Source: Candidatus Zhuqueibacterota bacterium | GTDB lineage: Bacteria > Zhuqueibacterota > Zhuqueibacteria > Residuimicrobiales > Oceaniaggregativiventaceae | Reading direction: 5' to 3' | Assembly: GCA_014728115.1 (NCBI GenBank) | Contig: WJME01000218.1 | Location: 1-64,000, forward strand | DNA: 64,000 nucleotides | Part shown: one piece after another, positions 1-64,000 of the stretch | Layout of the letters: each line of letters opens with the position of its first letter | How positions within the stretch are numbered: position 1 is the stretch's first letter | Notes under the pieces: generated by a model | The model's input: the letters and a program-made list of their open reading frames with translations, nothing else | Databases searched by the model: none | What the model was told of the DNA's origin: nothing | Translations under genes and position numbers: made by a program

Positions 1-44
1 AGTTTCTCAACGAGGGTTTGATAATTCTCTAACGCCTTTGCCAT
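1..44 (-). CDS. Partial gene running off the left edge (N-terminus only)
   Basis: A minus-strand ATG at 44-42 is preceded by a strong GAAAGGAGCTTC ribosome-binding site at the right spacing. The reading frame (MAKALENYQTLVEKL) stays open to the window edge. Only about 14 residues are visible, so no family can be assigned. It lies downstream of the thioredoxin gene on the same strand, with about 130 nt between them. Confidence 0.5.
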   Translation of the reverse strand, partial: MAKALENYQTLVEK

Positions 45-153
45 GAAGCTCCTTTCAAACTGGCGGGATAGTTCCTTGAACTATGTTAAATATAGAAAAA
101 ATATTACCAAATCAAAAGGTAAAAACTCGCCATGGCAAAAGGGGTTAGAGAAT
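24..153. repeat. Short imperfect inverted repeat flanking a gene start
   Basis: The minus-strand sequence 45-24, which covers the start codon and first codons of the edge gene, recurs on the plus strand at 131-153 with one substitution and one indel over 23 nt. The arms are about 85 nt apart. The plus-strand copy lies just past the stop of the thioredoxin gene. It could be a relic of an inverted duplication or a long hairpin in the leader of the edge gene. Confidence 0.5.
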
Positions 154-177
154 GAACCGGCCAAAGCGGCCACTTGA

Positions 178-561
178 TCAGAACCATCCAGTCAGTTTTG
201 ATTCTGGCTGAGGCCCTACCAGGAATTCCTTTATGGTTCCGCCTTCGATCATGACCACTGAAGGTGTGCCCATGATTCCGAATTTTCTGGCAGTCGCCAT
301 GTCTCTGGAAATATCTATTTTAAAAATATTGCGATGTTTCTTTTGCAATTTGTCGACAACCGGAGTCATGGGTCCGCATGCACGGCAAGACGGACTGAAA
401 AAATAGAACAAAGTTTTATGACCGGATTGGATGGCTTTGCCGGCCTGTCCATTCATCTCTGGTGCAGGTTTGCCTTTCTGCCTTTTCATTTTCCATACTA
501 TCGAGTACTGGAGAAGAAAAAATATGGCAATCATTCCGACGAGAATATATACAATAGTCAT
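178..561 (-). CDS. Membrane-anchored thioredoxin-like protein
   Basis: 127 residues. An N-terminal transmembrane segment (about residues 4-23) is followed by a basic stretch and a thioredoxin fold with a CRAC active site (C59, C62) and the usual TP cis-proline loop (GIMGTPSVV). The fold should face the periplasm or the cytoplasm depending on topology; the positive residues just after the helix favour a cytoplasmic domain. I chose the ATG at 561 because AAGGAGGAATC stands directly before it, although an in-frame ATG exists 7 codons upstream. The likely role is general thiol-disulfide exchange. It lies downstream of the MenA-like gene on the same strand. Confidence 0.8.
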   Translation of the reverse strand: MTIVYILVGMIAIFFLLQYSIVWKMKRQKGKPAPEMNGQAGKAIQSGHKTLFYFFSPSCRACGPMTPVVDKLQKKHRNIFKIDISRDMATARKFGIMGTPSVVMIEGGTIKEFLVGPQPESKLTGWF

Positions 562-696
562 GATTCCTCCTTGCTTTAGCACTTTGATGTTTTACTGTAT
601 AAAAGGATTCAAAGAGTGAGGGTGCCTTTGAGATCCGATTTTTATGGCGACAAGGGAAAAGAATCGTGATGACCTGATGGATTATCAACAGGGAGT

Positions 697-1629
697 TTAC
701 AGAATAAATACAAGGAACGATGATGCTGCATAAAGCACGGAGAACAAGAGGTGCAATTTTACGTTCGACTTTGCTGCTGCTTTGAGGGATTCGGGATCAT
801 CCGGGGTTTTGAGGACGTTTCGTGCCAGGGCAGGAAGAATAAGCAGATAGGGAATCCAGACAGCCCAAAATAGTTTTCCATAATCCATAAAAAACATGGA
901 TAACCAACCCATATTCAGGATGATCAAAATATGAACAAAGATAAAGAGATAGGCTGTAAACCGTGTGCCGACCCGGACAGCCACTCCCCATTTGCCTGCG
1001 TGTTCGTCAGCTTGTAAATCGATCAGTTGACCCAACAATAATATGGACAATGTGCTGAGACCTGTGGCCGGCATGGCCGCCAGGATAACCGGATGAAAAG
1101 CCACCCCCTGTCCGATCGCAGCGATGAGGATAGCCATGGGGCCAAATGCAAACCAGACAGAGATCTCTCCCCATCCCCTATAGGCTAGTTTGACCGGGGC
1201 AGCAGTATAATATTTGGCAAAAAAGGCGGACAAGATATAAAGTCCCCACAGGTGAGGCCAGAGATGGCCGGGCAACATCAATGTCAGCAGTACTGTAGCC
1301 AGGAGGGCGATGAGGAGACTGGCGCGTGCAATGGAGAGCATTTTGGATTGCAGTTGAGGATAATTCACCAGAATGCCTGATCCACCGCTAAATTCGTTTC
1401 TGTGGATATTGACGGTATCTGTGCCTTGAAGAGTGTCATATATGTCATTATAGACGTTTGTGGCAATGTGCAAAGTCAATCCCATAATCATCACCAAAAT
1501 GAACGTCAGGGGATTGAACGAATTGTTCAGGTGAGCAGCTAAAAAACTCCCGGCCAACAGTGGAGCGATAATCGAAGAAAGGAAACCGGCTCGAATCATT
1601 TGCGCAAAATTCGGCAATTCGTTGGACAT
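697..1629 (-). CDS. menA: UbiA-family polyprenyltransferase, MenA-like (menaquinone biosynthesis)
   Basis: 310 residues, strongly hydrophobic with about eight or nine helices, as in UbiA integral-membrane prenyltransferases. The first Asp-rich motif is NDIYD (residues 61-65). It is followed by the MenA-type stretch GTDT...SGGSGIL. The second motif region reads DLQADEHAGK then VAVRVG, matching the DxxxD...AGKxTLAVRLG pattern of 1,4-dihydroxy-2-naphthoate polyprenyltransferases. Such enzymes attach the prenyl tail to DHNA to give demethylmenaquinone. No other men genes are nearby, so another UbiA substrate is possible. Confidence 0.75.
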   Translation of the reverse strand: MSNELPNFAQMIRAGFLSSIIAPLLAGSFLAAHLNNSFNPLTFILVMIMGLTLHIATNVYNDIYDTLQGTDTVNIHRNEFSGGSGILVNYPQLQSKMLSIARASLLIALLATVLLTLMLPGHLWPHLWGLYILSAFFAKYYTAAPVKLAYRGWGEISVWFAFGPMAILIAAIGQGVAFHPVILAAMPATGLSTLSILLLGQLIDLQADEHAGKWGVAVRVGTRFTAYLFIFVHILIILNMGWLSMFFMDYGKLFWAVWIPYLLILPALARNVLKTPDDPESLKAAAKSNVKLHLLFSVLYAASSFLVFIL

Positions 1630-1681
1630 TTTTATCTCTTTTCTTGATTTTAATATAAATTACACTAAAATAATAGCACAG

Positions 1682-1728
1682 ATCACTCTTGTCCAAAATA
1701 GATTTTATAGACCCTTACAAGATAACCA
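1682..1728 (+). repeat. 47-bp intergenic repeat, copy 1
   Basis: These 47 bases match 45878-45924 at 46 of 47 positions in the same orientation. The element carries a short inverted pair TCTTGT...ACAAGA near its ends. It lies upstream of the MenA-like gene (minus strand). See copy 2 at 45878. Confidence 0.85.
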
Positions 1729-2129
1729 GAGATCGCAGTGGTTTGATATGTTATTCTAACCCGGTATTTATGGGATTAATTCCATATAGCGACATTGAAA
1801 TCTCAGTCTTTTCCTTCATTTTTGTAAGTTTGCTTTTAAAAACCAACATTTTTGTTCCGTGATGAATGGGGACTGGTCGAGGATATGAGTTCTGTAGCCT
1901 TGGGATGGCTAATGAAATAAAAATCATGCAATTGGTTGCGGTTCAGGTGTGTTGATAAAGAGCGTGCGCCGGGTGAAAGTTTCATTTCTGACTTTATTGT
2001 TCGTTTTGCTAAAAGATCATACATTTTTGTAGTATTTCTTGGATGCGGCTGGCCATGGTTGGTTTGTGTAATTTCTTGTTTTAAATGATTTTGCGTTGCT
2101 GTTTCTGGTTGTGTGTCATGTCTGAATTA
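1729..2129. other. Gene-free stretch upstream of glnA
   Basis: About 400 bases without a supportable gene. The only longer open frame (minus strand, 62 codons) has no ribosome-binding site and no recognisable motif. The region ends at the glnA promoter. A weak GCAA...TTGC dyad around 1927-1938 could be an activator site but is too short to call. Confidence 0.5.
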
Positions 2130-2145
2130 TGGCATGGGCTTTGCC
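2130..2145 (+). promoter_or_regulatory. Sigma-54 (RpoN) -24/-12 promoter of glnA
   Basis: The sequence TGGCATGGGCTTTGCC fits the RpoN consensus TGGCACGNNNNTTGCW, with GG and GC exactly 12 bases apart and one change in the -24 box. It lies 74 bases before the glnA start codon, leaving room for a leader of about 60 nt. Sigma-54 control of glnA under nitrogen limitation is well known (glnAp2 in enterics). No clear NtrC site was found by eye. Confidence 0.65.
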
Positions 2146-2218
2146 TTTGATGGGAAAAACATCATTCATCAGGCAAACCCTTTTTTGCCTGCCTTGCCGA
2201 CAATAAAGGAGGTTGTTC

Positions 2219-3631
2219 ATGACACCGAAAGAATTTTTCGAATTCGCCAAACGACACAATGCAGAGATGGTCGATTTAAAATTTACGGATTTACTGGGTT
2301 CCTGGCAGCACTGTACCTTCCCTGTCGAAACCTGGGATGAAGATACCTTTAAAGATGGGGTAGGGTTCGATGGGTCTTCTATTCGCGGATGGCAGGGTAT
2401 TCACATGTCTGATATGCTGGCTGTGCCCATTGCAGATTCTGCCGCATTGGATCCTTTTTTCAAAGAACCCACAGTCTCTGTGGTCGCAAATATCGTAGAT
2501 CCTGTCACAAAGGAATATTATAGCCGGGACCCGCGTTATGTAGCCATCAAAGGATTGGATTATTTAAAATCTTCCGGAATTGCCGATGCCTGTTTTATCG
2601 GTCCGGAACCTGAATTTTTTATATTCGACGAGATCCGTTTCGACCAGACCCAGAATATGGGATTTTATCAGATCGATTCGGTGGAAGGTGCCTGGAATAC
2701 GAATCGCATCGAAGAACCCAATCTCGGATATAAACCGAGTTACAAGGGCGGGTACTTTCCTGTCAGCCCGACCGATACGTATCACGATCTGCGTACCGAG
2801 ATGGTCAATGAAATGCGCAAGATCGGTATCGTGGTGGAAGCTCATCACCATGAAGTGGGTACCGGCGGGCAGGCCGAAATCGATATGAAGTTTACTGATT
2901 TGTTAAAGATGAGCGATCAGTTGATGTGGTATAAATACATCATCAAGAATGTCGCTCGTCGCAATGGCAAAACAGTTACCTTTATGCCAAAACCTATATT
3001 TGAAGATAACGGCAGCGGCATGCATACCCACTTGTCCCTATGGAAGAACGGAAAGCCTCTATTCGCTGGTGATGGATATGCCGGAATGAGTGATCTGGCT
3101 CTCCATGCTATCGGCGGCGTTCTTAAACATGCCGCTGCCATTCTTGCTTTTGCAGCACCGACTGCCAATTCTTATCGCCGGCTTGTGCCCGGATTCGAAG
3201 CTCCGGTCAATCTTGTCATGTCTGCACGGAACCGCTCGGCTGCCGTACGCATTCCCATGTATCATGGTAATCCCAAAGCCAAACGATTTGAATTCCGTTG
3301 TCCCGATCCCAGTGGCAATGGCTATCTCTCTTTCACCGCTTTGATGATGGCTGCCATCGATGGCATCCAAAACAAGATCGACCCGGGCGACCCCCTCGAT
3401 CGTGATATCTATGATATGACGAAAAATGAACTCGAAGCCTATCCCAAAGTCCCCGGAAACCTGAGTGAAGCCCTGGATGCTTTGGAATCGGATCATGAAT
3501 TCCTGAAAAAGGGCAATGTGTTTACTGATGATCTCATCGAGGCGTGGATCGATTACAAGCGTACCAATGAGCTGGACGAACTGGCGCTTCGACCGCATCC
3601 CTATGAATTCTTTTTGTACTATGATAATTAG
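2219..3631 (+). CDS. glnA: Type I glutamine synthetase
   Basis: 470 residues, the usual length for GlnA. It makes glutamine from glutamate, ammonia and ATP as a cytoplasmic dodecamer. Visible family motifs include [24 protein letters not shown], the long [13 protein letters not shown] stretch and [10 protein letters not shown]. The C-terminal RDIYDM region matches the loop carrying the adenylylated tyrosine of GSI-beta enzymes, so covalent control is possible. The ATG at 2219 is chosen over an in-frame TTG 6 bases upstream because AAAGGAGG stands 7 bases before it. It is monocistronic, with a sigma-54 promoter before it and a terminator after it. Confidence 0.97.
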
Positions 3632-3676
3632 AACAGTATAACAACTACAAAATCTCTCCCTTCTCCATTGATGCTT

Positions 3677-3708
3677 ATGCGGCCCCTCTTGCGGGTCGCA
3701 TTTTTTTT
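3677..3708 (+). terminator. Rho-independent terminator of glnA
   Basis: A 9-bp stem (ATGCGGCCC with GGGTCGCAT, one G-U pair) and a 7-nt loop are followed by eight T residues, 45 bases after the glnA stop codon. Confidence 0.85.
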
Positions 3709-3714
3709 GGGGAT

Positions 3715-3753
3715 AAAAAAAGCCTCTGTCAAGGGAATTTTGACAGAGGCTTT
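3715..3753 (-). terminator. Rho-independent terminator of the minus-strand ATPase gene
   Basis: A perfect 14-bp stem (3719-3732 with 3740-3753) and a 7-nt loop. Read on the minus strand, the stem is followed by a run of T residues (A-run at 3715-3720 on the plus strand), so it serves the gene ending at 3847. Together with the glnA terminator it separates two convergent genes. Confidence 0.8.
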
Positions 3754-3846
3754 GACCGAGGAGGAGGTCGGACAAGGAATTGGTTAAAACGGCATCTACA
3801 CACATCTACCTTTGTGTTATTATCTATGACAAAAATATAAAGAGTT

Positions 3847-6297
3847 TTATTCCTGTGGCCCCTTTTTTTTATGTAAAGAGAGCAAAGCTCTGAGTTCTTG
3901 TAAGGAAAGGTCTTTAATCAGAGCCAATTTCCTTCGCTCTTGCGCCGAAAGGTTTGTAGGCGTGGCCATTTCCAAGAGATCTGCCAACAGGTTCCATTCC
4001 GGTTCTGGTTGTTTGTATTGGGGTGAGAGATGGTCCAGATCGATTTCCAAAGGTGTATGAAATTGAGATTCTTGGTCCATTAACCAGGGGGTTCGGCGCA
4101 ACTGTCTTACAAAGGCGGCGGGAAATGCAGCACTTTTTTTGTGAATATCCAGCCAGGCATATTCACCCATAAACTCCTTTTCATACAGATTTATCATTTC
4201 CAGCAACATGTTCCACAAGAGTACACTTTTTGATGACGTAACCGATTCCAGAAATGAATTCAGTCCGTCCAGCTGATAATCATGAATATAAAGTTCTCTG
4301 TCGATAACCCACTTGCCCTCTCTCAGGTCTCTCTTTTCGCTATCAGAAAGATCGCTCTTGACAGATATTCTGCGTGGAAGACGGCGTAAACCCAGGTTGT
4401 GCAAAAAAGGGAGCAATTTATCCTGAGAAAACCGCTCCAACAGTCGCTGTTTCACAAACCAACGATCCATGTCTTGAAAATAACTCTTGAGAGTCTCAGT
4501 GGGCCAGTATATCTTATCCGGATACTGTAATAATGTTCCCTCTTTGGGGTGATGCGCTGCAACAAGAGCAAATTCGGATATTCGTTTGGCCAAAACCGTT
4601 TGTTGTTGGCTCCCAAGGCCTGTGTACAGATCAAGCAGTTGCTGTATATCTTTTTCATATTTTTGCCACTGAATCCTCTTTGGCTCTCCATAGTTCCGCA
4701 ATAAAAGATTGAGTTCAGCCATGGTGTCGGGTTCATTCAATCCCAATCTTTGCAAAAAATGACGACTTTTGGAATCCCTGCATATCGATCGTTTGATGAT
4801 GGGTAGAGACGTGGCTCTTTTGGGTGGGGGCAAATAGCATTTGATCTCATTTTCGGCCTGATTCAGGTGCACATGCCGCCCATCTTCCAGTCGCAGGATG
4901 GGCAGATATCTGAACAAGGGCATGGCCGAACGGCTGGACTTGTGCCATAACTCGGGCCGTTTGAACAGATATCTGTACAGTTTTATGAGCCATCCATCCG
5001 GTTGCTCCTGAATAAACGACAGATCTATTTGGGTCAATAATGTTTCCGGATTTTGCCATTCGAGTCCCATATCCGGCAGTGCCGAACGGATTCGGGAAGA
5101 GCTGCAGAGCAGGGGGTGCAGCCACCCTTGCTTGTTGAGGTGAGACAAACGGTTTGCATCAAAGAGCTCGATCAATTCCCTATCCTGACCGGCAATCAGA
5201 TCTTTTGGCAGATGCAAGTTTTGATTTTCATCCGGCAGCAGCGCATTTTCCTTCAAGGCTTTGATCAGGGCTTTATAAAAGAGACGATAGACAGCGTCCT
5301 GATCTGCTTTGGATTTATCTACGGGCAAGACATCCAGATGGAGCGGATCATAATGCCCCTTGTGAGTCAGTTCACCGAGCTTGTTGTCCAAAAGGTCGGC
5401 GCTCGCTTTTACTATTTTTTCGTTGATCGACTCGTGCAGAGGAATCTGTTCGCGGTTCGGGGTCGTGCGGTAATCTCCATGCAATGAAAACGGCAAAGGA
5501 TTGTGCTTTTCAGTGGGCAAAAATACACACCATTTTGCATCGGGATCAGCACAGAGTTTGTCCTGCTTTAAGCGAAATGCAAGACTATAGCCGACATCTG
5601 TTTCGTCAGGCAACCTGAGTGAATTTTCCAGCATTAAAAACCGATAGCTTTTCTGTGAATCGTGAATCGATTTGATTGTCAGGGTGGGGTCCGGAGAATG
5701 GGACTCGATCTGCCACTCGCTCCCCTGGGTTTTGGTTTGCCAGGTGAGGGTTGTAATATGATTTAAAAATAGCATCACATGAGGAGTCAGATTGTGCAAT
5801 TGCTGATCAATCAGCTCGTAAATGTCTTCTTTTGATCTGAATTCATGATCAAAAGGAAACGAAAAGATTGTCCCTGACTCGGCCAACTCTGGTGAATCCA
5901 GTTCCACCGGCAAAACAAAATCGCGGATGTTAAAATGAAACGATCCCGAATGGATTTGCGGCGACCGGCTGATGGCATAGACGGACTTGAATCCCACGCC
6001 GAACTTGCCGATCTGATTCAGGTTCTTGTCTTTTGTGGTCACGCCTATTGATGTTATCGCCTCAACATCATTTATGTCGAACGGACGACCATCATGTATA
6101 CATTCCAGTCTGTGGTTTAAAAGCTTGAAATGGATGTTCGATGCCCCGGCATCGTCTGCGTTTTGAATCAATTCATAGATAAAATGCGCGGGATTCTCAT
6201 AATTGCCGACAAGCAGATCTTTGAACCGGAATCGATTCTCTTTCAAGGCGTTTAAAAATTGTTGACGTTTTTGACTCAGTTCCTGCAGAGATTGCAT
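3847..6297 (-). CDS. Sacsin/HSP90-type GHKL ATPase protein of unknown role
   Basis: 816 residues. The first ~200 residues are a GHKL ATPase domain of the sacsin type. The N-box is ELIQNADDA (42-50), followed by DGRPF, the SIGVTTK motif and the glycine-rich lid GKFGVGFKSVY (97-107). The remaining ~600 residues are helical in character and match no family I recognise. Proteins of this class often occur as solitary genes or in defence islands, where the ATPase acts as a sensor or clamp, but no nuclease or other defence gene lies next to it. The ATG at 6297 is chosen because AGAAGGAG precedes it; an upstream in-frame start lacks a site. It has its own terminator, so it is a single-gene unit. Confidence 0.75.
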   Translation of the reverse strand: MQSLQELSQKRQQFLNALKENRFRFKDLLVGNYENPAHFIYELIQNADDAGASNIHFKLLNHRLECIHDGRPFDINDVEAITSIGVTTKDKNLNQIGKFGVGFKSVYAISRSPQIHSGSFHFNIRDFVLPVELDSPELAESGTIFSFPFDHEFRSKEDIYELIDQQLHNLTPHVMLFLNHITTLTWQTKTQGSEWQIESHSPDPTLTIKSIHDSQKSYRFLMLENSLRLPDETDVGYSLAFRLKQDKLCADPDAKWCVFLPTEKHNPLPFSLHGDYRTTPNREQIPLHESINEKIVKASADLLDNKLGELTHKGHYDPLHLDVLPVDKSKADQDAVYRLFYKALIKALKENALLPDENQNLHLPKDLIAGQDRELIELFDANRLSHLNKQGWLHPLLCSSSRIRSALPDMGLEWQNPETLLTQIDLSFIQEQPDGWLIKLYRYLFKRPELWHKSSRSAMPLFRYLPILRLEDGRHVHLNQAENEIKCYLPPPKRATSLPIIKRSICRDSKSRHFLQRLGLNEPDTMAELNLLLRNYGEPKRIQWQKYEKDIQQLLDLYTGLGSQQQTVLAKRISEFALVAAHHPKEGTLLQYPDKIYWPTETLKSYFQDMDRWFVKQRLLERFSQDKLLPFLHNLGLRRLPRRISVKSDLSDSEKRDLREGKWVIDRELYIHDYQLDGLNSFLESVTSSKSVLLWNMLLEMINLYEKEFMGEYAWLDIHKKSAAFPAAFVRQLRRTPWLMDQESQFHTPLEIDLDHLSPQYKQPEPEWNLLADLLEMATPTNLSAQERRKLALIKDLSLQELRALLSLHKKKGPQE

Positions 6298-6496
6298 CCG
6301 TTTGCTCCTTCTGCACAAGATAATCATATTTTAAGGGGAAATCCATGAAAATTCGCTGGTTCAGATAAGGTCTGTCAGAATTGTCGTGGGACGATCTGAT
6401 ACCGACCAGATGTGGCAAAAAAGCATTGCTTTTAAATTTTAGATCTGTACATTGTAGTGATTATCTCTCTGTGAATCCATTTCAGGAGCAAATATC

Positions 6497-7603
6497 ATGA
6501 GCAAACGATCAAAAATATGGGGATTGTTGCTCCTTTTTTGTTTGATTCTTACCTTTTTCAGTACCATTGAAACCTATCTGAATTATCAGGCTCAAAATAT
6601 AGAAACTTCTTTTTGGGTACAACTCTTTTGGAGTTTTTCCAATTGGGCGCCCTGGTTTTTGTTCATGCCGCTTATTTACTCTTTGACCCGACTCATATTG
6701 TACAGGTGGCAACTTTATCGATCGATTCCGGTCATGTTGATCCTGGGGATTTTTATTACGGCTGCGAAAATTATCATCTATTATATCATGTCCCTTCCTT
6801 TGCGTTCCAATATTACGCCGACTTTTTTCTTTACCAATATTGGTGATGTGATCATTGTCAACTTTCTTGGTAATTATCTGGTCTATTGTTTCATTGTCGT
6901 TTTGAGTTTTGCGGTCCAATATTATATCGATACGAGGAAAAAGGAAGTGCGGACACTGCAACTCGAATCCCAGTTGACAAAATCGCAACTACAGTTACTA
7001 AAGATGCAACTAGAACCCCACTTTTTGTTCAACACTCTGAACAGTATTTCTGCTCTGATTCATAAAGATGTAAATCTCGCAGATGCCATGGTCACGAAAT
7101 TGAGCGACTTTTTACGCATCACCCTTGACAGTTCGGATGAACAAGAGGTGTTGTTGAGTGAAGAGGTCAATTTTCTCAAGAATTATCTCGATATTGAAAA
7201 AGTGCGTTTTCAAGAACGACTCATCGTTCATATTGATATCGAAGCCATCGCCTTGAAGGTTTCTGTGCCCAATCTGATTTTGCAACCGCTTGTCGAAAAT
7301 GCCATAAAATATGGCATCGCTCCATTCTCAAGAGCAGGGACAATCCGGATCACCGGACGCCTGGAAGATCAGGTACTCGTTCTCAAGGTCAGCGACGATG
7401 GGCCCGGACTATTGGCAGATCCAGAGGAGGTCTTACAAAAGGGGATCGGTCTAAAAAACACCAAAGAACGGCTCGAACAACTTTATGGCGAAAAACAAAA
7501 GTTCGAACTGATCAATCGCACACAAGGCGGATTACTGGTGCGGCTCGAAATCCCTACAAAGACTATCGCAACTGATAAGGAGAAAGAGATTGCAACCGTC
7601 TGA
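6497..7603 (+). CDS. LytS/YehU-type sensor histidine kinase
   Basis: 368 residues. Four transmembrane helices (about residues 8-150) without a large periplasmic domain are followed by a short coiled coil. The His_kinase domain has the phospho-acceptor motif LEPHFLFNTLN (His175). A HATPase domain has the N-box (PLVENAIKYG), DDGPG and GIGLKNTKERL. The signal is probably sensed in or near the inner membrane. The kinase overlaps the downstream LytTR regulator by 14 bases, which marks them as cognate partners. Together they open the long block of secretion and polysaccharide genes. Confidence 0.92.
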   Translation: MSKRSKIWGLLLLFCLILTFFSTIETYLNYQAQNIETSFWVQLFWSFSNWAPWFLFMPLIYSLTRLILYRWQLYRSIPVMLILGIFITAAKIIIYYIMSLPLRSNITPTFFFTNIGDVIIVNFLGNYLVYCFIVVLSFAVQYYIDTRKKEVRTLQLESQLTKSQLQLLKMQLEPHFLFNTLNSISALIHKDVNLADAMVTKLSDFLRITLDSSDEQEVLLSEEVNFLKNYLDIEKVRFQERLIVHIDIEAIALKVSVPNLILQPLVENAIKYGIAPFSRAGTIRITGRLEDQVLVLKVSDDGPGLLADPEEVLQKGIGLKNTKERLEQLYGEKQKFELINRTQGGLLVRLEIPTKTIATDKEKEIATV

Positions 7604-8360
7604 TCCCATCAACGTCCTGATTGTGGATGACGAAAAATTATCCAGGGAAAAGATTCGTTCGTTTTTAGAGGCAAACCCTGGTTTTAAAATCCTCGGCGAA
7701 TGTGGCAATGGTGTGCAGGCCATAGACTTTATTCTCAACCACAACATAGATCTGGTGCTGTTGGATATTCAGATGCCGGATTTGAATGGGTTTGGCGTTA
7801 TTGAAGAGTTGGGGTCCACGGCTTTACCGCACGTCATATTCATCACGGCCCACGATGAATTTGCCATCAAAGCCTTTGAGGTCAATGCGATCGATTATTT
7901 GCTCAAGCCCTTTGATAAGCAACGATTTGACAAAGCCCTTGAACGCGCTAAAACAACCCTCAAAAATTCTGCCCAGATGGCATTGACTGACAAAATCGAC
8001 CATCTTTTAGAATCGATCCGGGAAAAACAACCCTTTGTGAATCGTTTTGTGATAAAATCCTCTGGCCGCATTTATTTCCTCAAGGCAGAACAGATCGACT
8101 GGGTTGAAGCTGCCGGCAATTATGTCATTTTTCATGCCGGCAAAGACGAACATCTTTACAGAGAAACCCTCAAGAGCTTGGAACAGAAACTCGATCCTGA
8201 AAAATTCATACGGATCCATCGATCCCGGATCGTCAATATCGACAGAATCAAAGAACTTCAACCCTGGTCACATGGCGATTATCTGATTATTTTGAAAGAT
8301 GGTACGGATTTGTTACTCAGCCGCAATTATAAAGAGAATTTGACAAATCTGGTGGAATAG
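7590..8360 (+). CDS. LytTR-family response regulator
   Basis: 256 residues. The receiver domain (about 8-122) has acidic pocket D13-D14, phospho-acceptor D59, a conserved Thr in FITAH and Lys in LLKPFD. A LytTR DNA-binding domain follows (about 150-256, with WVEAAGNYV and FIRIHRSRIVNIDRI). The start is TTG at 7590 with AAGGAGA ahead of it, inside the 3-prime end of the kinase gene, so translation is probably coupled. LytTR regulators bind paired direct repeats. The nearest likely target is the gene block just downstream. Confidence 0.92.
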   Translation: MQPSDPINVLIVDDEKLSREKIRSFLEANPGFKILGECGNGVQAIDFILNHNIDLVLLDIQMPDLNGFGVIEELGSTALPHVIFITAHDEFAIKAFEVNAIDYLLKPFDKQRFDKALERAKTTLKNSAQMALTDKIDHLLESIREKQPFVNRFVIKSSGRIYFLKAEQIDWVEAAGNYVIFHAGKDEHLYRETLKSLEQKLDPEKFIRIHRSRIVNIDRIKELQPWSHGDYLIILKDGTDLLLSRNYKENLTNLVE

Positions 8361-8531
8361 GCCGTCCTGTTCATCCCTCAATGAATCCCATTCGTACCAC
8401 CCTGGTTGGTCTTGTCACATCTTGATTGAACCTTTTCCCCATATTTAGTTTCTTTCAAAGAGTGAGAGAGACTCATCCCTATTATCATCCCTCGAGAGTT
8501 TGAAAAAACATAAATAACGGGCGAGCGTAAT

Positions 8532-8909
8532 TTGAAAGTCTTAAAAGCCTTAATTGTTGATGATGAACCTTTGGCGAGAGAACGAATTCGTGATCTTTTG
8601 CAAAGGGATAAAGCCATTCAAATTATAGGCGAATACGCTAGCGGTAAGGAGGCATCCCGGGCGATTGTTTCTGATATGCCGGATATCGTTTTTATGGACA
8701 TCCAAATACCGGATCTGGACGGTTTTCAGGTTCTCGATCAGATCAGACCTCATTGTACTCCCTTTATCATTTTCGTTACGGCATACAAGCGCTATATCGA
8801 ACAAAAATTACATGAACCCTCTTGTGCATATCTTTTAAAGCCTTTTGACAATCAGAGATTCGAGTTTGTTCTGACCCGAGCCAAGGAAAAAATTTTTCAA
8901 AATATCTAA
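8532..8909 (+). CDS. Receiver-only response regulator (LytTR-type receiver without output domain)
   Basis: 125 residues that form a complete receiver: D10-D11, phospho-acceptor D56, the Thr of FVTAY and LLKPFD. It closely resembles the receiver of the upstream LytTR regulator, sharing VDDExLxRExIR, DIQxPDLxGF and the LLKPFDxQRF stretch. It ends with no LytTR domain, and only 33 bases separate it from the TonB receptor gene. It could be a phosphate sink, a competing acceptor for the LytS kinase or a partner-binding output. The start is TTG with a weak site, so the exact N-terminus is uncertain. Confidence 0.85.
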   Translation: MKVLKALIVDDEPLARERIRDLLQRDKAIQIIGEYASGKEASRAIVSDMPDIVFMDIQIPDLDGFQVLDQIRPHCTPFIIFVTAYKRYIEQKLHEPSCAYLLKPFDNQRFEFVLTRAKEKIFQNI

Positions 8910-8942
8910 GATGTATATCAGGCCATTATTTTTGGAGGTCAT

Positions 8943-11900
8943 ATGCAAAAGTTGTTTATCATTGTTCTGCTTTTCATGGCACCCTGCGCTATGGCAGCCA
9001 CGACAGGAAAAATTTCCGGGGTTGTCACGGATGCCTCGACCGGAGAGCCCTTGCCGGGTGTTAATGTCATTGTCGATGGCACGACCATTGGCGCTGCAAG
9101 CGGACTGGATGGCAAATTTTTTATCGTCAATGTTCCACCGGGCAGTTACACGGTCAAAGCCTCTTATATAGGCTATACCACCAAGACCATAAAAAATGTC
9201 CGGGTCAGTATCGGCCGCACGACCCGTTTGCCCGTCGAGATGGAAGAAACCGTGCTGGAAGGCGGTGAGGTGGTGGTTGTGGCGGAACGCGAAGAGATCA
9301 AACAGGATGTCTCATATTCAGAAACCGCGCTGGTCGCCCGTGAAGTGACCTCGGCACCCACAGGCACGGATATCAGGGCCACTATCGATATGGCGCCTTC
9401 CATCGACCGAGATGATAATACCGGAAACATAATTATTCGAGGATCCTTACAGGATGAGGTCGGGCTCATTGTCGATGACTTTGCCTCGCAGGATAAACGC
9501 CATGGCACGCCGATCTTCAAGATCTCCCGCTCTGCTATCAAAGAGATTCAGATTTTGACCGGTGGATTCAGCGCTGAATACGGATCTGCCCGGTCGGGAT
9601 TGATCAATGTGGTGACCAAGGAGGGCGGCAGCTCGTATCACGGATCCGTGGATTTCCGTTATCAGCCCGAAACGGCAAAACATGTCGGCCCCAATATCCA
9701 CACCCGCGACAACTGGTGGGAGATCGGCCGGTTTCAATTTCTGGAACTGAATCAAGGTCCGAATATGATCAACTGGCGGGGAGAGGAAATCCCCACCTGG
9801 ACCAATGAATATGGTGAAAATGTGGACGCCGACTATGATGGCATACCCGATTTTGTGGGATTCGATTCATTGTATTCCAAAATCCAGGCCAATCGCAGGT
9901 TGCGAGAATATAGGGGATATCCCAAAGACTCTATTTCTCCTGAAGAATTGTTGGAGGCACAGCAATGGTTTTTCCGGCCCTGGGATTATCAGCATCCGGA
10001 CACATATGTGGAAGCCACCTTTGGCGGGCCTATTCCTTTTACCAACGACAAATTGACCTTTTTTATCGATGGCTATTATGACCGTCAAAGCTATCCGGTC
10101 AAGGTGTCGCGGGATTATTATGTGGATAATTTTATTCGTGCCAAACTCAAATGGCAATTAAGTCCTTCCTTTATCATCCGCTATCAGGGCAGTTATGGAG
10201 AAATGCAGAGCGTCTCTTTTGGTTTCTTTGAAGCGAACTTGGATCCACGAAATAGATCTTCTTCATCAAATTATTTTTTACGTAATTCTTCCGGAAAGAA
10301 TATGTTCAACTGGGGCAGCCGGTCTGCTTCTTATTACAAATGGGTCGCTTCCAATGGTCTGCGCTTTACGCATGTGGTCAGCCCCTCTACGTTTTGGGAA
10401 TTGAACATGATGTATAATCGCCATAGTTATCGGCGCAAATATGAAATGCCATTGCGAGACCTGAATTCACCCGTCCATTGGACGACCATCGATGACACGC
10501 CCATCGCAATGTCTGAATCTCCGTATGGTATCTATGAAAGTTTTTCTGCTGCTACAATTGGGGAGGGGGCGTGGACCGATCCTGAAACCGGGCAAGAATA
10601 TCCGGTTTGGAATGTGGCACCGGAAATGGGTCCGTTTCATTTTGGTTACCAAAACGAGGATCAGGATGCCAGCTGGTATGAAACGTTCAACATGAAAGGC
10701 GATTTTACCAGCCAGGTCTCTGACCTGCATCAGCTCAAAGGCGGATTCACTTTTAATTATGAATGGATGCATTTACGGGCAGGCAATGACGAACAGTTTG
10801 TCGAAGAGTGGGGTCGACAAAACTGGAAACCGGCTCCTACACTTGGTAACCACAGCTATGTCGATGGCGGAATATATATCGAAGACAAGATCGAATTCGA
10901 AGGCATGATCATGACTCTCGGCTTGCGTGGGGATTTTTATAAAGCCAATACACCCTTTTATACAGATCCGTGGAATTACTATTACGGATCCAATGCTTAC
11001 GAATTCAATCCCCAGACCGGAGAACCTGTTATCGGCACCTACTATAGCATTGCTCAGGATAGTCTGGAATTCGCAACACATAAAGATGGCCCCTTTAAAT
11101 TCGCTGTGGGACCCCGTGTGGGTGTTTCCCATCCGATCAGTGAGAATGCGAAAATCTTTTTCAATTATGGCTACTTTTTTCAGCGGGCCAATCCTTATGA
11201 TATTCTTGTCGATACCATCAATCCCTATTGGCCTTTGATGCGGATGAGCAATCCGAACCTCGAGTTTAGAAAAAATATCAATTATGAGGTCGGTCTGAAA
11301 CATAATATCGCCGACCGAATCACATATTCGATCACAGGCTATTACAAAGACATCTATAATGAAATCGGGGCCATCAGCTATGTCCCCTTACCATCGACCT
11401 ATCCTTCGGGAGACACCAATCCCTACCAGCGGCCGGAGAATAATAACTATCGCGATATTCGTGGATTCGAGATCGAAATGCAGGGGAGATTTTTGCGTTA
11501 CTTTACCGCCCGTGTCAACTATAACTATTTGATGACCCGGACGGGTGAATACGGTTACAGCACGATCTTTCAGGATCCCTTTGCCGTGAATACGCTCAAA
11601 GATCCGGATGCCAATCAGCCCAAACCGCGTCCGATTTTTCGCAGCACCTTGTTGTTCAATCTTCCTCCGGCTCCCAAAGGTGCCTCCCTCCTGAACAAAA
11701 TTTTTTCAGACCTCGAAGTCTCGACTTACTTTCGCTGGGAAGCGGGGGAATGGTTCTGGTGGGATCGGGGTGAATGGATCAACCGGTTTCCGGAAAAAGA
11801 TCAGAATGTTCAATGGAAACCCTATCATAATGGCATTGATTTCAACATCTATAAAGGGATTTCCTTTGCAGGGTTGAACATGCGCGCCTATCTCAACGTC

Positions 11901-12125
11901 CGCAATTTATTGAACAACAAATCTTTATTGCGGCAGGCCTACAGCAGTGTCAGAGATCCGGGATTTAATATCTTCGATTATATGGATTATTTGGAAGAAA
12001 AAGGAAAATTCGAGCCAGGATGGTATGATGATGACCTGGAAGAAATTCTCATGCGTGCCAATCCCTATTATGCCATTTTTCAGATGCCCAGATCCATTGT
12101 GTATGGACTGGAAATTCAATTCTAA
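8943..12125 (+). CDS. TonB-dependent outer-membrane receptor with CarboxypepD_reg-like N-terminus
   Basis: 1060 residues. After a signal peptide (cleavage near AMA) comes a carboxypeptidase-regulatory-like beta-sandwich (about 22-105, GKISGVVTDASTGEPLPGV). A plug domain follows (about 140-230, with EIQILTGGFSAEYGSARSGLINVVTKEGG), then a beta-barrel ending in a terminal Phe (LEIQF), as expected for BAM-assembled barrels. This architecture imports large ligands such as oligosaccharides using TonB. TTTTTGGAGG precedes the ATG. Unlike SusC loci there is no SusD next to it; an FN3/CTD protein and a PorV-like protein follow instead. Confidence 0.93.
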   Translation: MQKLFIIVLLFMAPCAMAATTGKISGVVTDASTGEPLPGVNVIVDGTTIGAASGLDGKFFIVNVPPGSYTVKASYIGYTTKTIKNVRVSIGRTTRLPVEMEETVLEGGEVVVVAEREEIKQDVSYSETALVAREVTSAPTGTDIRATIDMAPSIDRDDNTGNIIIRGSLQDEVGLIVDDFASQDKRHGTPIFKISRSAIKEIQILTGGFSAEYGSARSGLINVVTKEGGSSYHGSVDFRYQPETAKHVGPNIHTRDNWWEIGRFQFLELNQGPNMINWRGEEIPTWTNEYGENVDADYDGIPDFVGFDSLYSKIQANRRLREYRGYPKDSISPEELLEAQQWFFRPWDYQHPDTYVEATFGGPIPFTNDKLTFFIDGYYDRQSYPVKVSRDYYVDNFIRAKLKWQLSPSFIIRYQGSYGEMQSVSFGFFEANLDPRNRSSSSNYFLRNSSGKNMFNWGSRSASYYKWVASNGLRFTHVVSPSTFWELNMMYNRHSYRRKYEMPLRDLNSPVHWTTIDDTPIAMSESPYGIYESFSAATIGEGAWTDPETGQEYPVWNVAPEMGPFHFGYQNEDQDASWYETFNMKGDFTSQVSDLHQLKGGFTFNYEWMHLRAGNDEQFVEEWGRQNWKPAPTLGNHSYVDGGIYIEDKIEFEGMIMTLGLRGDFYKANTPFYTDPWNYYYGSNAYEFNPQTGEPVIGTYYSIAQDSLEFATHKDGPFKFAVGPRVGVSHPISENAKIFFNYGYFFQRANPYDILVDTINPYWPLMRMSNPNLEFRKNINYEVGLKHNIADRITYSITGYYKDIYNEIGAISYVPLPSTYPSGDTNPYQRPENNNYRDIRGFEIEMQGRFLRYFTARVNYNYLMTRTGEYGYSTIFQDPFAVNTLKDPDANQPKPRPIFRSTLLFNLPPAPKGASLLNKIFSDLEVSTYFRWEAGEWFWWDRGEWINRFPEKDQNVQWKPYHNGIDFNIYKGISFAGLNMRAYLNVRNLLNNKSLLRQAYSSVRDPGFNIFDYMDYLEEKGKFEPGWYDDDLEEILMRANPYYAIFQMPRSIVYGLEIQF

Positions 12126-12152
12126 ATGGGCGCCAGAAACAGGAGAAAAGAT

Positions 12153-14114
12153 ATGTTGAAAAAGGGTTTATTTATATTATTGATATTTTGTCTGGGGTCG
12201 AGCTTATGGGCCCAATCGCGTGAGGTCAACTGCGGACGATTCGGGATGAATGTCGGCAGTACCGGCGGTGTGAGTGAGTTCAACTGGCCCCGGGATTTCA
12301 GATACGCTTCGAACGGAGGTGGAAGCAGTTATCACATTCTTATCGAAGACTGGAACAAGCCCAACGGCAATATCAATGGCTATGCCGTACCCGAAGACAC
12401 AGAAATTGGAAGTTGGTCCACTGTTTCCAATATAAAAAAGGTCAAATATCCATACCCCACCATAACTGTCGAAGGAATCGATATCAGCAGCACCGATGTC
12501 TATGACGGCAATCCCGATCCCAACCTGATCAGTGATCAGATGGTGGAAACCGTGGTAAATACTTATATCGGCATGACCTTACGTCAGCGCGTCTTTGCCT
12601 GGAGTCACCCAAAGTATCAGGATTTTGCTATTGTTCACCAACAATGGATCAATACCGGCAATACCGATGCCGATCCCGAAATCGAACTGCCCAATAACGA
12701 TTTTTCAAACTTTTATTTTTTCCAGGTCAATACCTTTGCACCCGGAAATGGTAGCCATGATGAAAAAGCGGATCGTACCCATACAAAGAGTGACCGCTCT
12801 GAAGTCTATTCCAATGTCGACGTATGGGTATGGGAAGGCGATGATCCGGACAATCCAGGGGTCTATGATCCGAACAGACCTCAGCTCCTGCATGTCTCTG
12901 TGGGCAATGATCCCAATGATCTCTGGCAAGGCAAGCGTATCGATAATGAAGGCGACCCCAAACCCGAAACCGGGGAATTTATGTCGCCCATGTTTGTTGG
13001 AGAAGGGATTCTCCATCTGGATGCAGGCACGGATGACCGAAGCCATGATCCTGAAAAACTCAAGATCATGTTATGGGATGATTACTATTGGTTATACCAC
13101 GGCGCAACTCAGGATCGCGAAGATCGCTACCAGGTGTTTCGCGAGGGTCTGAATGGCGTCAGGTTCAGCGATGATTTTGAAAAGGATTCCCCCGATCCTG
13201 TCGTGAATTCTCAGCGCGCTCTTTCGACCTATGGCCCCTGGGAAATGGCCTTTGGCGACACGATCAATATCGTGTTTTTCAGAGGGGTCAAGGGGATCAA
13301 TGCCAATCTTGCAAAAGAAAAAGGGGCCGAATGGCTCGATTGGTTCCTGAACGGTGAAGGGAATTTTGATGATGAGGCCAAAAACCAGTTACTACGCTCC
13401 GGTCGCGATTCGCTGATCCAGATCTATGAATATGCCAAAGAAGTGTATGCCAATGATTATAGTCTGCCGGAAGGTATGAATCCACAACCTCCTTCCCGTC
13501 TCGAGGTCGCGAGTATTGACAGCAATCATGTGCTGATTGAATGGTCTCAGCCCGAACGCGTGCCTATGAATATTTCCCATTATAACATTTATACCTCCAT
13601 CGGTAGTCGTGACACCCGGTACGAATTACATGAATCCATCGAGGCCGAAGAGGGGTTGACCGATTACCAATATATCCTGCGCGATCCTCAACCCGGTTTT
13701 GCGTATTATTTTGCCCTGACTGCTGTGGATGTCAATGGCAATGAGAGCAGTCTCTATCTCTGTCGTACCAACAGACTGGCGCTTCAGGCCGGTCTGGCAA
13801 AGAGCGATGAGATGGATGGCATACGCGTTGTCCCCAATCCGTTTGTCTATGACCCGGATGGCATTGAAAACTATACCGGTGAGCCGGACAAGCTCATCTT
13901 TGCCGGTCTGCCCGGACCCTGCAAGATACGAATCTATACCCTGACCGGTGACCTTATCGATGAGATCGAGCATCGGGATGCTTTTTCAGGCGGACGCGAG
14001 TTCCTGACGATTACGCGGTATCAGCAGTTTATGGTCAGTGGGGTTTATATCTATCACGTAAAAAGTCTGGAAGGCAAAGGCGAAAAAACCGGAAAATTTA
14101 TTGTCGTGCGATAA
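12153..14114 (+). CDS. Secreted FN3 protein with C-terminal sorting-like domain, partner of the TonB receptor
   Basis: 653 residues, starting at the ATG at 12153 behind AGGAGA. The signal peptide ends near LWAQ and has no lipobox cysteine at the cleavage site, so it is not an obvious lipoprotein. The first ~440 residues are acidic, rich in Asp and aromatic residues, and of no family I know. An FN3 domain follows (about 450-545, PSRLEVASIDSNHVLIEWSQP). The end is a CTD-like domain beginning VVPNPF and ending in a short basic tail. It lies 27 bases after the receptor stop, so it is probably co-expressed and may take the SusD-like place of a surface partner; that role is inference. Confidence 0.75.
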   Translation: MLKKGLFILLIFCLGSSLWAQSREVNCGRFGMNVGSTGGVSEFNWPRDFRYASNGGGSSYHILIEDWNKPNGNINGYAVPEDTEIGSWSTVSNIKKVKYPYPTITVEGIDISSTDVYDGNPDPNLISDQMVETVVNTYIGMTLRQRVFAWSHPKYQDFAIVHQQWINTGNTDADPEIELPNNDFSNFYFFQVNTFAPGNGSHDEKADRTHTKSDRSEVYSNVDVWVWEGDDPDNPGVYDPNRPQLLHVSVGNDPNDLWQGKRIDNEGDPKPETGEFMSPMFVGEGILHLDAGTDDRSHDPEKLKIMLWDDYYWLYHGATQDREDRYQVFREGLNGVRFSDDFEKDSPDPVVNSQRALSTYGPWEMAFGDTINIVFFRGVKGINANLAKEKGAEWLDWFLNGEGNFDDEAKNQLLRSGRDSLIQIYEYAKEVYANDYSLPEGMNPQPPSRLEVASIDSNHVLIEWSQPERVPMNISHYNIYTSIGSRDTRYELHESIEAEEGLTDYQYILRDPQPGFAYYFALTAVDVNGNESSLYLCRTNRLALQAGLAKSDEMDGIRVVPNPFVYDPDGIENYTGEPDKLIFAGLPGPCKIRIYTLTGDLIDEIEHRDAFSGGREFLTITRYQQFMVSGVYIYHVKSLEGKGEKTGKFIVVR

Positions 14115-14150
14115 GAGCTTGTATTCTCTTGGCGTAATAAGGAGCTTGAC

Positions 14151-15137
14151 ATGAAAACATTTTCATATTTATTGAACCTCATCATTTTCCTGTGTTTGTT
14201 GGGCAATGTCTTTGCTCAAGACAATGAAAAAATTACCGAATTTCCCGATGCCCGGGATTTGAAAAAAGTGGGACAGGCAGGATATACGTTTCTAAAGATC
14301 GGTGTCGACGGCCGCAGCACAGCCATAGGAGAAGCTGCGGTCACTCTCGAAGGCGATGCTGCAACCCTCTTTTTCAATCCGGCCGGCATTACCAGCGTGG
14401 AAGGTCATTCGGTATTTGTCGGCCATACCACATGGATCGCGGATATCACCAAATCGGCTGCCGCCTGGGCCGGAAATTTCGGCACCTGGGGCCAGTTTGG
14501 GGTGAGTGCCGTGTATATGGATTACAACACCATCGAAGGCACAGAGATCGATCCGTTCCATCCCATGGGATACCGCGATACCGGCAATATCGGTATCGAA
14601 GAGTATGCCATAGGACTGACCTATGGCCAGCGATTTACCAACAAATTCGGCGTTGCCGCCACCGTAAAGTACTGCCGCCAGGATTTTGTTGTGGTCGAAT
14701 CGGAAAAGATCGCCATGGATGTGGGTACGGTCTATGATATCGGCTGGCATGGCATGAAGGTCGCTATGAGCATTCAACATTTCAGCACTGATGTCAAATA
14801 CGTCGAAGAGACGTTTCAATTGCCTATGACCTTTCATATCGGTACCAGCATCGATTTGTTCGATCTCCTGGGTGTGGCCAGTACGACTCACAAAATGGAC
14901 GTCCTGATAGAGGGAAACAATCCCATCGACTATTCGGAACGATTTCATTTCGGTGCAGAATATTGGTATCAGAGTATGGTCGCTCTTCGGGCAGGCTATA
15001 AACTCAATTATGATGAGCAAGGGCTGACCCTGGGCGCCGGGATCAGACTGAGCCATTTTGATCTTCATTATTCTTATAGCAGTATGGGAAGTTATCTCGG
15101 TTCGGCAAACCGTTTTTCGGCAAATTACAATTTTTAA
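14151..15137 (+). CDS. PorV/PorQ family outer-membrane beta-barrel protein
   Basis: 328 residues. A signal peptide (cleavage near FAQ) is followed by the family hallmark near the N-terminus: GQAGYTFLKIGVDGRSTAIGEA, then AATLFFNPAGI. The rest is alternating beta-strands ending in an aromatic residue (ANYNF). PorV is the FadL-like barrel of T9SS that ferries cargo carrying C-terminal domains to the surface attachment complex. Its position between the TonB receptor and a run of CTD cargo genes fits that job. RBS AAGGAGC stands before the ATG. Confidence 0.85.
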   Translation: MKTFSYLLNLIIFLCLLGNVFAQDNEKITEFPDARDLKKVGQAGYTFLKIGVDGRSTAIGEAAVTLEGDAATLFFNPAGITSVEGHSVFVGHTTWIADITKSAAAWAGNFGTWGQFGVSAVYMDYNTIEGTEIDPFHPMGYRDTGNIGIEEYAIGLTYGQRFTNKFGVAATVKYCRQDFVVVESEKIAMDVGTVYDIGWHGMKVAMSIQHFSTDVKYVEETFQLPMTFHIGTSIDLFDLLGVASTTHKMDVLIEGNNPIDYSERFHFGAEYWYQSMVALRAGYKLNYDEQGLTLGAGIRLSHFDLHYSYSSMGSYLGSANRFSANYNF

Positions 15138-15204
15138 AGAGAGAGAATCGAAAATCAAACGATAATGCCGGAATGCAAATCTTTAACCCAATTCAAAGAA
15201 AGGA

Positions 15205-15320
15205 AGGTGATATACTACAGCGCATACCCTTACCAATCCTCGGGGCCGCCAAGAGGGAGGAACCGGTAAACGATGCGTCCTTGGGGTGTAGGATTAATTC
15301 ATTAATCAACCGGTAACTAG
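15205..15320 (+). promoter_or_regulatory. Possible structured leader of the dockerin/FN3 gene
   Basis: The 203-base gap before the 15341 gene contains nested complementary segments: TTACC (15230) with GGTAA (15265), CCTC with GAGG between them, and AATCCT (15235) with AGGATT (15290). AACCGGTAA occurs twice, near 15261 and 15308. It matches no riboswitch consensus I could recall. It may be a folded 5-prime leader or a processing site. Confidence 0.3.
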
Positions 15321-15340
15321 AACAAAATAGGAGAGAGAAC

Positions 15341-18300
15341 ATGCGTAAAAGCTATATGCTTTTGGTAAGCGTGATCTTTATCTTGGCATTCAGCAGCATG
15401 GGATGGACCCAGGTTACTCTGGATCCTAACCTGGCGTTTGGTGCCAATGTGTTTACTACAGCCAGCAATACAGCAGACAGTCTGAACATCGCTGATAATG
15501 ACCTGTCGACCGTATGTGCAGGTAACAATGCTCCATTTACCTTTGATATCGATCTCGGTGAAGCCAAAGAGTTCGATTTCGTTGGATATATGAGCTATAG
15601 AAACCGCTGGCACAGTTATGTGCTGATCGATACCGATACCGGAGATACGCTGGTTGACCGATCCACGAATGAGATGCTGTCCAATACCTTTATCGATCAA
15701 TTTATCGCTGATACTCTCGATACACCGGTTACGGCCCAAAATCTGCAATTGGTCGTGATCAATGGTTCTTCAGGCTGGAAAGGCTGCGCAGAGTTGGTAC
15801 TGAAAAAATTGAATGGCGTCTATAATGCGCCTCTGCCAAAAGGTTCTGGTGCCTCGGCCCATAGCGTTAAGCTAGAGTTCCAGCTTTTGGATGAAACACC
15901 TGTCGATGAATTTCAGGTGTTTGATGGCAATGATGTGCTTGTTGCTACGGTTCCCGGCGATGCCGTGGAAGCAGTGGTCGGAAGCCTTGCCGATGGATTT
16001 ATGCCTGAAACAGAATATCAATTCTCTGTACATGCCATCGTCAATGGTCAGGCATTTGCTACAGACGAAATTTCTGTCATGACCCTGCCGCGTTTGACCA
16101 ATCTTTCTGCGGCTGCTCTTTCTGCCAACTCGGTCGAACTCACCTGGACAGACAATGCTGAAGATGAAGACGGTTACCAGGTATGGCAAAAAGTCGGTGA
16201 AGAATATCAGGTTCTGGAGACTGTTCAGGCCAATTCTTATATGGTCACCGGCTTGATGGAAAACACTGCTTATACGTTTGCCGTGGCCCCGGTGGTCAAT
16301 GGTCAGGTTCAGGCCGAAAGCACGGTCGATGTGACCACCATGCTGGGCGCCACCGACCTCCAGGCCATGCGTTATTCGGTCGAAGCCATCGAGCTTTCTT
16401 TTTCTGATAATGGTGCGACCAACGAAGGCTTGTGGGTGCTCTATAGTGAAGACCAGGCCATGTGGGATACCCTGACGGTGGAAAACAAATCCGATGAAAT
16501 CGTGGCCGATACCGTCATGGTTCAAGGTTTGAAACCGAATACCACCTACTATTTTATGGTTCAACCGTTTGCCGGTGAAGAGGTCTGGACAGCTTCGCCT
16601 ATGGCCCACGCCACGACCTTTCCGTGGATGACCCCGGTGGTTGCTACCGGAAGTTTGGTGGATGAAGATTTTAGCGACGGCATGCTCGACCATCCCAGAC
16701 ATTGGGAAATGCCGGGTGAAGGATACGATATCATGACCCCGAACCTTCGGGATGCCGACTTTGCATTGGCACGCCGTCTGGCTGCAGGGGGAGATACCTG
16801 GAGCAAATTCCCGGTATGGGGTAAATTCAGGGATCGTAACAACAATGGGATCAAAGATCCTGGTGAATATGTCCCCCATTTGATCAATACCGCCGAAGAT
16901 GTGGTCGTTCTCAAGGCACGTCACTATTCTGACATTGTATCCGGATCGACCGAATACTATAACATCAATGCACGTGTATGGGGCCCGAGAGCCCATCCTG
17001 AAGGTATTGTTCAGGTCAAATTGAATTATAATACCAAAGGCAAATCAGGATATGGCCGTCAGGTACATCCCATGGTCAATGGTGAACAATATCCGGTAGG
17101 GGCACCGTCCTGGCAGTTACCGCCTACACTGGCCTATGGAAACTTTGGTGATGCCAATGACTCTACCTTGTCAGTAACCTATGAAAACCTGATTCTTTAT
17201 CGTCCGGAAGAAGACACGCTTGGAAACGTCACCACGAACGTGGAAACCTGGACGCAAAACAATCCTGGTTTTGAAGCGGTTTATGAACAGGGTTTGGCGA
17301 AAAACGGATTTGCTGCCATCGATCATGTCGGGCTCCTGATGGTTCGTCCTGCGCTGCGCAGTGGAATCTTGGTTCGCGATGGTGTGGCTGACAAAGATGC
17401 TCAGCTGGGTCTTGAACATTTTCAACTCGGTATCACCAAAAAAGCTGATTTCAATATCGACTATCGCGTCGATGTGGAAGACTTTTTTGCGATGGCCTCT
17501 GGCTGGGGTCAGGGTGATACGGTTCGCGTCGGACGCGAAATCATCATCTATCCCAAGACCATGCTACATGGTGACGGAAACAATGATGGTGTCGTAGACG
17601 CTTCTGATTTCGAGGTGCTGAAGGAAATGTGGAACAAGGGAACGCGTGAAGAGGTCATGCGCTACAAATACGACGCACCCAAACCCCGCAAAGCCAACCA
17701 CGAACTGGTCGCAGAAGTCAATATCCGTACCGGAATGGTCACCTTGCGCGGAACCGACAGCCTGACGGTTGTGGGATACAAGCTGGTATCGCCTTCCGGC
17801 GGATTCGCTTATTATCCTGCCAGTCCGTTGTTCAAAAAAGGACTAAAGACCTTTACGGCCAGCGAAATCAGTGAAGCCAACAATGCATCGTTCATGTTTA
17901 CGGCTCCTTCGGGACGCGGTGGCGATGACCGTCGCACCAAACCCCTGGGCCGTATCTATAACACCGATATCAATCCTCGTGACGTCCAGCTCGTATGGCA
18001 GGATGATTTTGGCGGCGAGACCATGATCGGTGGTGTGACCTATATCGATATGGAATTCGACGGGATCATGAGTGTGATGGCCGATGCTGCTCCGCCTGAT
18101 ACTTCTGTAGAGATGACGTTTGCCCACTATACCGCTGAAAAAGATCGCCGCAATGTCTACTGGAATGATGGCGGCGGACGCGACATGGGTCAGCAGTTCA
18201 TCGTTGAATCCGTAACCACCCTGGACAAGATCACCATGGCTGTTTTTCCGCATGCCTGGGGTGAAATGGTGCAAGAACTCGATGCCGCGCAGGATGACGG

Positions 18301-19024
18301 TTGCTTTATGAAAATCGTCAAAACGCCGAGCTATGAGAATTCTAATGAGGTGTCCGCAACTCTTGCAACCTATTACGGAAACCTGCCTTCAGTGTTGGAT
18401 ACTCTGGATAACCGTTTCATCACCTTTGATCTGCCCGGTGACGGTATCGTTCTGGAACCATTGGAAGGCGACAGCACCTATGGTTTTCTGTTCGGATTTG
18501 TCAGCCCCAAAGACGGTCGTGTGATCAATTTCTCCATCACCCATCCTTACAAAGATTCTCTGGGCGTGGATGATTACATGGGCGGCTCTAAAATCGATTT
18601 CACCTGGAAACAGAATCGTGATATCGATGGCGGTTATAAATACAATCCGCAAGGCTGGAAATGGGGTCACCAGACCACCTTCTGGCTGGAAGCTTCACAC
18701 ATTGGTGGTCCGACTGCCGTGGAACGGGATTTTGTCGATCTGCCGACAAACTATGATCTGGCGCAGAACTATCCCAATCCATTCAATCCCACAACCACGA
18801 TCACCTTTAGCCTGCCCGAACCCGGTGAGGTAAAACTGAGTATTTATGATATCACCGGCCGGCTGGTCAAGGAACTCGTGGACGATTACAAAGGTGCAGG
18901 TATCCATAATATCCTCTGGGATGCCAGAGATAATAGTGGATACAAGGTGGCCAGCGGTGTTTATTTGTATCGACTCGAAACCAATGGTCATGCTTTTTCA
19001 CGCCGCATGATGCTGCTTAAATAA
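15341..19024 (+). CDS. Large secreted FN3/dockerin-like protein with T9SS type A sorting domain
   Basis: 1227 residues. A signal peptide (cleavage after TQ) leads into a discoidin-like beta region (about 25-150). Three FN3-like repeats follow (about 165-440), then a jelly-roll-like region (about 445-700) with a calcium loop DRNNNGIKDPGE (D498). Two dockerin-type EF loops begin at D703 (DFNIDYRVDVED) and D745 (DGNNDGVVDASD), separated by a longer insert than usual. Further beta domains precede the C-terminal sorting domain (QNYPNPFNPTTTITF, ending MMLLK). It is probably a surface-displayed carbohydrate-binding or scaffold protein. I see no catalytic signature, and no cohesin is encoded in the window. 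Confidence 0.8.
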   Translation: MRKSYMLLVSVIFILAFSSMGWTQVTLDPNLAFGANVFTTASNTADSLNIADNDLSTVCAGNNAPFTFDIDLGEAKEFDFVGYMSYRNRWHSYVLIDTDTGDTLVDRSTNEMLSNTFIDQFIADTLDTPVTAQNLQLVVINGSSGWKGCAELVLKKLNGVYNAPLPKGSGASAHSVKLEFQLLDETPVDEFQVFDGNDVLVATVPGDAVEAVVGSLADGFMPETEYQFSVHAIVNGQAFATDEISVMTLPRLTNLSAAALSANSVELTWTDNAEDEDGYQVWQKVGEEYQVLETVQANSYMVTGLMENTAYTFAVAPVVNGQVQAESTVDVTTMLGATDLQAMRYSVEAIELSFSDNGATNEGLWVLYSEDQAMWDTLTVENKSDEIVADTVMVQGLKPNTTYYFMVQPFAGEEVWTASPMAHATTFPWMTPVVATGSLVDEDFSDGMLDHPRHWEMPGEGYDIMTPNLRDADFALARRLAAGGDTWSKFPVWGKFRDRNNNGIKDPGEYVPHLINTAEDVVVLKARHYSDIVSGSTEYYNINARVWGPRAHPEGIVQVKLNYNTKGKSGYGRQVHPMVNGEQYPVGAPSWQLPPTLAYGNFGDANDSTLSVTYENLILYRPEEDTLGNVTTNVETWTQNNPGFEAVYEQGLAKNGFAAIDHVGLLMVRPALRSGILVRDGVADKDAQLGLEHFQLGITKKADFNIDYRVDVEDFFAMASGWGQGDTVRVGREIIIYPKTMLHGDGNNDGVVDASDFEVLKEMWNKGTREEVMRYKYDAPKPRKANHELVAEVNIRTGMVTLRGTDSLTVVGYKLVSPSGGFAYYPASPLFKKGLKTFTASEISEANNASFMFTAPSGRGGDDRRTKPLGRIYNTDINPRDVQLVWQDDFGGETMIGGVTYIDMEFDGIMSVMADAAPPDTSVEMTFAHYTAEKDRRNVYWNDGGGRDMGQQFIVESVTTLDKITMAVFPHAWGEMVQELDAAQDDGCFMKIVKTPSYENSNEVSATLATYYGNLPSVLDTLDNRFITFDLPGDGIVLEPLEGDSTYGFLFGFVSPKDGRVINFSITHPYKDSLGVDDYMGGSKIDFTWKQNRDIDGGYKYNPQGWKWGHQTTFWLEASHIGGPTAVERDFVDLPTNYDLAQNYPNPFNPTTTITFSLPEPGEVKLSIYDITGRLVKELVDDYKGAGIHNILWDARDNSGYKVASGVYLYRLETNGHAFSRRMMLLK

Positions 19025-19030
19025 ACGAAT

Positions 19031-19059
19031 ATTGGGGATTGGCATAGCCAATCCCCAAT
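19031..19059 (+). terminator. Perfect intergenic hairpin without T-tract
   Basis: 13-bp perfect arms (ATTGGGGATTGGC and its complement) with a 3-nt loop, just after the stop of the 15341 gene. No T-run follows, so it may stabilise or punctuate the message rather than end it; the next gene starts 18 bases later. Confidence 0.6.
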
Positions 19060-19077
19060 CCAATTATCAAGGGGTGC

Positions 19078-20118
19078 ATGATGACCCAAAAAGCTACGAT
19101 CATATTTGTCCTATTGATGTTTATTGCGTTGAGTCCTGGAATAGCCCAAGATCCACACTATATTCTCAACCCCGAAGCAGATACCTATATCAGTGGCCGG
19201 AATAATGGCGATTTTGTGCATGGCCACCCGGATAGCACGGGCGACAATTATGTCATGCTGGTGGTGAAAAATGAAGGTGAACCTGTCGCGGGAAATGGAT
19301 TTTATCGGGAAGCTATGATGCGGTTCGATCTCTCCCCCATCGAGGAAAAAATCGAAAAAGTAGAACTGCGTCTCTGGAATTTTTATAAGGCAAGCTGGCC
19401 GGAATACGAGGATACGCTGCGATTCGGGGCTTATTTGATCAAAGATGATGGCTGGGACGAACAGACCCTTACCTGGAATATGGCCCCGATTCCCGAGTTC
19501 GATATCCCACTGGAAGTCGTGGATATTATGGCCTTAAAAGAATCCAAAAAAGTCGTCGATGACCCGGAGCATGGATCTGTTGAAGTGGGCTATTATGGCT
19601 GGACCACAGCCGGCGTTCTCGATGCAGCTATCTTTGAAAATGAACGGGCTGGTGACGGCAAAATTTCATTCAATATTTGGGGTAAATCCATTAAAGTTTA
19701 TGGAGAAACCGGTAAAACCTGGCATGCCTTTGTCTCCAAAGACAGCGCCGCTATGGTAGAAGACGATATCGCTCCCAGACTGTTGGTATGGGTGGAAGGC
19801 GGATCGCCAGTGGCGGTCGAGGGGCATGCCCGTACAGACCTGAAATTCGAGTTGCGCTCCAATTATCCCAATCCGTTCAATCCTTCGACAACGATTACCT
19901 ATTCTCTGGCCAAAAAATCTGTTACCAAATTGATGATCTATAATGCGCTGGGGCAACCCATTCGTACGATGACGAATATCCCCAATACAGCGGGTATTCA
20001 CTCGATTATATGGAATGGATTGACCGATAAAGGTGACTATGCACCGACAGGCGTTTATTTTTATAAATTGTCCTCCGGTGATTATTCCCAAATACGTAAA
20101 ATGATATTGATGAAATAG
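19078..20118 (+). CDS. Secreted DNRLRE (CBM96-like) protein with T9SS sorting domain
   Basis: 346 residues. After a signal peptide (near GIAQ) comes a DNRLRE-type beta-sandwich (about 25-240). Its hallmarks are EADTYIS near the start, REAMMRFDLSPI, VELRLWN, WDEQTLTWNMAP and a final FVSKDSA... LLVWVE strand. The DNRLRE/CBM96 family binds carbohydrates, with polyanionic ligands reported for some members. A type A sorting domain follows (SNYPNPFNPSTTITY, ending RKMILMK). With no enzyme domain attached, it is probably a surface glycan-binding protein. RBS AAGGGGTGC is before the ATG. Confidence 0.85.
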   Translation: MMTQKATIIFVLLMFIALSPGIAQDPHYILNPEADTYISGRNNGDFVHGHPDSTGDNYVMLVVKNEGEPVAGNGFYREAMMRFDLSPIEEKIEKVELRLWNFYKASWPEYEDTLRFGAYLIKDDGWDEQTLTWNMAPIPEFDIPLEVVDIMALKESKKVVDDPEHGSVEVGYYGWTTAGVLDAAIFENERAGDGKISFNIWGKSIKVYGETGKTWHAFVSKDSAAMVEDDIAPRLLVWVEGGSPVAVEGHARTDLKFELRSNYPNPFNPSTTITYSLAKKSVTKLMIYNALGQPIRTMTNIPNTAGIHSIIWNGLTDKGDYAPTGVYFYKLSSGDYSQIRKMILMK

Positions 20119-20147
20119 ATCCGTTTTTACCCGATATACGATTAAAA

Positions 20148-20190
20148 TCAATCCATAGAATCCGCCTGCCGGGCGGACTCTATGGATTGA
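20148..20190 (+). terminator. Long intergenic hairpin without T-tract
   Basis: Two 19-nt arms (20148-20166 and 20172-20190) pair at 18 of 19 positions around a 5-nt loop. It is followed by ATAAAAG, not a T-run. It lies between the DNRLRE gene and the next cargo gene. Confidence 0.6.
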
Positions 20191-20225
20191 ATAAAAGAAG
20201 AGCCACTAATGATGAGGAGAGATGT

Positions 20226-21266
20226 ATGAAAAGATTGATAGCATTTTTAATCTTATTATCAGCTGTTTCGGCATTGGCCCAGATCCAGGTGACAACCGTC
20301 AAAGAACAGGATGAATTAAAACGGGACAGCCTGGTGGTATGGAATGAATTCTGGGAAGGAAGCTGGTGGACCTGGCGGTTAGACCCTGATGCAGAACCGC
20401 GAACGAATTGGGAACGCCATCGTGATCTGGGGCAGACGTTTACGGCCCCCAAATCTTTTTGGCTGGATAAACTCTATGTCGAGCCAGGCTCAAGTGCCAA
20501 TACCCAGGCTATGTTCGATTCATGCGAAAGCCGACCGGTTCATGTCGATATTTACGAATTCGATCCTGAAGCCGCTATTCCGGATTCCAAGGTTCCGCCC
20601 ATCGATACACTCACATCTCAACCGGCGATCATGCCCGCTGTCCTGGATTCGGCTGCAATAGCCGATTATGGGTTGGGTGTATTGCTCGAGTTCGATATCA
20701 GTGACGTCTATCTGGAAGAGGGCAAATTTTATGGGTTTTTATTGAAATTCGATGAGCTCTATCCCAATCAATTGCTGCAAATGGAAAAAACCCATGGTCA
20801 GTATGAGGGCGGAACCATGCTGGTGGTCTATTTCGATGGCAGCAATGGCCGCGAGAATGTGCCCGAATGGCAATGGTCGCACGGCGGGCATGGCAATAAT
20901 CCGGTCAGAGATTTGCGGTTCTTTTTGATCGAAACCGAAAATCCCGGCACCGCTGTGGATTTGGATCAAAATATCGAGGCTATTGCCGATGAATTCGAGT
21001 TGACGCAAAATTATCCCAATCCGTTCAATCCGGAAACCTCGATCTCGTTCAGCGTCGCCGAGACGAACGATGTTCGGTTGGATGTCTTTTCCGTCGATGG
21101 AAGGCTTGTCAAAACGCTTTATAATCAATCAGCACATCCCGGCAACTATCAGGTCCAGTGGGATGGCACAGATCAGGCTGGAGAGCGTGTGGCGTCCGGA
21201 GTCTATTTTTACCGCTTGATCTCCGGAAATCAAACAATGACTCACAAAATGATGTTGTTACAATAG
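20226..21266 (+). CDS. Secreted protein of unknown fold with T9SS sorting domain
   Basis: 346 residues. The ATG at 20226 follows GAGGAGAGATGT; an upstream in-frame ATG at 20187 lies inside a hairpin and lacks a signal sequence, so it is rejected. The signal peptide ends near ALAQ. The body (about 20-255) is probably a beta-sandwich: it has GQTFTAPKSFWLDKLYVEPGSS, a long aromatic/acidic middle and LEFDISDVYLEEGKFYGFLLKF, a pattern like secreted carbohydrate-binding jelly rolls. The C-terminus is a clear sorting domain (QNYPNPFNPETSISF ... THKMMLLQ). Its specific function is unknown. Confidence 0.8.
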   Translation: MKRLIAFLILLSAVSALAQIQVTTVKEQDELKRDSLVVWNEFWEGSWWTWRLDPDAEPRTNWERHRDLGQTFTAPKSFWLDKLYVEPGSSANTQAMFDSCESRPVHVDIYEFDPEAAIPDSKVPPIDTLTSQPAIMPAVLDSAAIADYGLGVLLEFDISDVYLEEGKFYGFLLKFDELYPNQLLQMEKTHGQYEGGTMLVVYFDGSNGRENVPEWQWSHGGHGNNPVRDLRFFLIETENPGTAVDLDQNIEAIADEFELTQNYPNPFNPETSISFSVAETNDVRLDVFSVDGRLVKTLYNQSAHPGNYQVQWDGTDQAGERVASGVYFYRLISGNQTMTHKMMLLQ

Positions 21267-21331
21267 GCTTTGAGTCATTTAAAATTATTGCTTTTCTGAA
21301 TCTTTTATAAGCAATTTTTGAGGAGGAGATT

Positions 21332-22231
21332 ATGAAGTGGAAAGCCGGACTGTTTCTAGTTGTCATCCTATTGATTTCTGTCTCTGGATGGGCTCAAAGT
21401 GCCAAGGGTCTGGAAGTGACCAATATTCAAATCAATGGCGGGTTGTCGGGAACACAACCTTTGTTGCCCGATGACTTGAAATATGATGGTCTTACAGCAG
21501 GCGAGTGCCTCTGGTGGGATCGCTGTGGTCTGGAGGGAGGGAAACCCTATACCGTCCAATATTTGCCAGAGTTTTTACAAAACAAGACGTTTTTGGTCAT
21601 GACCGCCAATGACAAGTGGACTCAGGATGTTCCCAACTATTTGACCTGCACAGTGAACAAGCCGGTTACCATGTATGTTCTATACGATGCCCGTCAATTT
21701 GAGGGAATGGAATTTTTCCCTTCATGGTTAACCACGTGGACCCTTTTGCCCGATACCGCCATTTGGGAAGATTGTTATGGGGACAGCTGCAAACCACGCC
21801 TGTTTGATATCTATACCAAAGATTTCCCTGCAGGGGACATTGCATTGGGAAGCAACAATGAAAACGGTTATGATTTCAGCGCACTGCAATATGTACCTGT
21901 TTGGGAGGTCAATGAAGGGGGAACCAGTGCGGTAAATGAATATACGCCGGAACGGTACGAGTTGACGATCTCTAATTATCCCAATCCCTTCAATCCGGTC
22001 ACCCATATTACTTTTACCTTGCCAAACCGCGAATACACAGAAATCACGATCTATAATCTCAAGGGTGTCAGAGTCAGAACATTATTTGCGCAGATGGCCG
22101 GGGCCGGCAAGCATGAGCTTGTCTGGGATGCCACCGATGAAACCGGCCAACAGGTTCCGTCCGGCACCTATTTTTATCACCTCAAAACCCGTTCGGCCAG
22201 CTTGTCGGGCAAAATGACATTGATCAAATAG
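21332..22231 (+). CDS. Small secreted beta-domain protein with T9SS sorting domain
   Basis: 299 residues. The signal peptide ends near GWAQ. Residues about 60-145 carry YTVQYLPEFLQNKTFLVMTAND, then VTMYVLYDAR and FFPSWLTTWT. They resemble a recurring ~100-residue module with a TANDDK...YVxYDxR...PxWL signature found in secreted carbohydrate-active proteins, which I recall without a family name. Three or four cysteines lie in the body. A type A sorting domain closes it (SNYPNPFNPVTHITF ... GKMTLIK). It follows the preceding cargo gene by 65 bases, with GAGGAG before the ATG. Confidence 0.75.
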   Translation: MKWKAGLFLVVILLISVSGWAQSAKGLEVTNIQINGGLSGTQPLLPDDLKYDGLTAGECLWWDRCGLEGGKPYTVQYLPEFLQNKTFLVMTANDKWTQDVPNYLTCTVNKPVTMYVLYDARQFEGMEFFPSWLTTWTLLPDTAIWEDCYGDSCKPRLFDIYTKDFPAGDIALGSNNENGYDFSALQYVPVWEVNEGGTSAVNEYTPERYELTISNYPNPFNPVTHITFTLPNREYTEITIYNLKGVRVRTLFAQMAGAGKHELVWDATDETGQQVPSGTYFYHLKTRSASLSGKMTLIK

Positions 22232-22242
22232 CCAGCCTCAAA

Positions 22243-22312
22243 AGGGGTGCAAGTAAAGGACACAAACCCATGGACCGATTATTCGACTCGATTCGATCTT
22301 TACTTCACCCCT
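22243..22312 (+). repeat. Imperfect inverted repeat between two cargo genes
   Basis: AGGGGTGCAAGTAAAG at 22243 pairs with CTTTACTTCACCCCT at 22298, with one bulged base and a 39-nt loop. No T-run follows. It sits just after the 21332 gene stop and upstream of the C10 peptidase gene. Confidence 0.5.
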
Positions 22313-22410
22313 GACATTTATAGTGATGGTGTAACAACAGTCAATCCCGTCTGGTTCCGTTATCAAAGAGGTCAGGGTTTTTGTCTCTGTCTTTGGTCAT
22401 CGGAGGTAGA

Positions 22411-25044
22411 TTGTTTATATTTCTTTTCGTATACAAGAGGTGTGCTCTAGAGTTGAACAAGTCCTTGCTCTTTCTACTTTTTTTCAGTCTATTATTCTCT
22501 TTTCGGGCCCGTGCGGCATCCCGATCTCCTGTAGTTTTTGATTGGCTCAACTTTGGGAAAGCCAGCCATGTTATAACGCGTGAAATCCTTCCTGAACACG
22601 AGTTGATTATCGAATACTTTTCTCAGGGCTTTATTGTGAGGTCGATGAAGAACGGAATCCTTGCCTATTCCGACCGCAGTTCTTTGAACCGAAAAGAGAC
22701 TCTGAAAACGCTTTTGCCTCTCCTGGAACAGCTGTCTCCCGCAAAGAGATCGATCAAAAAACTATTTCATCAGCAATGGCCTGCAAAAGGCTCTACGATC
22801 TATGATGGCTGGATTCAAACTGCATGGCATCAGCGATCACCCTTTAATCAACTCTGTCCTATCGACCCTTTGTCGGGTCAACGGTCGCTGACCGGATGTG
22901 TCTCTATTGCAATCGGACAATTACTGCCGTTATTGCAGAATTTTTTCCCCCCGAGCTTGTCAGATTCAGACCACTATCAGACCCTCACTCGTAAGATCAA
23001 GATCGATGCAGATGCTGAAAAGCTTGATTTTGTAAAATTTGATCAATTGAATCAAAAGATCGAGACGATTTCAGATAAAATTAATTCCGGCTTGGTGTTG
23101 AGTCATTCGGAAATCGCATGGTTGCTCTTTTATCTCGGGGTACTTGCAGAAACCGACTATACCAGCGAACTCTCCTCCAGCGGAGTCAATTTAAAAACCC
23201 TGTTACACGAGATAGGGTATCCTACTGCCAAGCTAGATCACGAGCTGGATTTGAATACGTTGCAGCAGTTGAAGCAAAATATCATGAACGGTTCGCCTGT
23301 TGTTTTGGTGATACCCGGTCATGCGGTGATTGCTGACGGTTATAACACCGGGGGATTCTATCATTTGAATTATGGCTGGGGAGAACAAGAGCCTCAGGCT
23401 CTTCAGGAGGCCTGGTTTCGCCTCGATAATGGTTCAGAGCCCATCATTCTGGATGTGGTTTATGATATCGCCCAGACAGAATCTCCTCTGATACTCGATA
23501 AAGAGCAAATAGAAATGGCTGTTTTTGCACCGGGTGAAGCCGGAGACTCTAATCTGATCCTCACCAACCCGTATGATTCCCCGCAACGTATCGACCATGT
23601 TCGGGTTGAGCCGCCGTTTACAGTGAGCTGGGACGGAGAGGATTTTGCTGATTCTGTGGGTTCAGCCATCGTTCACCCCTTTCAGAGTCTCCCTTTGAAC
23701 CTTCGTTATGCGCCGCAAAACCATGATTCTGTATTCTTGGATCTTTTGATATCATGCAATGATGGTTCATTTTTCCTTTGTCCTGTGCTAAAGGGCTCTT
23801 TACAGCCTGTTCGCGGAACCCGGGTTTCAGCCGGAACTGTATCGGGTACCTGGAAAAAAGAGCATTCCCCCTATAATGTGTTCGGCTCCATTCAAGTGGC
23901 CCAACAGGAGAGATTGATTATCGAACCCGGTGTCGAGATTGTGTTTTGGAATGGAGGAAACCTGGTCGTAAAAGGCGATGCGCAACTTTTGGCCCGGGGG
24001 GCACCGGCGGACTCTATACGCTTTTATCCCGCCAAGCCGGACCAGCCCTGGCAAGGAATCAATTTCTTTGCCAGCTATGAGGATGATAGCCTTACATATT
24101 GTGTGATTCGCCACGCCCATTCGCAGGATTGGGGTGGCGGATTATGGATTTCCGATACCTCGCCATTTTTTCGTGGATGCCGTGTCTCCGATAATACGGC
24201 TCGCTATGGTGGGGGCATGTACTTGTGGAAAGCAAAGCCGGTGATTAAAAATACACTCATTGTGCACAATCGCGCGCATTATGGCGGGGCTGTTTATGCC
24301 GATGTGCATAGTCATCCGAAATTTTTCAATGTCACTGTCGCCGAGAATGAGGCTGCTTCCGGGGGTCTCGTTTATGCCAGTATGAGCAATTCGATTACGT
24401 TTAAGAACAGCATCCTTTGGAACAATTTTGCTGACGATACTGCGGCCATTTCCCTGAGCAGCAAGGATGTGCTCTCTTTCGATTTTGCCTGTATCGATAC
24501 CTCAAATCATATCGACTGGCGATTTCCCGTTCACGTGGATGTCGTGTACAAAGGAGAGAACCTTTTCACTGATCCCCATTTTCTTGCCGGTTATCATCTT
24601 GCACCGGATTCACCATGTATCGATGCGGGGGACCCGGATCCAAAATTCAATGACCCGCCTGATCCGTGGCATTCAGAGTTGGCCGCTTTTCCGGCCTTGC
24701 GGAGCGTCCGCAATGATCTTGGGGTCTTTGGGGGAGGAGCTGAAGAGGGTGCTCTACCGACAGGCATCAGAACAAAAACAATCATTGCGAACAAGGGGCT
24801 GCGGGCTTTTCCGAATCCGTTTGCCTCATTGGTAAATTTAGAGTTTGAGATTGTGAAAAGATGCCATGTACGCCTGGACATTTATAATGTCAGGGGTCAG
24901 ATCATCGAAACGCTCCTGGATCAGCCCATGGGTTTGGGAAAGTATCGGATTCAATGGTCCTCTGGAAATCATCCTGTTGGCCCATATTTTGTTCGATTAA
25001 AACACCAAAAAGCAGAATGTATAAAGATCCTCCATCTTGAATAG
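22411..25044 (+). CDS. Secreted C10-family cysteine peptidase fused to a beta-helix, with degenerate sorting domain
   Basis: 877 residues from the TTG at 22411, which follows CGGAGG; another TTG at 22453 would give a cleaner signal peptide, so the start is unsettled. A propeptide-like region leads into a streptopain (C10) domain. Catalytic Cys163 lies in LTGCVSIAIGQ, preceded by the WxQ...N..CP pattern. His304 lies in PGHAVIADGY, followed by HLNYGWG. The Cys-His spacing of 141 is normal for C10. After a beta-sandwich comes a right-handed beta-helix (about 520-720, repeated GGGLW/GGGMY/GGAVY turns). The C-terminal domain is a diverged type A form (AFPNPFASLVNLEF). It probably acts at the surface on protein or glycoprotein, or matures neighbouring cargo. 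Confidence 0.85.
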   Translation: MFIFLFVYKRCALELNKSLLFLLFFSLLFSFRARAASRSPVVFDWLNFGKASHVITREILPEHELIIEYFSQGFIVRSMKNGILAYSDRSSLNRKETLKTLLPLLEQLSPAKRSIKKLFHQQWPAKGSTIYDGWIQTAWHQRSPFNQLCPIDPLSGQRSLTGCVSIAIGQLLPLLQNFFPPSLSDSDHYQTLTRKIKIDADAEKLDFVKFDQLNQKIETISDKINSGLVLSHSEIAWLLFYLGVLAETDYTSELSSSGVNLKTLLHEIGYPTAKLDHELDLNTLQQLKQNIMNGSPVVLVIPGHAVIADGYNTGGFYHLNYGWGEQEPQALQEAWFRLDNGSEPIILDVVYDIAQTESPLILDKEQIEMAVFAPGEAGDSNLILTNPYDSPQRIDHVRVEPPFTVSWDGEDFADSVGSAIVHPFQSLPLNLRYAPQNHDSVFLDLLISCNDGSFFLCPVLKGSLQPVRGTRVSAGTVSGTWKKEHSPYNVFGSIQVAQQERLIIEPGVEIVFWNGGNLVVKGDAQLLARGAPADSIRFYPAKPDQPWQGINFFASYEDDSLTYCVIRHAHSQDWGGGLWISDTSPFFRGCRVSDNTARYGGGMYLWKAKPVIKNTLIVHNRAHYGGAVYADVHSHPKFFNVTVAENEAASGGLVYASMSNSITFKNSILWNNFADDTAAISLSSKDVLSFDFACIDTSNHIDWRFPVHVDVVYKGENLFTDPHFLAGYHLAPDSPCIDAGDPDPKFNDPPDPWHSELAAFPALRSVRNDLGVFGGGAEEGALPTGIRTKTIIANKGLRAFPNPFASLVNLEFEIVKRCHVRLDIYNVRGQIIETLLDQPMGLGKYRIQWSSGNHPVGPYFVRLKHQKAECIKILHLE

Positions 25045-25083
25045 ACGACTGCGATTCAAGATATTCGCAAAGGGAATAGTCAT

Positions 25084-27315
25084 ATGCGATTTGTTACAAT
25101 TGGACTTTTATTTGTCAGTGGTTTGAGTTTTGCCGCAGGCTCGGAATGGGCCAGACCGGATAGCATTTGGGAATCTCACTATCGACAGCGCCTTGAAAAG
25201 GTCATTACTGCACATTACCCGTGGTCTATCGACCGGTCCGGTGATCCGGATGCAGGCAAACGCGCCTGGTCACCCTTGCTGGCCAATATGTGGCATGACC
25301 GTCATTCAGACGATGCTCTGAATGAGTGGATCGAGGGCAGAGGATTTGATTTGCTCAAAAGCAATACTGCAGGATCTTTTTACAAGCCCTTTTCTTGCCC
25401 GGGATATGCGCTCTATTATTTTCTCTTCAAAGATCAATTGCCATCTGCCCACCGTGATCTGGTAAAAACAATGCTCTATGACAAGGGCTGGAGTTATCTC
25501 CGCCGCCCGGATCACCATATGGATCCCATTTATCGGATCACGGAATTCAATTCCGAAAATTTCAACTGGATGTCCCGTTTGACCGGATTCTTGTTCGCAC
25601 ACGAATATAATGATCCTGATCAGATTGACTTTTTCGAGACCTATGTGGATAACTGGACCCGCGCTATCTTCAATGCCGGACGGGTGGAATGGGATTCCAA
25701 TGTTTATTTTGCATATTGCTTTCAGCCGGCCCTGGTGCTCTATGAATGTGCGCCCACCCCAAAATCGAAACGCCAGGCGCAGGCTGTATTGGACTGGATG
25801 TGCATCACTGCTGCTCTTCATTATATGGACGGGTTTCAGTCCGGTCCGGATGTGCGCGCAAAGGCCAGAGCGTATCGTCCCTTTGACGGCTCGGCATGGT
25901 TTTACACCAATCTCTATTTTGCCGAGTTTGGCGCCTATCCCTCGATTACAGAACAGGAATGGATCGATCAGGCAAAACGACATTTTGTGGGATTCGCAGC
26001 ATGGTCATCCTATCGGCCTCCTCTGGTCGCCATCGATATTGCGCAGCGCAGGTTCGAGACACCGATAGAGATGCACAATGCCAAACCGTTTTATCATCTG
26101 GATCAGAACAATTACGCCGATTGGAAGGGAGATACTCCCTCGAGCCGGCGCTTTGAATTCGAGACGCTCTATCTGGAGAAAAATTACACATTAGGCAGTC
26201 TGGCCACGTTTCGACCCGATGGCAATGCTGTGATGAATACCCAGAATCAAAAAATGTTCAGCGAACAAAATGTCTGGAGACTTGCGGTCAGGCAACATAC
26301 TGGTGGGGCTTTGCAGGTGTTTGGAAATGCCGGGGAAGATATGGATATGGCCGGACGTTGTGCGTTGGAGCAGATCGCACAATATGAAAATGTCATGATC
26401 AGAGTCATGAAACATCAACTAAAGATGTGGATTGCTTTGCCCCAGTCTGCAACGGTGATACGAAAAGACAGCATCCTGTTTGCCAATCTCGGACACAATG
26501 TTTACCTGGCTGTACTCGCTTTTAATTTGCCTCTTATTGATTCTGCCACGTTTGATGCGACGCATGACCGCTATACATGGCACGATCGCCGGTCCGGTGA
26601 TGACTTGCGAGGAATGGTGCTGGAGGCAGGAACCAAAGAAAATTATGGCTCTCTGGAAACGTTTATACAAGAAATCATGCTCCATCGCCAATTAACACAG
26701 GTCGGGGATGATTCAATACAATACGTGTTCGATAACAAAAAATTGGAAATGCGGTATATGCCTCCTACCGTCTATACACTTGTCGATGGCACCGTGATCG
26801 ATCCTGCGGGAGTGATTCCCAGGGTATGGCGTGATGGTCGTGAGGTCGAATTTTCTTTATGGGAGAGTTATGAGGTGGTCAGGGGTGAGCCGATTGTATC
26901 GCAAGAATGGTCAGGAGGGGAACTGTCTGCTCAGGTATATGGCAAAGGAATGACCATCCGGGCGGACGATCGATCTGCAGACATTCGCTGGAGCCCTATC
27001 GGCGAGACTGGAATTCAAGAAATCCCTTTACCGATACACAAAACAGAGGGTCCCTTTCCCTTTCCCAATCCTTTCGATGTAAGTACAGTGATTCCTCTGC
27101 ACTGTAAAGAGCCGGGTGAGGTTAAAATCGATATTTGGAACACGAATGGACAGCTTGTGCGAACGTTATTTCATGGATATTTGTCTGCAGGACAGCACCG
27201 ATACAAGTGGAAGGGGCTAGACGATTGTGGTCACGCTGTAGCCAGGGGTCTTTATTTTTGCCGTGTATCCACTCCCGACAAGGCTTTTACGTTCAAACTT
27301 GCATATTTGCTATGA
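25084..27315 (+). CDS. Secreted helical-toroid protein, putative lyase/hydrolase paralogue A
   Basis: 743 residues. A signal peptide (near FAAG) is followed by ~330 helical residues and then a beta-rich half, the layout of (alpha/alpha)-toroid plus beta-sandwich polysaccharide lyases and related hydrolases. It shares with the next gene an SEN/TEN segment (N159, here followed by Phe160) and the motif FxAGxxEWDSxxY (E202 to Y208). The same overall order of domains is kept. No named family could be assigned. The C-terminal domain is weakly conserved (FPFPNPFDVSTVI ... FKLAYLL). It starts 39 bases after the peptidase gene. The family is inferred from architecture only. Confidence 0.7.
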   Translation: MRFVTIGLLFVSGLSFAAGSEWARPDSIWESHYRQRLEKVITAHYPWSIDRSGDPDAGKRAWSPLLANMWHDRHSDDALNEWIEGRGFDLLKSNTAGSFYKPFSCPGYALYYFLFKDQLPSAHRDLVKTMLYDKGWSYLRRPDHHMDPIYRITEFNSENFNWMSRLTGFLFAHEYNDPDQIDFFETYVDNWTRAIFNAGRVEWDSNVYFAYCFQPALVLYECAPTPKSKRQAQAVLDWMCITAALHYMDGFQSGPDVRAKARAYRPFDGSAWFYTNLYFAEFGAYPSITEQEWIDQAKRHFVGFAAWSSYRPPLVAIDIAQRRFETPIEMHNAKPFYHLDQNNYADWKGDTPSSRRFEFETLYLEKNYTLGSLATFRPDGNAVMNTQNQKMFSEQNVWRLAVRQHTGGALQVFGNAGEDMDMAGRCALEQIAQYENVMIRVMKHQLKMWIALPQSATVIRKDSILFANLGHNVYLAVLAFNLPLIDSATFDATHDRYTWHDRRSGDDLRGMVLEAGTKENYGSLETFIQEIMLHRQLTQVGDDSIQYVFDNKKLEMRYMPPTVYTLVDGTVIDPAGVIPRVWRDGREVEFSLWESYEVVRGEPIVSQEWSGGELSAQVYGKGMTIRADDRSADIRWSPIGETGIQEIPLPIHKTEGPFPFPNPFDVSTVIPLHCKEPGEVKIDIWNTNGQLVRTLFHGYLSAGQHRYKWKGLDDCGHAVARGLYFCRVSTPDKAFTFKLAYLL

Positions 27316-27334
27316 CATATGAAAAGGAAGAAAA

Positions 27335-29539
27335 ATGATCTTTTTAAACAGGCTATCTTTTATTTTCATGATCAGCTTTGTGATTGTGATGAATGGATGG
27401 ACTCTAGACTCTTTCTGGGAAATCCCTGATCCCAGGAACACGCTGCATCCCGGAAGTGAGTCAGCTCCCCATAGCGATCCACGCACCTATCCTTTCGAGA
27501 CAGAATTTCAAGAGCGGGTCGATTCACTGGTTGCAGATCTGGCCGCATATCCCATTTGGAATTATCGCAAAGGTTATTACCAGGATGGCAATGATCCGGC
27601 CAAGCGGGTGCCGGCACATGCGGCGGCGCGTTTGATGCTGGATCCAAACGATCCCGATGCCCTGGCTATTATGAATGACGATCGTGCTCCGACAGAGCAC
27701 TATCATTTTGCCGCAGTAAACTGGGCCCGCTACCTGCCCATTTTTGGTTCTACGATTACAGACGAGACCTTTACAGAATACTCTCAACGCGCGGCCACCT
27801 ATGATGCCTATACCCGCCCCGGTGGCACCGAGAATCATAAAGTCATGTGGTTTACAAGCGGTTTGGTCTTGCCTTATTATATCAAAGGGAACAGAATCGG
27901 CGATATGACCAAAGATGCTGCCACAGAAAAGCTCAAGACAATGCTGCGAAATTATGTAAAGGGGCTTTTTTCCGCCGGACAAGGTGAATGGGATTCCAGT
28001 ACTTATCTGGTATTCGATCTCAATGGCATGATGAATATCTATGATTTCCATCCTGATGCCGAGTGCCGGCTCATGGCCAAGGCAGCACTGGACTGGTTCG
28101 TGGCCGGTTATGCCTTAAAATATACGGACGGCATCTTTTGTTCGCCGCATAAACGCGGCTATGCCGATGAACCGGCAGATACCAAAACCGATGAATCGGG
28201 TTGGATCTGGTGGGGCACGGAAAGTGACTGGTTCCCCAAGGATATGGGATATCACTATGCCACATTTCATACCTTTACATCCTCTTATCGTCCCAACAAG
28301 ATATTATGCGACATTGCCACCGGAAACATGCCCGATTTTGAGGCGCGAAACACAAAGCCGGATTATTGGTTCGGTCTTGGTAAATCCCCCACCGCCAATC
28401 AGTTTCAGGAAACGGTTTACAAAACTCCGCACTATACGATGGGAACCCTTTGGCAGGGACATTATACTGATATCTCACGGTTTCAGCTGGTCGCCGAAGG
28501 TCCGCAGGGCGGACTGGATTTTGCCGCCGGAAGCCCTTTGTGCTGGAATGTCTGGAGCAACAAATGGCAGGTCGAATATACTTCTGATGGCAGCGGCTAT
28601 TACGATCAATCCTGCCAGGTCGGTGCTGCCCACATCACGATGACCCGCGTGCCGGATGAAAGCGACTTTCATAAAGAATATCAATATACTTTTTTCGATC
28701 TTCCGCTGGATACCAGCAGTGTGACCGATCCTGTAGCCTGTCAAAAATGGCTGGTCATCGAGGCGGATAGCACATTTATCGGTATCTATCCGTTGGTTAC
28801 CGATTCCACCAAAATCGAATACAACAAGATCTTTTCCCGGCGCCAAAAGGAATATGTAGAAAGACGGCTCTATTTCCATGGGGCCCGCAGCGGATTTATT
28901 CTGCAATTGGCTCATCGCCAGCAATTTGATTCCGTCAAGGCATTTGCCAAGGCGCTACAGCAGTGCAAAGTAAAGGAGAGCGAATACCTGACAGATCAAA
29001 GAGTCGAGTATACATCCTTGTCCGGTCGGGCGATTGATATGCAATACAATCCACGGGCTGACTATGCTTTGGTACATGTGGATGACAAAGCTGTGGATCT
29101 CGATTCGTGGCAGCTTTACGAGTCTCCATATATCACTTGTGAAAATAGTATCATGACCGTTAGCAACGGCAACCAAGGCTATGTGATCGATTTTCGTGAT
29201 GATCTTCCGGTATATTCGGAACTGCAAAGTACGGATTTAAATCACCAGATTCGTTCGGTCGCGAATTTTCATTTGTATGCAAATTATCCCAATCCTTTTA
29301 ATGCCGGGACCACGATTCGTTTTTCGATTGATAAACCGGCCTGGGTGAATATGACATTGTATAATATCCAGGGCCAAAACGTGCGAACTTTGATGGCGCG
29401 TAAAATCTCGAATGGTGATCATCAGATCCGATGGGAGGGAGAGCTGGAGAATGGGCAGCCGGCTCCGACGGGTGTTTATTTTATCCGACTAAACATCGAG
29501 GGTATGATCAAACAGAACAAACTCTTACTTATAAACTAA
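27335..29539 (+). CDS. Secreted helical-toroid protein, putative lyase/hydrolase paralogue B
   Basis: 734 residues, a diverged paralogue of the preceding product. After the signal peptide comes a helical half with TENHKVMW (N167, His168) and SAGQGEWDSSTY (E218 to Y224). A beta-sandwich half follows from about residue 370. The Asn-His pair followed by a Tyr-bearing helix resembles the catalytic layout of toroid lyases acting on uronic-acid polymers, but no established family could be named. A good sorting domain ends it (ANYPNPFNAGTTIRF ... QNKLLLIN). AAAAGGAAG stands before the ATG, and the 19-base gap to the upstream gene indicates co-transcription. Confidence 0.75.
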   Translation: MIFLNRLSFIFMISFVIVMNGWTLDSFWEIPDPRNTLHPGSESAPHSDPRTYPFETEFQERVDSLVADLAAYPIWNYRKGYYQDGNDPAKRVPAHAAARLMLDPNDPDALAIMNDDRAPTEHYHFAAVNWARYLPIFGSTITDETFTEYSQRAATYDAYTRPGGTENHKVMWFTSGLVLPYYIKGNRIGDMTKDAATEKLKTMLRNYVKGLFSAGQGEWDSSTYLVFDLNGMMNIYDFHPDAECRLMAKAALDWFVAGYALKYTDGIFCSPHKRGYADEPADTKTDESGWIWWGTESDWFPKDMGYHYATFHTFTSSYRPNKILCDIATGNMPDFEARNTKPDYWFGLGKSPTANQFQETVYKTPHYTMGTLWQGHYTDISRFQLVAEGPQGGLDFAAGSPLCWNVWSNKWQVEYTSDGSGYYDQSCQVGAAHITMTRVPDESDFHKEYQYTFFDLPLDTSSVTDPVACQKWLVIEADSTFIGIYPLVTDSTKIEYNKIFSRRQKEYVERRLYFHGARSGFILQLAHRQQFDSVKAFAKALQQCKVKESEYLTDQRVEYTSLSGRAIDMQYNPRADYALVHVDDKAVDLDSWQLYESPYITCENSIMTVSNGNQGYVIDFRDDLPVYSELQSTDLNHQIRSVANFHLYANYPNPFNAGTTIRFSIDKPAWVNMTLYNIQGQNVRTLMARKISNGDHQIRWEGELENGQPAPTGVYFIRLNIEGMIKQNKLLLIN

Positions 29540-29551
29540 CGGAGACAGGTT

Positions 29552-31753
29552 ATGAGACGTATGATTCTAATGTTTTTGTGTGTTATGTCCAGTTTTGTAT
29601 GGGGACAAGGTCATCCTCGATTGTTTTTCACTGCTGATGATGTTGAAATGCTTCGGCAGAAAATGGACTCGGAACCTTTCAAGAGTATTGCCAAACAGAT
29701 CGAACACCAGGCAGAAAATGCCACAAGCGGAAATGATCTTTATCTGCATGATCACCGTATGACCAACTGCGGATTCATGTATGTTTTGACCGGCGATACT
29801 TTGTGGGCCCAAAAAGCCAGAGATCATGTGGAGGTGATTCTGGCCAGCGGAGAGTGGGCTAATGCAGGTATAAAAGGGTTGGCCAGTTATATGCACGGCA
29901 AGTCTGTTGCCATTGCCTATGATTTTTGTTACGATGCCTGGCCAGAAGACTTTCGAGCCCGAATTTCTGAAAAGCTCATTCCTCACGCCAATGTGATTAT
30001 CGACGACGGAGGAACACAGCAAAACAGGAACGATGCAAGTAACTGGCAGGGAAACCGATTTTCAGCAGGCGGACTGTGTCTGTTGGCCAGCGATCATTCG
30101 TTTGCCAGTGACAGGTTGGATAAGGCGTATAATAAAGTCGTATTATATTGTGCGGAAAATATGGGCGAGGATCCACAAAGCCGGGGATGGAATATCGAGG
30201 GGATCGGCTATACCACTTATCCGTTTGGCAATTTTATCGGTCCCTTTGGTATTGCCATGGCGCGATTCGACTCTACCCGGGATTTGCGATATGAATACAA
30301 TTCGGTACGCTGGCTCCCCTGGACAATCTATGCCAATGGCTGCCGCATCGAAAATGGAGGCGGCAAATATGGTGTTCACCCTGATTTTGGCGACGACAAT
30401 GCAGGATTGGGAGGAGAAGGGGTTTTTGGATTGGCCTTTTATTATTGTTTTGATGAATTACTGCCCGGATTGAAATATTGGTATGATCGTATGGTCGGGG
30501 AAAAGGGCGATGAGACGTTTGACAGCTCTCGTGACGGTGCAATTTATAGCTATCTCTATTACCGGGATGATATAAACGAACAAGATCCAATGGGTATCCC
30601 CATGTGGCAGAAAGGATTCATCGATACTGCCGGGAACGGATACATCACGTTTCGAAACCAGTACAAAGATTCCACCGATCTCGTCGCCCAGATGTATATC
30701 AAGCTGAGAGGCAACAAGGGACATTCCGGACCGGATGCACTCAGTTTCCGCATTTTAGGACTCGATACTCCGTGGGCTGTCGGTGGCGGACGGTACGGCC
30801 CCAAAATCAATGGACATCATGCTTACTGGAGCTCGATGAATACCCTTTATCCCACTGATCCTGAAGCGCGTGATCTTAAGGTCAATGGGAACTCTGGAAG
30901 GATCGTGGGCAAACCTGTGGTAAAGCCCGATGGGTCTGGATATGTGATCGCGGATATGCGACAAAACAACGTGGGGGTCATGGGACAAAAACGCTGGTTC
31001 GTGGCGGAATACGGCGAAACAACCGGGTGTACTGCCGTGTATGTGATTGCCGATGTTTCCGCTACCGGCACGTATTGGCAACAGGTAACACTTGAAACGC
31101 AGCGTATCGATATCGACGAGTCAGCCAAGACGTTCACCATAAACGGAGCTCACGGGTATACCTTGAAAGGATGGCTGGTTTATCAAAAGGGTCCACATTA
31201 TCTGACCAGTGGCAAACGAATCAGAGGAAGCAATTATGGATACAAGGACATTTATTATGACGAGAACAATTACGTTCATCTGGGCAGCGATGATGGTAAC
31301 TATATTATCGTATTGACGATCGTTCCCCATGGAAAAGACCACCCCAAGCCGGTTTTGTCGGGATCATGGCCAGGTGAGCCAGAAATTCAGGTCAATGACT
31401 GGAAAATCCAACTGATGGATGAACGAGTCGAGTATGGTACACAAAGCGATGTATCTCATTTTGACTCGCAACCCGATAAATTCAGACTCTTGGGCAACTA
31501 TCCGAATCCGTTTAATCCGGCGACGACTATTGAATGCTCTTTACCTACCGCATCAAACCTAAAGATCACCATATTGAACGCATGTGGGCAGGTTGTCCGG
31601 CATTTGTATCAGGGAAAAGCGGATGCCGGGATATTTTCGATCCCCTGGAATGGGCGCAACGATCTGGGTATGTCGATTTCTTCGGGTCTCTATATTGTTA
31701 AAGCGACATCGGAAAACCAGGTCAGGACCCAAAAAATGTTATACCTGAAATAA
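29552..31753 (+). CDS. Secreted heparinase II/III-like polysaccharide lyase with T9SS sorting domain
   Basis: 733 residues. The mature N-terminus reads GHPRLFFTADDVEMLRQKM, the usual entry of heparinase II/III-like toroid lyases. SNWQGNR supplies a catalytic-type Asn and EGIGYTTYP the Tyr region. The beta-sandwich carries GHSGPDALSFRILG, matching the His/Asp segment of the heparinase II/III C-terminal domain (PL12/15/17/21 group). These enzymes cleave uronic-acid linkages by beta-elimination. A type A sorting domain follows (GNYPNPFNPATTIEC ... TQKMLYLK). It starts 12 bases after paralogue B. The PL family and substrate cannot be fixed by eye. Confidence 0.85.
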   Translation: MRRMILMFLCVMSSFVWGQGHPRLFFTADDVEMLRQKMDSEPFKSIAKQIEHQAENATSGNDLYLHDHRMTNCGFMYVLTGDTLWAQKARDHVEVILASGEWANAGIKGLASYMHGKSVAIAYDFCYDAWPEDFRARISEKLIPHANVIIDDGGTQQNRNDASNWQGNRFSAGGLCLLASDHSFASDRLDKAYNKVVLYCAENMGEDPQSRGWNIEGIGYTTYPFGNFIGPFGIAMARFDSTRDLRYEYNSVRWLPWTIYANGCRIENGGGKYGVHPDFGDDNAGLGGEGVFGLAFYYCFDELLPGLKYWYDRMVGEKGDETFDSSRDGAIYSYLYYRDDINEQDPMGIPMWQKGFIDTAGNGYITFRNQYKDSTDLVAQMYIKLRGNKGHSGPDALSFRILGLDTPWAVGGGRYGPKINGHHAYWSSMNTLYPTDPEARDLKVNGNSGRIVGKPVVKPDGSGYVIADMRQNNVGVMGQKRWFVAEYGETTGCTAVYVIADVSATGTYWQQVTLETQRIDIDESAKTFTINGAHGYTLKGWLVYQKGPHYLTSGKRIRGSNYGYKDIYYDENNYVHLGSDDGNYIIVLTIVPHGKDHPKPVLSGSWPGEPEIQVNDWKIQLMDERVEYGTQSDVSHFDSQPDKFRLLGNYPNPFNPATTIECSLPTASNLKITILNACGQVVRHLYQGKADAGIFSIPWNGRNDLGMSISSGLYIVKATSENQVRTQKMLYLK

Positions 31754-31887
31754 AAAATCTAATCGAATGATTATGCAGGTTTTCTTGAAAAACAGTCTTT
31801 TTCCCGGGATATTCTTGTTGTGAAAGTGGCTATAATTTTATACCATAATAAGAGCAAAGACGACAAGAAATATAAAGGGAGGAAAGC

Positions 31888-33153
31888 ATGGCAGACAGAT
31901 TAGGTGTGGGTTTGGTAGGATCCGGTTTTATGGCCAATTTTCACGTCCGTTCCTGGACTTCGGTACGTCATGGGGATATTATGGGTATTGCCAATCCTGA
32001 TGTCCAAAGTGCAGAAGCCATGGCCAAAACTGTACGCCAGCTAAAGGTCGGCGAACCCCAGGTCTATGCCGACGTGCGTGAAATGGTGATGGATCCCAAA
32101 ATCGATGCCCTATGGATATGTACTCCCAACTATACCCGCGTTGAAATCATGGAGCAAATCGCAGAGGTGATCAAAGACGGCAAAGGCACGCTCAAGGGGA
32201 TTGCCGTTGAAAAACCCCTGGCTCGCACCGTGGGTGAGGCTAAACGCATGCTGGAGATCGTGGAAGAGTTGGGAATATTGCACGGATACCTTGAAAATCA
32301 GGTGTTTGCTCCTTCTGTTGTCCGGGGTAAGCACATTATCTGGGCCCGAGGCGCCAAGGTGACGGGTCGTCCCTACTTAGCCAGATGTGCAGAAGAGCAT
32401 GGCGGGCCACATGAACCGTGGTTCTGGAGCGGTAAACAACAAGGTGGAGGGGTGCTGAATGATATGATGTGTCACAGCGTTGAAGCTGCGCGTTTCTTGC
32501 TCAGTGATCCTGAACAGCCCAAAGATGCACTCCGTCCTGTTTCCGTAAATGCAGAGATTGCCACATTAAAGTGGTCCAGACCTGAATATATCGAGTTGCT
32601 CAAGGAAATGACACATGGTAAAATCGATTACGGCAAAACACCTGCAGAAGATTTTGCCCGTGCCAACATTAATTTTCAGGACGAAAAAGGCAATCTCCTC
32701 GTGGCTGAGGTGACCACATCGTGGAGTTTTGTGGGACCCGGCTTGCGTCTGAGTTTCGAACTCATGGGCCCTGAATACTATATGCAATCCAATTCTCTGG
32801 AGCCTGATCTGAATGTGTTTCTCAGCCGGAATGTCAAGGGCGAAGAGGGTGAAGATCTGGTGGAGAAACAATTTGCCGAACAGGGTCTGATGCCGGTTCT
32901 GCCGAATGAAGAACTGGTCTATGGGTACATCGATGAAGACAAGTATATGGTGGATTGTTTTCTCGAGGGGAAAATGCCCAAAGAGACCTTGCATGACGGA
33001 CTGTTGGTGGTGCAGATGCTCATGTCTGCTTATAAATCCAGTGAAGAGGGCAAAAAACTGGCTTTTGATACCGATTCGCTGGATGATTTTGTTCCCAAAG
33101 TGGCTCAGGGAACCTATACCGCACAAGATCCGGTTAAATCCGCCCACAAATAA
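31888..33153 (+). CDS. Gfo/Idh/MocA family NAD(P)-dependent oxidoreductase
   Basis: 421 residues, cytoplasmic. The Rossmann domain begins GVGLVGSGFMANFHVRSW, contains ICTPNY and ends with the catalytic EKPLARTVGEAKRML motif. The substrate domain has the expected GGGVLNDMMCHSVE stretch with a His. Such enzymes oxidise or reduce sugars, inositols or sugar acids. It sits alone behind a 134-base gap with a strong GGGAGG site and is closed by a terminator. The adjacent TIM-barrel isomerase gene suggests a joint role in converting a monosaccharide released by the secreted lyases. Confidence 0.9.
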   Translation: MADRLGVGLVGSGFMANFHVRSWTSVRHGDIMGIANPDVQSAEAMAKTVRQLKVGEPQVYADVREMVMDPKIDALWICTPNYTRVEIMEQIAEVIKDGKGTLKGIAVEKPLARTVGEAKRMLEIVEELGILHGYLENQVFAPSVVRGKHIIWARGAKVTGRPYLARCAEEHGGPHEPWFWSGKQQGGGVLNDMMCHSVEAARFLLSDPEQPKDALRPVSVNAEIATLKWSRPEYIELLKEMTHGKIDYGKTPAEDFARANINFQDEKGNLLVAEVTTSWSFVGPGLRLSFELMGPEYYMQSNSLEPDLNVFLSRNVKGEEGEDLVEKQFAEQGLMPVLPNEELVYGYIDEDKYMVDCFLEGKMPKETLHDGLLVVQMLMSAYKSSEEGKKLAFDTDSLDDFVPKVAQGTYTAQDPVKSAHK

Positions 33154-33159
33154 TTCCTT

Positions 33160-33204
33160 TTGGCGGAGCAACGGCTCTGTTGCTCCGCCAACTCTTTTTT
33201 TTTT
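33160..33204 (+). terminator. Rho-independent terminator after the Gfo/Idh/MocA gene
   Basis: A perfect 13-bp stem (TTGGCGGAGCAAC with its complement), a 6-nt loop and then CTC followed by ten T residues, right after the stop codon. Confidence 0.9.
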
Positions 33205-33304
33205 CTTTATTGAAAAATGGTCCCCTCTCCTGTGGTTTTGATTCGCTCTGGTGTGCTCGGCAGATGATCGCCTGCAAAAATGCTTTATTCCACTGTCTTA
33301 AACC

Positions 33305-33333
33305 TTGGTGTCAGGAATAAAATTGACTATATT
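33305..33333 (+). promoter_or_regulatory. Possible sigma-70-type promoter of the isomerase gene
   Basis: TTGGTG at 33305 and TATATT at 33328 are separated by 17 bases and lie 28 bases before the ATG of the isomerase gene, just after a terminator. The match is moderate. Confidence 0.35.
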
Positions 33334-33360
33334 ATAGCCGGAAAAATGAGGAGATGAGCA

Positions 33361-34188
33361 ATGACACCGATTCGTGATTTGTCGAAATTGTGTATTCATA
33401 CGATCACCACAAAGCCCTGGAATATCGAAACCGCTATTGAAAAGTACTGTGCGGCAGGGGTGAATGGAATCACCGTATGGCGTCAGTGGCTGGAAAACCG
33501 GGATCCCTATAAAATCGGACAAGAGATCATTAAATCCGGTTTGACGCCGGTTTCGTTGTGCCGCGGAGGTTTTTTCCCGGCATCGAGCCTAACAGACCGC
33601 CAAAAAGCGATCGACGATAACCGCCGGGCCATTGACGAGGCCGCGGCTTTGGGAACTCTGATGATCGTTCTGGTCTGTGGTGCAGATCCCCGGCAATCAC
33701 TGGAAGAATCGAGGAGACATATCTTTGAGGGCATTGCAGCGGTTTTGCCTGATTGTGAAGACAGAAAAATCCGACTCGCTGTCGAACCTCTTCATCCCAT
33801 GTACGCAGATAGTCGTTCCGCGATCAATACTTTAAAGCAGGCCAATGATCTCTGTGATGACCTCGATCACCCTCTGGTCGGCGTGGCTGCCGATGTATAT
33901 CATCTGTGGTGGGACCCGGATTTGCAGAATGAAATCCGTCGGTGTGGAGAATCGGGATATCTGTGGGCGTTTCATATCTGCGACTGGCGAACGCCCACAG
34001 TTGATCTGCTCAATGATCGCGGGTTAATGGGGGAGGGTTGTATCGATATTCCTCAGATCCGGGAGTGGGTAGAGCAAGCGGGATTTGAGGGATTCCATGA
34101 GGTAGAAATCTTTTCCAATCGCTGGTGGCAGGCTGATCAGGATGAATTTTTAAAGGCCATCATTCAGGCATATCGGACCGAGTGTTAA
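33361..34188 (+). CDS. Sugar phosphate isomerase/epimerase (xylose-isomerase-like TIM barrel)
   Basis: 275 residues. This is an AP_endonuc_2/xylose isomerase-like TIM barrel. The expected metal-binding residues are visible at strand ends: Glu in VEPLHP, Asp in ADVYHLWWD, His in FHICDW and Glu in FHEVEIF. Length and motifs fit cytoplasmic sugar or inositol isomerases and epimerases. The neighbouring oxidoreductase supports a role in sugar catabolism. GAGGAG precedes the ATG. The substrate is unknown. Confidence 0.88.
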   Translation: MTPIRDLSKLCIHTITTKPWNIETAIEKYCAAGVNGITVWRQWLENRDPYKIGQEIIKSGLTPVSLCRGGFFPASSLTDRQKAIDDNRRAIDEAAALGTLMIVLVCGADPRQSLEESRRHIFEGIAAVLPDCEDRKIRLAVEPLHPMYADSRSAINTLKQANDLCDDLDHPLVGVAADVYHLWWDPDLQNEIRRCGESGYLWAFHICDWRTPTVDLLNDRGLMGEGCIDIPQIREWVEQAGFEGFHEVEIFSNRWWQADQDEFLKAIIQAYRTEC

Positions 34189-34465
34189 TAACCAGGTGCT
34201 TGCGGTTTGTTCACGACAGGGTTCATGCAAGAGAGCAAACGTTTCGCTGTTCTCCTGAGAGCTGATCCTATGGAACCCAGCAATGATTCTCAAAAAAAGC
34301 AATCTATCCTCATAAAAGACGGCTCTTCGAACCCAATCCCAGGAAACTGTTTCAAAAACGAGGCGTAAAAGAAATGAGACATTCCCTTCTGCTATGGGGC
34401 CCGAATCCCCATCTCCGAACCCGGTCATTGTGCCTTTTGACCGGGTTCTATTTCTGGACATTCAA
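34189..34465. other. Gene-free stretch with two hairpins
   Basis: 277 bases between convergent genes with no supportable coding frame. It holds ATGGGG...CCCCAT (near 34393-34411) and an 11-bp stem at 34417-34427 with 34438-34448 (GAACCCGGTCA). Neither hairpin is followed by a convincing T-run on either strand. The second may act as a bidirectional terminator. Confidence 0.5.
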
Positions 34466-36868
34466 TCAATAAATTTCTGTGCTTTTATCGACCACGACCG
34501 TCTGGCTGCCACCATAAAGCGAGACGGTGCGGTTGTTCCATTGCAATTCACCCGTCAATCCTTCCGGTAATCGGATCTCTGCCTTTAATCCCGTTTCCCC
34601 TACTCTTTCCAGGTCGACCGTGATCTGGCCCTGAGGGTGAGGCATTGTCGCCCGGCACCGGGTTAACGGCCCAAGGGCGGGCGCTATTTTTATTTTTTTA
34701 AAGCCGGGTTCTGCGGGCAGGATGCCGGCGATGGTCGCCAAGAATTCATACAACGGGGAGGCACTCCAGGCATGGCAATCTGACCGGGTGGGTTCCGGCT
34801 TTTCTGCAAATGTCGACAAGCCAATATCCAGCATCTCGTGCCACGGTTCGAGCTGCTCAGTGAGTTGATCGGCAAAACCTTGTTTTTGCATGGCCCTGAA
34901 CAAATAGAATTTATAATAAAAGGTACATTCTGTCAGAGTTGTATCGGTCAGAATTTTTGTCATGATATCGTATTGCTGATCTTGCGGAAAAAGATCTGTT
35001 AAAATCCCCATGACATTGGCGTGCTGAGTAAAGAGTTCTTTTGTGGGGTCATCTGCAAGCAGACCTCGTTCTTTATCCCAGCAGAGAGTCAGGGTCGATT
35101 CCTTGAGCAGGTTTGAGATTTCCCGAAAATGTTGTGCAGTAATATGGCGGTCGAATGCATCAAACAACTCTTGCATCATATCCAACAAATAGGCGTATTG
35201 TAACGTCACGACACTCGAATTGCCTACTTTGGTTGCAATTGGCTCACCGCTAGGATAGGGAGAAACCCAATCGACAAAGTTCCACCAGGGTAAGGGACCG
35301 AGCATACCTGTTGCGGGATTGATATGCTGCTCAAACCAGTCAAGGACAGCTTTTATATCGGCAAGAAAACTGGCCACGAATTCCGGATCATCGCGCAGCA
35401 TCCAGTAATCATGTACCATTGCAGCCCAGAATAAAGAATAGGGTGGGATGATCTGTGGTAGCGAATGCGGATAGCGACTCTGAGTAAGCCCTTCTGCGTT
35501 GCGGGACTCTTTGAATTGTTGAATCGCCTTGCGCATCAGCCTGTCATCGCCGGAGACATAGAGTGATATGAATGTCTGGATGCGGGTGTCACCGGCGTAT
35601 TGGAGTTGCTCGTAATAGGGACAGTCATAATAGGTTTCATTGGCACAGAGCCGGGCGGTGCGCCAACCCACCTCCCAGATTTTTTCCACATTTTTGAGAT
35701 CTGCTTCAAATGTTGCAACATCTTTAAAGGGGTATGCGGTGAATCTGCTATGAAAATCATGCAGAACAAGCGGTTGCCCGGCGGTTTGAATTTCCATCTC
35801 GATAAACCTGAATGTCCGGAACCATAATGTCTCGAAATGGCGGTGATCCCCTCCGTCCGGGCGGATCCGGTCTTGATAGCCTATAATCGATTTTCCTTTT
35901 ATGTGGTCTCGATGACCCTTTTGGCGTTTATTGTCAAACAGAGCCTCAGAATAGGTGAGCGTTATGGTCGCCCCGCCGCCATTACTCAGTGAAAGACAGG
36001 GATAGGCCGTGCTCAGGCATTCCTGATCGAGCAGGACGGTCACCCGGGTATTGGGGGGGATGGTCCAGTCTCCGGTTCCTTTGAGAAAATCAGGATTGGG
36101 ATCACCGGTACTTTGTGCGATCTTTGTGATACGGACCAGTGAATCTTGCATGGCTGGAATCATGCGTGGTACGAGGGCCCATGGCTGGCTCCACTGTCGA
36201 ATTCCATAGGGAACTGCCCTGCCCAGAGATTGAGGTTCGAGCCAATCGCTGTCGTCAAATTCGATCTCGTTCCAACCCCATGGATATACAGATGCATCGA
36301 TATTATCGCCCGGCCCTATGACAATAAATGTTCTCAGTGCACTCTTGTCAACAGGAAGCGGAGAATACGCTTTATTGTGCAAGATGCGCCACGTTTCAGG
36401 AGAGGTATTGACAATCTTTTCGGTTTCGCTATTGCCCTGCATTAAAAATCCGGTTTGATACGTGACCTGTGCAAAAGGAATCTCTTGCCCCATATTCCAT
36501 ACCACAGCTGCCAGGACATTTTTTCCTGACCGCAGAAATGGCGCCAGATCGATGGTTTCGAATCGCCATTGTTCGAGGTCTCCCCTGGCGGGTCCGATAC
36601 TCACTCGTTGACCATTGACGAACAGTTTGTAGCGATTGTCTGCAGAAACGTGAACGAAAAATGTTTCGGGAAGATCATTTAAATCAAACGCCCGGCGAAA
36701 ATGAAATACCCCATAATCAAATAAAGAGTGATTTGGATGAGAAATCCATTCAGCACTCCATCTTTGATTCAGCAGATCGGGATTGATATTTTCGACGGGA
36801 TATATCGGTTCGGATCGAATCGGATTCAGGAAGAATAACAATAAAAGGGCTGGCCATATGTTTTTCAT
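34466..36868 (-). CDS. Secreted GH78-like alpha-L-rhamnosidase
   Basis: 800 residues from the ATG at 36868, behind AAAGGAGAG; a tandem ATG at 36871 is equally possible. The signal peptide ends near IRS. N-terminal jelly rolls carry SADNRYKLFVNGQRV and GKNVLAAVVWNMG. An (alpha/alpha)6 barrel follows, with the diagnostic DCPYYEQLQYAGDTRIQ stretch that carries the catalytic acid region, and a C-terminal beta-sandwich. GH78 enzymes remove terminal alpha-L-rhamnose from plant or algal polymers. There is no sorting domain, so it is likely periplasmic. It is divergently transcribed from the GH140-like gene. Confidence 0.88.
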   Translation of the reverse strand: MKNIWPALLLLFFLNPIRSEPIYPVENINPDLLNQRWSAEWISHPNHSLFDYGVFHFRRAFDLNDLPETFFVHVSADNRYKLFVNGQRVSIGPARGDLEQWRFETIDLAPFLRSGKNVLAAVVWNMGQEIPFAQVTYQTGFLMQGNSETEKIVNTSPETWRILHNKAYSPLPVDKSALRTFIVIGPGDNIDASVYPWGWNEIEFDDSDWLEPQSLGRAVPYGIRQWSQPWALVPRMIPAMQDSLVRITKIAQSTGDPNPDFLKGTGDWTIPPNTRVTVLLDQECLSTAYPCLSLSNGGGATITLTYSEALFDNKRQKGHRDHIKGKSIIGYQDRIRPDGGDHRHFETLWFRTFRFIEMEIQTAGQPLVLHDFHSRFTAYPFKDVATFEADLKNVEKIWEVGWRTARLCANETYYDCPYYEQLQYAGDTRIQTFISLYVSGDDRLMRKAIQQFKESRNAEGLTQSRYPHSLPQIIPPYSLFWAAMVHDYWMLRDDPEFVASFLADIKAVLDWFEQHINPATGMLGPLPWWNFVDWVSPYPSGEPIATKVGNSSVVTLQYAYLLDMMQELFDAFDRHITAQHFREISNLLKESTLTLCWDKERGLLADDPTKELFTQHANVMGILTDLFPQDQQYDIMTKILTDTTLTECTFYYKFYLFRAMQKQGFADQLTEQLEPWHEMLDIGLSTFAEKPEPTRSDCHAWSASPLYEFLATIAGILPAEPGFKKIKIAPALGPLTRCRATMPHPQGQITVDLERVGETGLKAEIRLPEGLTGELQWNNRTVSLYGGSQTVVVDKSTEIY

Positions 36869-36981
36869 CATCTCTCCTTTAAGCCAAAGCATTTGGTCAG
36901 ATTTTCGCTTTTTCAAATGAACGATAATTATAAAAAAAATACAACATTTTTATGACTGTGACTTTGCAGCGGCCCCCAAAA

Positions 36982-36995
36982 ATGACATCTGTCAT
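36982..36995. promoter_or_regulatory. Perfect palindrome between divergent glycosidase genes
   Basis: ATGACATCTGTCAT is a perfect 14-bp dyad in the 295-base gap between the divergent GH78 and GH140-like genes. Its symmetry and place suggest a shared operator for a dimeric repressor or activator. Confidence 0.4.
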
Positions 36996-37163
36996 ATCAG
37001 CGTCTCTCATGCTCTGACAAGTTATGTAGACTCTATAATTCTTGCTTTCCTCCCTTAATTTTCGCATTTTTCATAAATTAAAGACAGATTGATAATCTTC
37101 AAGTCATTTTGCCTGATTATGGTAAGGTTTTTCAAAGCACAATGAATAGAAAAAGGAGAGATT

Positions 37164-38540
37164 ATGCAAAATCGTGTCATCGGATTTTTGTTAGTCCTGA
37201 GCGTGGTCCTTTCAGGAACTCGAATTTTTGCCGTGCAAAAATTGACTATTAGTGACAATCATCGGTATTTGCAAGTTGAGGATGGCACTCCTTTTTTCTA
37301 TCTGGGTGACACTGCCTGGATGTTGTTTCATCGATTAAACCGGCAAGAGGCCGAAAAATACCTGCAAAACCGCGCCGAAAAGGGATTTACGGTGATTCAA
37401 GCTGTGGTTCTGGCAGAGCATGACGGCATTTCCGGTCCCAATGCTTATGGGGAGTTGGCCTTGAAAGACAAAGACCCAACTCAGCCCAATGAAGATTATT
37501 TTAATCATGTCGATGATATCGTCGATATGGCCGACCGATTTGGATTATATATTGGCATGTTGCCGTGCTGGGGAAAATACTGGAGTGAAAATAATCCGGA
37601 GCAAACCATTTTTACCCCAGAAAACGCCCTGATCTATGGGCGGTTTCTGGGCGAGCGTTATAAAGACAAACCTGTCATATGGATCCTGGGAGGAGACCAT
37701 AACATTCACACCGAAACCGAAAGGCAAACCATTATTGCCATGGCTCAGGGATTGCGGGAAGGGGATGGGGGTAATCATCTGATGACGTTTCATCCTCGCG
37801 GCCCGGGTTTTTCATCAGACTATTTTCATGAGGCCGACTGGCTGGATTTCAATATGGTCCAGTCCTCACATGGTGCACACGATCATGATAACGGATTGTT
37901 CATCGAGCATGATTATGCCCTCAAGCCCTTCAAACCCACTCTGGACGGGGAACCGCGATATGAGAATATTCCGGTTGGGTTTTATTTTTCCGGCAATGAC
38001 TGGAAAGATAAATTTACCGACTATGACTGTCGCCAGGCAGCCTATTGGGCGATTCTGGCAGGTGCTTGTGGACATACCTTTGGCAACAACAGTGTGTGGC
38101 AAATGGTGGATACAAATGTAAGGGGTGTTCTCGATGGCCGAATCCCCTGGCATATAGCTATCGATCATCCCGGGGCTGATCAAATGACTCTGCTAAAACA
38201 CTTGTTTACGGTGCGACCGTTCCATAGATTAATGCCCTGCCAGAGTATGATATTGTCCGGACCGAATTCGGGTGGAGGAAAAATACGAGCAGCCCTGGCT
38301 GCGGATAGCAGCTATGCGATTATTTATTCGCCCAGAGGAGCCGCTTTTACGATCGACAAGTCATTTATAAAAGCCAAAAAGCGCAAAGAGATATGGTTCG
38401 ATCCGCGATACGGATTCAGCGATACCATTCATAGCGGAGATACTGCGGGCATGCAAACATATACTCCTCCGACTATGGGAAAGGGAAATGACTGGATCCT
38501 GATTATTGAAGATGCAGATTTGGATCTGCCTATGCCATAG
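37164..38540 (+). CDS. Secreted GH140/DUF4038-type glycosidase
   Basis: 458 residues. A signal peptide (near IFA) leads into a DUF4038 TIM barrel (apiosidase-like). FFYLGDTAWMLFHRL is near the N-terminus. GGDHNIH has the Asp expected as acid/base, and PTLDGEPRYEN has the Glu expected as nucleophile. A C-terminal PF12904-like collagen-binding-type beta domain follows (YSPRGAAFTID ... WFDPRYG). GH140 enzymes release apiose from rhamnogalacturonan II side chains, but the DUF4038 group is broader. AAAAAGGAGAG precedes the ATG. There is no sorting domain, so it is likely periplasmic. Confidence 0.88.
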   Translation: MQNRVIGFLLVLSVVLSGTRIFAVQKLTISDNHRYLQVEDGTPFFYLGDTAWMLFHRLNRQEAEKYLQNRAEKGFTVIQAVVLAEHDGISGPNAYGELALKDKDPTQPNEDYFNHVDDIVDMADRFGLYIGMLPCWGKYWSENNPEQTIFTPENALIYGRFLGERYKDKPVIWILGGDHNIHTETERQTIIAMAQGLREGDGGNHLMTFHPRGPGFSSDYFHEADWLDFNMVQSSHGAHDHDNGLFIEHDYALKPFKPTLDGEPRYENIPVGFYFSGNDWKDKFTDYDCRQAAYWAILAGACGHTFGNNSVWQMVDTNVRGVLDGRIPWHIAIDHPGADQMTLLKHLFTVRPFHRLMPCQSMILSGPNSGGGKIRAALAADSSYAIIYSPRGAAFTIDKSFIKAKKRKEIWFDPRYGFSDTIHSGDTAGMQTYTPPTMGKGNDWILIIEDADLDLPMP

Positions 38541-38641
38541 GCTATACCCATATCCCATATTTTGCCTGGCAATTGCTGCCTGTTTGCATGCATATGCCAG
38601 GCTGTTTAACGGATCTCTATCAAATTCCGGAGGGGAAGCAC

Positions 38642-39088
38642 TTGCACATATATGTCGACGCCGATGCCTGTCCTGTCAAACAAGAGGTCATTCGGGTTGC
38701 CAGACGATATGACCTGGCGATCACGTTTGTGTCCGATAAATGGCTTCGCATCCCGGATCATGCTTTTCTCACGCTCAAGGTCGTCAATCAGGGCCCAGAT
38801 GCAGCCGACGATTGGATTGTAGACCATGTTGAGCGCGATGATATCGTGGTTTCCGCGGATATACACCTGGCCTCCAGGTGCCTGAAAAAGGATGCGGGTG
38901 CCATTGCCCCCAATGGCAGACTGTTTACGGATGAAAATATCGGCATGTCTGTGGCGACTCGCGATTTACTGGCTGGATTGCGTCAGTCCGGTGAGCACAC
39001 CGGAGGTCCTGCTCCCTTTGGAAAACAAGACCGTTCCCGCTTTTTACACCAGTTGGATCAATTGATTGCCAGACGTCTTGGCAACTAG
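38642..39088 (+). CDS. YaiI/YqxD (UPF0178) family protein
   Basis: 148 residues from the TTG at 38642, which follows GGAGGGG by six bases. This start gives the family's typical length and puts the hallmark HIYVDADACPVKQEV right at the N-terminus. Further family motifs are GPDAADDWIV, DIVVSADI, LASRCL and the C-terminal GGPAPFGKQDRSRFLHQLD. The fold is PIN-like and the molecular role is unproven. It is a common single-copy housekeeping gene. It lies about 100 bases after the GH140-like gene. Confidence 0.9.
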   Translation: MHIYVDADACPVKQEVIRVARRYDLAITFVSDKWLRIPDHAFLTLKVVNQGPDAADDWIVDHVERDDIVVSADIHLASRCLKKDAGAIAPNGRLFTDENIGMSVATRDLLAGLRQSGEHTGGPAPFGKQDRSRFLHQLDQLIARRLGN

Positions 39089-39173
39089 TATAACGCTGAA
39101 TGAATTCCTGGTCTTTTGGACTGTCCATGAAATACTTTCCGCTTTGAATATATACAGGGTGTACATCTTTTAT

Positions 39174-39202
39174 TTGATTGTCTGGAAAAATTTAGGTATT
39201 TT
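39174..39202 (+). promoter_or_regulatory. Putative malQ promoter overlapped by an inverted repeat
   Basis: TTGATT (39174) and TATTTT (39197) are separated by 17 bases. An inverted repeat with perfect 11-base arms (39184-39194 and 39202-39212, GGAAAAATTTA and complement) covers the spacer and -10 box, so a repressor bound there could block the promoter. Confidence 0.4.
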
Positions 39203-39219
39203 AAATTTTTCCACAAAAG

Positions 39220-39234
39220 GTCTTGTTACAAGAC
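39220..39234. promoter_or_regulatory. Palindromic operator-like site upstream of malQ
   Basis: GTCTTGTTACAAGAC is a perfect dyad with a 3-base centre. It lies 43 bases before the malQ start codon and just downstream of the putative -10 box. Confidence 0.4.
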
Positions 39235-39276
39235 TCAAACCATTCGACTTTTTGTATTAAACAAAAAAGGTGATCT

Positions 39277-40806
39277 GTGTCTTTTAAAAAACGCGCCTGC
39301 GGACTCTTGTGCCATATTACGTGCTTGCCTTCTGCGTATGGTATTGGTGATTTGGGTCCACAAGCCTATCGGTTTGTGGATTTTATGAGCGAAATCAAAC
39401 AGCAGTTTTGGCAAATCTTGCCGTTAAGCCCCACAAACCCCATGTCCGGAAACTCGCCATATAGCAGCGCTTCTGCATTTGCCGGTAATCCTCTGTTGAT
39501 CAGTCCTGAAGAGCTTGTAAAAAGTGATCTTTTGCTTCCCGAGGATCTGGAATCGTTGGATTCTTTTTCCGATCACTTTGTTGATTTTGATACGGTTATA
39601 TCCAGTCGTGAGATTTTGCTGGCCAAGGCATTCGAGAGATTTCAGGAAAATGAATCCAAATTTCAGACCGCTTTTGACAATTTTTGTCACGATCATTCGA
39701 TCTGGCTCGAAGATTATGTGACCTTTCGTGCCTTTAAAATTCATTTTGATCAGAAGGCCTGGACGGGCTGGCCGCCAGAAATCAAAAATCGCGAACCGAC
39801 AGCCCTGGATGAATTAAAAAAGGAGCTCGAAAAAGAGTTGTACTATGGCCGGTTTATTCAGTTTATTTTTTATCAACAATGGCAAAAACTAAAATACTAT
39901 TGTAATGAAAAAGGAATTCAAATTGTCGGAGACATACCCTATTATGTCAATTATGACAGCGCCGATGTTTGGAGTCATCCTGAACTGTTTAAATTGGATA
40001 GAAACAAACGCCCCAAAGTTGTTGCGGGCGTGCCACCCGATTATTTCAGTCAGACCGGACAGTTGTGGGGCAATCCCATATATGATTGGGAGAGATTAAA
40101 AGAAACAGGCTTTGATTGGTGGTTGTTGCGAATCGGCCATAATCTTTCCTTGTATGATCAAATTCGTATCGATCATTTTAGGGGCATGGTCGCCTTTTGG
40201 CAAGTCCCTGCAAAAGAGACGACAGCTATCAAGGGCAAATGGATGCAAGTGCCGATATATGATTTCCTCGATGCGGTTTTGAAGAAATTTCCCGACTTGC
40301 CCATCATCGCAGAAGATCTGGGTTACATCACGGATGATGTAAGGCAGGTTCTGAGTGATTACAATCTGCCCGGTATGAAGGTCTTACAATTCGCATTTGA
40401 TCATTCTTTACCTCAAAATTTATATGCTCCTCACAACCACGTTCAAAATTGTGTTCTCTATATCGGCACACATGACAATAATACAGTAAAGGGATGGTTT
40501 GTCGAAAGCGACGATGCCACAAAGAGTAGATTGGGACGATATATTAACAAATGGCTGGAAACAGAGAGTATCCATTGGGATATGATGGCCATGGCTCTGA
40601 AATCGGTCGCAGATGTAACGATTCTCACTATGCAAGATTTGTTGGGTCTTGGCAGTGAGGCGAAAATGAATACCCCGGGCACGCGAGATGGCAACTGGAC
40701 CTGGCGGTTCACTTTTGCCCAGATCCCCTCAGATTTAAAAGATCGCCTGAACGACATGATTCGTCTCTATGGCCGCGATCCTGATGATCCAGAGTCCGTG
40801 GACTAG
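39277..40806 (+). CDS. malQ: 4-alpha-glucanotransferase (amylomaltase, GH77)
   Basis: 509 residues, a typical MalQ length. It transfers glucan segments between maltodextrins in the cytoplasm. Visible signatures are CHITCLPSAYGIGDLGP at the start, GDIPYYVNYDSADVW, the nucleophile region IRIDHFRG, the acid/base Glu in IIAEDLG and GTHDNNTVKGW. The start is GTG with AAAAAGG seven bases upstream. Two palindromes and a plausible promoter lie before it, so local control by a carbohydrate-responsive repressor is likely. There is no glycogen gene cluster around it. Confidence 0.95.
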   Translation: MSFKKRACGLLCHITCLPSAYGIGDLGPQAYRFVDFMSEIKQQFWQILPLSPTNPMSGNSPYSSASAFAGNPLLISPEELVKSDLLLPEDLESLDSFSDHFVDFDTVISSREILLAKAFERFQENESKFQTAFDNFCHDHSIWLEDYVTFRAFKIHFDQKAWTGWPPEIKNREPTALDELKKELEKELYYGRFIQFIFYQQWQKLKYYCNEKGIQIVGDIPYYVNYDSADVWSHPELFKLDRNKRPKVVAGVPPDYFSQTGQLWGNPIYDWERLKETGFDWWLLRIGHNLSLYDQIRIDHFRGMVAFWQVPAKETTAIKGKWMQVPIYDFLDAVLKKFPDLPIIAEDLGYITDDVRQVLSDYNLPGMKVLQFAFDHSLPQNLYAPHNHVQNCVLYIGTHDNNTVKGWFVESDDATKSRLGRYINKWLETESIHWDMMAMALKSVADVTILTMQDLLGLGSEAKMNTPGTRDGNWTWRFTFAQIPSDLKDRLNDMIRLYGRDPDDPESVD

Positions 40807-40847
40807 GCTCATTTTGCAGAGGGTAAACCTATTAAAAGGGCCATCGC

Positions 40848-41327
40848 ATGCAAAATTCATTGGCGCAATTATGCAGTTTGAACAGCCAACTATATCTCAA
40901 CACGCTTCAAGACATAGACGATAAAGCAGCTCAAAAGCGTTTGAACTCGCAGAGTAATTCTCTGGCTTTTCTCGCAAGTCATGTGCTGGATGCCCGATAT
41001 TATATGACGACGGTGATCGGCAAACCGGTTGAATGCCCGTTTCGGGAGATTTTTGATAAAGCCCAGAGTATCGATGATCTTGAGGTCTTTCCGCCTTTAC
41101 AGGATCTAAAAACGGCCTGGCAGGAAATTTCTGTAGTTCTGTGCACCGAGCTAAAGAATGTCGGTCAGGATTTTGCAAATAAATCGCCGGCCGGTTTTCC
41201 TATGGTCGAGGATAATCTAAATGGTGCCCTCGTTTTTCTGTTGCAGCACGAGTCTTATCATATCGGACAAATGGCTCTGGTCCGTAAAATTTTGGGCTAT
41301 TCTGCCATGACCTATCATAAATCATAG
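40848..41327 (+). CDS. DinB-family four-helix protein
   Basis: 159 residues. The DinB-like metal-binding pattern is present: His in FLASHVLDARYYM and the paired His in LLQHESYHIGQMALVRKI near the C-terminus. DinB-like proteins are four-helix bundles; some are thiol-dependent transferases, but most are uncharacterised. It starts 42 bases after malQ on the same strand and 34 bases before the M28 peptidase gene, so the three may share a transcript. Confidence 0.8.
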   Translation: MQNSLAQLCSLNSQLYLNTLQDIDDKAAQKRLNSQSNSLAFLASHVLDARYYMTTVIGKPVECPFREIFDKAQSIDDLEVFPPLQDLKTAWQEISVVLCTELKNVGQDFANKSPAGFPMVEDNLNGALVFLLQHESYHIGQMALVRKILGYSAMTYHKS

Positions 41328-41360
41328 GGTTGTGATTTTTAATTCTATTCTAGAGAGTGT

Positions 41361-42593
41361 ATGAATCTCCCTCCCCGACATTTGGTAAACGATGCGAGTG
41401 ATCATCTCGAAATGTTATGCGATATTATTCCTGATCGCCATGTGGGCAGTCCCGGAAACCGGGCAGCCACTGAATATGTCGCACAGGTTTTGAGCGATTA
41501 CGGATGGTTCCTTGAACGTCAGACTTTTTCTTGTATCGATTGGTCTCAGGGTCCGGTAAAACTAACAACGGATAAAACGTCCTGGGAAGCTTTTGCGAGT
41601 CCTTATTCATTATCCTGTCTGGAAACAGCACCTCTAAAGGCTGCTGCAACATTACAAGAGCTTGAGCGAATGGAGTTGCGGTCGTGCATTCTTTTGATGC
41701 ATGGAGAATTGACCAGAGATCAACTGATGCCCAAAAATTTTCCGTTTTACAATCCGTCTGAGCATCAAAGAATCATTAAAGTACTGGATCAAAAAGCACC
41801 CCTGGCAATCATTACCGCAACAGAAAAAAATCCGGGATTAGCCGGTGCCATGTATCCTTTTCCGGTATTCGAGGATGGAGATTTTGATATTCCTTCCGTG
41901 TATATGACCGATCGGCAAGGCGCACGGTTATTGAAATATGCAGGAGAGAACATTACACTTCAGATCGATTCCACACGTATTCCCTCGACCGGAGAGAATG
42001 TTATCGCGATCAAGGGTCGTGAAGAAACTCGGAGAATTGTCGTTTGCGCGCATATCGACGCTAAAAAAGATATTTCAGGTGCGCTGGACAATGCAACGGG
42101 TATCGTGACCTTACTCCTGCTGGCCAGGTTGCTCCGGGCTTATGCCGGAGATCCTGTTATTGAGCTGATCGCCTTTAACGGGGAAGACTATTATTCAGCT
42201 CCAGGACAAATCAAATATCTGGAAGCCTATAAAAAAAGGCTGCCTGCGATACAGCTGGTGATGAACATGGATGGTGTGGGGTTCCGCGAGGGCAAGACAG
42301 CCTTTTCTTTCTACGAGTGTCCTGAAAATCTGACCAAAGATATCGGCAAAATGCTCACTGCCCATGAAGGGATGATACAAGGTGAGCCCTGGATGCAAAG
42401 CGATCATATGATATTCGCACAGCAAAAGGTGCCGGCCATGGCCTTTACCTCAGAAAAATTTGATGAAATATGGTGCAATATCGCCCATACTCTTCACGAT
42501 ACTGTTGACAAGGTTGCTCCTGAAAAATTGCTCTATCTGGCTGAAAGGCTATACGAAATAATAAATTATTTTCAGCAAAATGAATGGCGATAA
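41361..42593 (+). CDS. M28-family metallopeptidase
   Basis: 410 residues. A PA-like insert region precedes the peptidase core. The core has CAHIDAK for the first zinc His-x-Asp, SGALDNATGIV for the bridging Asp, FNGEDYYSAPGQ for the Glu pair region, MNMDGVG and a late His in QSDHMIF. No signal peptide is visible, so it is likely cytoplasmic, unlike many M28 aminopeptidases. The carboxylate after the catalytic Glu is Asp (GED) rather than the usual EE, which may still serve. The substrate is unknown. Confidence 0.85.
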   Translation: MNLPPRHLVNDASDHLEMLCDIIPDRHVGSPGNRAATEYVAQVLSDYGWFLERQTFSCIDWSQGPVKLTTDKTSWEAFASPYSLSCLETAPLKAAATLQELERMELRSCILLMHGELTRDQLMPKNFPFYNPSEHQRIIKVLDQKAPLAIITATEKNPGLAGAMYPFPVFEDGDFDIPSVYMTDRQGARLLKYAGENITLQIDSTRIPSTGENVIAIKGREETRRIVVCAHIDAKKDISGALDNATGIVTLLLLARLLRAYAGDPVIELIAFNGEDYYSAPGQIKYLEAYKKRLPAIQLVMNMDGVGFREGKTAFSFYECPENLTKDIGKMLTAHEGMIQGEPWMQSDHMIFAQQKVPAMAFTSEKFDEIWCNIAHTLHDTVDKVAPEKLLYLAERLYEIINYFQQNEWR

Positions 42594-42610
42594 AGGGTAC
42601 AGATAATATT

Positions 42611-43000
42611 ATGTGGGATTGGATTGTAGCGATCATGTTTTTCGGTCATGGAATGGCTCATCTGGGAGGGTTTTTAGCATCGTGGCTGGAAAGCCGGGCC
42701 GGATTTAAAGACGAATCATGGATATTTGGCGCAAATATCACTCTATCCTCGCTCACAGGCAGAATCATGAGTCCGCTCTGGCTGGTAGCTATGCTGGGTC
42801 TCCTCATGTCTGGATACGGACTTTGGGCGGCGCGTTATTGGTGGCCGGCAATAGCGCTGACATCCAGCGCTCTCTCGCTTTGTCTCATGATTGTATGGTG
42901 GCGGGTCATCCCACCCGGGGCAAAAATCGGAGCGGTATTTAATATTTTGGTTTTAGCAGGATTGATCTTTTGGGATGATCGATTGATTACACTACTTTAA
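42611..43000 (+). CDS. Small integral membrane protein
   Basis: 129 residues if translation begins at the ATG at 42611; an ATG at 42584 overlapping the M28 stop is the alternative, and neither has a strong site. Four hydrophobic segments are evident, the first beginning WDWIVAIMFFGHGMAHLGGF. The family and function are not recognised. It lies just downstream of the M28 peptidase gene and 16 bases before the BNR_4 gene. Confidence 0.65.
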   Translation: MWDWIVAIMFFGHGMAHLGGFLASWLESRAGFKDESWIFGANITLSSLTGRIMSPLWLVAMLGLLMSGYGLWAARYWWPAIALTSSALSLCLMIVWWRVIPPGAKIGAVFNILVLAGLIFWDDRLITLL

Positions 43001-43016
43001 TATAACCGGAGGAGTG

Positions 43017-44351
43017 ATGCATAAATCGATGGTAATCGTTGGTTGGGGTTTATGGTTGATCTTGCTGGGTTCTGTTTTCGCAGAGCAAAACAAGAAACCG
43101 TCCGTACAGGTCTCGACCGTGACCACAGAGGGTTGGGCGAGAAACATGATCAATACGACCATATTTCGTCACAACTCTCTCGTGAGTCATGGGCAGACAC
43201 AATATATCGCATTCTATAATGCTGACAGTCAGGCTGTTCTTGGCAAACGACGATTGCCGGACGGTGAATGGCAGCTGGCTGTGACACCATACAAGGCCAA
43301 CGTTCGCGATGCTCATAATAGCATCAGTATTATGAGCGACGGTGATGGCTATTTGCATATGAGCTGGGATCATCACAATGATCCTTTGCGCTATTGCAAA
43401 AGCCTGGAGCCAGGATCTCTAAAAATGAGCACTCCCTTGACCATGACCGGCATTAAAGAGCATAAAGTTACCTATCCCGAGTTTTACCGGTTTTCTGATG
43501 GAGATCTTTTGTTCGTTTATCGTGACGGCAGTTCCGGTAACGGCAATGTCATGATAAACTATTATGATGTAAAGACCCGAACCTGGGTAAAGCGTCAGGA
43601 CAGCTTTATCGATGGAGAAAATGAACGCAATGCTTATTGGCAGTTGACTATCGATGCCCGGGATGTCATTCATATCTCCTGGGTTTGGCGGGAAAGCGGT
43701 GATGTGGCCACGAATCACGATATCTGTTACGCAAAGTCTTTGGATCGGGGAATTTCCTGGGTTCGATCTGATGGCAGTGCTTATGAACTTCCCATCACCC
43801 TGGAGACCGCCGAGTATGCCCGTCGTATACCTCAGGGCAGCGAATTGATCAACCAAACGTCAATGTGCGCAGACTCTGAAGGCAAACCCGTCATCGCCAC
43901 CTACTGGCGTCCTCAGGAAACAGATGTTCCCCAATATCATATTGTTTATCACGATGGTGAAACCTGGCATACCCATCAGGTCTCGCGACGAACCACCCCC
44001 TTTAGTCTCAGCGGCGGAGGGACCAAGCGAATCCCTATATCACGGCCACAGATTTTAGCTCGGGAAATGCATCAAAAAAGCGAATATTTTATGCTTTACA
44101 GGGACAGTGAGCGTCAGGATCGTGTTTCCCTGGCGTATAGCACAGAGCTGAGCGGTGAATGGAAAATGATCGATTTGTATCAAGAGTCGGTGGGACTTGC
44201 AGAGCCCACCTATGACACAGAGCTCTGGAGAAATGCCGGTGAAATGCATATCTTTGTCCAAAAAGTCGAACAAGGTGATGGTGAAAAAACCGTGAATATC
44301 CCTCCACAGCCCATACGGGTGTTGACACTGGATGAAATCTCCGGGAAGTGA
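43017..44351 (+). CDS. Secreted BNR_4 beta-propeller protein, ulvan-lyase-like
   Basis: 444 residues from the ATG at 43017, after CGGAGGAG; a GTG three bases earlier is possible. A signal peptide (near VFAE) is followed by a seven-bladed propeller of the BNR_4 family. DAHNSISI supplies His100, WDHHND His120, VTYPEFY Tyr153 and VYRDG Arg169. These resemble the His/His/Tyr/Arg set of ulvan lyases PL24/PL25 as I recall them, including the ~20-residue His spacing and 16-residue Tyr-Arg spacing. Such lyases cleave rhamnose-3-sulfate to uronic acid linkages. A different uronate lyase is also possible. It ends 22 bases from a convergent gene. Confidence 0.8.
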   Translation: MHKSMVIVGWGLWLILLGSVFAEQNKKPSVQVSTVTTEGWARNMINTTIFRHNSLVSHGQTQYIAFYNADSQAVLGKRRLPDGEWQLAVTPYKANVRDAHNSISIMSDGDGYLHMSWDHHNDPLRYCKSLEPGSLKMSTPLTMTGIKEHKVTYPEFYRFSDGDLLFVYRDGSSGNGNVMINYYDVKTRTWVKRQDSFIDGENERNAYWQLTIDARDVIHISWVWRESGDVATNHDICYAKSLDRGISWVRSDGSAYELPITLETAEYARRIPQGSELINQTSMCADSEGKPVIATYWRPQETDVPQYHIVYHDGETWHTHQVSRRTTPFSLSGGGTKRIPISRPQILAREMHQKSEYFMLYRDSERQDRVSLAYSTELSGEWKMIDLYQESVGLAEPTYDTELWRNAGEMHIFVQKVEQGDGEKTVNIPPQPIRVLTLDEISGK

Positions 44352-44373
44352 TTTTGGATGGTCGGTTTTTTGG

Positions 44374-45732
44374 TCATTTTATTGAGCATGTCGATGAATT
44401 CCACCCGGTCAAGCCACCCAGAACGACCTGTGCATTCTTGCGGCCTTTTTGCTGTAAATAGCTGGCTGCGACCATGGAACGGAGACCGCTGCCACAAAAT
44501 AGGGTGATTGTGTTATCTGTGGGAATCTCATCCAGGTGTTGGTCGAGCTGGGTGAGATGAATGTGATGAGCGTTCGGAATTTTGCCCTGAGAGTCGAGTT
44601 CTTGTTGTTTGCGCACATCGAGAATCCATTTTTCCTGACCTTTGTCCAATTGTCGGCAAAGATCCTGAATGGTAAGGGTTTTGACAGAAAAGCTTTCTCT
44701 GCCGGCGGTATGCCAGGACAGCATCCCCCCACCAAGACTCCCGGCAATATTGTCATAACCAAGACGAATCAAGGTTCTTACCGTTTGTACAGCCTCGGGA
44801 CCAGAGTTTGTCAGGAGGATTGGTTTTTCATATGACAGAAACCATCCTGCAAAACTGGCCAGACCGTCCGTCCAGATCGACAGAGCGCCTGGTATGTGCG
44901 CGGAAGCAAATGCCAGCTCGGAGCGGGTGTCGAGCACCTGGGATTTTTTTGCTTGCTGAGCAAAGGCTTTGACGTCCAAAGGCTTGGGAATGGGCAGATC
45001 ATCGAGGATCGTGCGTCCCTGGATATTGAGTTTTTCCATTTGACGGAAATAGGGTGGGCGTTCCTGCATTTCAGATATTTTATCAATAAACTCGTTCTTG
45101 TCCGAGTATTGCAATTGGGGATTGAGTTGTCGTTCCAGCCCTATAGTGGTCCATTCTCGATCGGCAATGGATGAGCCGCATACCGATCCTGACCCATGCG
45201 CCGGACAGATGATGACATGATCTCCCAGAGGCAAGAGCTTTTCATACAGTGTATCATAGAGCATGGCCGCCATTTCCGGCATTTTTTTCTCACCCAAAAG
45301 ATCTACACGTCCCACATCACCGGCAAACAGGGCATCACCGGTAAAGACCATCCATGGGACACTGTCCTCGTTATAGAGAATATAGGACATGGAACCGGGT
45401 GTATGTCCCGGGGTATGTCTCGCTTTGATCTCCAGGCCTCCGATACGCCACTCCTGGCCGTCTTGTACAGATTCTCCATATTCGTATTTTAGCTCAGAGT
45501 CTGCATGCCAGATTTTTGCCCCGGTACGCGCAGCCAGGCCCGGCGAACCGATCAGGTAATCTTCATTTCTGTGTGTTTCGAGAATATGCTCGATTCGCAT
45601 GCCAGCTTTGAATGCCAGGTCTGTATAGACATCTGCATCACGGCGCGGATCGATGGCGATTGCCTGTTCTCCATCTCCGATGAGATAAGAATAATGTGCC
45701 AATCCTTTGGATTCGATTCGTTTGAATAACAT
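44374..45732 (-). CDS. MBL-fold protein with two rhodanese domains (persulfide dioxygenase-like)
   Basis: 452 residues from the ATG at 45732. The metallo-beta-lactamase domain comes first (about 1-240), followed by two rhodanese domains (about 255-360 and 370-450). The usual HxHxDH is HRNEDY here, so His54 and Asp58 remain but the second and third His are Asn56 and Tyr59. HTPGHT, TGDALF and PAHGSGS are intact. In persulfide dioxygenases a single iron is bound by the first His, the HTPGHT His and the Asp, so activity could persist. The first rhodanese lacks its Cys (LTNSGPEA); the second keeps it (LFCGSGLRS). A role in sulfane-sulfur handling is likely. Confidence 0.85.
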   Translation of the reverse strand: MLFKRIESKGLAHYSYLIGDGEQAIAIDPRRDADVYTDLAFKAGMRIEHILETHRNEDYLIGSPGLAARTGAKIWHADSELKYEYGESVQDGQEWRIGGLEIKARHTPGHTPGSMSYILYNEDSVPWMVFTGDALFAGDVGRVDLLGEKKMPEMAAMLYDTLYEKLLPLGDHVIICPAHGSGSVCGSSIADREWTTIGLERQLNPQLQYSDKNEFIDKISEMQERPPYFRQMEKLNIQGRTILDDLPIPKPLDVKAFAQQAKKSQVLDTRSELAFASAHIPGALSIWTDGLASFAGWFLSYEKPILLTNSGPEAVQTVRTLIRLGYDNIAGSLGGGMLSWHTAGRESFSVKTLTIQDLCRQLDKGQEKWILDVRKQQELDSQGKIPNAHHIHLTQLDQHLDEIPTDNTITLFCGSGLRSMVAASYLQQKGRKNAQVVLGGLTGWNSSTCSIK

Positions 45733-45877
45733 GATCGCCTTTTTATAGTGTGGTTCTTTCTTTTCTTTGAGCAACGACAGGGCATTGGCCGGCAATTCCC
45801 GATATCATGGATTAGTTATCCTAAAGAAAAAATTTCACATGATTTTGTTGAATAAATGCTTTAAATTATAGTAAAGC

Positions 45878-45924
45878 ATCACTCTTGTCCAAAAAAGATT
45901 TTATAGACCCTTACAAGATAACCA
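45878..45924 (+). repeat. 47-bp intergenic repeat, copy 2
   Basis: It matches 1682-1728 with a single difference over 47 bases. The copy sits about 50 bases before the small gene at 45975. A separate small dyad (ATGCTTTA...TAAAGCAT, 45857-45880) abuts its left end. The inner pair TCTTGT...ACAAGA is conserved in both copies. Confidence 0.85.
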
Positions 45925-45974
45925 CAGAGCTTGCAGAGGAACACAGGCTCTGATTCCAAAGAAAGGAGTTTTTC

Positions 45975-46166
45975 ATGGCTGATGCAAACTGTGCAGAGTG
46001 TGCCTTTCGGGCCAAATATGACGCAAAGCCCAAATCGTTTTTAGGGAGATTATGGCGCTGGCATGCCAACTGGTGTCCCGGCTGGAAATCATTTATGGAA
46101 TCTCTGGACAAAGACGAGCGCAAGGCATGGGCTGAAAAATATCAGATGAAAAAATACCTGGCGTAA
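45975..46166 (+). CDS. Small conserved cysteine-containing protein
   Basis: 63 residues with a good AAAGGAG site eight bases before the ATG. The N-terminus has CAEC, then a basic stretch FRAKYDAKPKSFLGRLWRWH, a third Cys in NWCPGW and a charged helical tail. The motif PKSFLGRLWRWHxxWCPGW looks like a small family I have seen in diverse anaerobes, without known function. Three cysteines plus a His could bind a metal. There is no membrane segment. Strong codon quality and RBS support it as a real gene despite its size. Confidence 0.75.
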   Translation: MADANCAECAFRAKYDAKPKSFLGRLWRWHANWCPGWKSFMESLDKDERKAWAEKYQMKKYLA

Positions 46167-46171
46167 AAACC

Positions 46172-46276
46172 CTCTATGAGCTTGGTATCAGAAATAATAC
46201 GCTTGTGCTCTTTATCAGCGACAACGGTGAGGCATATGAAGCCAATACAGGAAATTTCAAGGGAGGTGAGGCAAGA
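46172..46276 (+). pseudogene. Relic of a sulfatase (C-terminal part of the catalytic domain)
   Basis: The frame from 46172 reads LYELGIRNNTLVLFISDNG, then a GNFKGGEAR segment. This matches the type I sulfatase stretch LxELGLxDNTLVVFxSDNG...LRGGK. Only about 35 codons remain. The formylglycine motif (CxPxR), the start and the 3-prime end are all missing. It lies directly behind the small Cys gene and before the GC-rich SDR gene, at the edge of a mosaic region. Confidence 0.7.
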
Positions 46277-46314
46277 CCGATCAACATAGCTATCATTCTT
46301 TTATTGCCCTGTTA

Positions 46315-47751
46315 CTATTTTGCCAGGCGCCGGGCCATCCCTCGAAAGATGAACAGATGGAACGGTTTCACCATAACCCAATAGATGCGGCCCCAGAGTC
46401 CGATGGGCCGAAAGGTGGCGGTTTGTTCCAACTCGGGTTTGGCGTTTTGTGGCTGATGGATGTGAAAATAGAGCCAGGCCTCGCCCGGCAGTTTCATTTC
46501 AGCAAAAAGCAAAAGTTGCCGGTTTTTCGGGTCGGCAACGAGCACGCGCCAGAAATCCAGGGCGTCGCCGGGACGCAGATCATATTGATCGCGCCGGCCC
46601 CGGCGCAGCCCGATGCCGCCCCAGAGCAGATCTAAAACGCCGCGCAGCTTCCACAAAAAATTACAGCAAGTCCAGCCGTTTTTGCCCCCGATAGACCACA
46701 CCCGCTCCCACACCTGTTCCACTGATGAGCCTAACGGGACCCGCTGCTCGTCGCGAAAGACGCCGAATTCCGGCACCTCAACATGCGGTGCGATTTTAGC
46801 CTCGGCAGATGAAGTGATGTACGAGTCGATCCAGCTAGAGGGCACGGTTTGTTGCTGAATGACGGCCAGCGCCCGTTTGACCGCGTCCTTGTATGAGAGC
46901 GGCTGAATGCCAAGCCGGTCGGCCAGGTCATTGGGACGGCAGACGACCCGGATTTTCATGCTGTCCACCAGATTGACCGCCAGCTTGTACGAGGTGTTGG
47001 TAACGAAATACAGCCAGTAGGACGACAAGCGCGGGGTCATCACCGGCACGATAAAAATATGGCGTTTGAGCTGGCGCACCCCGGCATATTGCAGTAACAT
47101 GTCTTTGTAGGTGAGCACATCCGGTCCGCCGATATCGACTGTGGCACCAATAGTTTCATCATCATGCAACACACCAAGCAGGAACCTGAGCACATCGCCG
47201 ATGGCAATGGGCTGGGTTTCGGTCAGTAACCAACGCGGCGCGATCATGACCGGCAGCTTTTCCACGAGGTCGCGGATAATCTCGAAACTGGCACTGCCCG
47301 AGCCGACAATGATGCCGGCGCGCAGCACGGTCACAGGGATCGGTCCCGTTTGCAGGACGTGCTCCACCTGCCGGCGTGATTTAAGATGGCGTGACAGATT
47401 CTTTTCGTTGCTGATGCCGCTGAGGTAAATGATTCGTCGGGCATGTGTCTGCGCCATCATGCGGCTAAAATGTTCGGCAGCCCGGATTTCCAGAGATTCG
47501 AAATCCTTGAGCGACGATGACATGGAATGAATCAGATAATAGGCCGTGTCAATATCTGCGGGAAGTAAATCGGGAACCGGCTCATCCAGCCAGTCCACGG
47601 TGATGATGTCGATGGAATCGCGCAGGGATTCGGGTGGAGCGAAACGTTTTGGATCACGAACCGCACAAACTACATGGTGGCCGTTTTCGATTAAAAGCGG
47701 CAACAGCCGTTTGCCGATATAGCCGTTTGCACCGGTGAGCAGGATTTTCAT
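46315..47751 (-). CDS. SDR-family oxidoreductase with C-terminal DUF2867-like domain
   Basis: 478 residues from the ATG at 47751. An atypical SDR/NmrA-like Rossmann domain (GANGYIGKRLLPLL, then YYLIHSM and VLRAGIIVGSGSASFEI) fills the first ~290 residues. A DUF2867-type domain follows, with GGKNGWTCCNFLWKLRGVLDLLWGG and RPGDALDFWRV. It probably modifies or binds a lipid- or quinone-like substrate. The gene is visibly richer in GC than most of its neighbours (45 of 60 bases at 46561-46620) and lies between gene relics, which suggests horizontal transfer. Confidence 0.85.
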   Translation of the reverse strand: MKILLTGANGYIGKRLLPLLIENGHHVVCAVRDPKRFAPPESLRDSIDIITVDWLDEPVPDLLPADIDTAYYLIHSMSSSLKDFESLEIRAAEHFSRMMAQTHARRIIYLSGISNEKNLSRHLKSRRQVEHVLQTGPIPVTVLRAGIIVGSGSASFEIIRDLVEKLPVMIAPRWLLTETQPIAIGDVLRFLLGVLHDDETIGATVDIGGPDVLTYKDMLLQYAGVRQLKRHIFIVPVMTPRLSSYWLYFVTNTSYKLAVNLVDSMKIRVVCRPNDLADRLGIQPLSYKDAVKRALAVIQQQTVPSSWIDSYITSSAEAKIAPHVEVPEFGVFRDEQRVPLGSSVEQVWERVWSIGGKNGWTCCNFLWKLRGVLDLLWGGIGLRRGRRDQYDLRPGDALDFWRVLVADPKNRQLLLFAEMKLPGEAWLYFHIHQPQNAKPELEQTATFRPIGLWGRIYWVMVKPFHLFIFRGMARRLAK

Positions 47752-47848
47752 GGTCTGTCCCCTTTTCATCAATATACAAAAAACAGGACGAGAAAGCGAG
47801 TAATTCCGTTCGGATTTCAGGTAAAACGGCTTTTACAGAAAAGCACAT

Positions 47849-48043
47849 TCACGTTGAGACGCTAATGAAGGTCTTATTGATCTGCCAAATGTGTGGTGAA
47901 TTTCGGAAAAGCTTTTTGTTGGTCGTAATCAATGGACACGCGAGATCCTGTGCCAGGGCAATGTATACGCAATCATAAGCACGACATCCCGATTTTTCTT
48001 GGCAAAACCAAATATCGCGATATTGCCGCATGAGAGATCGCAT
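47849..48043 (-). pseudogene. Truncated PIN-domain toxin (VapC-like) relic
   Basis: The frame contains AYDCVYIALAQDLACPLITTNKKL, the typical C-terminal part of VapC PIN domains (AYDAxYLALAxxLxxPLVTADxxL). About 60 codons remain of the usual ~130. The N-terminal acidic residues, a proper start and any antitoxin gene are absent. Confidence 0.6.
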
Positions 48044-48495
48044 CGTTTATCGCCACGCCCCGACGGATGCAACGGTGAGCACGGGATCAGCAGAGCGGGA
48101 ACAGATAAAACAAAGAGTTTGGTTTGTTGGCGGCCAGAGGCTTTTTAGCTTTTTGGATTTTTCATAATGAGGACAAAAGCCGGTGCACTGACAGGCACAC
48201 AGGCCACTCGTTTGACCGGTTCTTCCATTCGGGTTTTTCGTGCGCATTCATGTCATTCGTGGACTGGTTTTTATGGTGGATTGGGTATCCCACCGGGTTA
48301 TACCGCACCCAGAACATCTCTCCCCTGAAATGCGCCTGCGAACACACAAAGAACTCATACGTCGATAAATCACCTGGCCAGCGTATAAAAAAAGCCTTGG
48401 AACGCATTTTACCCCCCAAAAAACGCATTCTAAGGCCTGTTTTAAGGCGTTTTCGCGCCCTTTTTTATCAATAGTTTAATTTGGTCCGACCCCAA
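48044..48495. other. Non-coding, decayed stretch
   Basis: About 450 bases in which open frames exist on both strands but carry no motif, no ribosome-binding site and no coding-like composition. It joins the PIN relic to the FN3 relic and is best read as degraded sequence. Confidence 0.5.
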
Positions 48496-48714
48496 TCAGA
48501 ATAGGATGCACACATCAAAATCCTGGCAAGTTGACCAACTGCTTGTGTATCCTTTGTTGTCTACTGATTGGACTTTGAAATAGTATGTATTTCCTAAGCC
48601 AAGAGCTCCTGAAGTTACTGATGTTAAAGATGTTTGTCTGTCCTGAAGAAGCATATTTCCCGGACTGTTGACCGGTTCTGTAGCACAGGCCCGGGAATTC
48701 TCCTGTTTCCGCGG
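48496..48714 (-). pseudogene. Relic of a secreted FN3-domain protein
   Basis: A minus-strand frame of 73 codons reads LTSVTSGALGLGNTYYFKV, then QSVDNKGYTSSWS. This is the typical second half of a fibronectin type III domain. There is no start codon with a site, and nothing recognisable precedes it. It is probably a fragment of a large exported protein. Confidence 0.55.
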
Positions 48715-48747
48715 TCAGAAAGACTCCGGGGATTTTCATCCACAATA

Positions 48748-49905
48748 TCAAAACGCCGCGTCAATCGATTTTTTCGGAGACAGTGTTCGCAAAAACGCAT
48801 CAACCGGCAAACATTGCACGTCATTAATCAACAATTTCTCAGTTCCCCGATATAATAAAATACACTGTGCCTGGGGATAATCGGTGCGAAAGGCTTTTAA
48901 TCCTTTTAAATCCTGGTTGCGCACCTGTTTGGCATTCTTGACTTCAATGGCGATGATGCCGCTTTCTCCATAAAGAATAAAATCAACCTCAACACCGCTT
49001 TGGGTGCGCCAATAGTACAGATCATTTTTTTCAGCGCTATAAGCAAGAAACGCTTTTAAATGCTGCGCCACAAGCCCTTCCAGTGCTGCCCCGGATATAT
49101 CCTCCGGCCTATCCAGCGGCCCCCTGGGACGCAGGGTACGAAAGACACCGCAATCGTACACATAAAATTTGGGATGTCTGACAACAGTCCGTTTTGCTTT
49201 TTTGGTGAACACCGGAATTCGGTAGGCCAGCAAAATATCTTGCAGAATGTGAATATAGCCCTCGACGACTTTGCGTTCAATTTGCGCCTCGCGGGCAACA
49301 TTACTGATGTTGAGCTGTGCACCATGCGAAAAACTGATCGATTCGAGAAAACGGTGAAAAGCGCCGATATTCCTGACAAGTCCCTCCTGCTGCACCTCTT
49401 CCTGCACATAAAGCGACACATATGCATCCAGCGTCGCACGCGGCTCTGCGCTTTTGGCCACAACCGGCACCAGTCCACGATCGAGGACCTCTTCAAATGA
49501 CGAATCCATATCTTCGGAAAGCATAAAAGGATGCATCGTGTAATAATGCAGGCGTCCCACTAACAAATTTACACCGGTTCGTTTGAGCTTGCGGGCACTG
49601 GAACCGGTCAGGATGAATTGTTTGTTCTTGTGCTCTTCCACCAGTGCATGCACAACGCCCAATAAATCCGGGATTTTCTGTACCTCATCGATGATGATGA
49701 TATTTTTATCCGGATTGCCTTCGACTCGCTCTCTGAGACGTTCGGGAAAAGCCGACAATGACCGATACACATCAGCCATCAACAAATCTATCCACAGTGC
49801 ATTTTGATAATGATGTTTTAAAAACGTAGACTTGCCGGTTCCGCGCGGGCCGAACAGAAAATAGGATTGTTCGGGCGGTGAAAAATGCCGGTTAATATAT
49901 TTCAT
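48748..49905 (-). CDS. AAA ATPase with DUF4143 (archaeal-type ATPase/nuclease-like C-terminus)
   Basis: 385 residues from the ATG at 49905. An N-terminal P-loop (GPRGTGKST) is followed by IIIIDEVQKIPD (Walker B) and LTGSSARKLKR (sensor). A winged-helix-like middle leads to the DUF4143 C-terminal domain, with YYWRTQSGVEVDFIL and AIEVKNAKQ, a restriction-endonuclease-like D...ExK pattern. These proteins are widespread, often solitary and of unknown cellular role; many sit in variable regions. Twin palindromes lie 41-100 bases upstream. It is transcribed away from the coiled-coil gene at 50225. Confidence 0.88.
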   Translation of the reverse strand: MKYINRHFSPPEQSYFLFGPRGTGKSTFLKHHYQNALWIDLLMADVYRSLSAFPERLRERVEGNPDKNIIIIDEVQKIPDLLGVVHALVEEHKNKQFILTGSSARKLKRTGVNLLVGRLHYYTMHPFMLSEDMDSSFEEVLDRGLVPVVAKSAEPRATLDAYVSLYVQEEVQQEGLVRNIGAFHRFLESISFSHGAQLNISNVAREAQIERKVVEGYIHILQDILLAYRIPVFTKKAKRTVVRHPKFYVYDCGVFRTLRPRGPLDRPEDISGAALEGLVAQHLKAFLAYSAEKNDLYYWRTQSGVEVDFILYGESGIIAIEVKNAKQVRNQDLKGLKAFRTDYPQAQCILLYRGTEKLLINDVQCLPVDAFLRTLSPKKSIDAAF

Positions 49906-49945
49906 GCCGTCACCTGTTATTTTTTTTAATATACAAAAATTAATA

Positions 49946-50004
49946 AAAAATGGAAACATAATTTCCATTTTTGCTGCAAAAATGGAAATACCGATTCCAT
50001 TTTT
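49946..50004. promoter_or_regulatory. Two palindromic operator-like sites between divergent genes
   Basis: Perfect 11-bp arms at 49946-49956 and 49962-49972 (AAAAATGGAAA and complement). Perfect 10-bp arms follow at 49978-49987 and 49995-50004. The centres are 32 bases apart, about three helical turns. The adjacent inner arms also form a 14-bp palindrome (49961-49974 with 49976-49989). The four alternating TGGAA half-sites suggest cooperative binding of a dimeric repressor. Confidence 0.55.
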
Positions 50005-50224
50005 TTCAGTTTGGTCTCATGGACAAGTGCAGTTTAAAACAGTCTCTGTGTCTGGATTTTTCATCACTGTCTTTTCTACAGTATTTAGAAAAATTGTTAT
50101 TTTCGCCGATCTGAAGCAGAAATATCGAGTCCGCAAAAAGGGTAGAGTACTCTTACTTGATGACCCATTTTTCGCTTGCATAAGACCGCTAAATTATTTA
50201 ATTGTAAGAAAAGGAGATCTCTTG

Positions 50225-50566
50225 ATGCCGATTATCACGGTCGAAAAACCACTCAAAGACAAGCTGGGCGATGAAGCAGTGGACAGTCTAATACGCCTTA
50301 TCAATCAAACCCAGACTGAACAAAAGGCAGAACTGCTGGAATTTGTCGAGGAGAAATTCGAACACCGTTTAACTCTTGAAATCGGTAAAGTCAATGAACG
50401 GCTGACCGAGGAAATCGGCAATGTAAACGAGCGTATCACCCAGGAAACCAGCAAACTGGATGTCAAAATCGAAAGCACCCGAGCAGACCTGATCAAATGG
50501 ATGTTCATTTTTTGGATCGGTCAGGTAGCCGCACTTTTGGGGATTTTATTCGCCTTTTTCAAGTAA
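50225..50566 (+). CDS. Small coiled-coil protein with C-terminal membrane anchor (DUF1640/LA_3696-like)
   Basis: 113 residues from the ATG at 50225, preceded by AAGGAGATCTCTTG. The N-terminus reads MPIITVEKPLKDKLG. A long coiled coil follows (about 30-85, with heptad-like repeats such as NERLTEEIGNVNERITQE), then one C-terminal membrane helix (WMFIFWIGQVAALLGILFAFF). This is the layout of the DUF1640/LA_3696-type proteins, whose function in bacteria is unknown. It is divergent from the DUF4143 gene and shares its palindrome-bearing control region. Confidence 0.75.
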   Translation: MPIITVEKPLKDKLGDEAVDSLIRLINQTQTEQKAELLEFVEEKFEHRLTLEIGKVNERLTEEIGNVNERITQETSKLDVKIESTRADLIKWMFIFWIGQVAALLGILFAFFK

Positions 50567-50672
50567 TCTCTTTTTCAGCTGTCTTGCTCTTGTCAATTTT
50601 TCCACCTGCATGTCTTTTCCCTCGCCTTTCTGGTATACAACCCATCATGGCTTTTTAACAACAGAGGAACCC

Positions 50673-52331
50673 ATGTGTATAAAAATGCTAGTGATGTTAT
50701 TCACGATAATGTTATTCCAATCCAACCTGAACGCTAATCCGGTGGATATTGCTCAACGCAATGGTCAGCAGGCACGTGAGGCTCTGGTCCGCAACCATCA
50801 CGTGTTGCAAGCCTATCTGAAACGCATGGATCCGGTGACCAAACTCTTGCCCCGCCGCGGTGATAACAGGACGTGGTATGTGCGCGACTCGGCAGCTGAT
50901 CTCTATCCCTTTCTGGTGATGGCGGCCTATTTTACCGACCGCGATGTATATCACAACCAAATGCACGAGATTCTGCGCCAGGAACTTTGGCATTCCACCC
51001 GCATCGGCCGGCTGTCAGACAATGTCATGCCGGGCGGAGCAGGATTTGAACATGAAACCGCTGATTTGAATCGTATTATCTTTGGCTCTTGCGAGTATGT
51101 CAAAGATGGATTGATTCCACTGACTGAGCTTTTGGGACACCATGCCTGGTATGAACGCATGCGCGGTATCGTGGATGACATGATCAAACATGCCCCCTAT
51201 GAAACCCGATATGGACGCGTGCCCTCGATGAGTGATGAAGTCAACGGAGAATTTTTACAGGCATTGACCCGGTTGAGCTATCTGACCCGAGAGCCGCGCT
51301 ATATAAATCAGGCCATGGCTATTGTTGATTTTTATTTCAAAGAGGTCATTCCCAAATCCAATGGCTTGCCAGCCCATATCTGGGATCTCGACACCGGCCA
51401 ACCGGAAACCGATATGTTTAATTTTGCAGATCATGGCAATGAAATTATCGGCGGGCTGTCCGAGTGGGTTTTTTTTCTCAAAGAGACAGGCCATCCCCGT
51501 TTTACAGACTTTGAAGCGCCGATGATCCGGTTGATGGATCGGCTTTTGGAGGTTGGACTAAATGCTGATGGGGTCTGGATTTCCAAAATAAAGCCATCCA
51601 ATATGGAGATTATCGATAAACGTCATGCCCATTGCTGGGGTTATCTTTTTAATGCCGTCTATACCACCTGGTTGATCAGCGGAGAACAGCGGTTTTTGCA
51701 GGCCACCCAGCAGGCCCTGCAGGCTGTCACTGAGAATCCTGCCTATCTCGATGATCCCCTGGGCAGCGGCCGTAACTATGGCTCCAATGCTTATTCGGAT
51801 GCCATCGAAAGCGCAATTGTGTTTCTGAATCGTCTGCCGAACGAGCGAACGTCTGCGGTATTGGACGCCTGTGTAAAGCGTTTTCTCGGACGTCAAAGAG
51901 AGGATGGTATCATCGAAAACTGGTATGGCGACGGCAATTACGTGCGCACAGCCCTGATGTTTGCCCTGATGAAATCCCAGGGCGCCTGGCTCGAACCCTG
52001 GCGAGCCGATCTATCATTAGGGGCGGTCAGGCAGGATGAAACGCTTCTGCTCACGCTCGAATGCGAGTCGCCATGGGAAGGAGTCATTCGATTCGATATC
52101 CCCCGACATCGGCTGTTTTTTAATTTGCCGGTCAATTATCCGCGGCTGAACGAGTTCCCGGAATGGTTTGTCGTAGATCAGGATGCGCTTTACCGGGTTG
52201 ATATCCAAGGCCAGCATAAACACCGGACAGGCGGAGAGCTGAGAAGAGGTCTTGCCGTACAGGCAGAACAAGGCTCTGCAACGATCGTCACTGTACATTC
52301 ACTGCCTGGTCCTCCTTATAGAGGAAAATAA
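50673..52331 (+). CDS. Secreted helical-barrel glycosidase/lyase-like protein
   Basis: 552 residues from the ATG at 50673, preceded by AGAGGA. A signal peptide (near LNAN) leads into a long helical domain with repeated aromatic and acidic helix starts (WYVRDSAADLYPFLVMAAYF, PSMSDEVNGEFLQALTRLSYL, ADHGNEIIGGLSEWVFFLKE, DKRHAHCWGYLFNAVYTTWLI). This fits an (alpha/alpha)6 barrel. A short beta domain closes it (about 445-540). I cannot assign a CAZy family; homologues I recall are uncharacterised. There is no sorting domain, so it may be periplasmic. It is convergent with the VIT/VWA gene. Confidence 0.7.
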   Translation: MCIKMLVMLFTIMLFQSNLNANPVDIAQRNGQQAREALVRNHHVLQAYLKRMDPVTKLLPRRGDNRTWYVRDSAADLYPFLVMAAYFTDRDVYHNQMHEILRQELWHSTRIGRLSDNVMPGGAGFEHETADLNRIIFGSCEYVKDGLIPLTELLGHHAWYERMRGIVDDMIKHAPYETRYGRVPSMSDEVNGEFLQALTRLSYLTREPRYINQAMAIVDFYFKEVIPKSNGLPAHIWDLDTGQPETDMFNFADHGNEIIGGLSEWVFFLKETGHPRFTDFEAPMIRLMDRLLEVGLNADGVWISKIKPSNMEIIDKRHAHCWGYLFNAVYTTWLISGEQRFLQATQQALQAVTENPAYLDDPLGSGRNYGSNAYSDAIESAIVFLNRLPNERTSAVLDACVKRFLGRQREDGIIENWYGDGNYVRTALMFALMKSQGAWLEPWRADLSLGAVRQDETLLLTLECESPWEGVIRFDIPRHRLFFNLPVNYPRLNEFPEWFVVDQDALYRVDIQGQHKHRTGGELRRGLAVQAEQGSATIVTVHSLPGPPYRGK

Positions 52332-52370
52332 ATCCGGCAAAACCGAACCCTCGACAGGAGCATTCGAGAA

Positions 52371-54608
52371 TCAATATATTTCATAGATCTTTGCATCGAA
52401 ATAAAACCGCACATTCTGTCCCAGAGCGAGCAGGGGGGCGACATCCGGATTTTTCTGCACCAGGTCAAAATATGCCTTTGAGGCAAAAGCGATGCGCACA
52501 GAATCTTGTGTCACATTATTTTTCTGGAGGTACGAGTCGATCCACACGCCGTTGTTTTGATAGATCGCCCGGCCCAGAACCTGTCTGACCTGTTGGGAGA
52601 TATTTTGGGTTTTTCCGTTTTTGTCTTTGTAATCGAGTCTTTCCTGACCCTGGCGGGTATGGGCGACATTATCTGCTTTGTTGAGTGCGGCGACCTCCTG
52701 GCTGGCCTGGATGCTCGCTCTGCCGCTCTTTGTTTCCATTGCGGTGTATTCCTGTCTAAATCGTTCTGGAATTTCAGGTCCTGACGCCTCTTCCGGCATA
52801 AACATTTGGTAGCGTCGGGGAAGCTCATTTCTGGCCACGCGGATTCGTTCATCTTCCATGATCAGATAACTGGTATAGGGAGTCACGATGCCATAGGTTC
52901 TGGCCAGATCGGTCACCTCTTGAACCAGCTCCAGTTCTTCTCCGTGTAAGCGGATCAGATCCAACAGGTAGCCAACCCGTCTGGATGCCCAGAGCACAGG
53001 GATGAAATCGTGTTGGCGATTGTTTTTTTCCAGATTCACCCGATAGTGAAAAGATCTGTCCGTCCCCTTGTATTTTCCTGACAATATCACCTCTCCCTCC
53101 CCGCCTTTTCGGTATCTGCCCAGAATGGTGAGATTCGTTCCAAGAAACAGATCCGGAAGAGGAAAAGGATGCATCTGGTAAGGCCTGGCAGGAGAATCAA
53201 ACACCAGCGATACATCGGTGAGAACCGGTGACCGGACCTTGTCGTAAAATTGTTGAATTTTCAATTCAATGTCTTCAGAGGGTGAAATATACGAGCGGCT
53301 GGCATGGGTGAGTTCTGTGATCTTGTCCAGGAGATGGGTATTGATTTCATCGCCGATGCCAAACGTGAAAATGCGTTGTGACTTTGTATTGCTCTTTTTG
53401 ATTTTTTCGAGCAATTCCGCCTCATCTGTGAGTCCGATGGTGGGTTTGCCATCGGTAACAAAGATGATGAGATGTGGCCGGCCGGACTCGTCCTCAGAAG
53501 CCAAAGCCAGTTGCAGGGCATGCTCGATATTGGTGCCGCCCACGGGGTTCAATGCCGAGATAAAATCAAAGGCTTCATTCTTGGCCTGTTCGTTCACATT
53601 TACAGGGTCATTGAACAGGCCATAGGCTTCGGTGGAAAAACGGATGATCTGAAAACGGTCGCTGTCGTTCAGATGATCCACACAATAGTTGAGCGCTTTT
53701 TTCGCCTGCTCAAGTTTTTTCCCGGCCATGCTGCCGGATACATCCAGGACAAAAGTGATATCTTTGGGCTGGATCTCGTTTCCATTGATATCCAGGGCAG
53801 GGGTAACTGTGAGAAAAAAGAATCCATCCTCAGAACTTTTTTTATACGAGAGCAGAGACAGGCCGATGTCCTGATCGCGGTGATCGAAATAGAGTTTAAA
53901 ATCAATGTCCGGTTTAATATGATCCTTTTCAAAGCTCAAAAGCGCATGATCCGGGCCTTTACGCACGAGGTCGATGTCATGGGTGGGACACTGGATTGTT
54001 CCCAACTCATGCTTTGACTGTATATTCACCCGAATGCTCACCTTTTTCAAGGGCTTGGCCGAAAACTTTTCTGTATTCAAGGGATAGACATATTCGGTTA
54101 TGCCGTTGTCCTGATGCAGGATTTCCCTGTAAGAGATGATCACTTTTTTCTGCTTGTGCGGTTCGATGGGAAAAATACGTACTTTGAACACCCCTTGTTG
54201 GCTGTATTCCAGGAGGGCCGGATCTCGCATGGAGCGTACGATATCGAGATAATATTTTTTTGCAGCTTCAGCATCCAAGAGTTCGGCGGATTGTTGTTGT
54301 CCATTGATACTCATGCTGAAATTGTTTATCACCGCCCCTTTCGGAACAGGAAAGAGATAAATCCCTTCTAACTGTCGATCAGAATCGTTATAAAATGCCT
54401 GATCGATGCGGGTCGTGGCAACCTGGTCATCGATTTGTACATCCACATGATGATAGACCACTTGCAGGGGAAAGGGATTGAACGGCCGGGGAGGGGGAAT
54501 ATAAGGGGGCCGGGGTATGATAATCAAACCATCTGCGAATACAGGACATATCAGGACGACAATCAGCAGAATCGATAAAGTCCAGGCTCTACCGGTATGA
54601 AATGACAT
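52371..54608 (-). CDS. Exported VIT/VWA-domain protein
   Basis: 745 residues from the ATG at 54608, after CCGGAGAATCGCC. The signal peptide ends near VFADG and is followed by a proline-rich stretch. A VIT domain comes next (about 40-150, ATTRIDQAFYND, GIYLFPVPKGA). The von Willebrand A domain (about 280-450) has a complete MIDAS: DVSGSM, a Thr in GGTNIEHAL and Asp in VTDGKPT. The ~70-residue C-terminal tail carries a W-D...AYFDL pattern common in bacterial VIT-VWA proteins. The proteins probably bind partners through Mg2+ at the envelope; no pathway is known. It is co-transcribed with the VWA gene 16 bases upstream. Confidence 0.88.
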   Translation of the reverse strand: MSFHTGRAWTLSILLIVVLICPVFADGLIIIPRPPYIPPPRPFNPFPLQVVYHHVDVQIDDQVATTRIDQAFYNDSDRQLEGIYLFPVPKGAVINNFSMSINGQQQSAELLDAEAAKKYYLDIVRSMRDPALLEYSQQGVFKVRIFPIEPHKQKKVIISYREILHQDNGITEYVYPLNTEKFSAKPLKKVSIRVNIQSKHELGTIQCPTHDIDLVRKGPDHALLSFEKDHIKPDIDFKLYFDHRDQDIGLSLLSYKKSSEDGFFFLTVTPALDINGNEIQPKDITFVLDVSGSMAGKKLEQAKKALNYCVDHLNDSDRFQIIRFSTEAYGLFNDPVNVNEQAKNEAFDFISALNPVGGTNIEHALQLALASEDESGRPHLIIFVTDGKPTIGLTDEAELLEKIKKSNTKSQRIFTFGIGDEINTHLLDKITELTHASRSYISPSEDIELKIQQFYDKVRSPVLTDVSLVFDSPARPYQMHPFPLPDLFLGTNLTILGRYRKGGEGEVILSGKYKGTDRSFHYRVNLEKNNRQHDFIPVLWASRRVGYLLDLIRLHGEELELVQEVTDLARTYGIVTPYTSYLIMEDERIRVARNELPRRYQMFMPEEASGPEIPERFRQEYTAMETKSGRASIQASQEVAALNKADNVAHTRQGQERLDYKDKNGKTQNISQQVRQVLGRAIYQNNGVWIDSYLQKNNVTQDSVRIAFASKAYFDLVQKNPDVAPLLALGQNVRFYFDAKIYEIY

Positions 54609-54624
54609 GGCGATTCTCCGGGAT

Positions 54625-55743
54625 CTAGTTTTCAAACTGGTAGTTCTTTTTTTCGGCCTGTTCGCGAATGGCCTGAATCATCACGGCGTCGAGAGTATTG
54701 TCAGGCAATTTGGTCATTTGTTCTGCGACATATTTCCGGCGTTCTTTATTGAGCTGATTGATCTGTTCCTGAATTCTCTTGCGCTCATTTGCTTTTTTTT
54801 CGATATAGGCCTTTCGTTCTTTACCATTCATGTCACGCATCTCTTCCGGTAATTCTTTTGCATCCAGTTCTTCGATAGCCACAGCTCCTTCATTTTCGGC
54901 ATCTATTAGATCCCAGGATGTGTTTTTATACTGTCCCGATGCCTTGGCCACGGATCGTTGCGCCATTACGGGTGCGCTCAGCATCATAGCATTATGATCC
55001 TGTGCTTCCTGGCGTTCCTTGAGTTCTTTTCCTCTGCTGCCATAGGCGATATAGGTCTGATTCAATTCACGACCCAGTCGTGCCAGGATGGTGTCCTGCG
55101 GAGCCTCGATATGAACGAGCTCTTGATTCTGATCGATATTCATATACTTGCCATCAGCCAGGTCAGCGCCGTCTTTCCATGATGTGGCAACGCCTTTATC
55201 ATAATCGCCGCAAAAGATGGTATTGACAATGATTCCTTTTTCGATCGCTTTGCGGCATGAGGCTTTGTAATCAATCTGTCCCTGCGTAAAAGGCTCATTG
55301 CCGGCGATAAAGATGATCTTTAGCTGGTTTTTGTCCGGCCTCCATTGTAATGCGTTTACCGCTGACTCGATCACCTGGCCGCAATATTCATCTCCACCAT
55401 TGGTGGTTAACTTGAACAGCTCTTCTGAAATCTTGTCGAGATCAGTGGTCAGAGAAGAGATCATTCGCAAATGGCCTTCATTTGCAGGAATAGAACTCTT
55501 GCCATATTCATAAAGCGCGACATTCAGTTCGATGGGCTGGCTGTTCTGTCTGGACAAGGCCAGTTCATTAACGATTTTCCATAACTGGGTTTTGGCCTGT
55601 TCGATCAGGCCGTCCATGCTGTTGCTGGTGTCCAGGAGGATGGCCAACTGAACTTGCGGTTTTTCGGTTCTTGCATAAGAAAATGACAATCCGGCAAATA
55701 CAAACAAAAGCAAGCAGAAAAAGGTGATGGTTTTTGGATTCAT
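54625..55743 (-). CDS. Exported VWA-domain protein with charged helical tail
   Basis: 372 residues. The signal peptide ends near SYAR. The VWA domain (about 30-215) carries the MIDAS start LLDTSNSMDG; the later acidic loop is IFIAGNEPF rather than TDG, so metal binding may be altered. The C-terminal ~110 residues are charged and helical (AKELPEEMRDMNGKERKAYIEKKANERKRIQEQ), probably a coiled coil. GGGGAGCCTACC is before the ATG. The pairing with the VIT/VWA gene directly downstream suggests the two proteins form an envelope complex; this is inference. Confidence 0.85.
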   Translation of the reverse strand: MNPKTITFFCLLLFVFAGLSFSYARTEKPQVQLAILLDTSNSMDGLIEQAKTQLWKIVNELALSRQNSQPIELNVALYEYGKSSIPANEGHLRMISSLTTDLDKISEELFKLTTNGGDEYCGQVIESAVNALQWRPDKNQLKIIFIAGNEPFTQGQIDYKASCRKAIEKGIIVNTIFCGDYDKGVATSWKDGADLADGKYMNIDQNQELVHIEAPQDTILARLGRELNQTYIAYGSRGKELKERQEAQDHNAMMLSAPVMAQRSVAKASGQYKNTSWDLIDAENEGAVAIEELDAKELPEEMRDMNGKERKAYIEKKANERKRIQEQINQLNKERRKYVAEQMTKLPDNTLDAVMIQAIREQAEKKNYQFEN

Positions 55744-55981
55744 GGTAGGCTCCCCTCTTTTTTTAATAAAACCTTCCCTAAAGGGAAAAAGTTTCTCAAA
55801 TACAGCTTTTTTTTATGATTTTTCCAGCAGATGTTTTATTCTGGGGTTAGATTTGTGTTGAATATGCAACATGGGGCTATTTTTCTCTGTATGTTTTGGT
55901 TTTCTTTTTTTATTTTAAACAGACCCATAGAGAAATAGCTGACATTGACATTTGCCGGCTGAATTAAAAGAGGAGGCACTC

Positions 55982-56884
55982 ATGAAATCATCCAACATGA
56001 AACGTCGTGTTTTTTTTAAGACAGGCGCAGCACTCGTTGGCAGTGCAGCGGCTTTACCCCAATTAAAAGTTCCTGCGGCTCAGGCGGCTCCGTTCAATCA
56101 ACATCGTATTAAACTGAGTCTGGCTGCTTATTCTTTCAGGGATCAGTTTCGCAATAATGAACTGGCCATGGAAAAATTTATCGATTACTGTTACGATCTC
56201 GATCTCGATGGAACCGAATTGACTTCATATTTTTTCTCATCAGAGGATGATGCCTATTTGCTGGGCTTGCGAAGTAAATGCTTTCATCTAGGTCTCCCGA
56301 TCAGCGGTACGGCCATTGGTAACGATTTTATCAATCCTGTCGCGGCTGAGCGAAAAAAAGAAGTAGAGAGCGTAAAATATTGGGTGGACAAGGCTGCGAT
56401 TTTGGGAGCACCCTCCATCCGGGTGTTTGGAGGAGGCCATATCCCGGAAGGGCATAGCATTCAAGAAGCATATGATTGGGTGATTCCCAATATGAAAGAG
56501 TGCGTGGATTATGCCGCAAGCAAGGGAATCGTGCTGGCTATCGAGAACCATGGCGGATTTCCGACCACTTCAGAGCAGGTCATCAAAATCGTCCAAGCGA
56601 TCGACTCGCCCTGGTTTGGTGTCAACCTGGATACAGGCAATTTTGATTCTGACTGGTATCGGCAGATCGCCGAACTGATACCCTATTCTGTTGTGGTGCA
56701 GTTAAAAGTTTCGATGCGGTCCACGGTACAAGATGGAAAACGCATGACAGCGGATGCAGAACGAATCGTCAAGATGCTCAAGAATGAGGGCTATCGTCGT
56801 TATCTGGCTCTGGAATATGAACAAGATGATCCTTATAAAGAAATTCCCCAATGGATTGCCCATTTACAGGATTTGATTGGATGA
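55982..56884 (+). CDS. Tat-exported sugar phosphate isomerase/epimerase family protein
   Basis: 300 residues from the ATG at 55982, after GAGGAGGCACTC. A twin-arginine signal (KRRVFFK at 7-13, then a hydrophobic stretch and AQAAP cleavage region) precedes a xylose-isomerase-like TIM barrel. Metal-site residues are visible: Glu in LAIENHG, Asp in VNLDTGNF and a late Glu in LALEYEQDD. The expected third His position is hydrophobic here (VVVQLKVSM), which may alter the metal site. Such exported barrels are common in polysaccharide-degrading FCB bacteria and planctomycetes. The stop overlaps the next start in ATGA. Confidence 0.85.
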   Translation: MKSSNMKRRVFFKTGAALVGSAAALPQLKVPAAQAAPFNQHRIKLSLAAYSFRDQFRNNELAMEKFIDYCYDLDLDGTELTSYFFSSEDDAYLLGLRSKCFHLGLPISGTAIGNDFINPVAAERKKEVESVKYWVDKAAILGAPSIRVFGGGHIPEGHSIQEAYDWVIPNMKECVDYAASKGIVLAIENHGGFPTTSEQVIKIVQAIDSPWFGVNLDTGNFDSDWYRQIAELIPYSVVVQLKVSMRSTVQDGKRMTADAERIVKMLKNEGYRRYLALEYEQDDPYKEIPQWIAHLQDLIG

Positions 56885-57444
56885 AGCAGGTATATTTCAA
56901 AACGCGAACCCAATGGCGTGAGTGGCTAGAAAGAAATCACGATAAAAGCAATGGGATCTGGCTCTTGCTCTTTAAAAAGCATACAGGCAAACCCTCGCTC
57001 GAATATGATGCGATTGTAGAGGAAGCATTGTGTTTTGGCTGGATTGACAGCCTCATAAAAAAACTCGATGAGGAGCGATACTGTCGCAAAGTGACACCCA
57101 GGACGGAATCGAGTCCCTGGTCCGAGTTGAATAAAAAGCGAGCAGAACTCCTCATCGAGCAGGGATCGATGAAAGAGCCGGGGATGGCCAAAATTCATAG
57201 CGCCAAAGAATCCGGCTTGTGGGACAAATCACCCCGGCCCCATGTCTCTGCAATTCCCGCAGAGTTTGCGTACGCTCTGGAAGAAAATCCAAAAGCTGCG
57301 GCATTTTTCAAGGGTCTTGCCCCGAGTTACAAAAAGCAATTCATCGGCTGGATCGGTTCTGCCAGGCGTTCTGAAACACGGCAAAAAAGGGTGTCGGAGG
57401 CTATTGAATTACTGGAAAACGGCCAAAAACTGGGGAAGAAATAG
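56881..57444 (+). CDS. YdeI/OmpD-associated family protein
   Basis: 187 residues. The start overlaps the preceding stop in ATGA, so translation is coupled. Family motifs are VYFKTRTQWREWLERNHDKSNGIWLLLFKK, EEALCFGWIDSLIKKLDEE, TPRTESSPWSELNKKRAE and the C-terminal FIGWIGSARRSETRQKRVSEAIELL. The family's function is uncertain; some members are called bacteriocin-protection or DUF1905-associated proteins. Its coupling to an exported isomerase looks incidental. Confidence 0.88.
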   Translation: MKQVYFKTRTQWREWLERNHDKSNGIWLLLFKKHTGKPSLEYDAIVEEALCFGWIDSLIKKLDEERYCRKVTPRTESSPWSELNKKRAELLIEQGSMKEPGMAKIHSAKESGLWDKSPRPHVSAIPAEFAYALEENPKAAAFFKGLAPSYKKQFIGWIGSARRSETRQKRVSEAIELLENGQKLGKK

Positions 57445-57638
57445 GGCATAGTATCGGTTTCTTTTTTACTAGTCTGATTCCCGGCAGATCTTTAGGCTGC
57501 TACCGCACCAGACACGAGCTCGATACCTTGAAAGCTCATTTTAACCGGACAGCCGGCGAACCAAAAACATGTGCGATAAAAGATCACATCCTGAGATCGA
57601 TAATTCTATGATGAACGCAATCTTGATGGAAAACATGT

Positions 57639-58835
57639 ATGATTATTCTCGACCCCCCTTATGTTTCAGAATTTCTCATCAATACGATTTTGGAGAATCA
57701 ATATCCGGTTTTGAGAAACAGTTTGTCCGAATCAATATTTTCTTCAGATCTTGTCCCTCTTTTGGATGACAAAGAAGCTTTGACATATCTTTTACAAAAT
57801 AAACCCTTTCGGCTCTATACCCCGTCTGAGCATTCCATTAATTGGATTGTAAATCATTTGTCGTATACAGACATTCCGGATAAAATCAATACGTATAAAG
57901 ATAAAGTGCGTTTTCGTCAGAGGTTTGCACCACTATTTCCTTCGATGTTTTATCGCGAGATACCCTTTTCAGAGCTGGAAAAATTAAAGGTGGACCGCTT
58001 TCCCACTCCCTTTGTGCTCAAACCTGCAAAAGGATTTTTTAGCATGGCAGTGGTCCGGATCGAGAGCCAGCAAGAATTTGATCATGCGATCAAAAAGATT
58101 AAAAAAGAAATTGAAAAACTGCAATCGCTCTATCCCGAGAATGTCCTGGATACCAGCCATTTCATTATTGAGCAATATATTCCTGGTAAAGAATTCGCTT
58201 TTGATGCCTATTTTGACAGCAGGGGAAATCCGGTTATTCTGAATATTTGGCAGCACTTGTTTTCATCAGAACATGATGTGAGTGATCGGGTCTATATTAC
58301 CTCCGCTGAAATTGTGAGTCAATATCGCGAGTGGTTTCAAAATGTTTTAAACCAAATCAAAAAGTGGATTCCTTTATTCAATTTTCCCATGCACGTCGAG
58401 GTAAGGATCGATGCGCACGGCCAGCTATATCCCATCGAGATCAATCCGTTTCGCTTTGGTGGCTGGTGTACTACGGCAGATATGTCCTTTCATGCCTATG
58501 GCCTCAATCTATATCATGCTTATTTTAACGATATTCATCCTCATTGGCCGGAGCAAATTAAAAAGATGAAGGATCGAATTTACAGTATCATCGTCCTGGA
58601 CAATTCAACGGGCCTGGATACACGAGACATTATACATTTTAATTATGACAAATTATTGTCAAACTTTGAAAAGCCGGTCGAACTGCGAAAAATCGATTAT
58701 AAAACCTGGCCCGTGTTTGGGTTCTTGTTTACGGAAACCCGGGCCGAGAGATTTTTTGAATTGGAAAAAATTTTAAAATCCGATTTGATGGAATATGTTG
58801 AGACTAGAAAAGAGCCATCACACAAAAAAGAATGA
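57639..58835 (+). CDS. ATP-grasp superfamily ligase of unknown substrate
   Basis: 398 residues. The middle carries the ATP-grasp core: FVLKPAKGFFSMAVVRI (phosphate-binding Lys), HFIIEQYIPGKEFAFDAYF, and the metal-binding MHVEVRIDAHGQLYPIEINPFRFGG with Glu and Asn. The N-terminal region (about 1-95) is a Rossmann-like pre-grasp domain. Such enzymes join a carboxylate to an amine or thiol using ATP. No amino-acid or peptide biosynthesis genes lie around it, so the substrate is open. The ATG at 57639 has only a weak site; 194 gene-free bases precede it. Confidence 0.8.
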   Translation: MIILDPPYVSEFLINTILENQYPVLRNSLSESIFSSDLVPLLDDKEALTYLLQNKPFRLYTPSEHSINWIVNHLSYTDIPDKINTYKDKVRFRQRFAPLFPSMFYREIPFSELEKLKVDRFPTPFVLKPAKGFFSMAVVRIESQQEFDHAIKKIKKEIEKLQSLYPENVLDTSHFIIEQYIPGKEFAFDAYFDSRGNPVILNIWQHLFSSEHDVSDRVYITSAEIVSQYREWFQNVLNQIKKWIPLFNFPMHVEVRIDAHGQLYPIEINPFRFGGWCTTADMSFHAYGLNLYHAYFNDIHPHWPEQIKKMKDRIYSIIVLDNSTGLDTRDIIHFNYDKLLSNFEKPVELRKIDYKTWPVFGFLFTETRAERFFELEKILKSDLMEYVETRKEPSHKKE

Positions 58836-58904
58836 TTTTGAATTACGTTGCATTGGCGATGAATATACGAAACCCCTGACCAAAATCAGAGTTTAACAGG
58901 AGAG

Positions 58905-60536
58905 ATGATTAAAACAGCCAAAATCGTTTTTTTTATTTTTCTGGGCATACCGTGGGTTTCGGCTCAAGGTGGGGATGCCACTGAGGAATTTGCACTGCAA
59001 CTCTTGTCTCGCTATTCCCCTGACGGGGCAGAGATCGTAAATCTGGCCGGCGAATTGCAATCCTCCCAAACGCCATTCAAGGTGAGTGATTATTTAGAAA
59101 ATGATTCACGCAAAAGCTTGTTGTCCAGTCTCAACACAGTGGTTCATGAAGCCTGTCACGAGTTGACGCGGTTCAAGGGAGAGGAAATCGCTGCGGATTC
59201 GTTGGATATTCCGGTTGAGCGGATATCCAATGTGCTCTATTTTTATCTGTCAGAGTCACGATTCATGCTCGTAAACCGTACCAAGACATTTCCCTCACGA
59301 GACATGGTCGACACGATTCCAGATCGTATGAGGACTTTTCGGTTCAATTATATCGATACACCGGAGGTCTTGCAAAGCACTCAAGTCTGGGGAATATACG
59401 GCCTGCTGAACGAATTTAACGCTTACGTCCAGGGTACACGAGCTTCTCTTGATCTATACAGTTACTATGCGGAATTGGATCGACCGCTGGAGTGGCTCGA
59501 TTATTTTCAGAATATCGATGCCACCTTGTATGGTGGATTGGAATTTCGGTATTATATCCTCAGCTATTTGCTCTATGCCAGACAAAGACGCCCTGATATC
59601 TATGAAGGTCTGATGAACAATTTGGCATTCATCCATGCATTTTTTGAGGTGGATGAATTGATGCGGAATACCATCCAGGAATATGCAAAACGGAAAAAAT
59701 TCCTTTTTCGATTTTTATCTCAAAGAGGAATGCAAGTGGTTGAGCGCAATGGAATGCTTCTTTTTCATCATGGCCATCAAACCATCAGCAGCAAAAATTT
59801 TCAGGATGTGGTTGCGCTTTTGCAAAAAGAGATGAATCAGCCACGATTTCTTTTCATGTTAAATACTTTAAAAAATAGAATTCAGGAAACGGGTTTGAAG
59901 GATTTAAATCATAAAGTTCTCGAATCTGTTAAACAGTCGATTGCAAAAATCGATGCTGATCTCGCTGCAGATCGGGCTGCTCTGGCCAATGAAATGCGTG
60001 AAATGACAATGAAATGGTATCGGCAGCCTTTGCGGTTTCGGGATAAAACAGAGGACGTGCCCTATGCGTTCATGGATATGCAGGCAGCCGATGTACATGT
60101 GGACAGCCATGTGGTGTGGGCGCATTTTGATATGGTTGAATTGCCTCAACAAATGCACTTTAATCAACGGCGGGTAAGAGACAACAAACTCGAATACGAG
60201 TGGGCCGTCTATTTTGACCTGGATGGAGATGAACAGGATGATCTGGGGGTATCTGTCTCCCGGTTCAAATATGCAGATTCCGAACCTGTCAAAGGCTCTT
60301 TGGTTAAACATCTGCAATCCACGTTTTGGCGTTTCCCGGGTACCGGCAAGGAAATTTTACAAGATCTGTTGCCTATCAGTCAAATCAATAATCACCTGAT
60401 TTTTCGGATCCCGAGAGAACCCCATCTCAGGAATATTACACCGGAAACGCGAGTGAGGTTTGAAATCTCGCATCGCGATGGCCGTTATCTGTTTATGGAT
60501 GAACTGCTCTATTCTGACCGCAAAATCCTTGAATGA
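58905..60536 (+). CDS. Secreted zincin-like protein (putative metallopeptidase)
   Basis: 543 residues. A signal peptide (near VSAQ) is followed by a helical region containing VVHEACHELTRF, an HExxH motif at His81, Glu82 and His85. A candidate third ligand is Glu170 in GLLNEFNAYVQG, a helix with the NExxAY look of several gluzincin families. The C-terminal part (about 380-543) is beta-rich with acidic loops such as DLDGDEQDD. I recognise no named family. CAGGAGAG precedes the ATG. No neighbouring substrate or inhibitor gene is evident. Confidence 0.65.
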   Translation: MIKTAKIVFFIFLGIPWVSAQGGDATEEFALQLLSRYSPDGAEIVNLAGELQSSQTPFKVSDYLENDSRKSLLSSLNTVVHEACHELTRFKGEEIAADSLDIPVERISNVLYFYLSESRFMLVNRTKTFPSRDMVDTIPDRMRTFRFNYIDTPEVLQSTQVWGIYGLLNEFNAYVQGTRASLDLYSYYAELDRPLEWLDYFQNIDATLYGGLEFRYYILSYLLYARQRRPDIYEGLMNNLAFIHAFFEVDELMRNTIQEYAKRKKFLFRFLSQRGMQVVERNGMLLFHHGHQTISSKNFQDVVALLQKEMNQPRFLFMLNTLKNRIQETGLKDLNHKVLESVKQSIAKIDADLAADRAALANEMREMTMKWYRQPLRFRDKTEDVPYAFMDMQAADVHVDSHVVWAHFDMVELPQQMHFNQRRVRDNKLEYEWAVYFDLDGDEQDDLGVSVSRFKYADSEPVKGSLVKHLQSTFWRFPGTGKEILQDLLPISQINNHLIFRIPREPHLRNITPETRVRFEISHRDGRYLFMDELLYSDRKILE

Positions 60537-60642
60537 ATGTTTTGTTTGGCCGTCCGAAAAATCATAAAAGACTTGAATTTTGTTTATTTACTCCCCATTT
60601 TATACTCACTCCCAACATCCGTACTAGAAAAGGAGAAGAGAA

Positions 60643-62328
60643 ATGCAGACCTCGTTTCACTGGTTGGATACAACTGTTCTTGTTGGTTATTTCATAGGAA
60701 TCACGCTTTTTGGCTTGTGGATTGCCCGACGCATCAAAAGCAGCAGTTCATACTTTTTGGGGGAACGAAAATTCAAATGGTGGATTATGATGGGGCAGGC
60801 TTTTGGGACAGGTACTCATGCCGAAATGCCGGTAGCTCAGACAGGTGCCACATTCCATCTGGGTTTTGCAACCATATGGTATCAATGGAAAAATATGCTC
60901 ATCACACCGTTCTATTGGTTGCTGGCACCCTGGTATCGTCGCAGTGACCGTACGACGGTCGGCGAGATGATCGAAGACCGGTATGGCCGAAAACTGGGCC
61001 TGGCCTACTCTATTTTTGCAATTGCCTTTTTTGTTTTCAATATGGGCGCAATGCTGCAGGGAGCAGCCAAGATCATATCCGTGGCTACCGGTAACCTCAT
61101 TTCACCCAACGGGGTAGTTGTAGGTATGACCGTTGCATTTATTCTCTACAGTTTTTTCGGGGGACTCGTTGCGACCGCTTATACTGATTTTATCCAGGGC
61201 TTTATGATTATTGTCCTGTCTATGATGCTGATCCCTTTGGGATTGGATGTCGTGGGCGGATTCGAAGGCATGCGCCAAACTCTGCCTGATAACTTTTTTC
61301 AACTCTATAGCGATGTCAGTGGGTTGACCGCATTTACCATATCCATGCTGGCAATCAATGGCATTGTCGGCATTACGGCTCAGCCACACATGATGTCCAT
61401 GTGTGCCACCGGAAATAATGAACGTTCCGGCCGAATCGGCCAAACATACGGTTCTTTGGTTAAGCGAATTTGTACTATCGGCTGGGCATTGACCGGACTT
61501 ATTGTCGCGGCTATGGTCATCCAAGAAGGTGTCGTGCTTCCCGATCCTGAAATGGCCTTTGGTTATGCCAGTAACAAACTGCTGTTGCCGGGACTGACCG
61601 GACTAATGGTCGCTTCGGTGTTGGCAGCCAATATGTCCACCTGTTCCAATTTTATGGTCAATACCGGTGCTCTGTTTACTCAGAATGTATACAAACGCTA
61701 TCTCAATCCGGATGCTGTTGATAAACAATTGCTGTGGACAGGGCGATTGTCCGGATTCATTCTTACCCTGTTCGGCGTTGCATTTGCTCTGGCCATCGAT
61801 AATGTGTTACATGCTTTTCTCTTTACCGAGACCATCGCTGCTTTTATGGGAATCATTGTGCTGGGGGGTATTCTCTGGAAACGAGCCAATCGGGTCGGGG
61901 CAACCATGGCCGTAATCGTGGCATTTGGCCTCTATTATGTGTTAAACTATATGGATACAGATCAGGTGATGCTGGTATACAGATGGAAACCCGAACCCTT
62001 TGGCTGGGCTATGCTTGCAGGATTTTCTGCTCTGATTCTTTTTAGTTTGATCACCAAACCAGAACCCAAAGAAAATGTGGATGCCTTTTTCGAAAGCATG
62101 AATCGTCTCACGGATAATGATATAGTGGATAAATTAGGATACAAGCCAGAAGCAAAAGAATATGGCAAAGATCTGCTCCTGGTGGATGCCCCTGGGTGGT
62201 TTAGTAAAGAACGCTGGAAGGGATTTCCAAAACGATACAAGGAAGATTTGTTGGGATTCGTTCTTGCCTGGGGAGTGGTTGTGGTCATCGTAGGGATGGC
62301 CTGGGGATTGATGCAACTCGGCAAATAG
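60643..62328 (+). CDS. Sodium:solute symporter (SSS family)
   Basis: 561 residues with about 13 transmembrane helices. Family features include the N-terminal GIxxFGLWIARRIKSSSSYFLGERK, GTGTHAEMPVAQTGA, the sodium:solute signature area FFGGLVATAYTDFIQG, and MLAINGIVGITAQPHMM. The SSS family imports sugars, sugar acids or inositol with sodium. The large C-terminal loop before the last helix is usual for the sugar-transporting subset. AAAGGAG precedes the ATG. It may import monosaccharides released outside; the PIG-L and SGNH genes converge on it. Confidence 0.9.
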   Translation: MQTSFHWLDTTVLVGYFIGITLFGLWIARRIKSSSSYFLGERKFKWWIMMGQAFGTGTHAEMPVAQTGATFHLGFATIWYQWKNMLITPFYWLLAPWYRRSDRTTVGEMIEDRYGRKLGLAYSIFAIAFFVFNMGAMLQGAAKIISVATGNLISPNGVVVGMTVAFILYSFFGGLVATAYTDFIQGFMIIVLSMMLIPLGLDVVGGFEGMRQTLPDNFFQLYSDVSGLTAFTISMLAINGIVGITAQPHMMSMCATGNNERSGRIGQTYGSLVKRICTIGWALTGLIVAAMVIQEGVVLPDPEMAFGYASNKLLLPGLTGLMVASVLAANMSTCSNFMVNTGALFTQNVYKRYLNPDAVDKQLLWTGRLSGFILTLFGVAFALAIDNVLHAFLFTETIAAFMGIIVLGGILWKRANRVGATMAVIVAFGLYYVLNYMDTDQVMLVYRWKPEPFGWAMLAGFSALILFSLITKPEPKENVDAFFESMNRLTDNDIVDKLGYKPEAKEYGKDLLLVDAPGWFSKERWKGFPKRYKEDLLGFVLAWGVVVVIVGMAWGLMQLGK

Positions 62329-62334
62329 ACTTTT

Positions 62335-62370
62335 AGGGATTGAGCGTATAGAAACGCTCAATCCCTTTGA
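62335..62370. terminator. Hairpin terminator between convergent genes
   Basis: A perfect 13-bp stem (AGGGATTGAGCGT and complement, 62335-62347 with 62354-62366) and a 6-nt loop lie between the symporter stop and the convergent PIG-L gene. Only three T residues follow on the plus strand, so it is a weak intrinsic terminator. Confidence 0.6.
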
Positions 62371-62395
62371 ATGGTCTGTCGATCGAAAAGATGGA

Positions 62396-63325
62396 TCAGA
62401 GGGATTCTTTGATTAAAAACAACGCGAAAAGATCTTCTTTGCTGGGTTGACGCCCATATTCACAAAGTTCAAACGCTTCGGCGAGTTTGATGTTTTGTGC
62501 ATTTTCTTGGCCATACACCTCGGTCAGCTTTTTTCGATATTGATCTGCAATAGATCCGTCCCGCCTGGCTATTCGATCATAAAGATCATCATATCTCTTT
62601 TGTCGTTTTTCCGGATCAGTAGGGACAGGAATAATTTTCTCAAAGTTACCGGTTGCCCAGAGACTTTCGATTTGAGATTCCAACGTCCATAATGCCTGCA
62701 TTTTCTGATCGAATACTTTGTCAATTGAAACGACGATATCTGGCTCAAATGGAGCTGGCTTTTGGAACCGGTCTGACATGTAAAGAAAAACCGGATTTTG
62801 TGTCAAATGTGGCACATCCGGACAATAGAATTTGACCGTCACCATAAAGGCAGCATCCTGCATGAGAATGCCGGTATAGCGATGATCGGGGTGGTAATCA
62901 TTGGGTCGATGCCCGATGACGATATCGGCTTTCCATTCCCGAATCAAGCGGACCAATGTTTTTCTGTTTTCCAGGGTAGGCATCAGCTCACCATCATGGA
63001 TATCCAGCACCTGGGTCGTGATGCCGAGAATATTTGCTGCCTTTTCTACCTCTGCAGTACGACGCTTTGCGAGCTCACCGCCTGCCATGGTCGCATGACC
63101 AATATCTCCATTCGTGGTGGAAACAAATTTGACCAGGTGTCCCTGAGACGCCCATTGTGCTGCCATTCCTCCTGCTTTAAGTTCACAATCATCAGGATGA
63201 GCGCCAAATACAATAATGCGCAAAGGATCTTTGGGTTCTTGGGAGCTAGATGAGCTGGGGGTAAAGATGATCATACAGAAAAGTACTGCTACAAACGGAT
63301 ATACATATTTTTGCCAGATTTTCAT
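62396..63325 (-). CDS. Exported PIG-L family deacetylase
   Basis: 309 residues from the ATG at 63325, behind AAAGGAGGAGAA. A signal peptide or anchor (about 7-24) and a serine-rich stretch precede the PIG-L (LmbE-like) domain. The zinc/catalytic motif AHPDD (HxDD) and the late HPDH, with NDYHPDHRYTG, are intact. TTNGDIGHATMAGGELAKRRTAEVEKAA is typical of the family. These enzymes remove N-acetyl groups from GlcNAc-containing substrates. An exported member in this setting may process extracellular glycans. It is probably co-transcribed with the SGNH hydrolase gene upstream. Confidence 0.9.
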   Translation of the reverse strand: MKIWQKYVYPFVAVLFCMIIFTPSSSSSQEPKDPLRIIVFGAHPDDCELKAGGMAAQWASQGHLVKFVSTTNGDIGHATMAGGELAKRRTAEVEKAANILGITTQVLDIHDGELMPTLENRKTLVRLIREWKADIVIGHRPNDYHPDHRYTGILMQDAAFMVTVKFYCPDVPHLTQNPVFLYMSDRFQKPAPFEPDIVVSIDKVFDQKMQALWTLESQIESLWATGNFEKIIPVPTDPEKRQKRYDDLYDRIARRDGSIADQYRKKLTEVYGQENAQNIKLAEAFELCEYGRQPSKEDLFALFLIKESL

Positions 63326-63366
63326 TTCTCCTCCTTTTGTGACTATCAACTTGCAGAAAATAATTC

Positions 63367-63993
63367 CTACTCTGTTTTAAGGGGCTGGGCTTTTGCGGTC
63401 CTGATCACCTTGTCCTTCAGTGAAGAATGATTTCTTATGATTGTCTCGTACGCCCGGGCTATTTTATGAAAATTGTGGCTTTTGAGGTGTAATTCATCAA
63501 ACCAATCCCGGGGCGTTTGGGCAAAACCCCTGCTGTCGACATGATAAATATTTTTATATGTTTTGGCAAAAGAACTCATCATTTCGCCGAATTCATAGAT
63601 CATGGCCAGCATGATGGCCAGTTGGTCATCCCGATTTAAAATTCCTTTGACCATCAAGGGGGTATAGAGCCAATTGCCACTATCCACCATGGAATTCAAA
63701 AAGGGCTGGAGAGGATACCGGATAGAAAAGCGCCGTTTCGGCGAGGGAAAAGGAAAATCATAGCCGTGTGTAATGGTTATGATATGCTTTTGTTTGCTTT
63801 TGGGATGATACAAGTCGCTGAATAGAAGCGAATATTGTAGTTTAAAAAGATTGATAATGGCATAAAATTCTTTGTTCAGAAATGTTTGCGCTGTGAGGAT
63901 CATCTCTTTTTGTACCATGTTGAGAAGATCACTTTTGATGTCAGAGATCGTTTGATATTTCTTTTTTGCATAATTGGATTTCCTATCAACCAT
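63367..63993 (-). CDS. C-terminal part of an SGNH/GDSL hydrolase (likely continues past the right edge)
   Basis: 208 residues are visible. THGYDFPFPSP, then WLYTPLMVKGI and the final DWFDELHLKSHNFHKIARAYE correspond to the C-terminal third of SGNH hydrolases, where Asp and His of DxxH complete the catalytic triad. The nucleophile Ser block is not in the window. The ATG at 63993 lacks a ribosome-binding site and the frame is open upstream to 64000, so the gene most likely begins outside. Such esterases remove acetyl groups from polysaccharides or lipids. Confidence 0.7.
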   Translation of the reverse strand: MVDRKSNYAKKKYQTISDIKSDLLNMVQKEMILTAQTFLNKEFYAIINLFKLQYSLLFSDLYHPKSKQKHIITITHGYDFPFPSPKRRFSIRYPLQPFLNSMVDSGNWLYTPLMVKGILNRDDQLAIMLAMIYEFGEMMSSFAKTYKNIYHVDSRGFAQTPRDWFDELHLKSHNFHKIARAYETIIRNHSSLKDKVIRTAKAQPLKTE

Positions 63994-64000
63994 GATACCC

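Follow-up and report, generated by a model that had tools for sequence, protein, structure and literature searches.

Two adjacent genes of the window (the whole 64,000-nucleotide stretch of DNA that was analysed), designated A and B, encode homologous secreted proteins with a predicted toroid-lyase fold and belong to a widely distributed family, probably of secreted lyases, that is apparently missing from general domain databases. It is likely that B is a uronate lyase, that A is an altered or accessory partner and that the product of the next gene, C, acts on the same substrate. Apparently missing from these databases, the A/B family would be overlooked in the automatic annotation of carbon-cycling bacteria.

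Table 1. Positions in the window of genes A, B and C, the upstream peptidase gene, and the domains and residues discussed in the text.
Feature	Positions	Strand	Basis
C10 peptidase gene preceding A (beta-helix, T9SS tail)	22381..25044	+	domain scan
Gene A, 743 aa secreted toroid-lyase-fold protein (Asn159-Phe160 clade)	25084..27315	+	ORF, domain scans, AlphaFold model
A: helical toroid domain, aa 27-320	25162..26043	+	DSSP on AlphaFold model
A: Asn159-Phe160, in place of the Asn-His pair of lyases	25558..25563	+	alignment of 112 members
A: Tyr208, invariant	25705..25707	+	alignment of 112 members
A: Arg258, invariant	25855..25857	+	alignment of 112 members
A: antiparallel beta domain, aa 328-638	26065..26997	+	DSSP on AlphaFold model
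A: T9SS type A sorting domain, aa 660-739	27061..27300	+	TIGR04183, 26.9 bits (cutoff 23)
Gene B, 734 aa secreted toroid-lyase-fold protein (Asn167-His168 clade)	27335..29539	+	ORF, domain scans, AlphaFold model
B: helical toroid domain, aa 55-328	27497..28318	+	DSSP on AlphaFold model
B: Asn167-His168, predicted to act in charge neutralisation (Asn) and as second catalytic residue (His)	27833..27838	+	Asn 110/110, His 106/110 scored rows
B: Glu218, invariant	27986..27988	+	112/112
B: Tyr224, predicted catalytic acid/base	28004..28006	+	112/112
B: Arg274, invariant	28154..28156	+	112/112
B: antiparallel beta domain, aa 335-630	28337..29224	+	DSSP on AlphaFold model
B: T9SS type A sorting domain, aa 651-730	29285..29524	+	TIGR04183, 35.5 bits (cutoff 23)
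Gene C, 733 aa heparinase II/III-like protein with T9SS tail	29552..31753	+	family profile; recurrent neighbour of the A/B family
C: Asn164, invariant in the C family	30041..30043	+	C-family conservation
C: His391 in GHSGPD, putative beta-domain catalytic His position	30722..30724	+	inferred from spacing

Gene pair A/B and the predicted fold of its products

Genes A, B and C lie on the forward strand, with gaps of 19 bp (A–B) and 12 bp (B–C), and 39 bp separate the end of the C10 peptidase gene from the start of A. The preliminary description had placed two adjacent homologues here, and both open reading frames were found in these positions. Their products had 29% identity over one stretch of 194 aa (BLASTP, E-value = 7 × 10−18), i.e., homology well above chance; a second stretch (E-value = 7 × 10−15) spanned the terminal part of the beta half together with the T9SS tail common to both. 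An N-terminal hydrophobic segment was present in both proteins, and the C-terminal sorting domains previously noted in them exceeded the curated TIGR04183 cutoff of 23 bits, which identifies A and B as T9SS cargo.

The AlphaFold models of A (pLDDT = 85.9, pTM = 0.90) and B (pLDDT = 74.5, pTM = 0.82, with low confidence in places in the beta domain) both contained the helical half and the beta half described previously, namely, an alpha/alpha toroid followed by an antiparallel beta domain, as in the two-domain superfamily of toroid and beta-sheet lyases. A structure search had been set beforehand as the test of the toroid-lyase interpretation, and both models matched toroid lyases. In the Foldseek comparison with the PDB (E-value ≤ 1 × 10−3), all 37 matches of A were toroid lyases of the PL8, PL12, PL15, PL17, PL21, PL33 and PL35 families, and all 18 matches of B belonged to the same two-domain toroid superfamily, with human dermatan sulfate epimerase 1 among them; overall, the models argue for the toroid-lyase interpretation. 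It should be noted that the TM-scores were modest (0.22–0.44) and the identity was 7–11%, which, like the low confidence in parts of the beta domain of B, counts against the lyase reading; thus, a shared fold is supported, but close kinship is not.

The best structural match of A was the PL35 glycosaminoglycan lyase GAGase II (PDB 8khv, E-value = 1.9 × 10−7), and that of B was the PL33 lyase BT4410 (PDB 8r6z, E-value = 6.9 × 10−7), which has the same two-domain fold. The spacing of Asn and Tyr in both families (N238 and Y291 in PL33; Asn192 and Tyr246, 54 residues apart, in GAGase II) is similar to that in A and B; however, identity was about 10% in each case, no PL33 or PL35 chain in the PDB matched A or B by sequence at an E-value ≤ 10, and neither the invariant H444 of PL33 nor His401 of PL35 has a counterpart in A and B. 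The sequence relative of PL35 is gene C rather than A or B. PL17 and PL15 lyases share the fold of A and B, whereas no sequence or profile similarity to them was detected and their beta-domain His is absent from A and B; the PL15 exo-heparinase has N336-H337 and Y390 (PMC12088678, Table 4), an Asn-His pair as in B. PL8 lyases share the fold of A (structural matches at E-values of about 1 × 10−6), and their Asn and His are non-adjacent (N183, H233, Y242; PMC12088678).

Two alternatives bear on these matches. That the A/B family represents uronate C5-epimerases and not lyases could be suggested by dermatan sulfate epimerase 1 (6hzn), which has the fold of B and was its match 6; this reading is improbable, since the remaining matches at an E-value ≤ 1 × 10−3 were all lyases, 6hzn is an animal enzyme whereas A and B are secreted by bacteria and encoded beside a lyase-like gene, and the T9SS tails of A and B, together with SusC/SusD and glycoside hydrolases in related loci, fit degradation. 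Still less credence is given to A and B being glycoside hydrolases on an alpha/alpha toroid, the other activity proposed earlier. Weak structural matches to GH92 and cellobiose phosphorylase (A) and to HypBA1/GH146 arabinofuranosidases (B) were found, but all had E-values above 1 × 10−3 and fewer aligned columns or a much higher rmsd, and no conserved acid pair typical of those families was identified.

The core regions of A and B had no match in Pfam, NCBIfam or PDB chains by sequence, and neither protein exceeded the gathering score of the Pfam Hepar_II_III or Alginate_lyase families. A profile of 20 members compared with the PDB gave nothing credible (best E-value = 0.065); 10 relatives compared with Pfam gave accessory domains and sub-threshold matches only, and the core of 20 relatives was unmatched in NCBIfam. 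A direct profile link of the family to heparinase II/III or PF05426 proteins was also considered and was rejected after a negative profile–profile comparison, which counts against the lyase reading. B had no match among viral contigs; with an ENH-clade paralogue as a query, three weak partial matches were found on plasmids, annotated as "hypothetical protein" or unannotated. No paper naming the family was found in the open-licence literature. Thus, the confident match to an existing family that would have overturned the preliminary description did not appear in Pfam, NCBIfam or PDB sequences, and by these sequence comparisons the A/B family is apparently unclassified, a judgement that refers to those three resources. 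The pair had also been described as possible founders of a family; A and B are two members of a wide one.

Conserved residues and proposed catalysis

The EN-x and FxAGxxEWDSxxY motifs and their residue numbers were correctly described in both proteins: A contains E158-N159-F160 and FNAGRVEWDSNVY, and B contains E166-N167-H168 and FSAGQGEWDSSTY, the latter including Y224. The difference between Asn167-His168 in B and Asn159-Phe160 in A was likewise confirmed by the sequences and by the alignment of 112 members, in which the Asn, Glu, Tyr and Arg of B were invariant in the scored rows and the His was nearly so (Table 1). The position of His168 is occupied by Phe in A and its two orthologues, and a single protein from Planctomycetota has Leu. 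The Planctomycetota member L059:9305-11311 reads TDNLY where others have TENH and has thus lost the His as well; its long branch makes its place in the tree unsure.

A conserved Asn followed some 50–60 residues later by a catalytic-type Tyr, as is characteristic of the superfamily, was found throughout the scored rows (110/110 and 112/112, respectively), with a spacing of 57 residues in B, 49 in A and 61 in the largest clade, compared with 53–57 in PL33, PL35, PL12, PL39 and PL17 (PMC12088678, Table 4; PMC11848413). Both residues sit at helix starts in the A and B models. In the model of B, one helix starts with N167-H168, and the second helix after it has Y224 at its start; H124 begins an alternate helix before these, and a later helix is preceded by R274; these positions suggest that H124, N167-H168, Y224 and R274 may line one shared rim.

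B is probably an active lyase, as judged from its model and conserved residues, and would most likely cleave a uronic-acid polymer by beta-elimination. Asn167 is predicted to neutralise the uronate carboxylate and Arg274 to help in substrate binding or orientation; catalysis would involve Tyr224, in the role of acid or base, and His168 as a second catalytic residue. For A, in which the His is lost, the most likely options are an altered specificity and a binding or accessory role directed at the glycan of B.

The beta-domain His of the PL12, PL15, PL17, PL21, PL33, PL35 and PL39 families was absent from A, B and clade ii in the 112-member alignment and was present in most of the largest clade. 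In the latter, His356 (L013 numbering) was found in 59 sequences, 159 residues after the Tyr; the corresponding spacing in PL33, PL35 and PL17 is 153–155 (PMC12088678, Table 4; PMC11848413), and by sequence His356 would occupy the expected position of the beta-domain catalytic His. In known relatives, mutation of this His leads to the loss of most or all activity (PMC12088678; PMC11848413). Its absence, given that PL33 and PL35 need it, counts against the lyase reading of A, B and clade ii. On this ground A and B might both be catalytically dead glycan-binding proteins; such a reading is unlikely, as Asn, Tyr, Arg and Glu invariant in 112 members from several phyla are hard to explain without catalysis in at least the majority of them.

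A possible alternative, to which we give less weight than to an accessory role of A, is that both proteins are active lyases of differing specificity, with Tyr208 of A acting as base and acid together with Asn159 and Arg258 and with no His. A retains the Asn, Tyr, Arg, Glu and Asp, and its orthologues (53–54% identity) retain the same set, Phe included; however, A lacks both the beta-domain His and the Asn-adjacent His, and relatives with a mutated beta-domain His keep little or no activity. It is proposed with similar caution that A, B and at least 297 relatives constitute a new PL family in which A, B and clade ii would operate without the beta-domain His, and clade A, which also lacks the Asn-adjacent His, by Asn, Tyr and Arg alone. 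The clades vary at the catalytic His residues and keep the Asn, Tyr, Arg and Glu, and thus offer a natural experiment on the residues required for beta-elimination with the toroid fold.

Phylogeny and distribution of the A/B family

Relatives of A and B were encoded in 297 of 400 candidate stretches, i.e., the family has at least 297 loci in GTDB genomes (80 of these relatives were retrieved), in at least seven phyla (Planctomycetota, Verrucomicrobiota, Bacteroidota, KSB1, Acidobacteriota, Bacillota, Cyanobacteriota and others). Within the phylum of the window, a match to B was found in 35 of 82 genomes. Cultured relatives occur in Cyclobacterium, Phaeodactylibacter, Flexithrix, Persicitalea and Paenibacillus, which makes the family directly testable.

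The tree, constructed from 42 rows by a quick method, revealed four supported clades. B clustered with Planctomycetota and Verrucomicrobiota proteins, whereas A clustered with two orthologues from two other families of the window's class, on a long branch that makes its exact place unsure. The genome of the window encodes one further member, which belongs to clade ii (L039). A and B thus come from different old clades and not from a local duplication; a local tandem duplication had been considered and was unsupported by the tree, with the caution that the branch of A is long. Of the earlier designation of A and B as a paralogue pair, homology and adjacency stand, but the two are not each other's closest relatives.

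Gene C and gene neighbourhoods

The gene following the pair had been described as heparinase II/III-like, which was weak by NCBIfam and clear by the C-family profile against the PDB: PL35 was matched at an E-value of 5 × 10−16 and heparinase II at about 8 × 10−15, and PL17 and PL39 structures were matched too. C is thus a sequence-detectable relative of PL35, PL21 and PL17. Pfam matched only the secretion tail in C of the window and in its L148 orthologue, and despite this kinship the C family (e.g., L067:11784-13727 and L053:7452-9437) may itself be unclassified.

The link of the pair to C proved firmer than could have been known from the window: C-family genes were found near A, B or clade ii members at 15 loci in KSB1, Bacteroidota, Planctomycetota and Verrucomicrobiota, a count that includes related species and contigs cut short and hence does not represent independent events. 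Many of the Bacteroidota loci contained SusC/SusD; in Cyclobacterium, the C-family and A/B-family genes overlap and are accompanied by SusC, SusD and a GH42M-domain gene. In the phylum of the window, C was detected (E-value ≤ 1 × 10−8) only in G000 and G055, close to A both times. The G055 locus (L148) combined A and C with C10 peptidase, GH39, GH42M, GH10, FAD oxidoreductase and GH28 genes, and L053 combined C, a clade ii (ENH) member, GH10, GH28 and GH42M. The similarity of these two settings, one with A and the other with an ENH protein, is consistent with A being active as well as B. Under the preferred reading, the lyase-like C probably acts on a substrate common with A and B. The GH28, GH39 and GH42 genes, together with the rhamnosidase and apiosidase-like neighbours in the window, hint, with low confidence, at an acidic polysaccharide of plant or algal origin.

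No gene for an unsaturated-uronate hydrolase appeared among the window genes scanned, which counts against the lyase reading. A nearby GH88 gene as proof of unsaturated products was dismissed, as the two PF07470 (GH88) hits of the genome are on other contigs. The neighbourhoods of the B clade (L043-L047) had no common theme save two Gfo/Idh oxidoreductases. The C family was found at none of the 40 loci L083-L122, which mostly hold largest-clade members. At 23 of the loci in this range, the largest clade was paired with a protein of about 340 aa containing BNR/Sortilin repeats, encoded on the same strand and mostly within 350 bp; this gene is mostly immediately upstream of the largest-clade gene (e.g., L101:1178-2320 beside L101:2320-4095). 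Related species and truncated contigs enter these counts too, so that they do not represent independent events either.

In three genomes (the window, L146:6109-8772 and L148:13299-16037), A is adjacent or close to a gene for a C10 peptidase carrying a T9SS tail. Positions 19078-20118 of the window encode a CBM96/DNRLRE-domain protein with a T9SS tail, and the start of the L146 gene at 1412-2461, in a comparable place upstream of A, resembles this protein. A few kb past C are an alpha-L-rhamnosidase gene (34466-36916, reverse strand) and an apiosidase-like gene (37164-38540, forward strand), while a Sacsin domain match (PF25794) lies away from the glycan genes, at 3847-6327 on the reverse strand.
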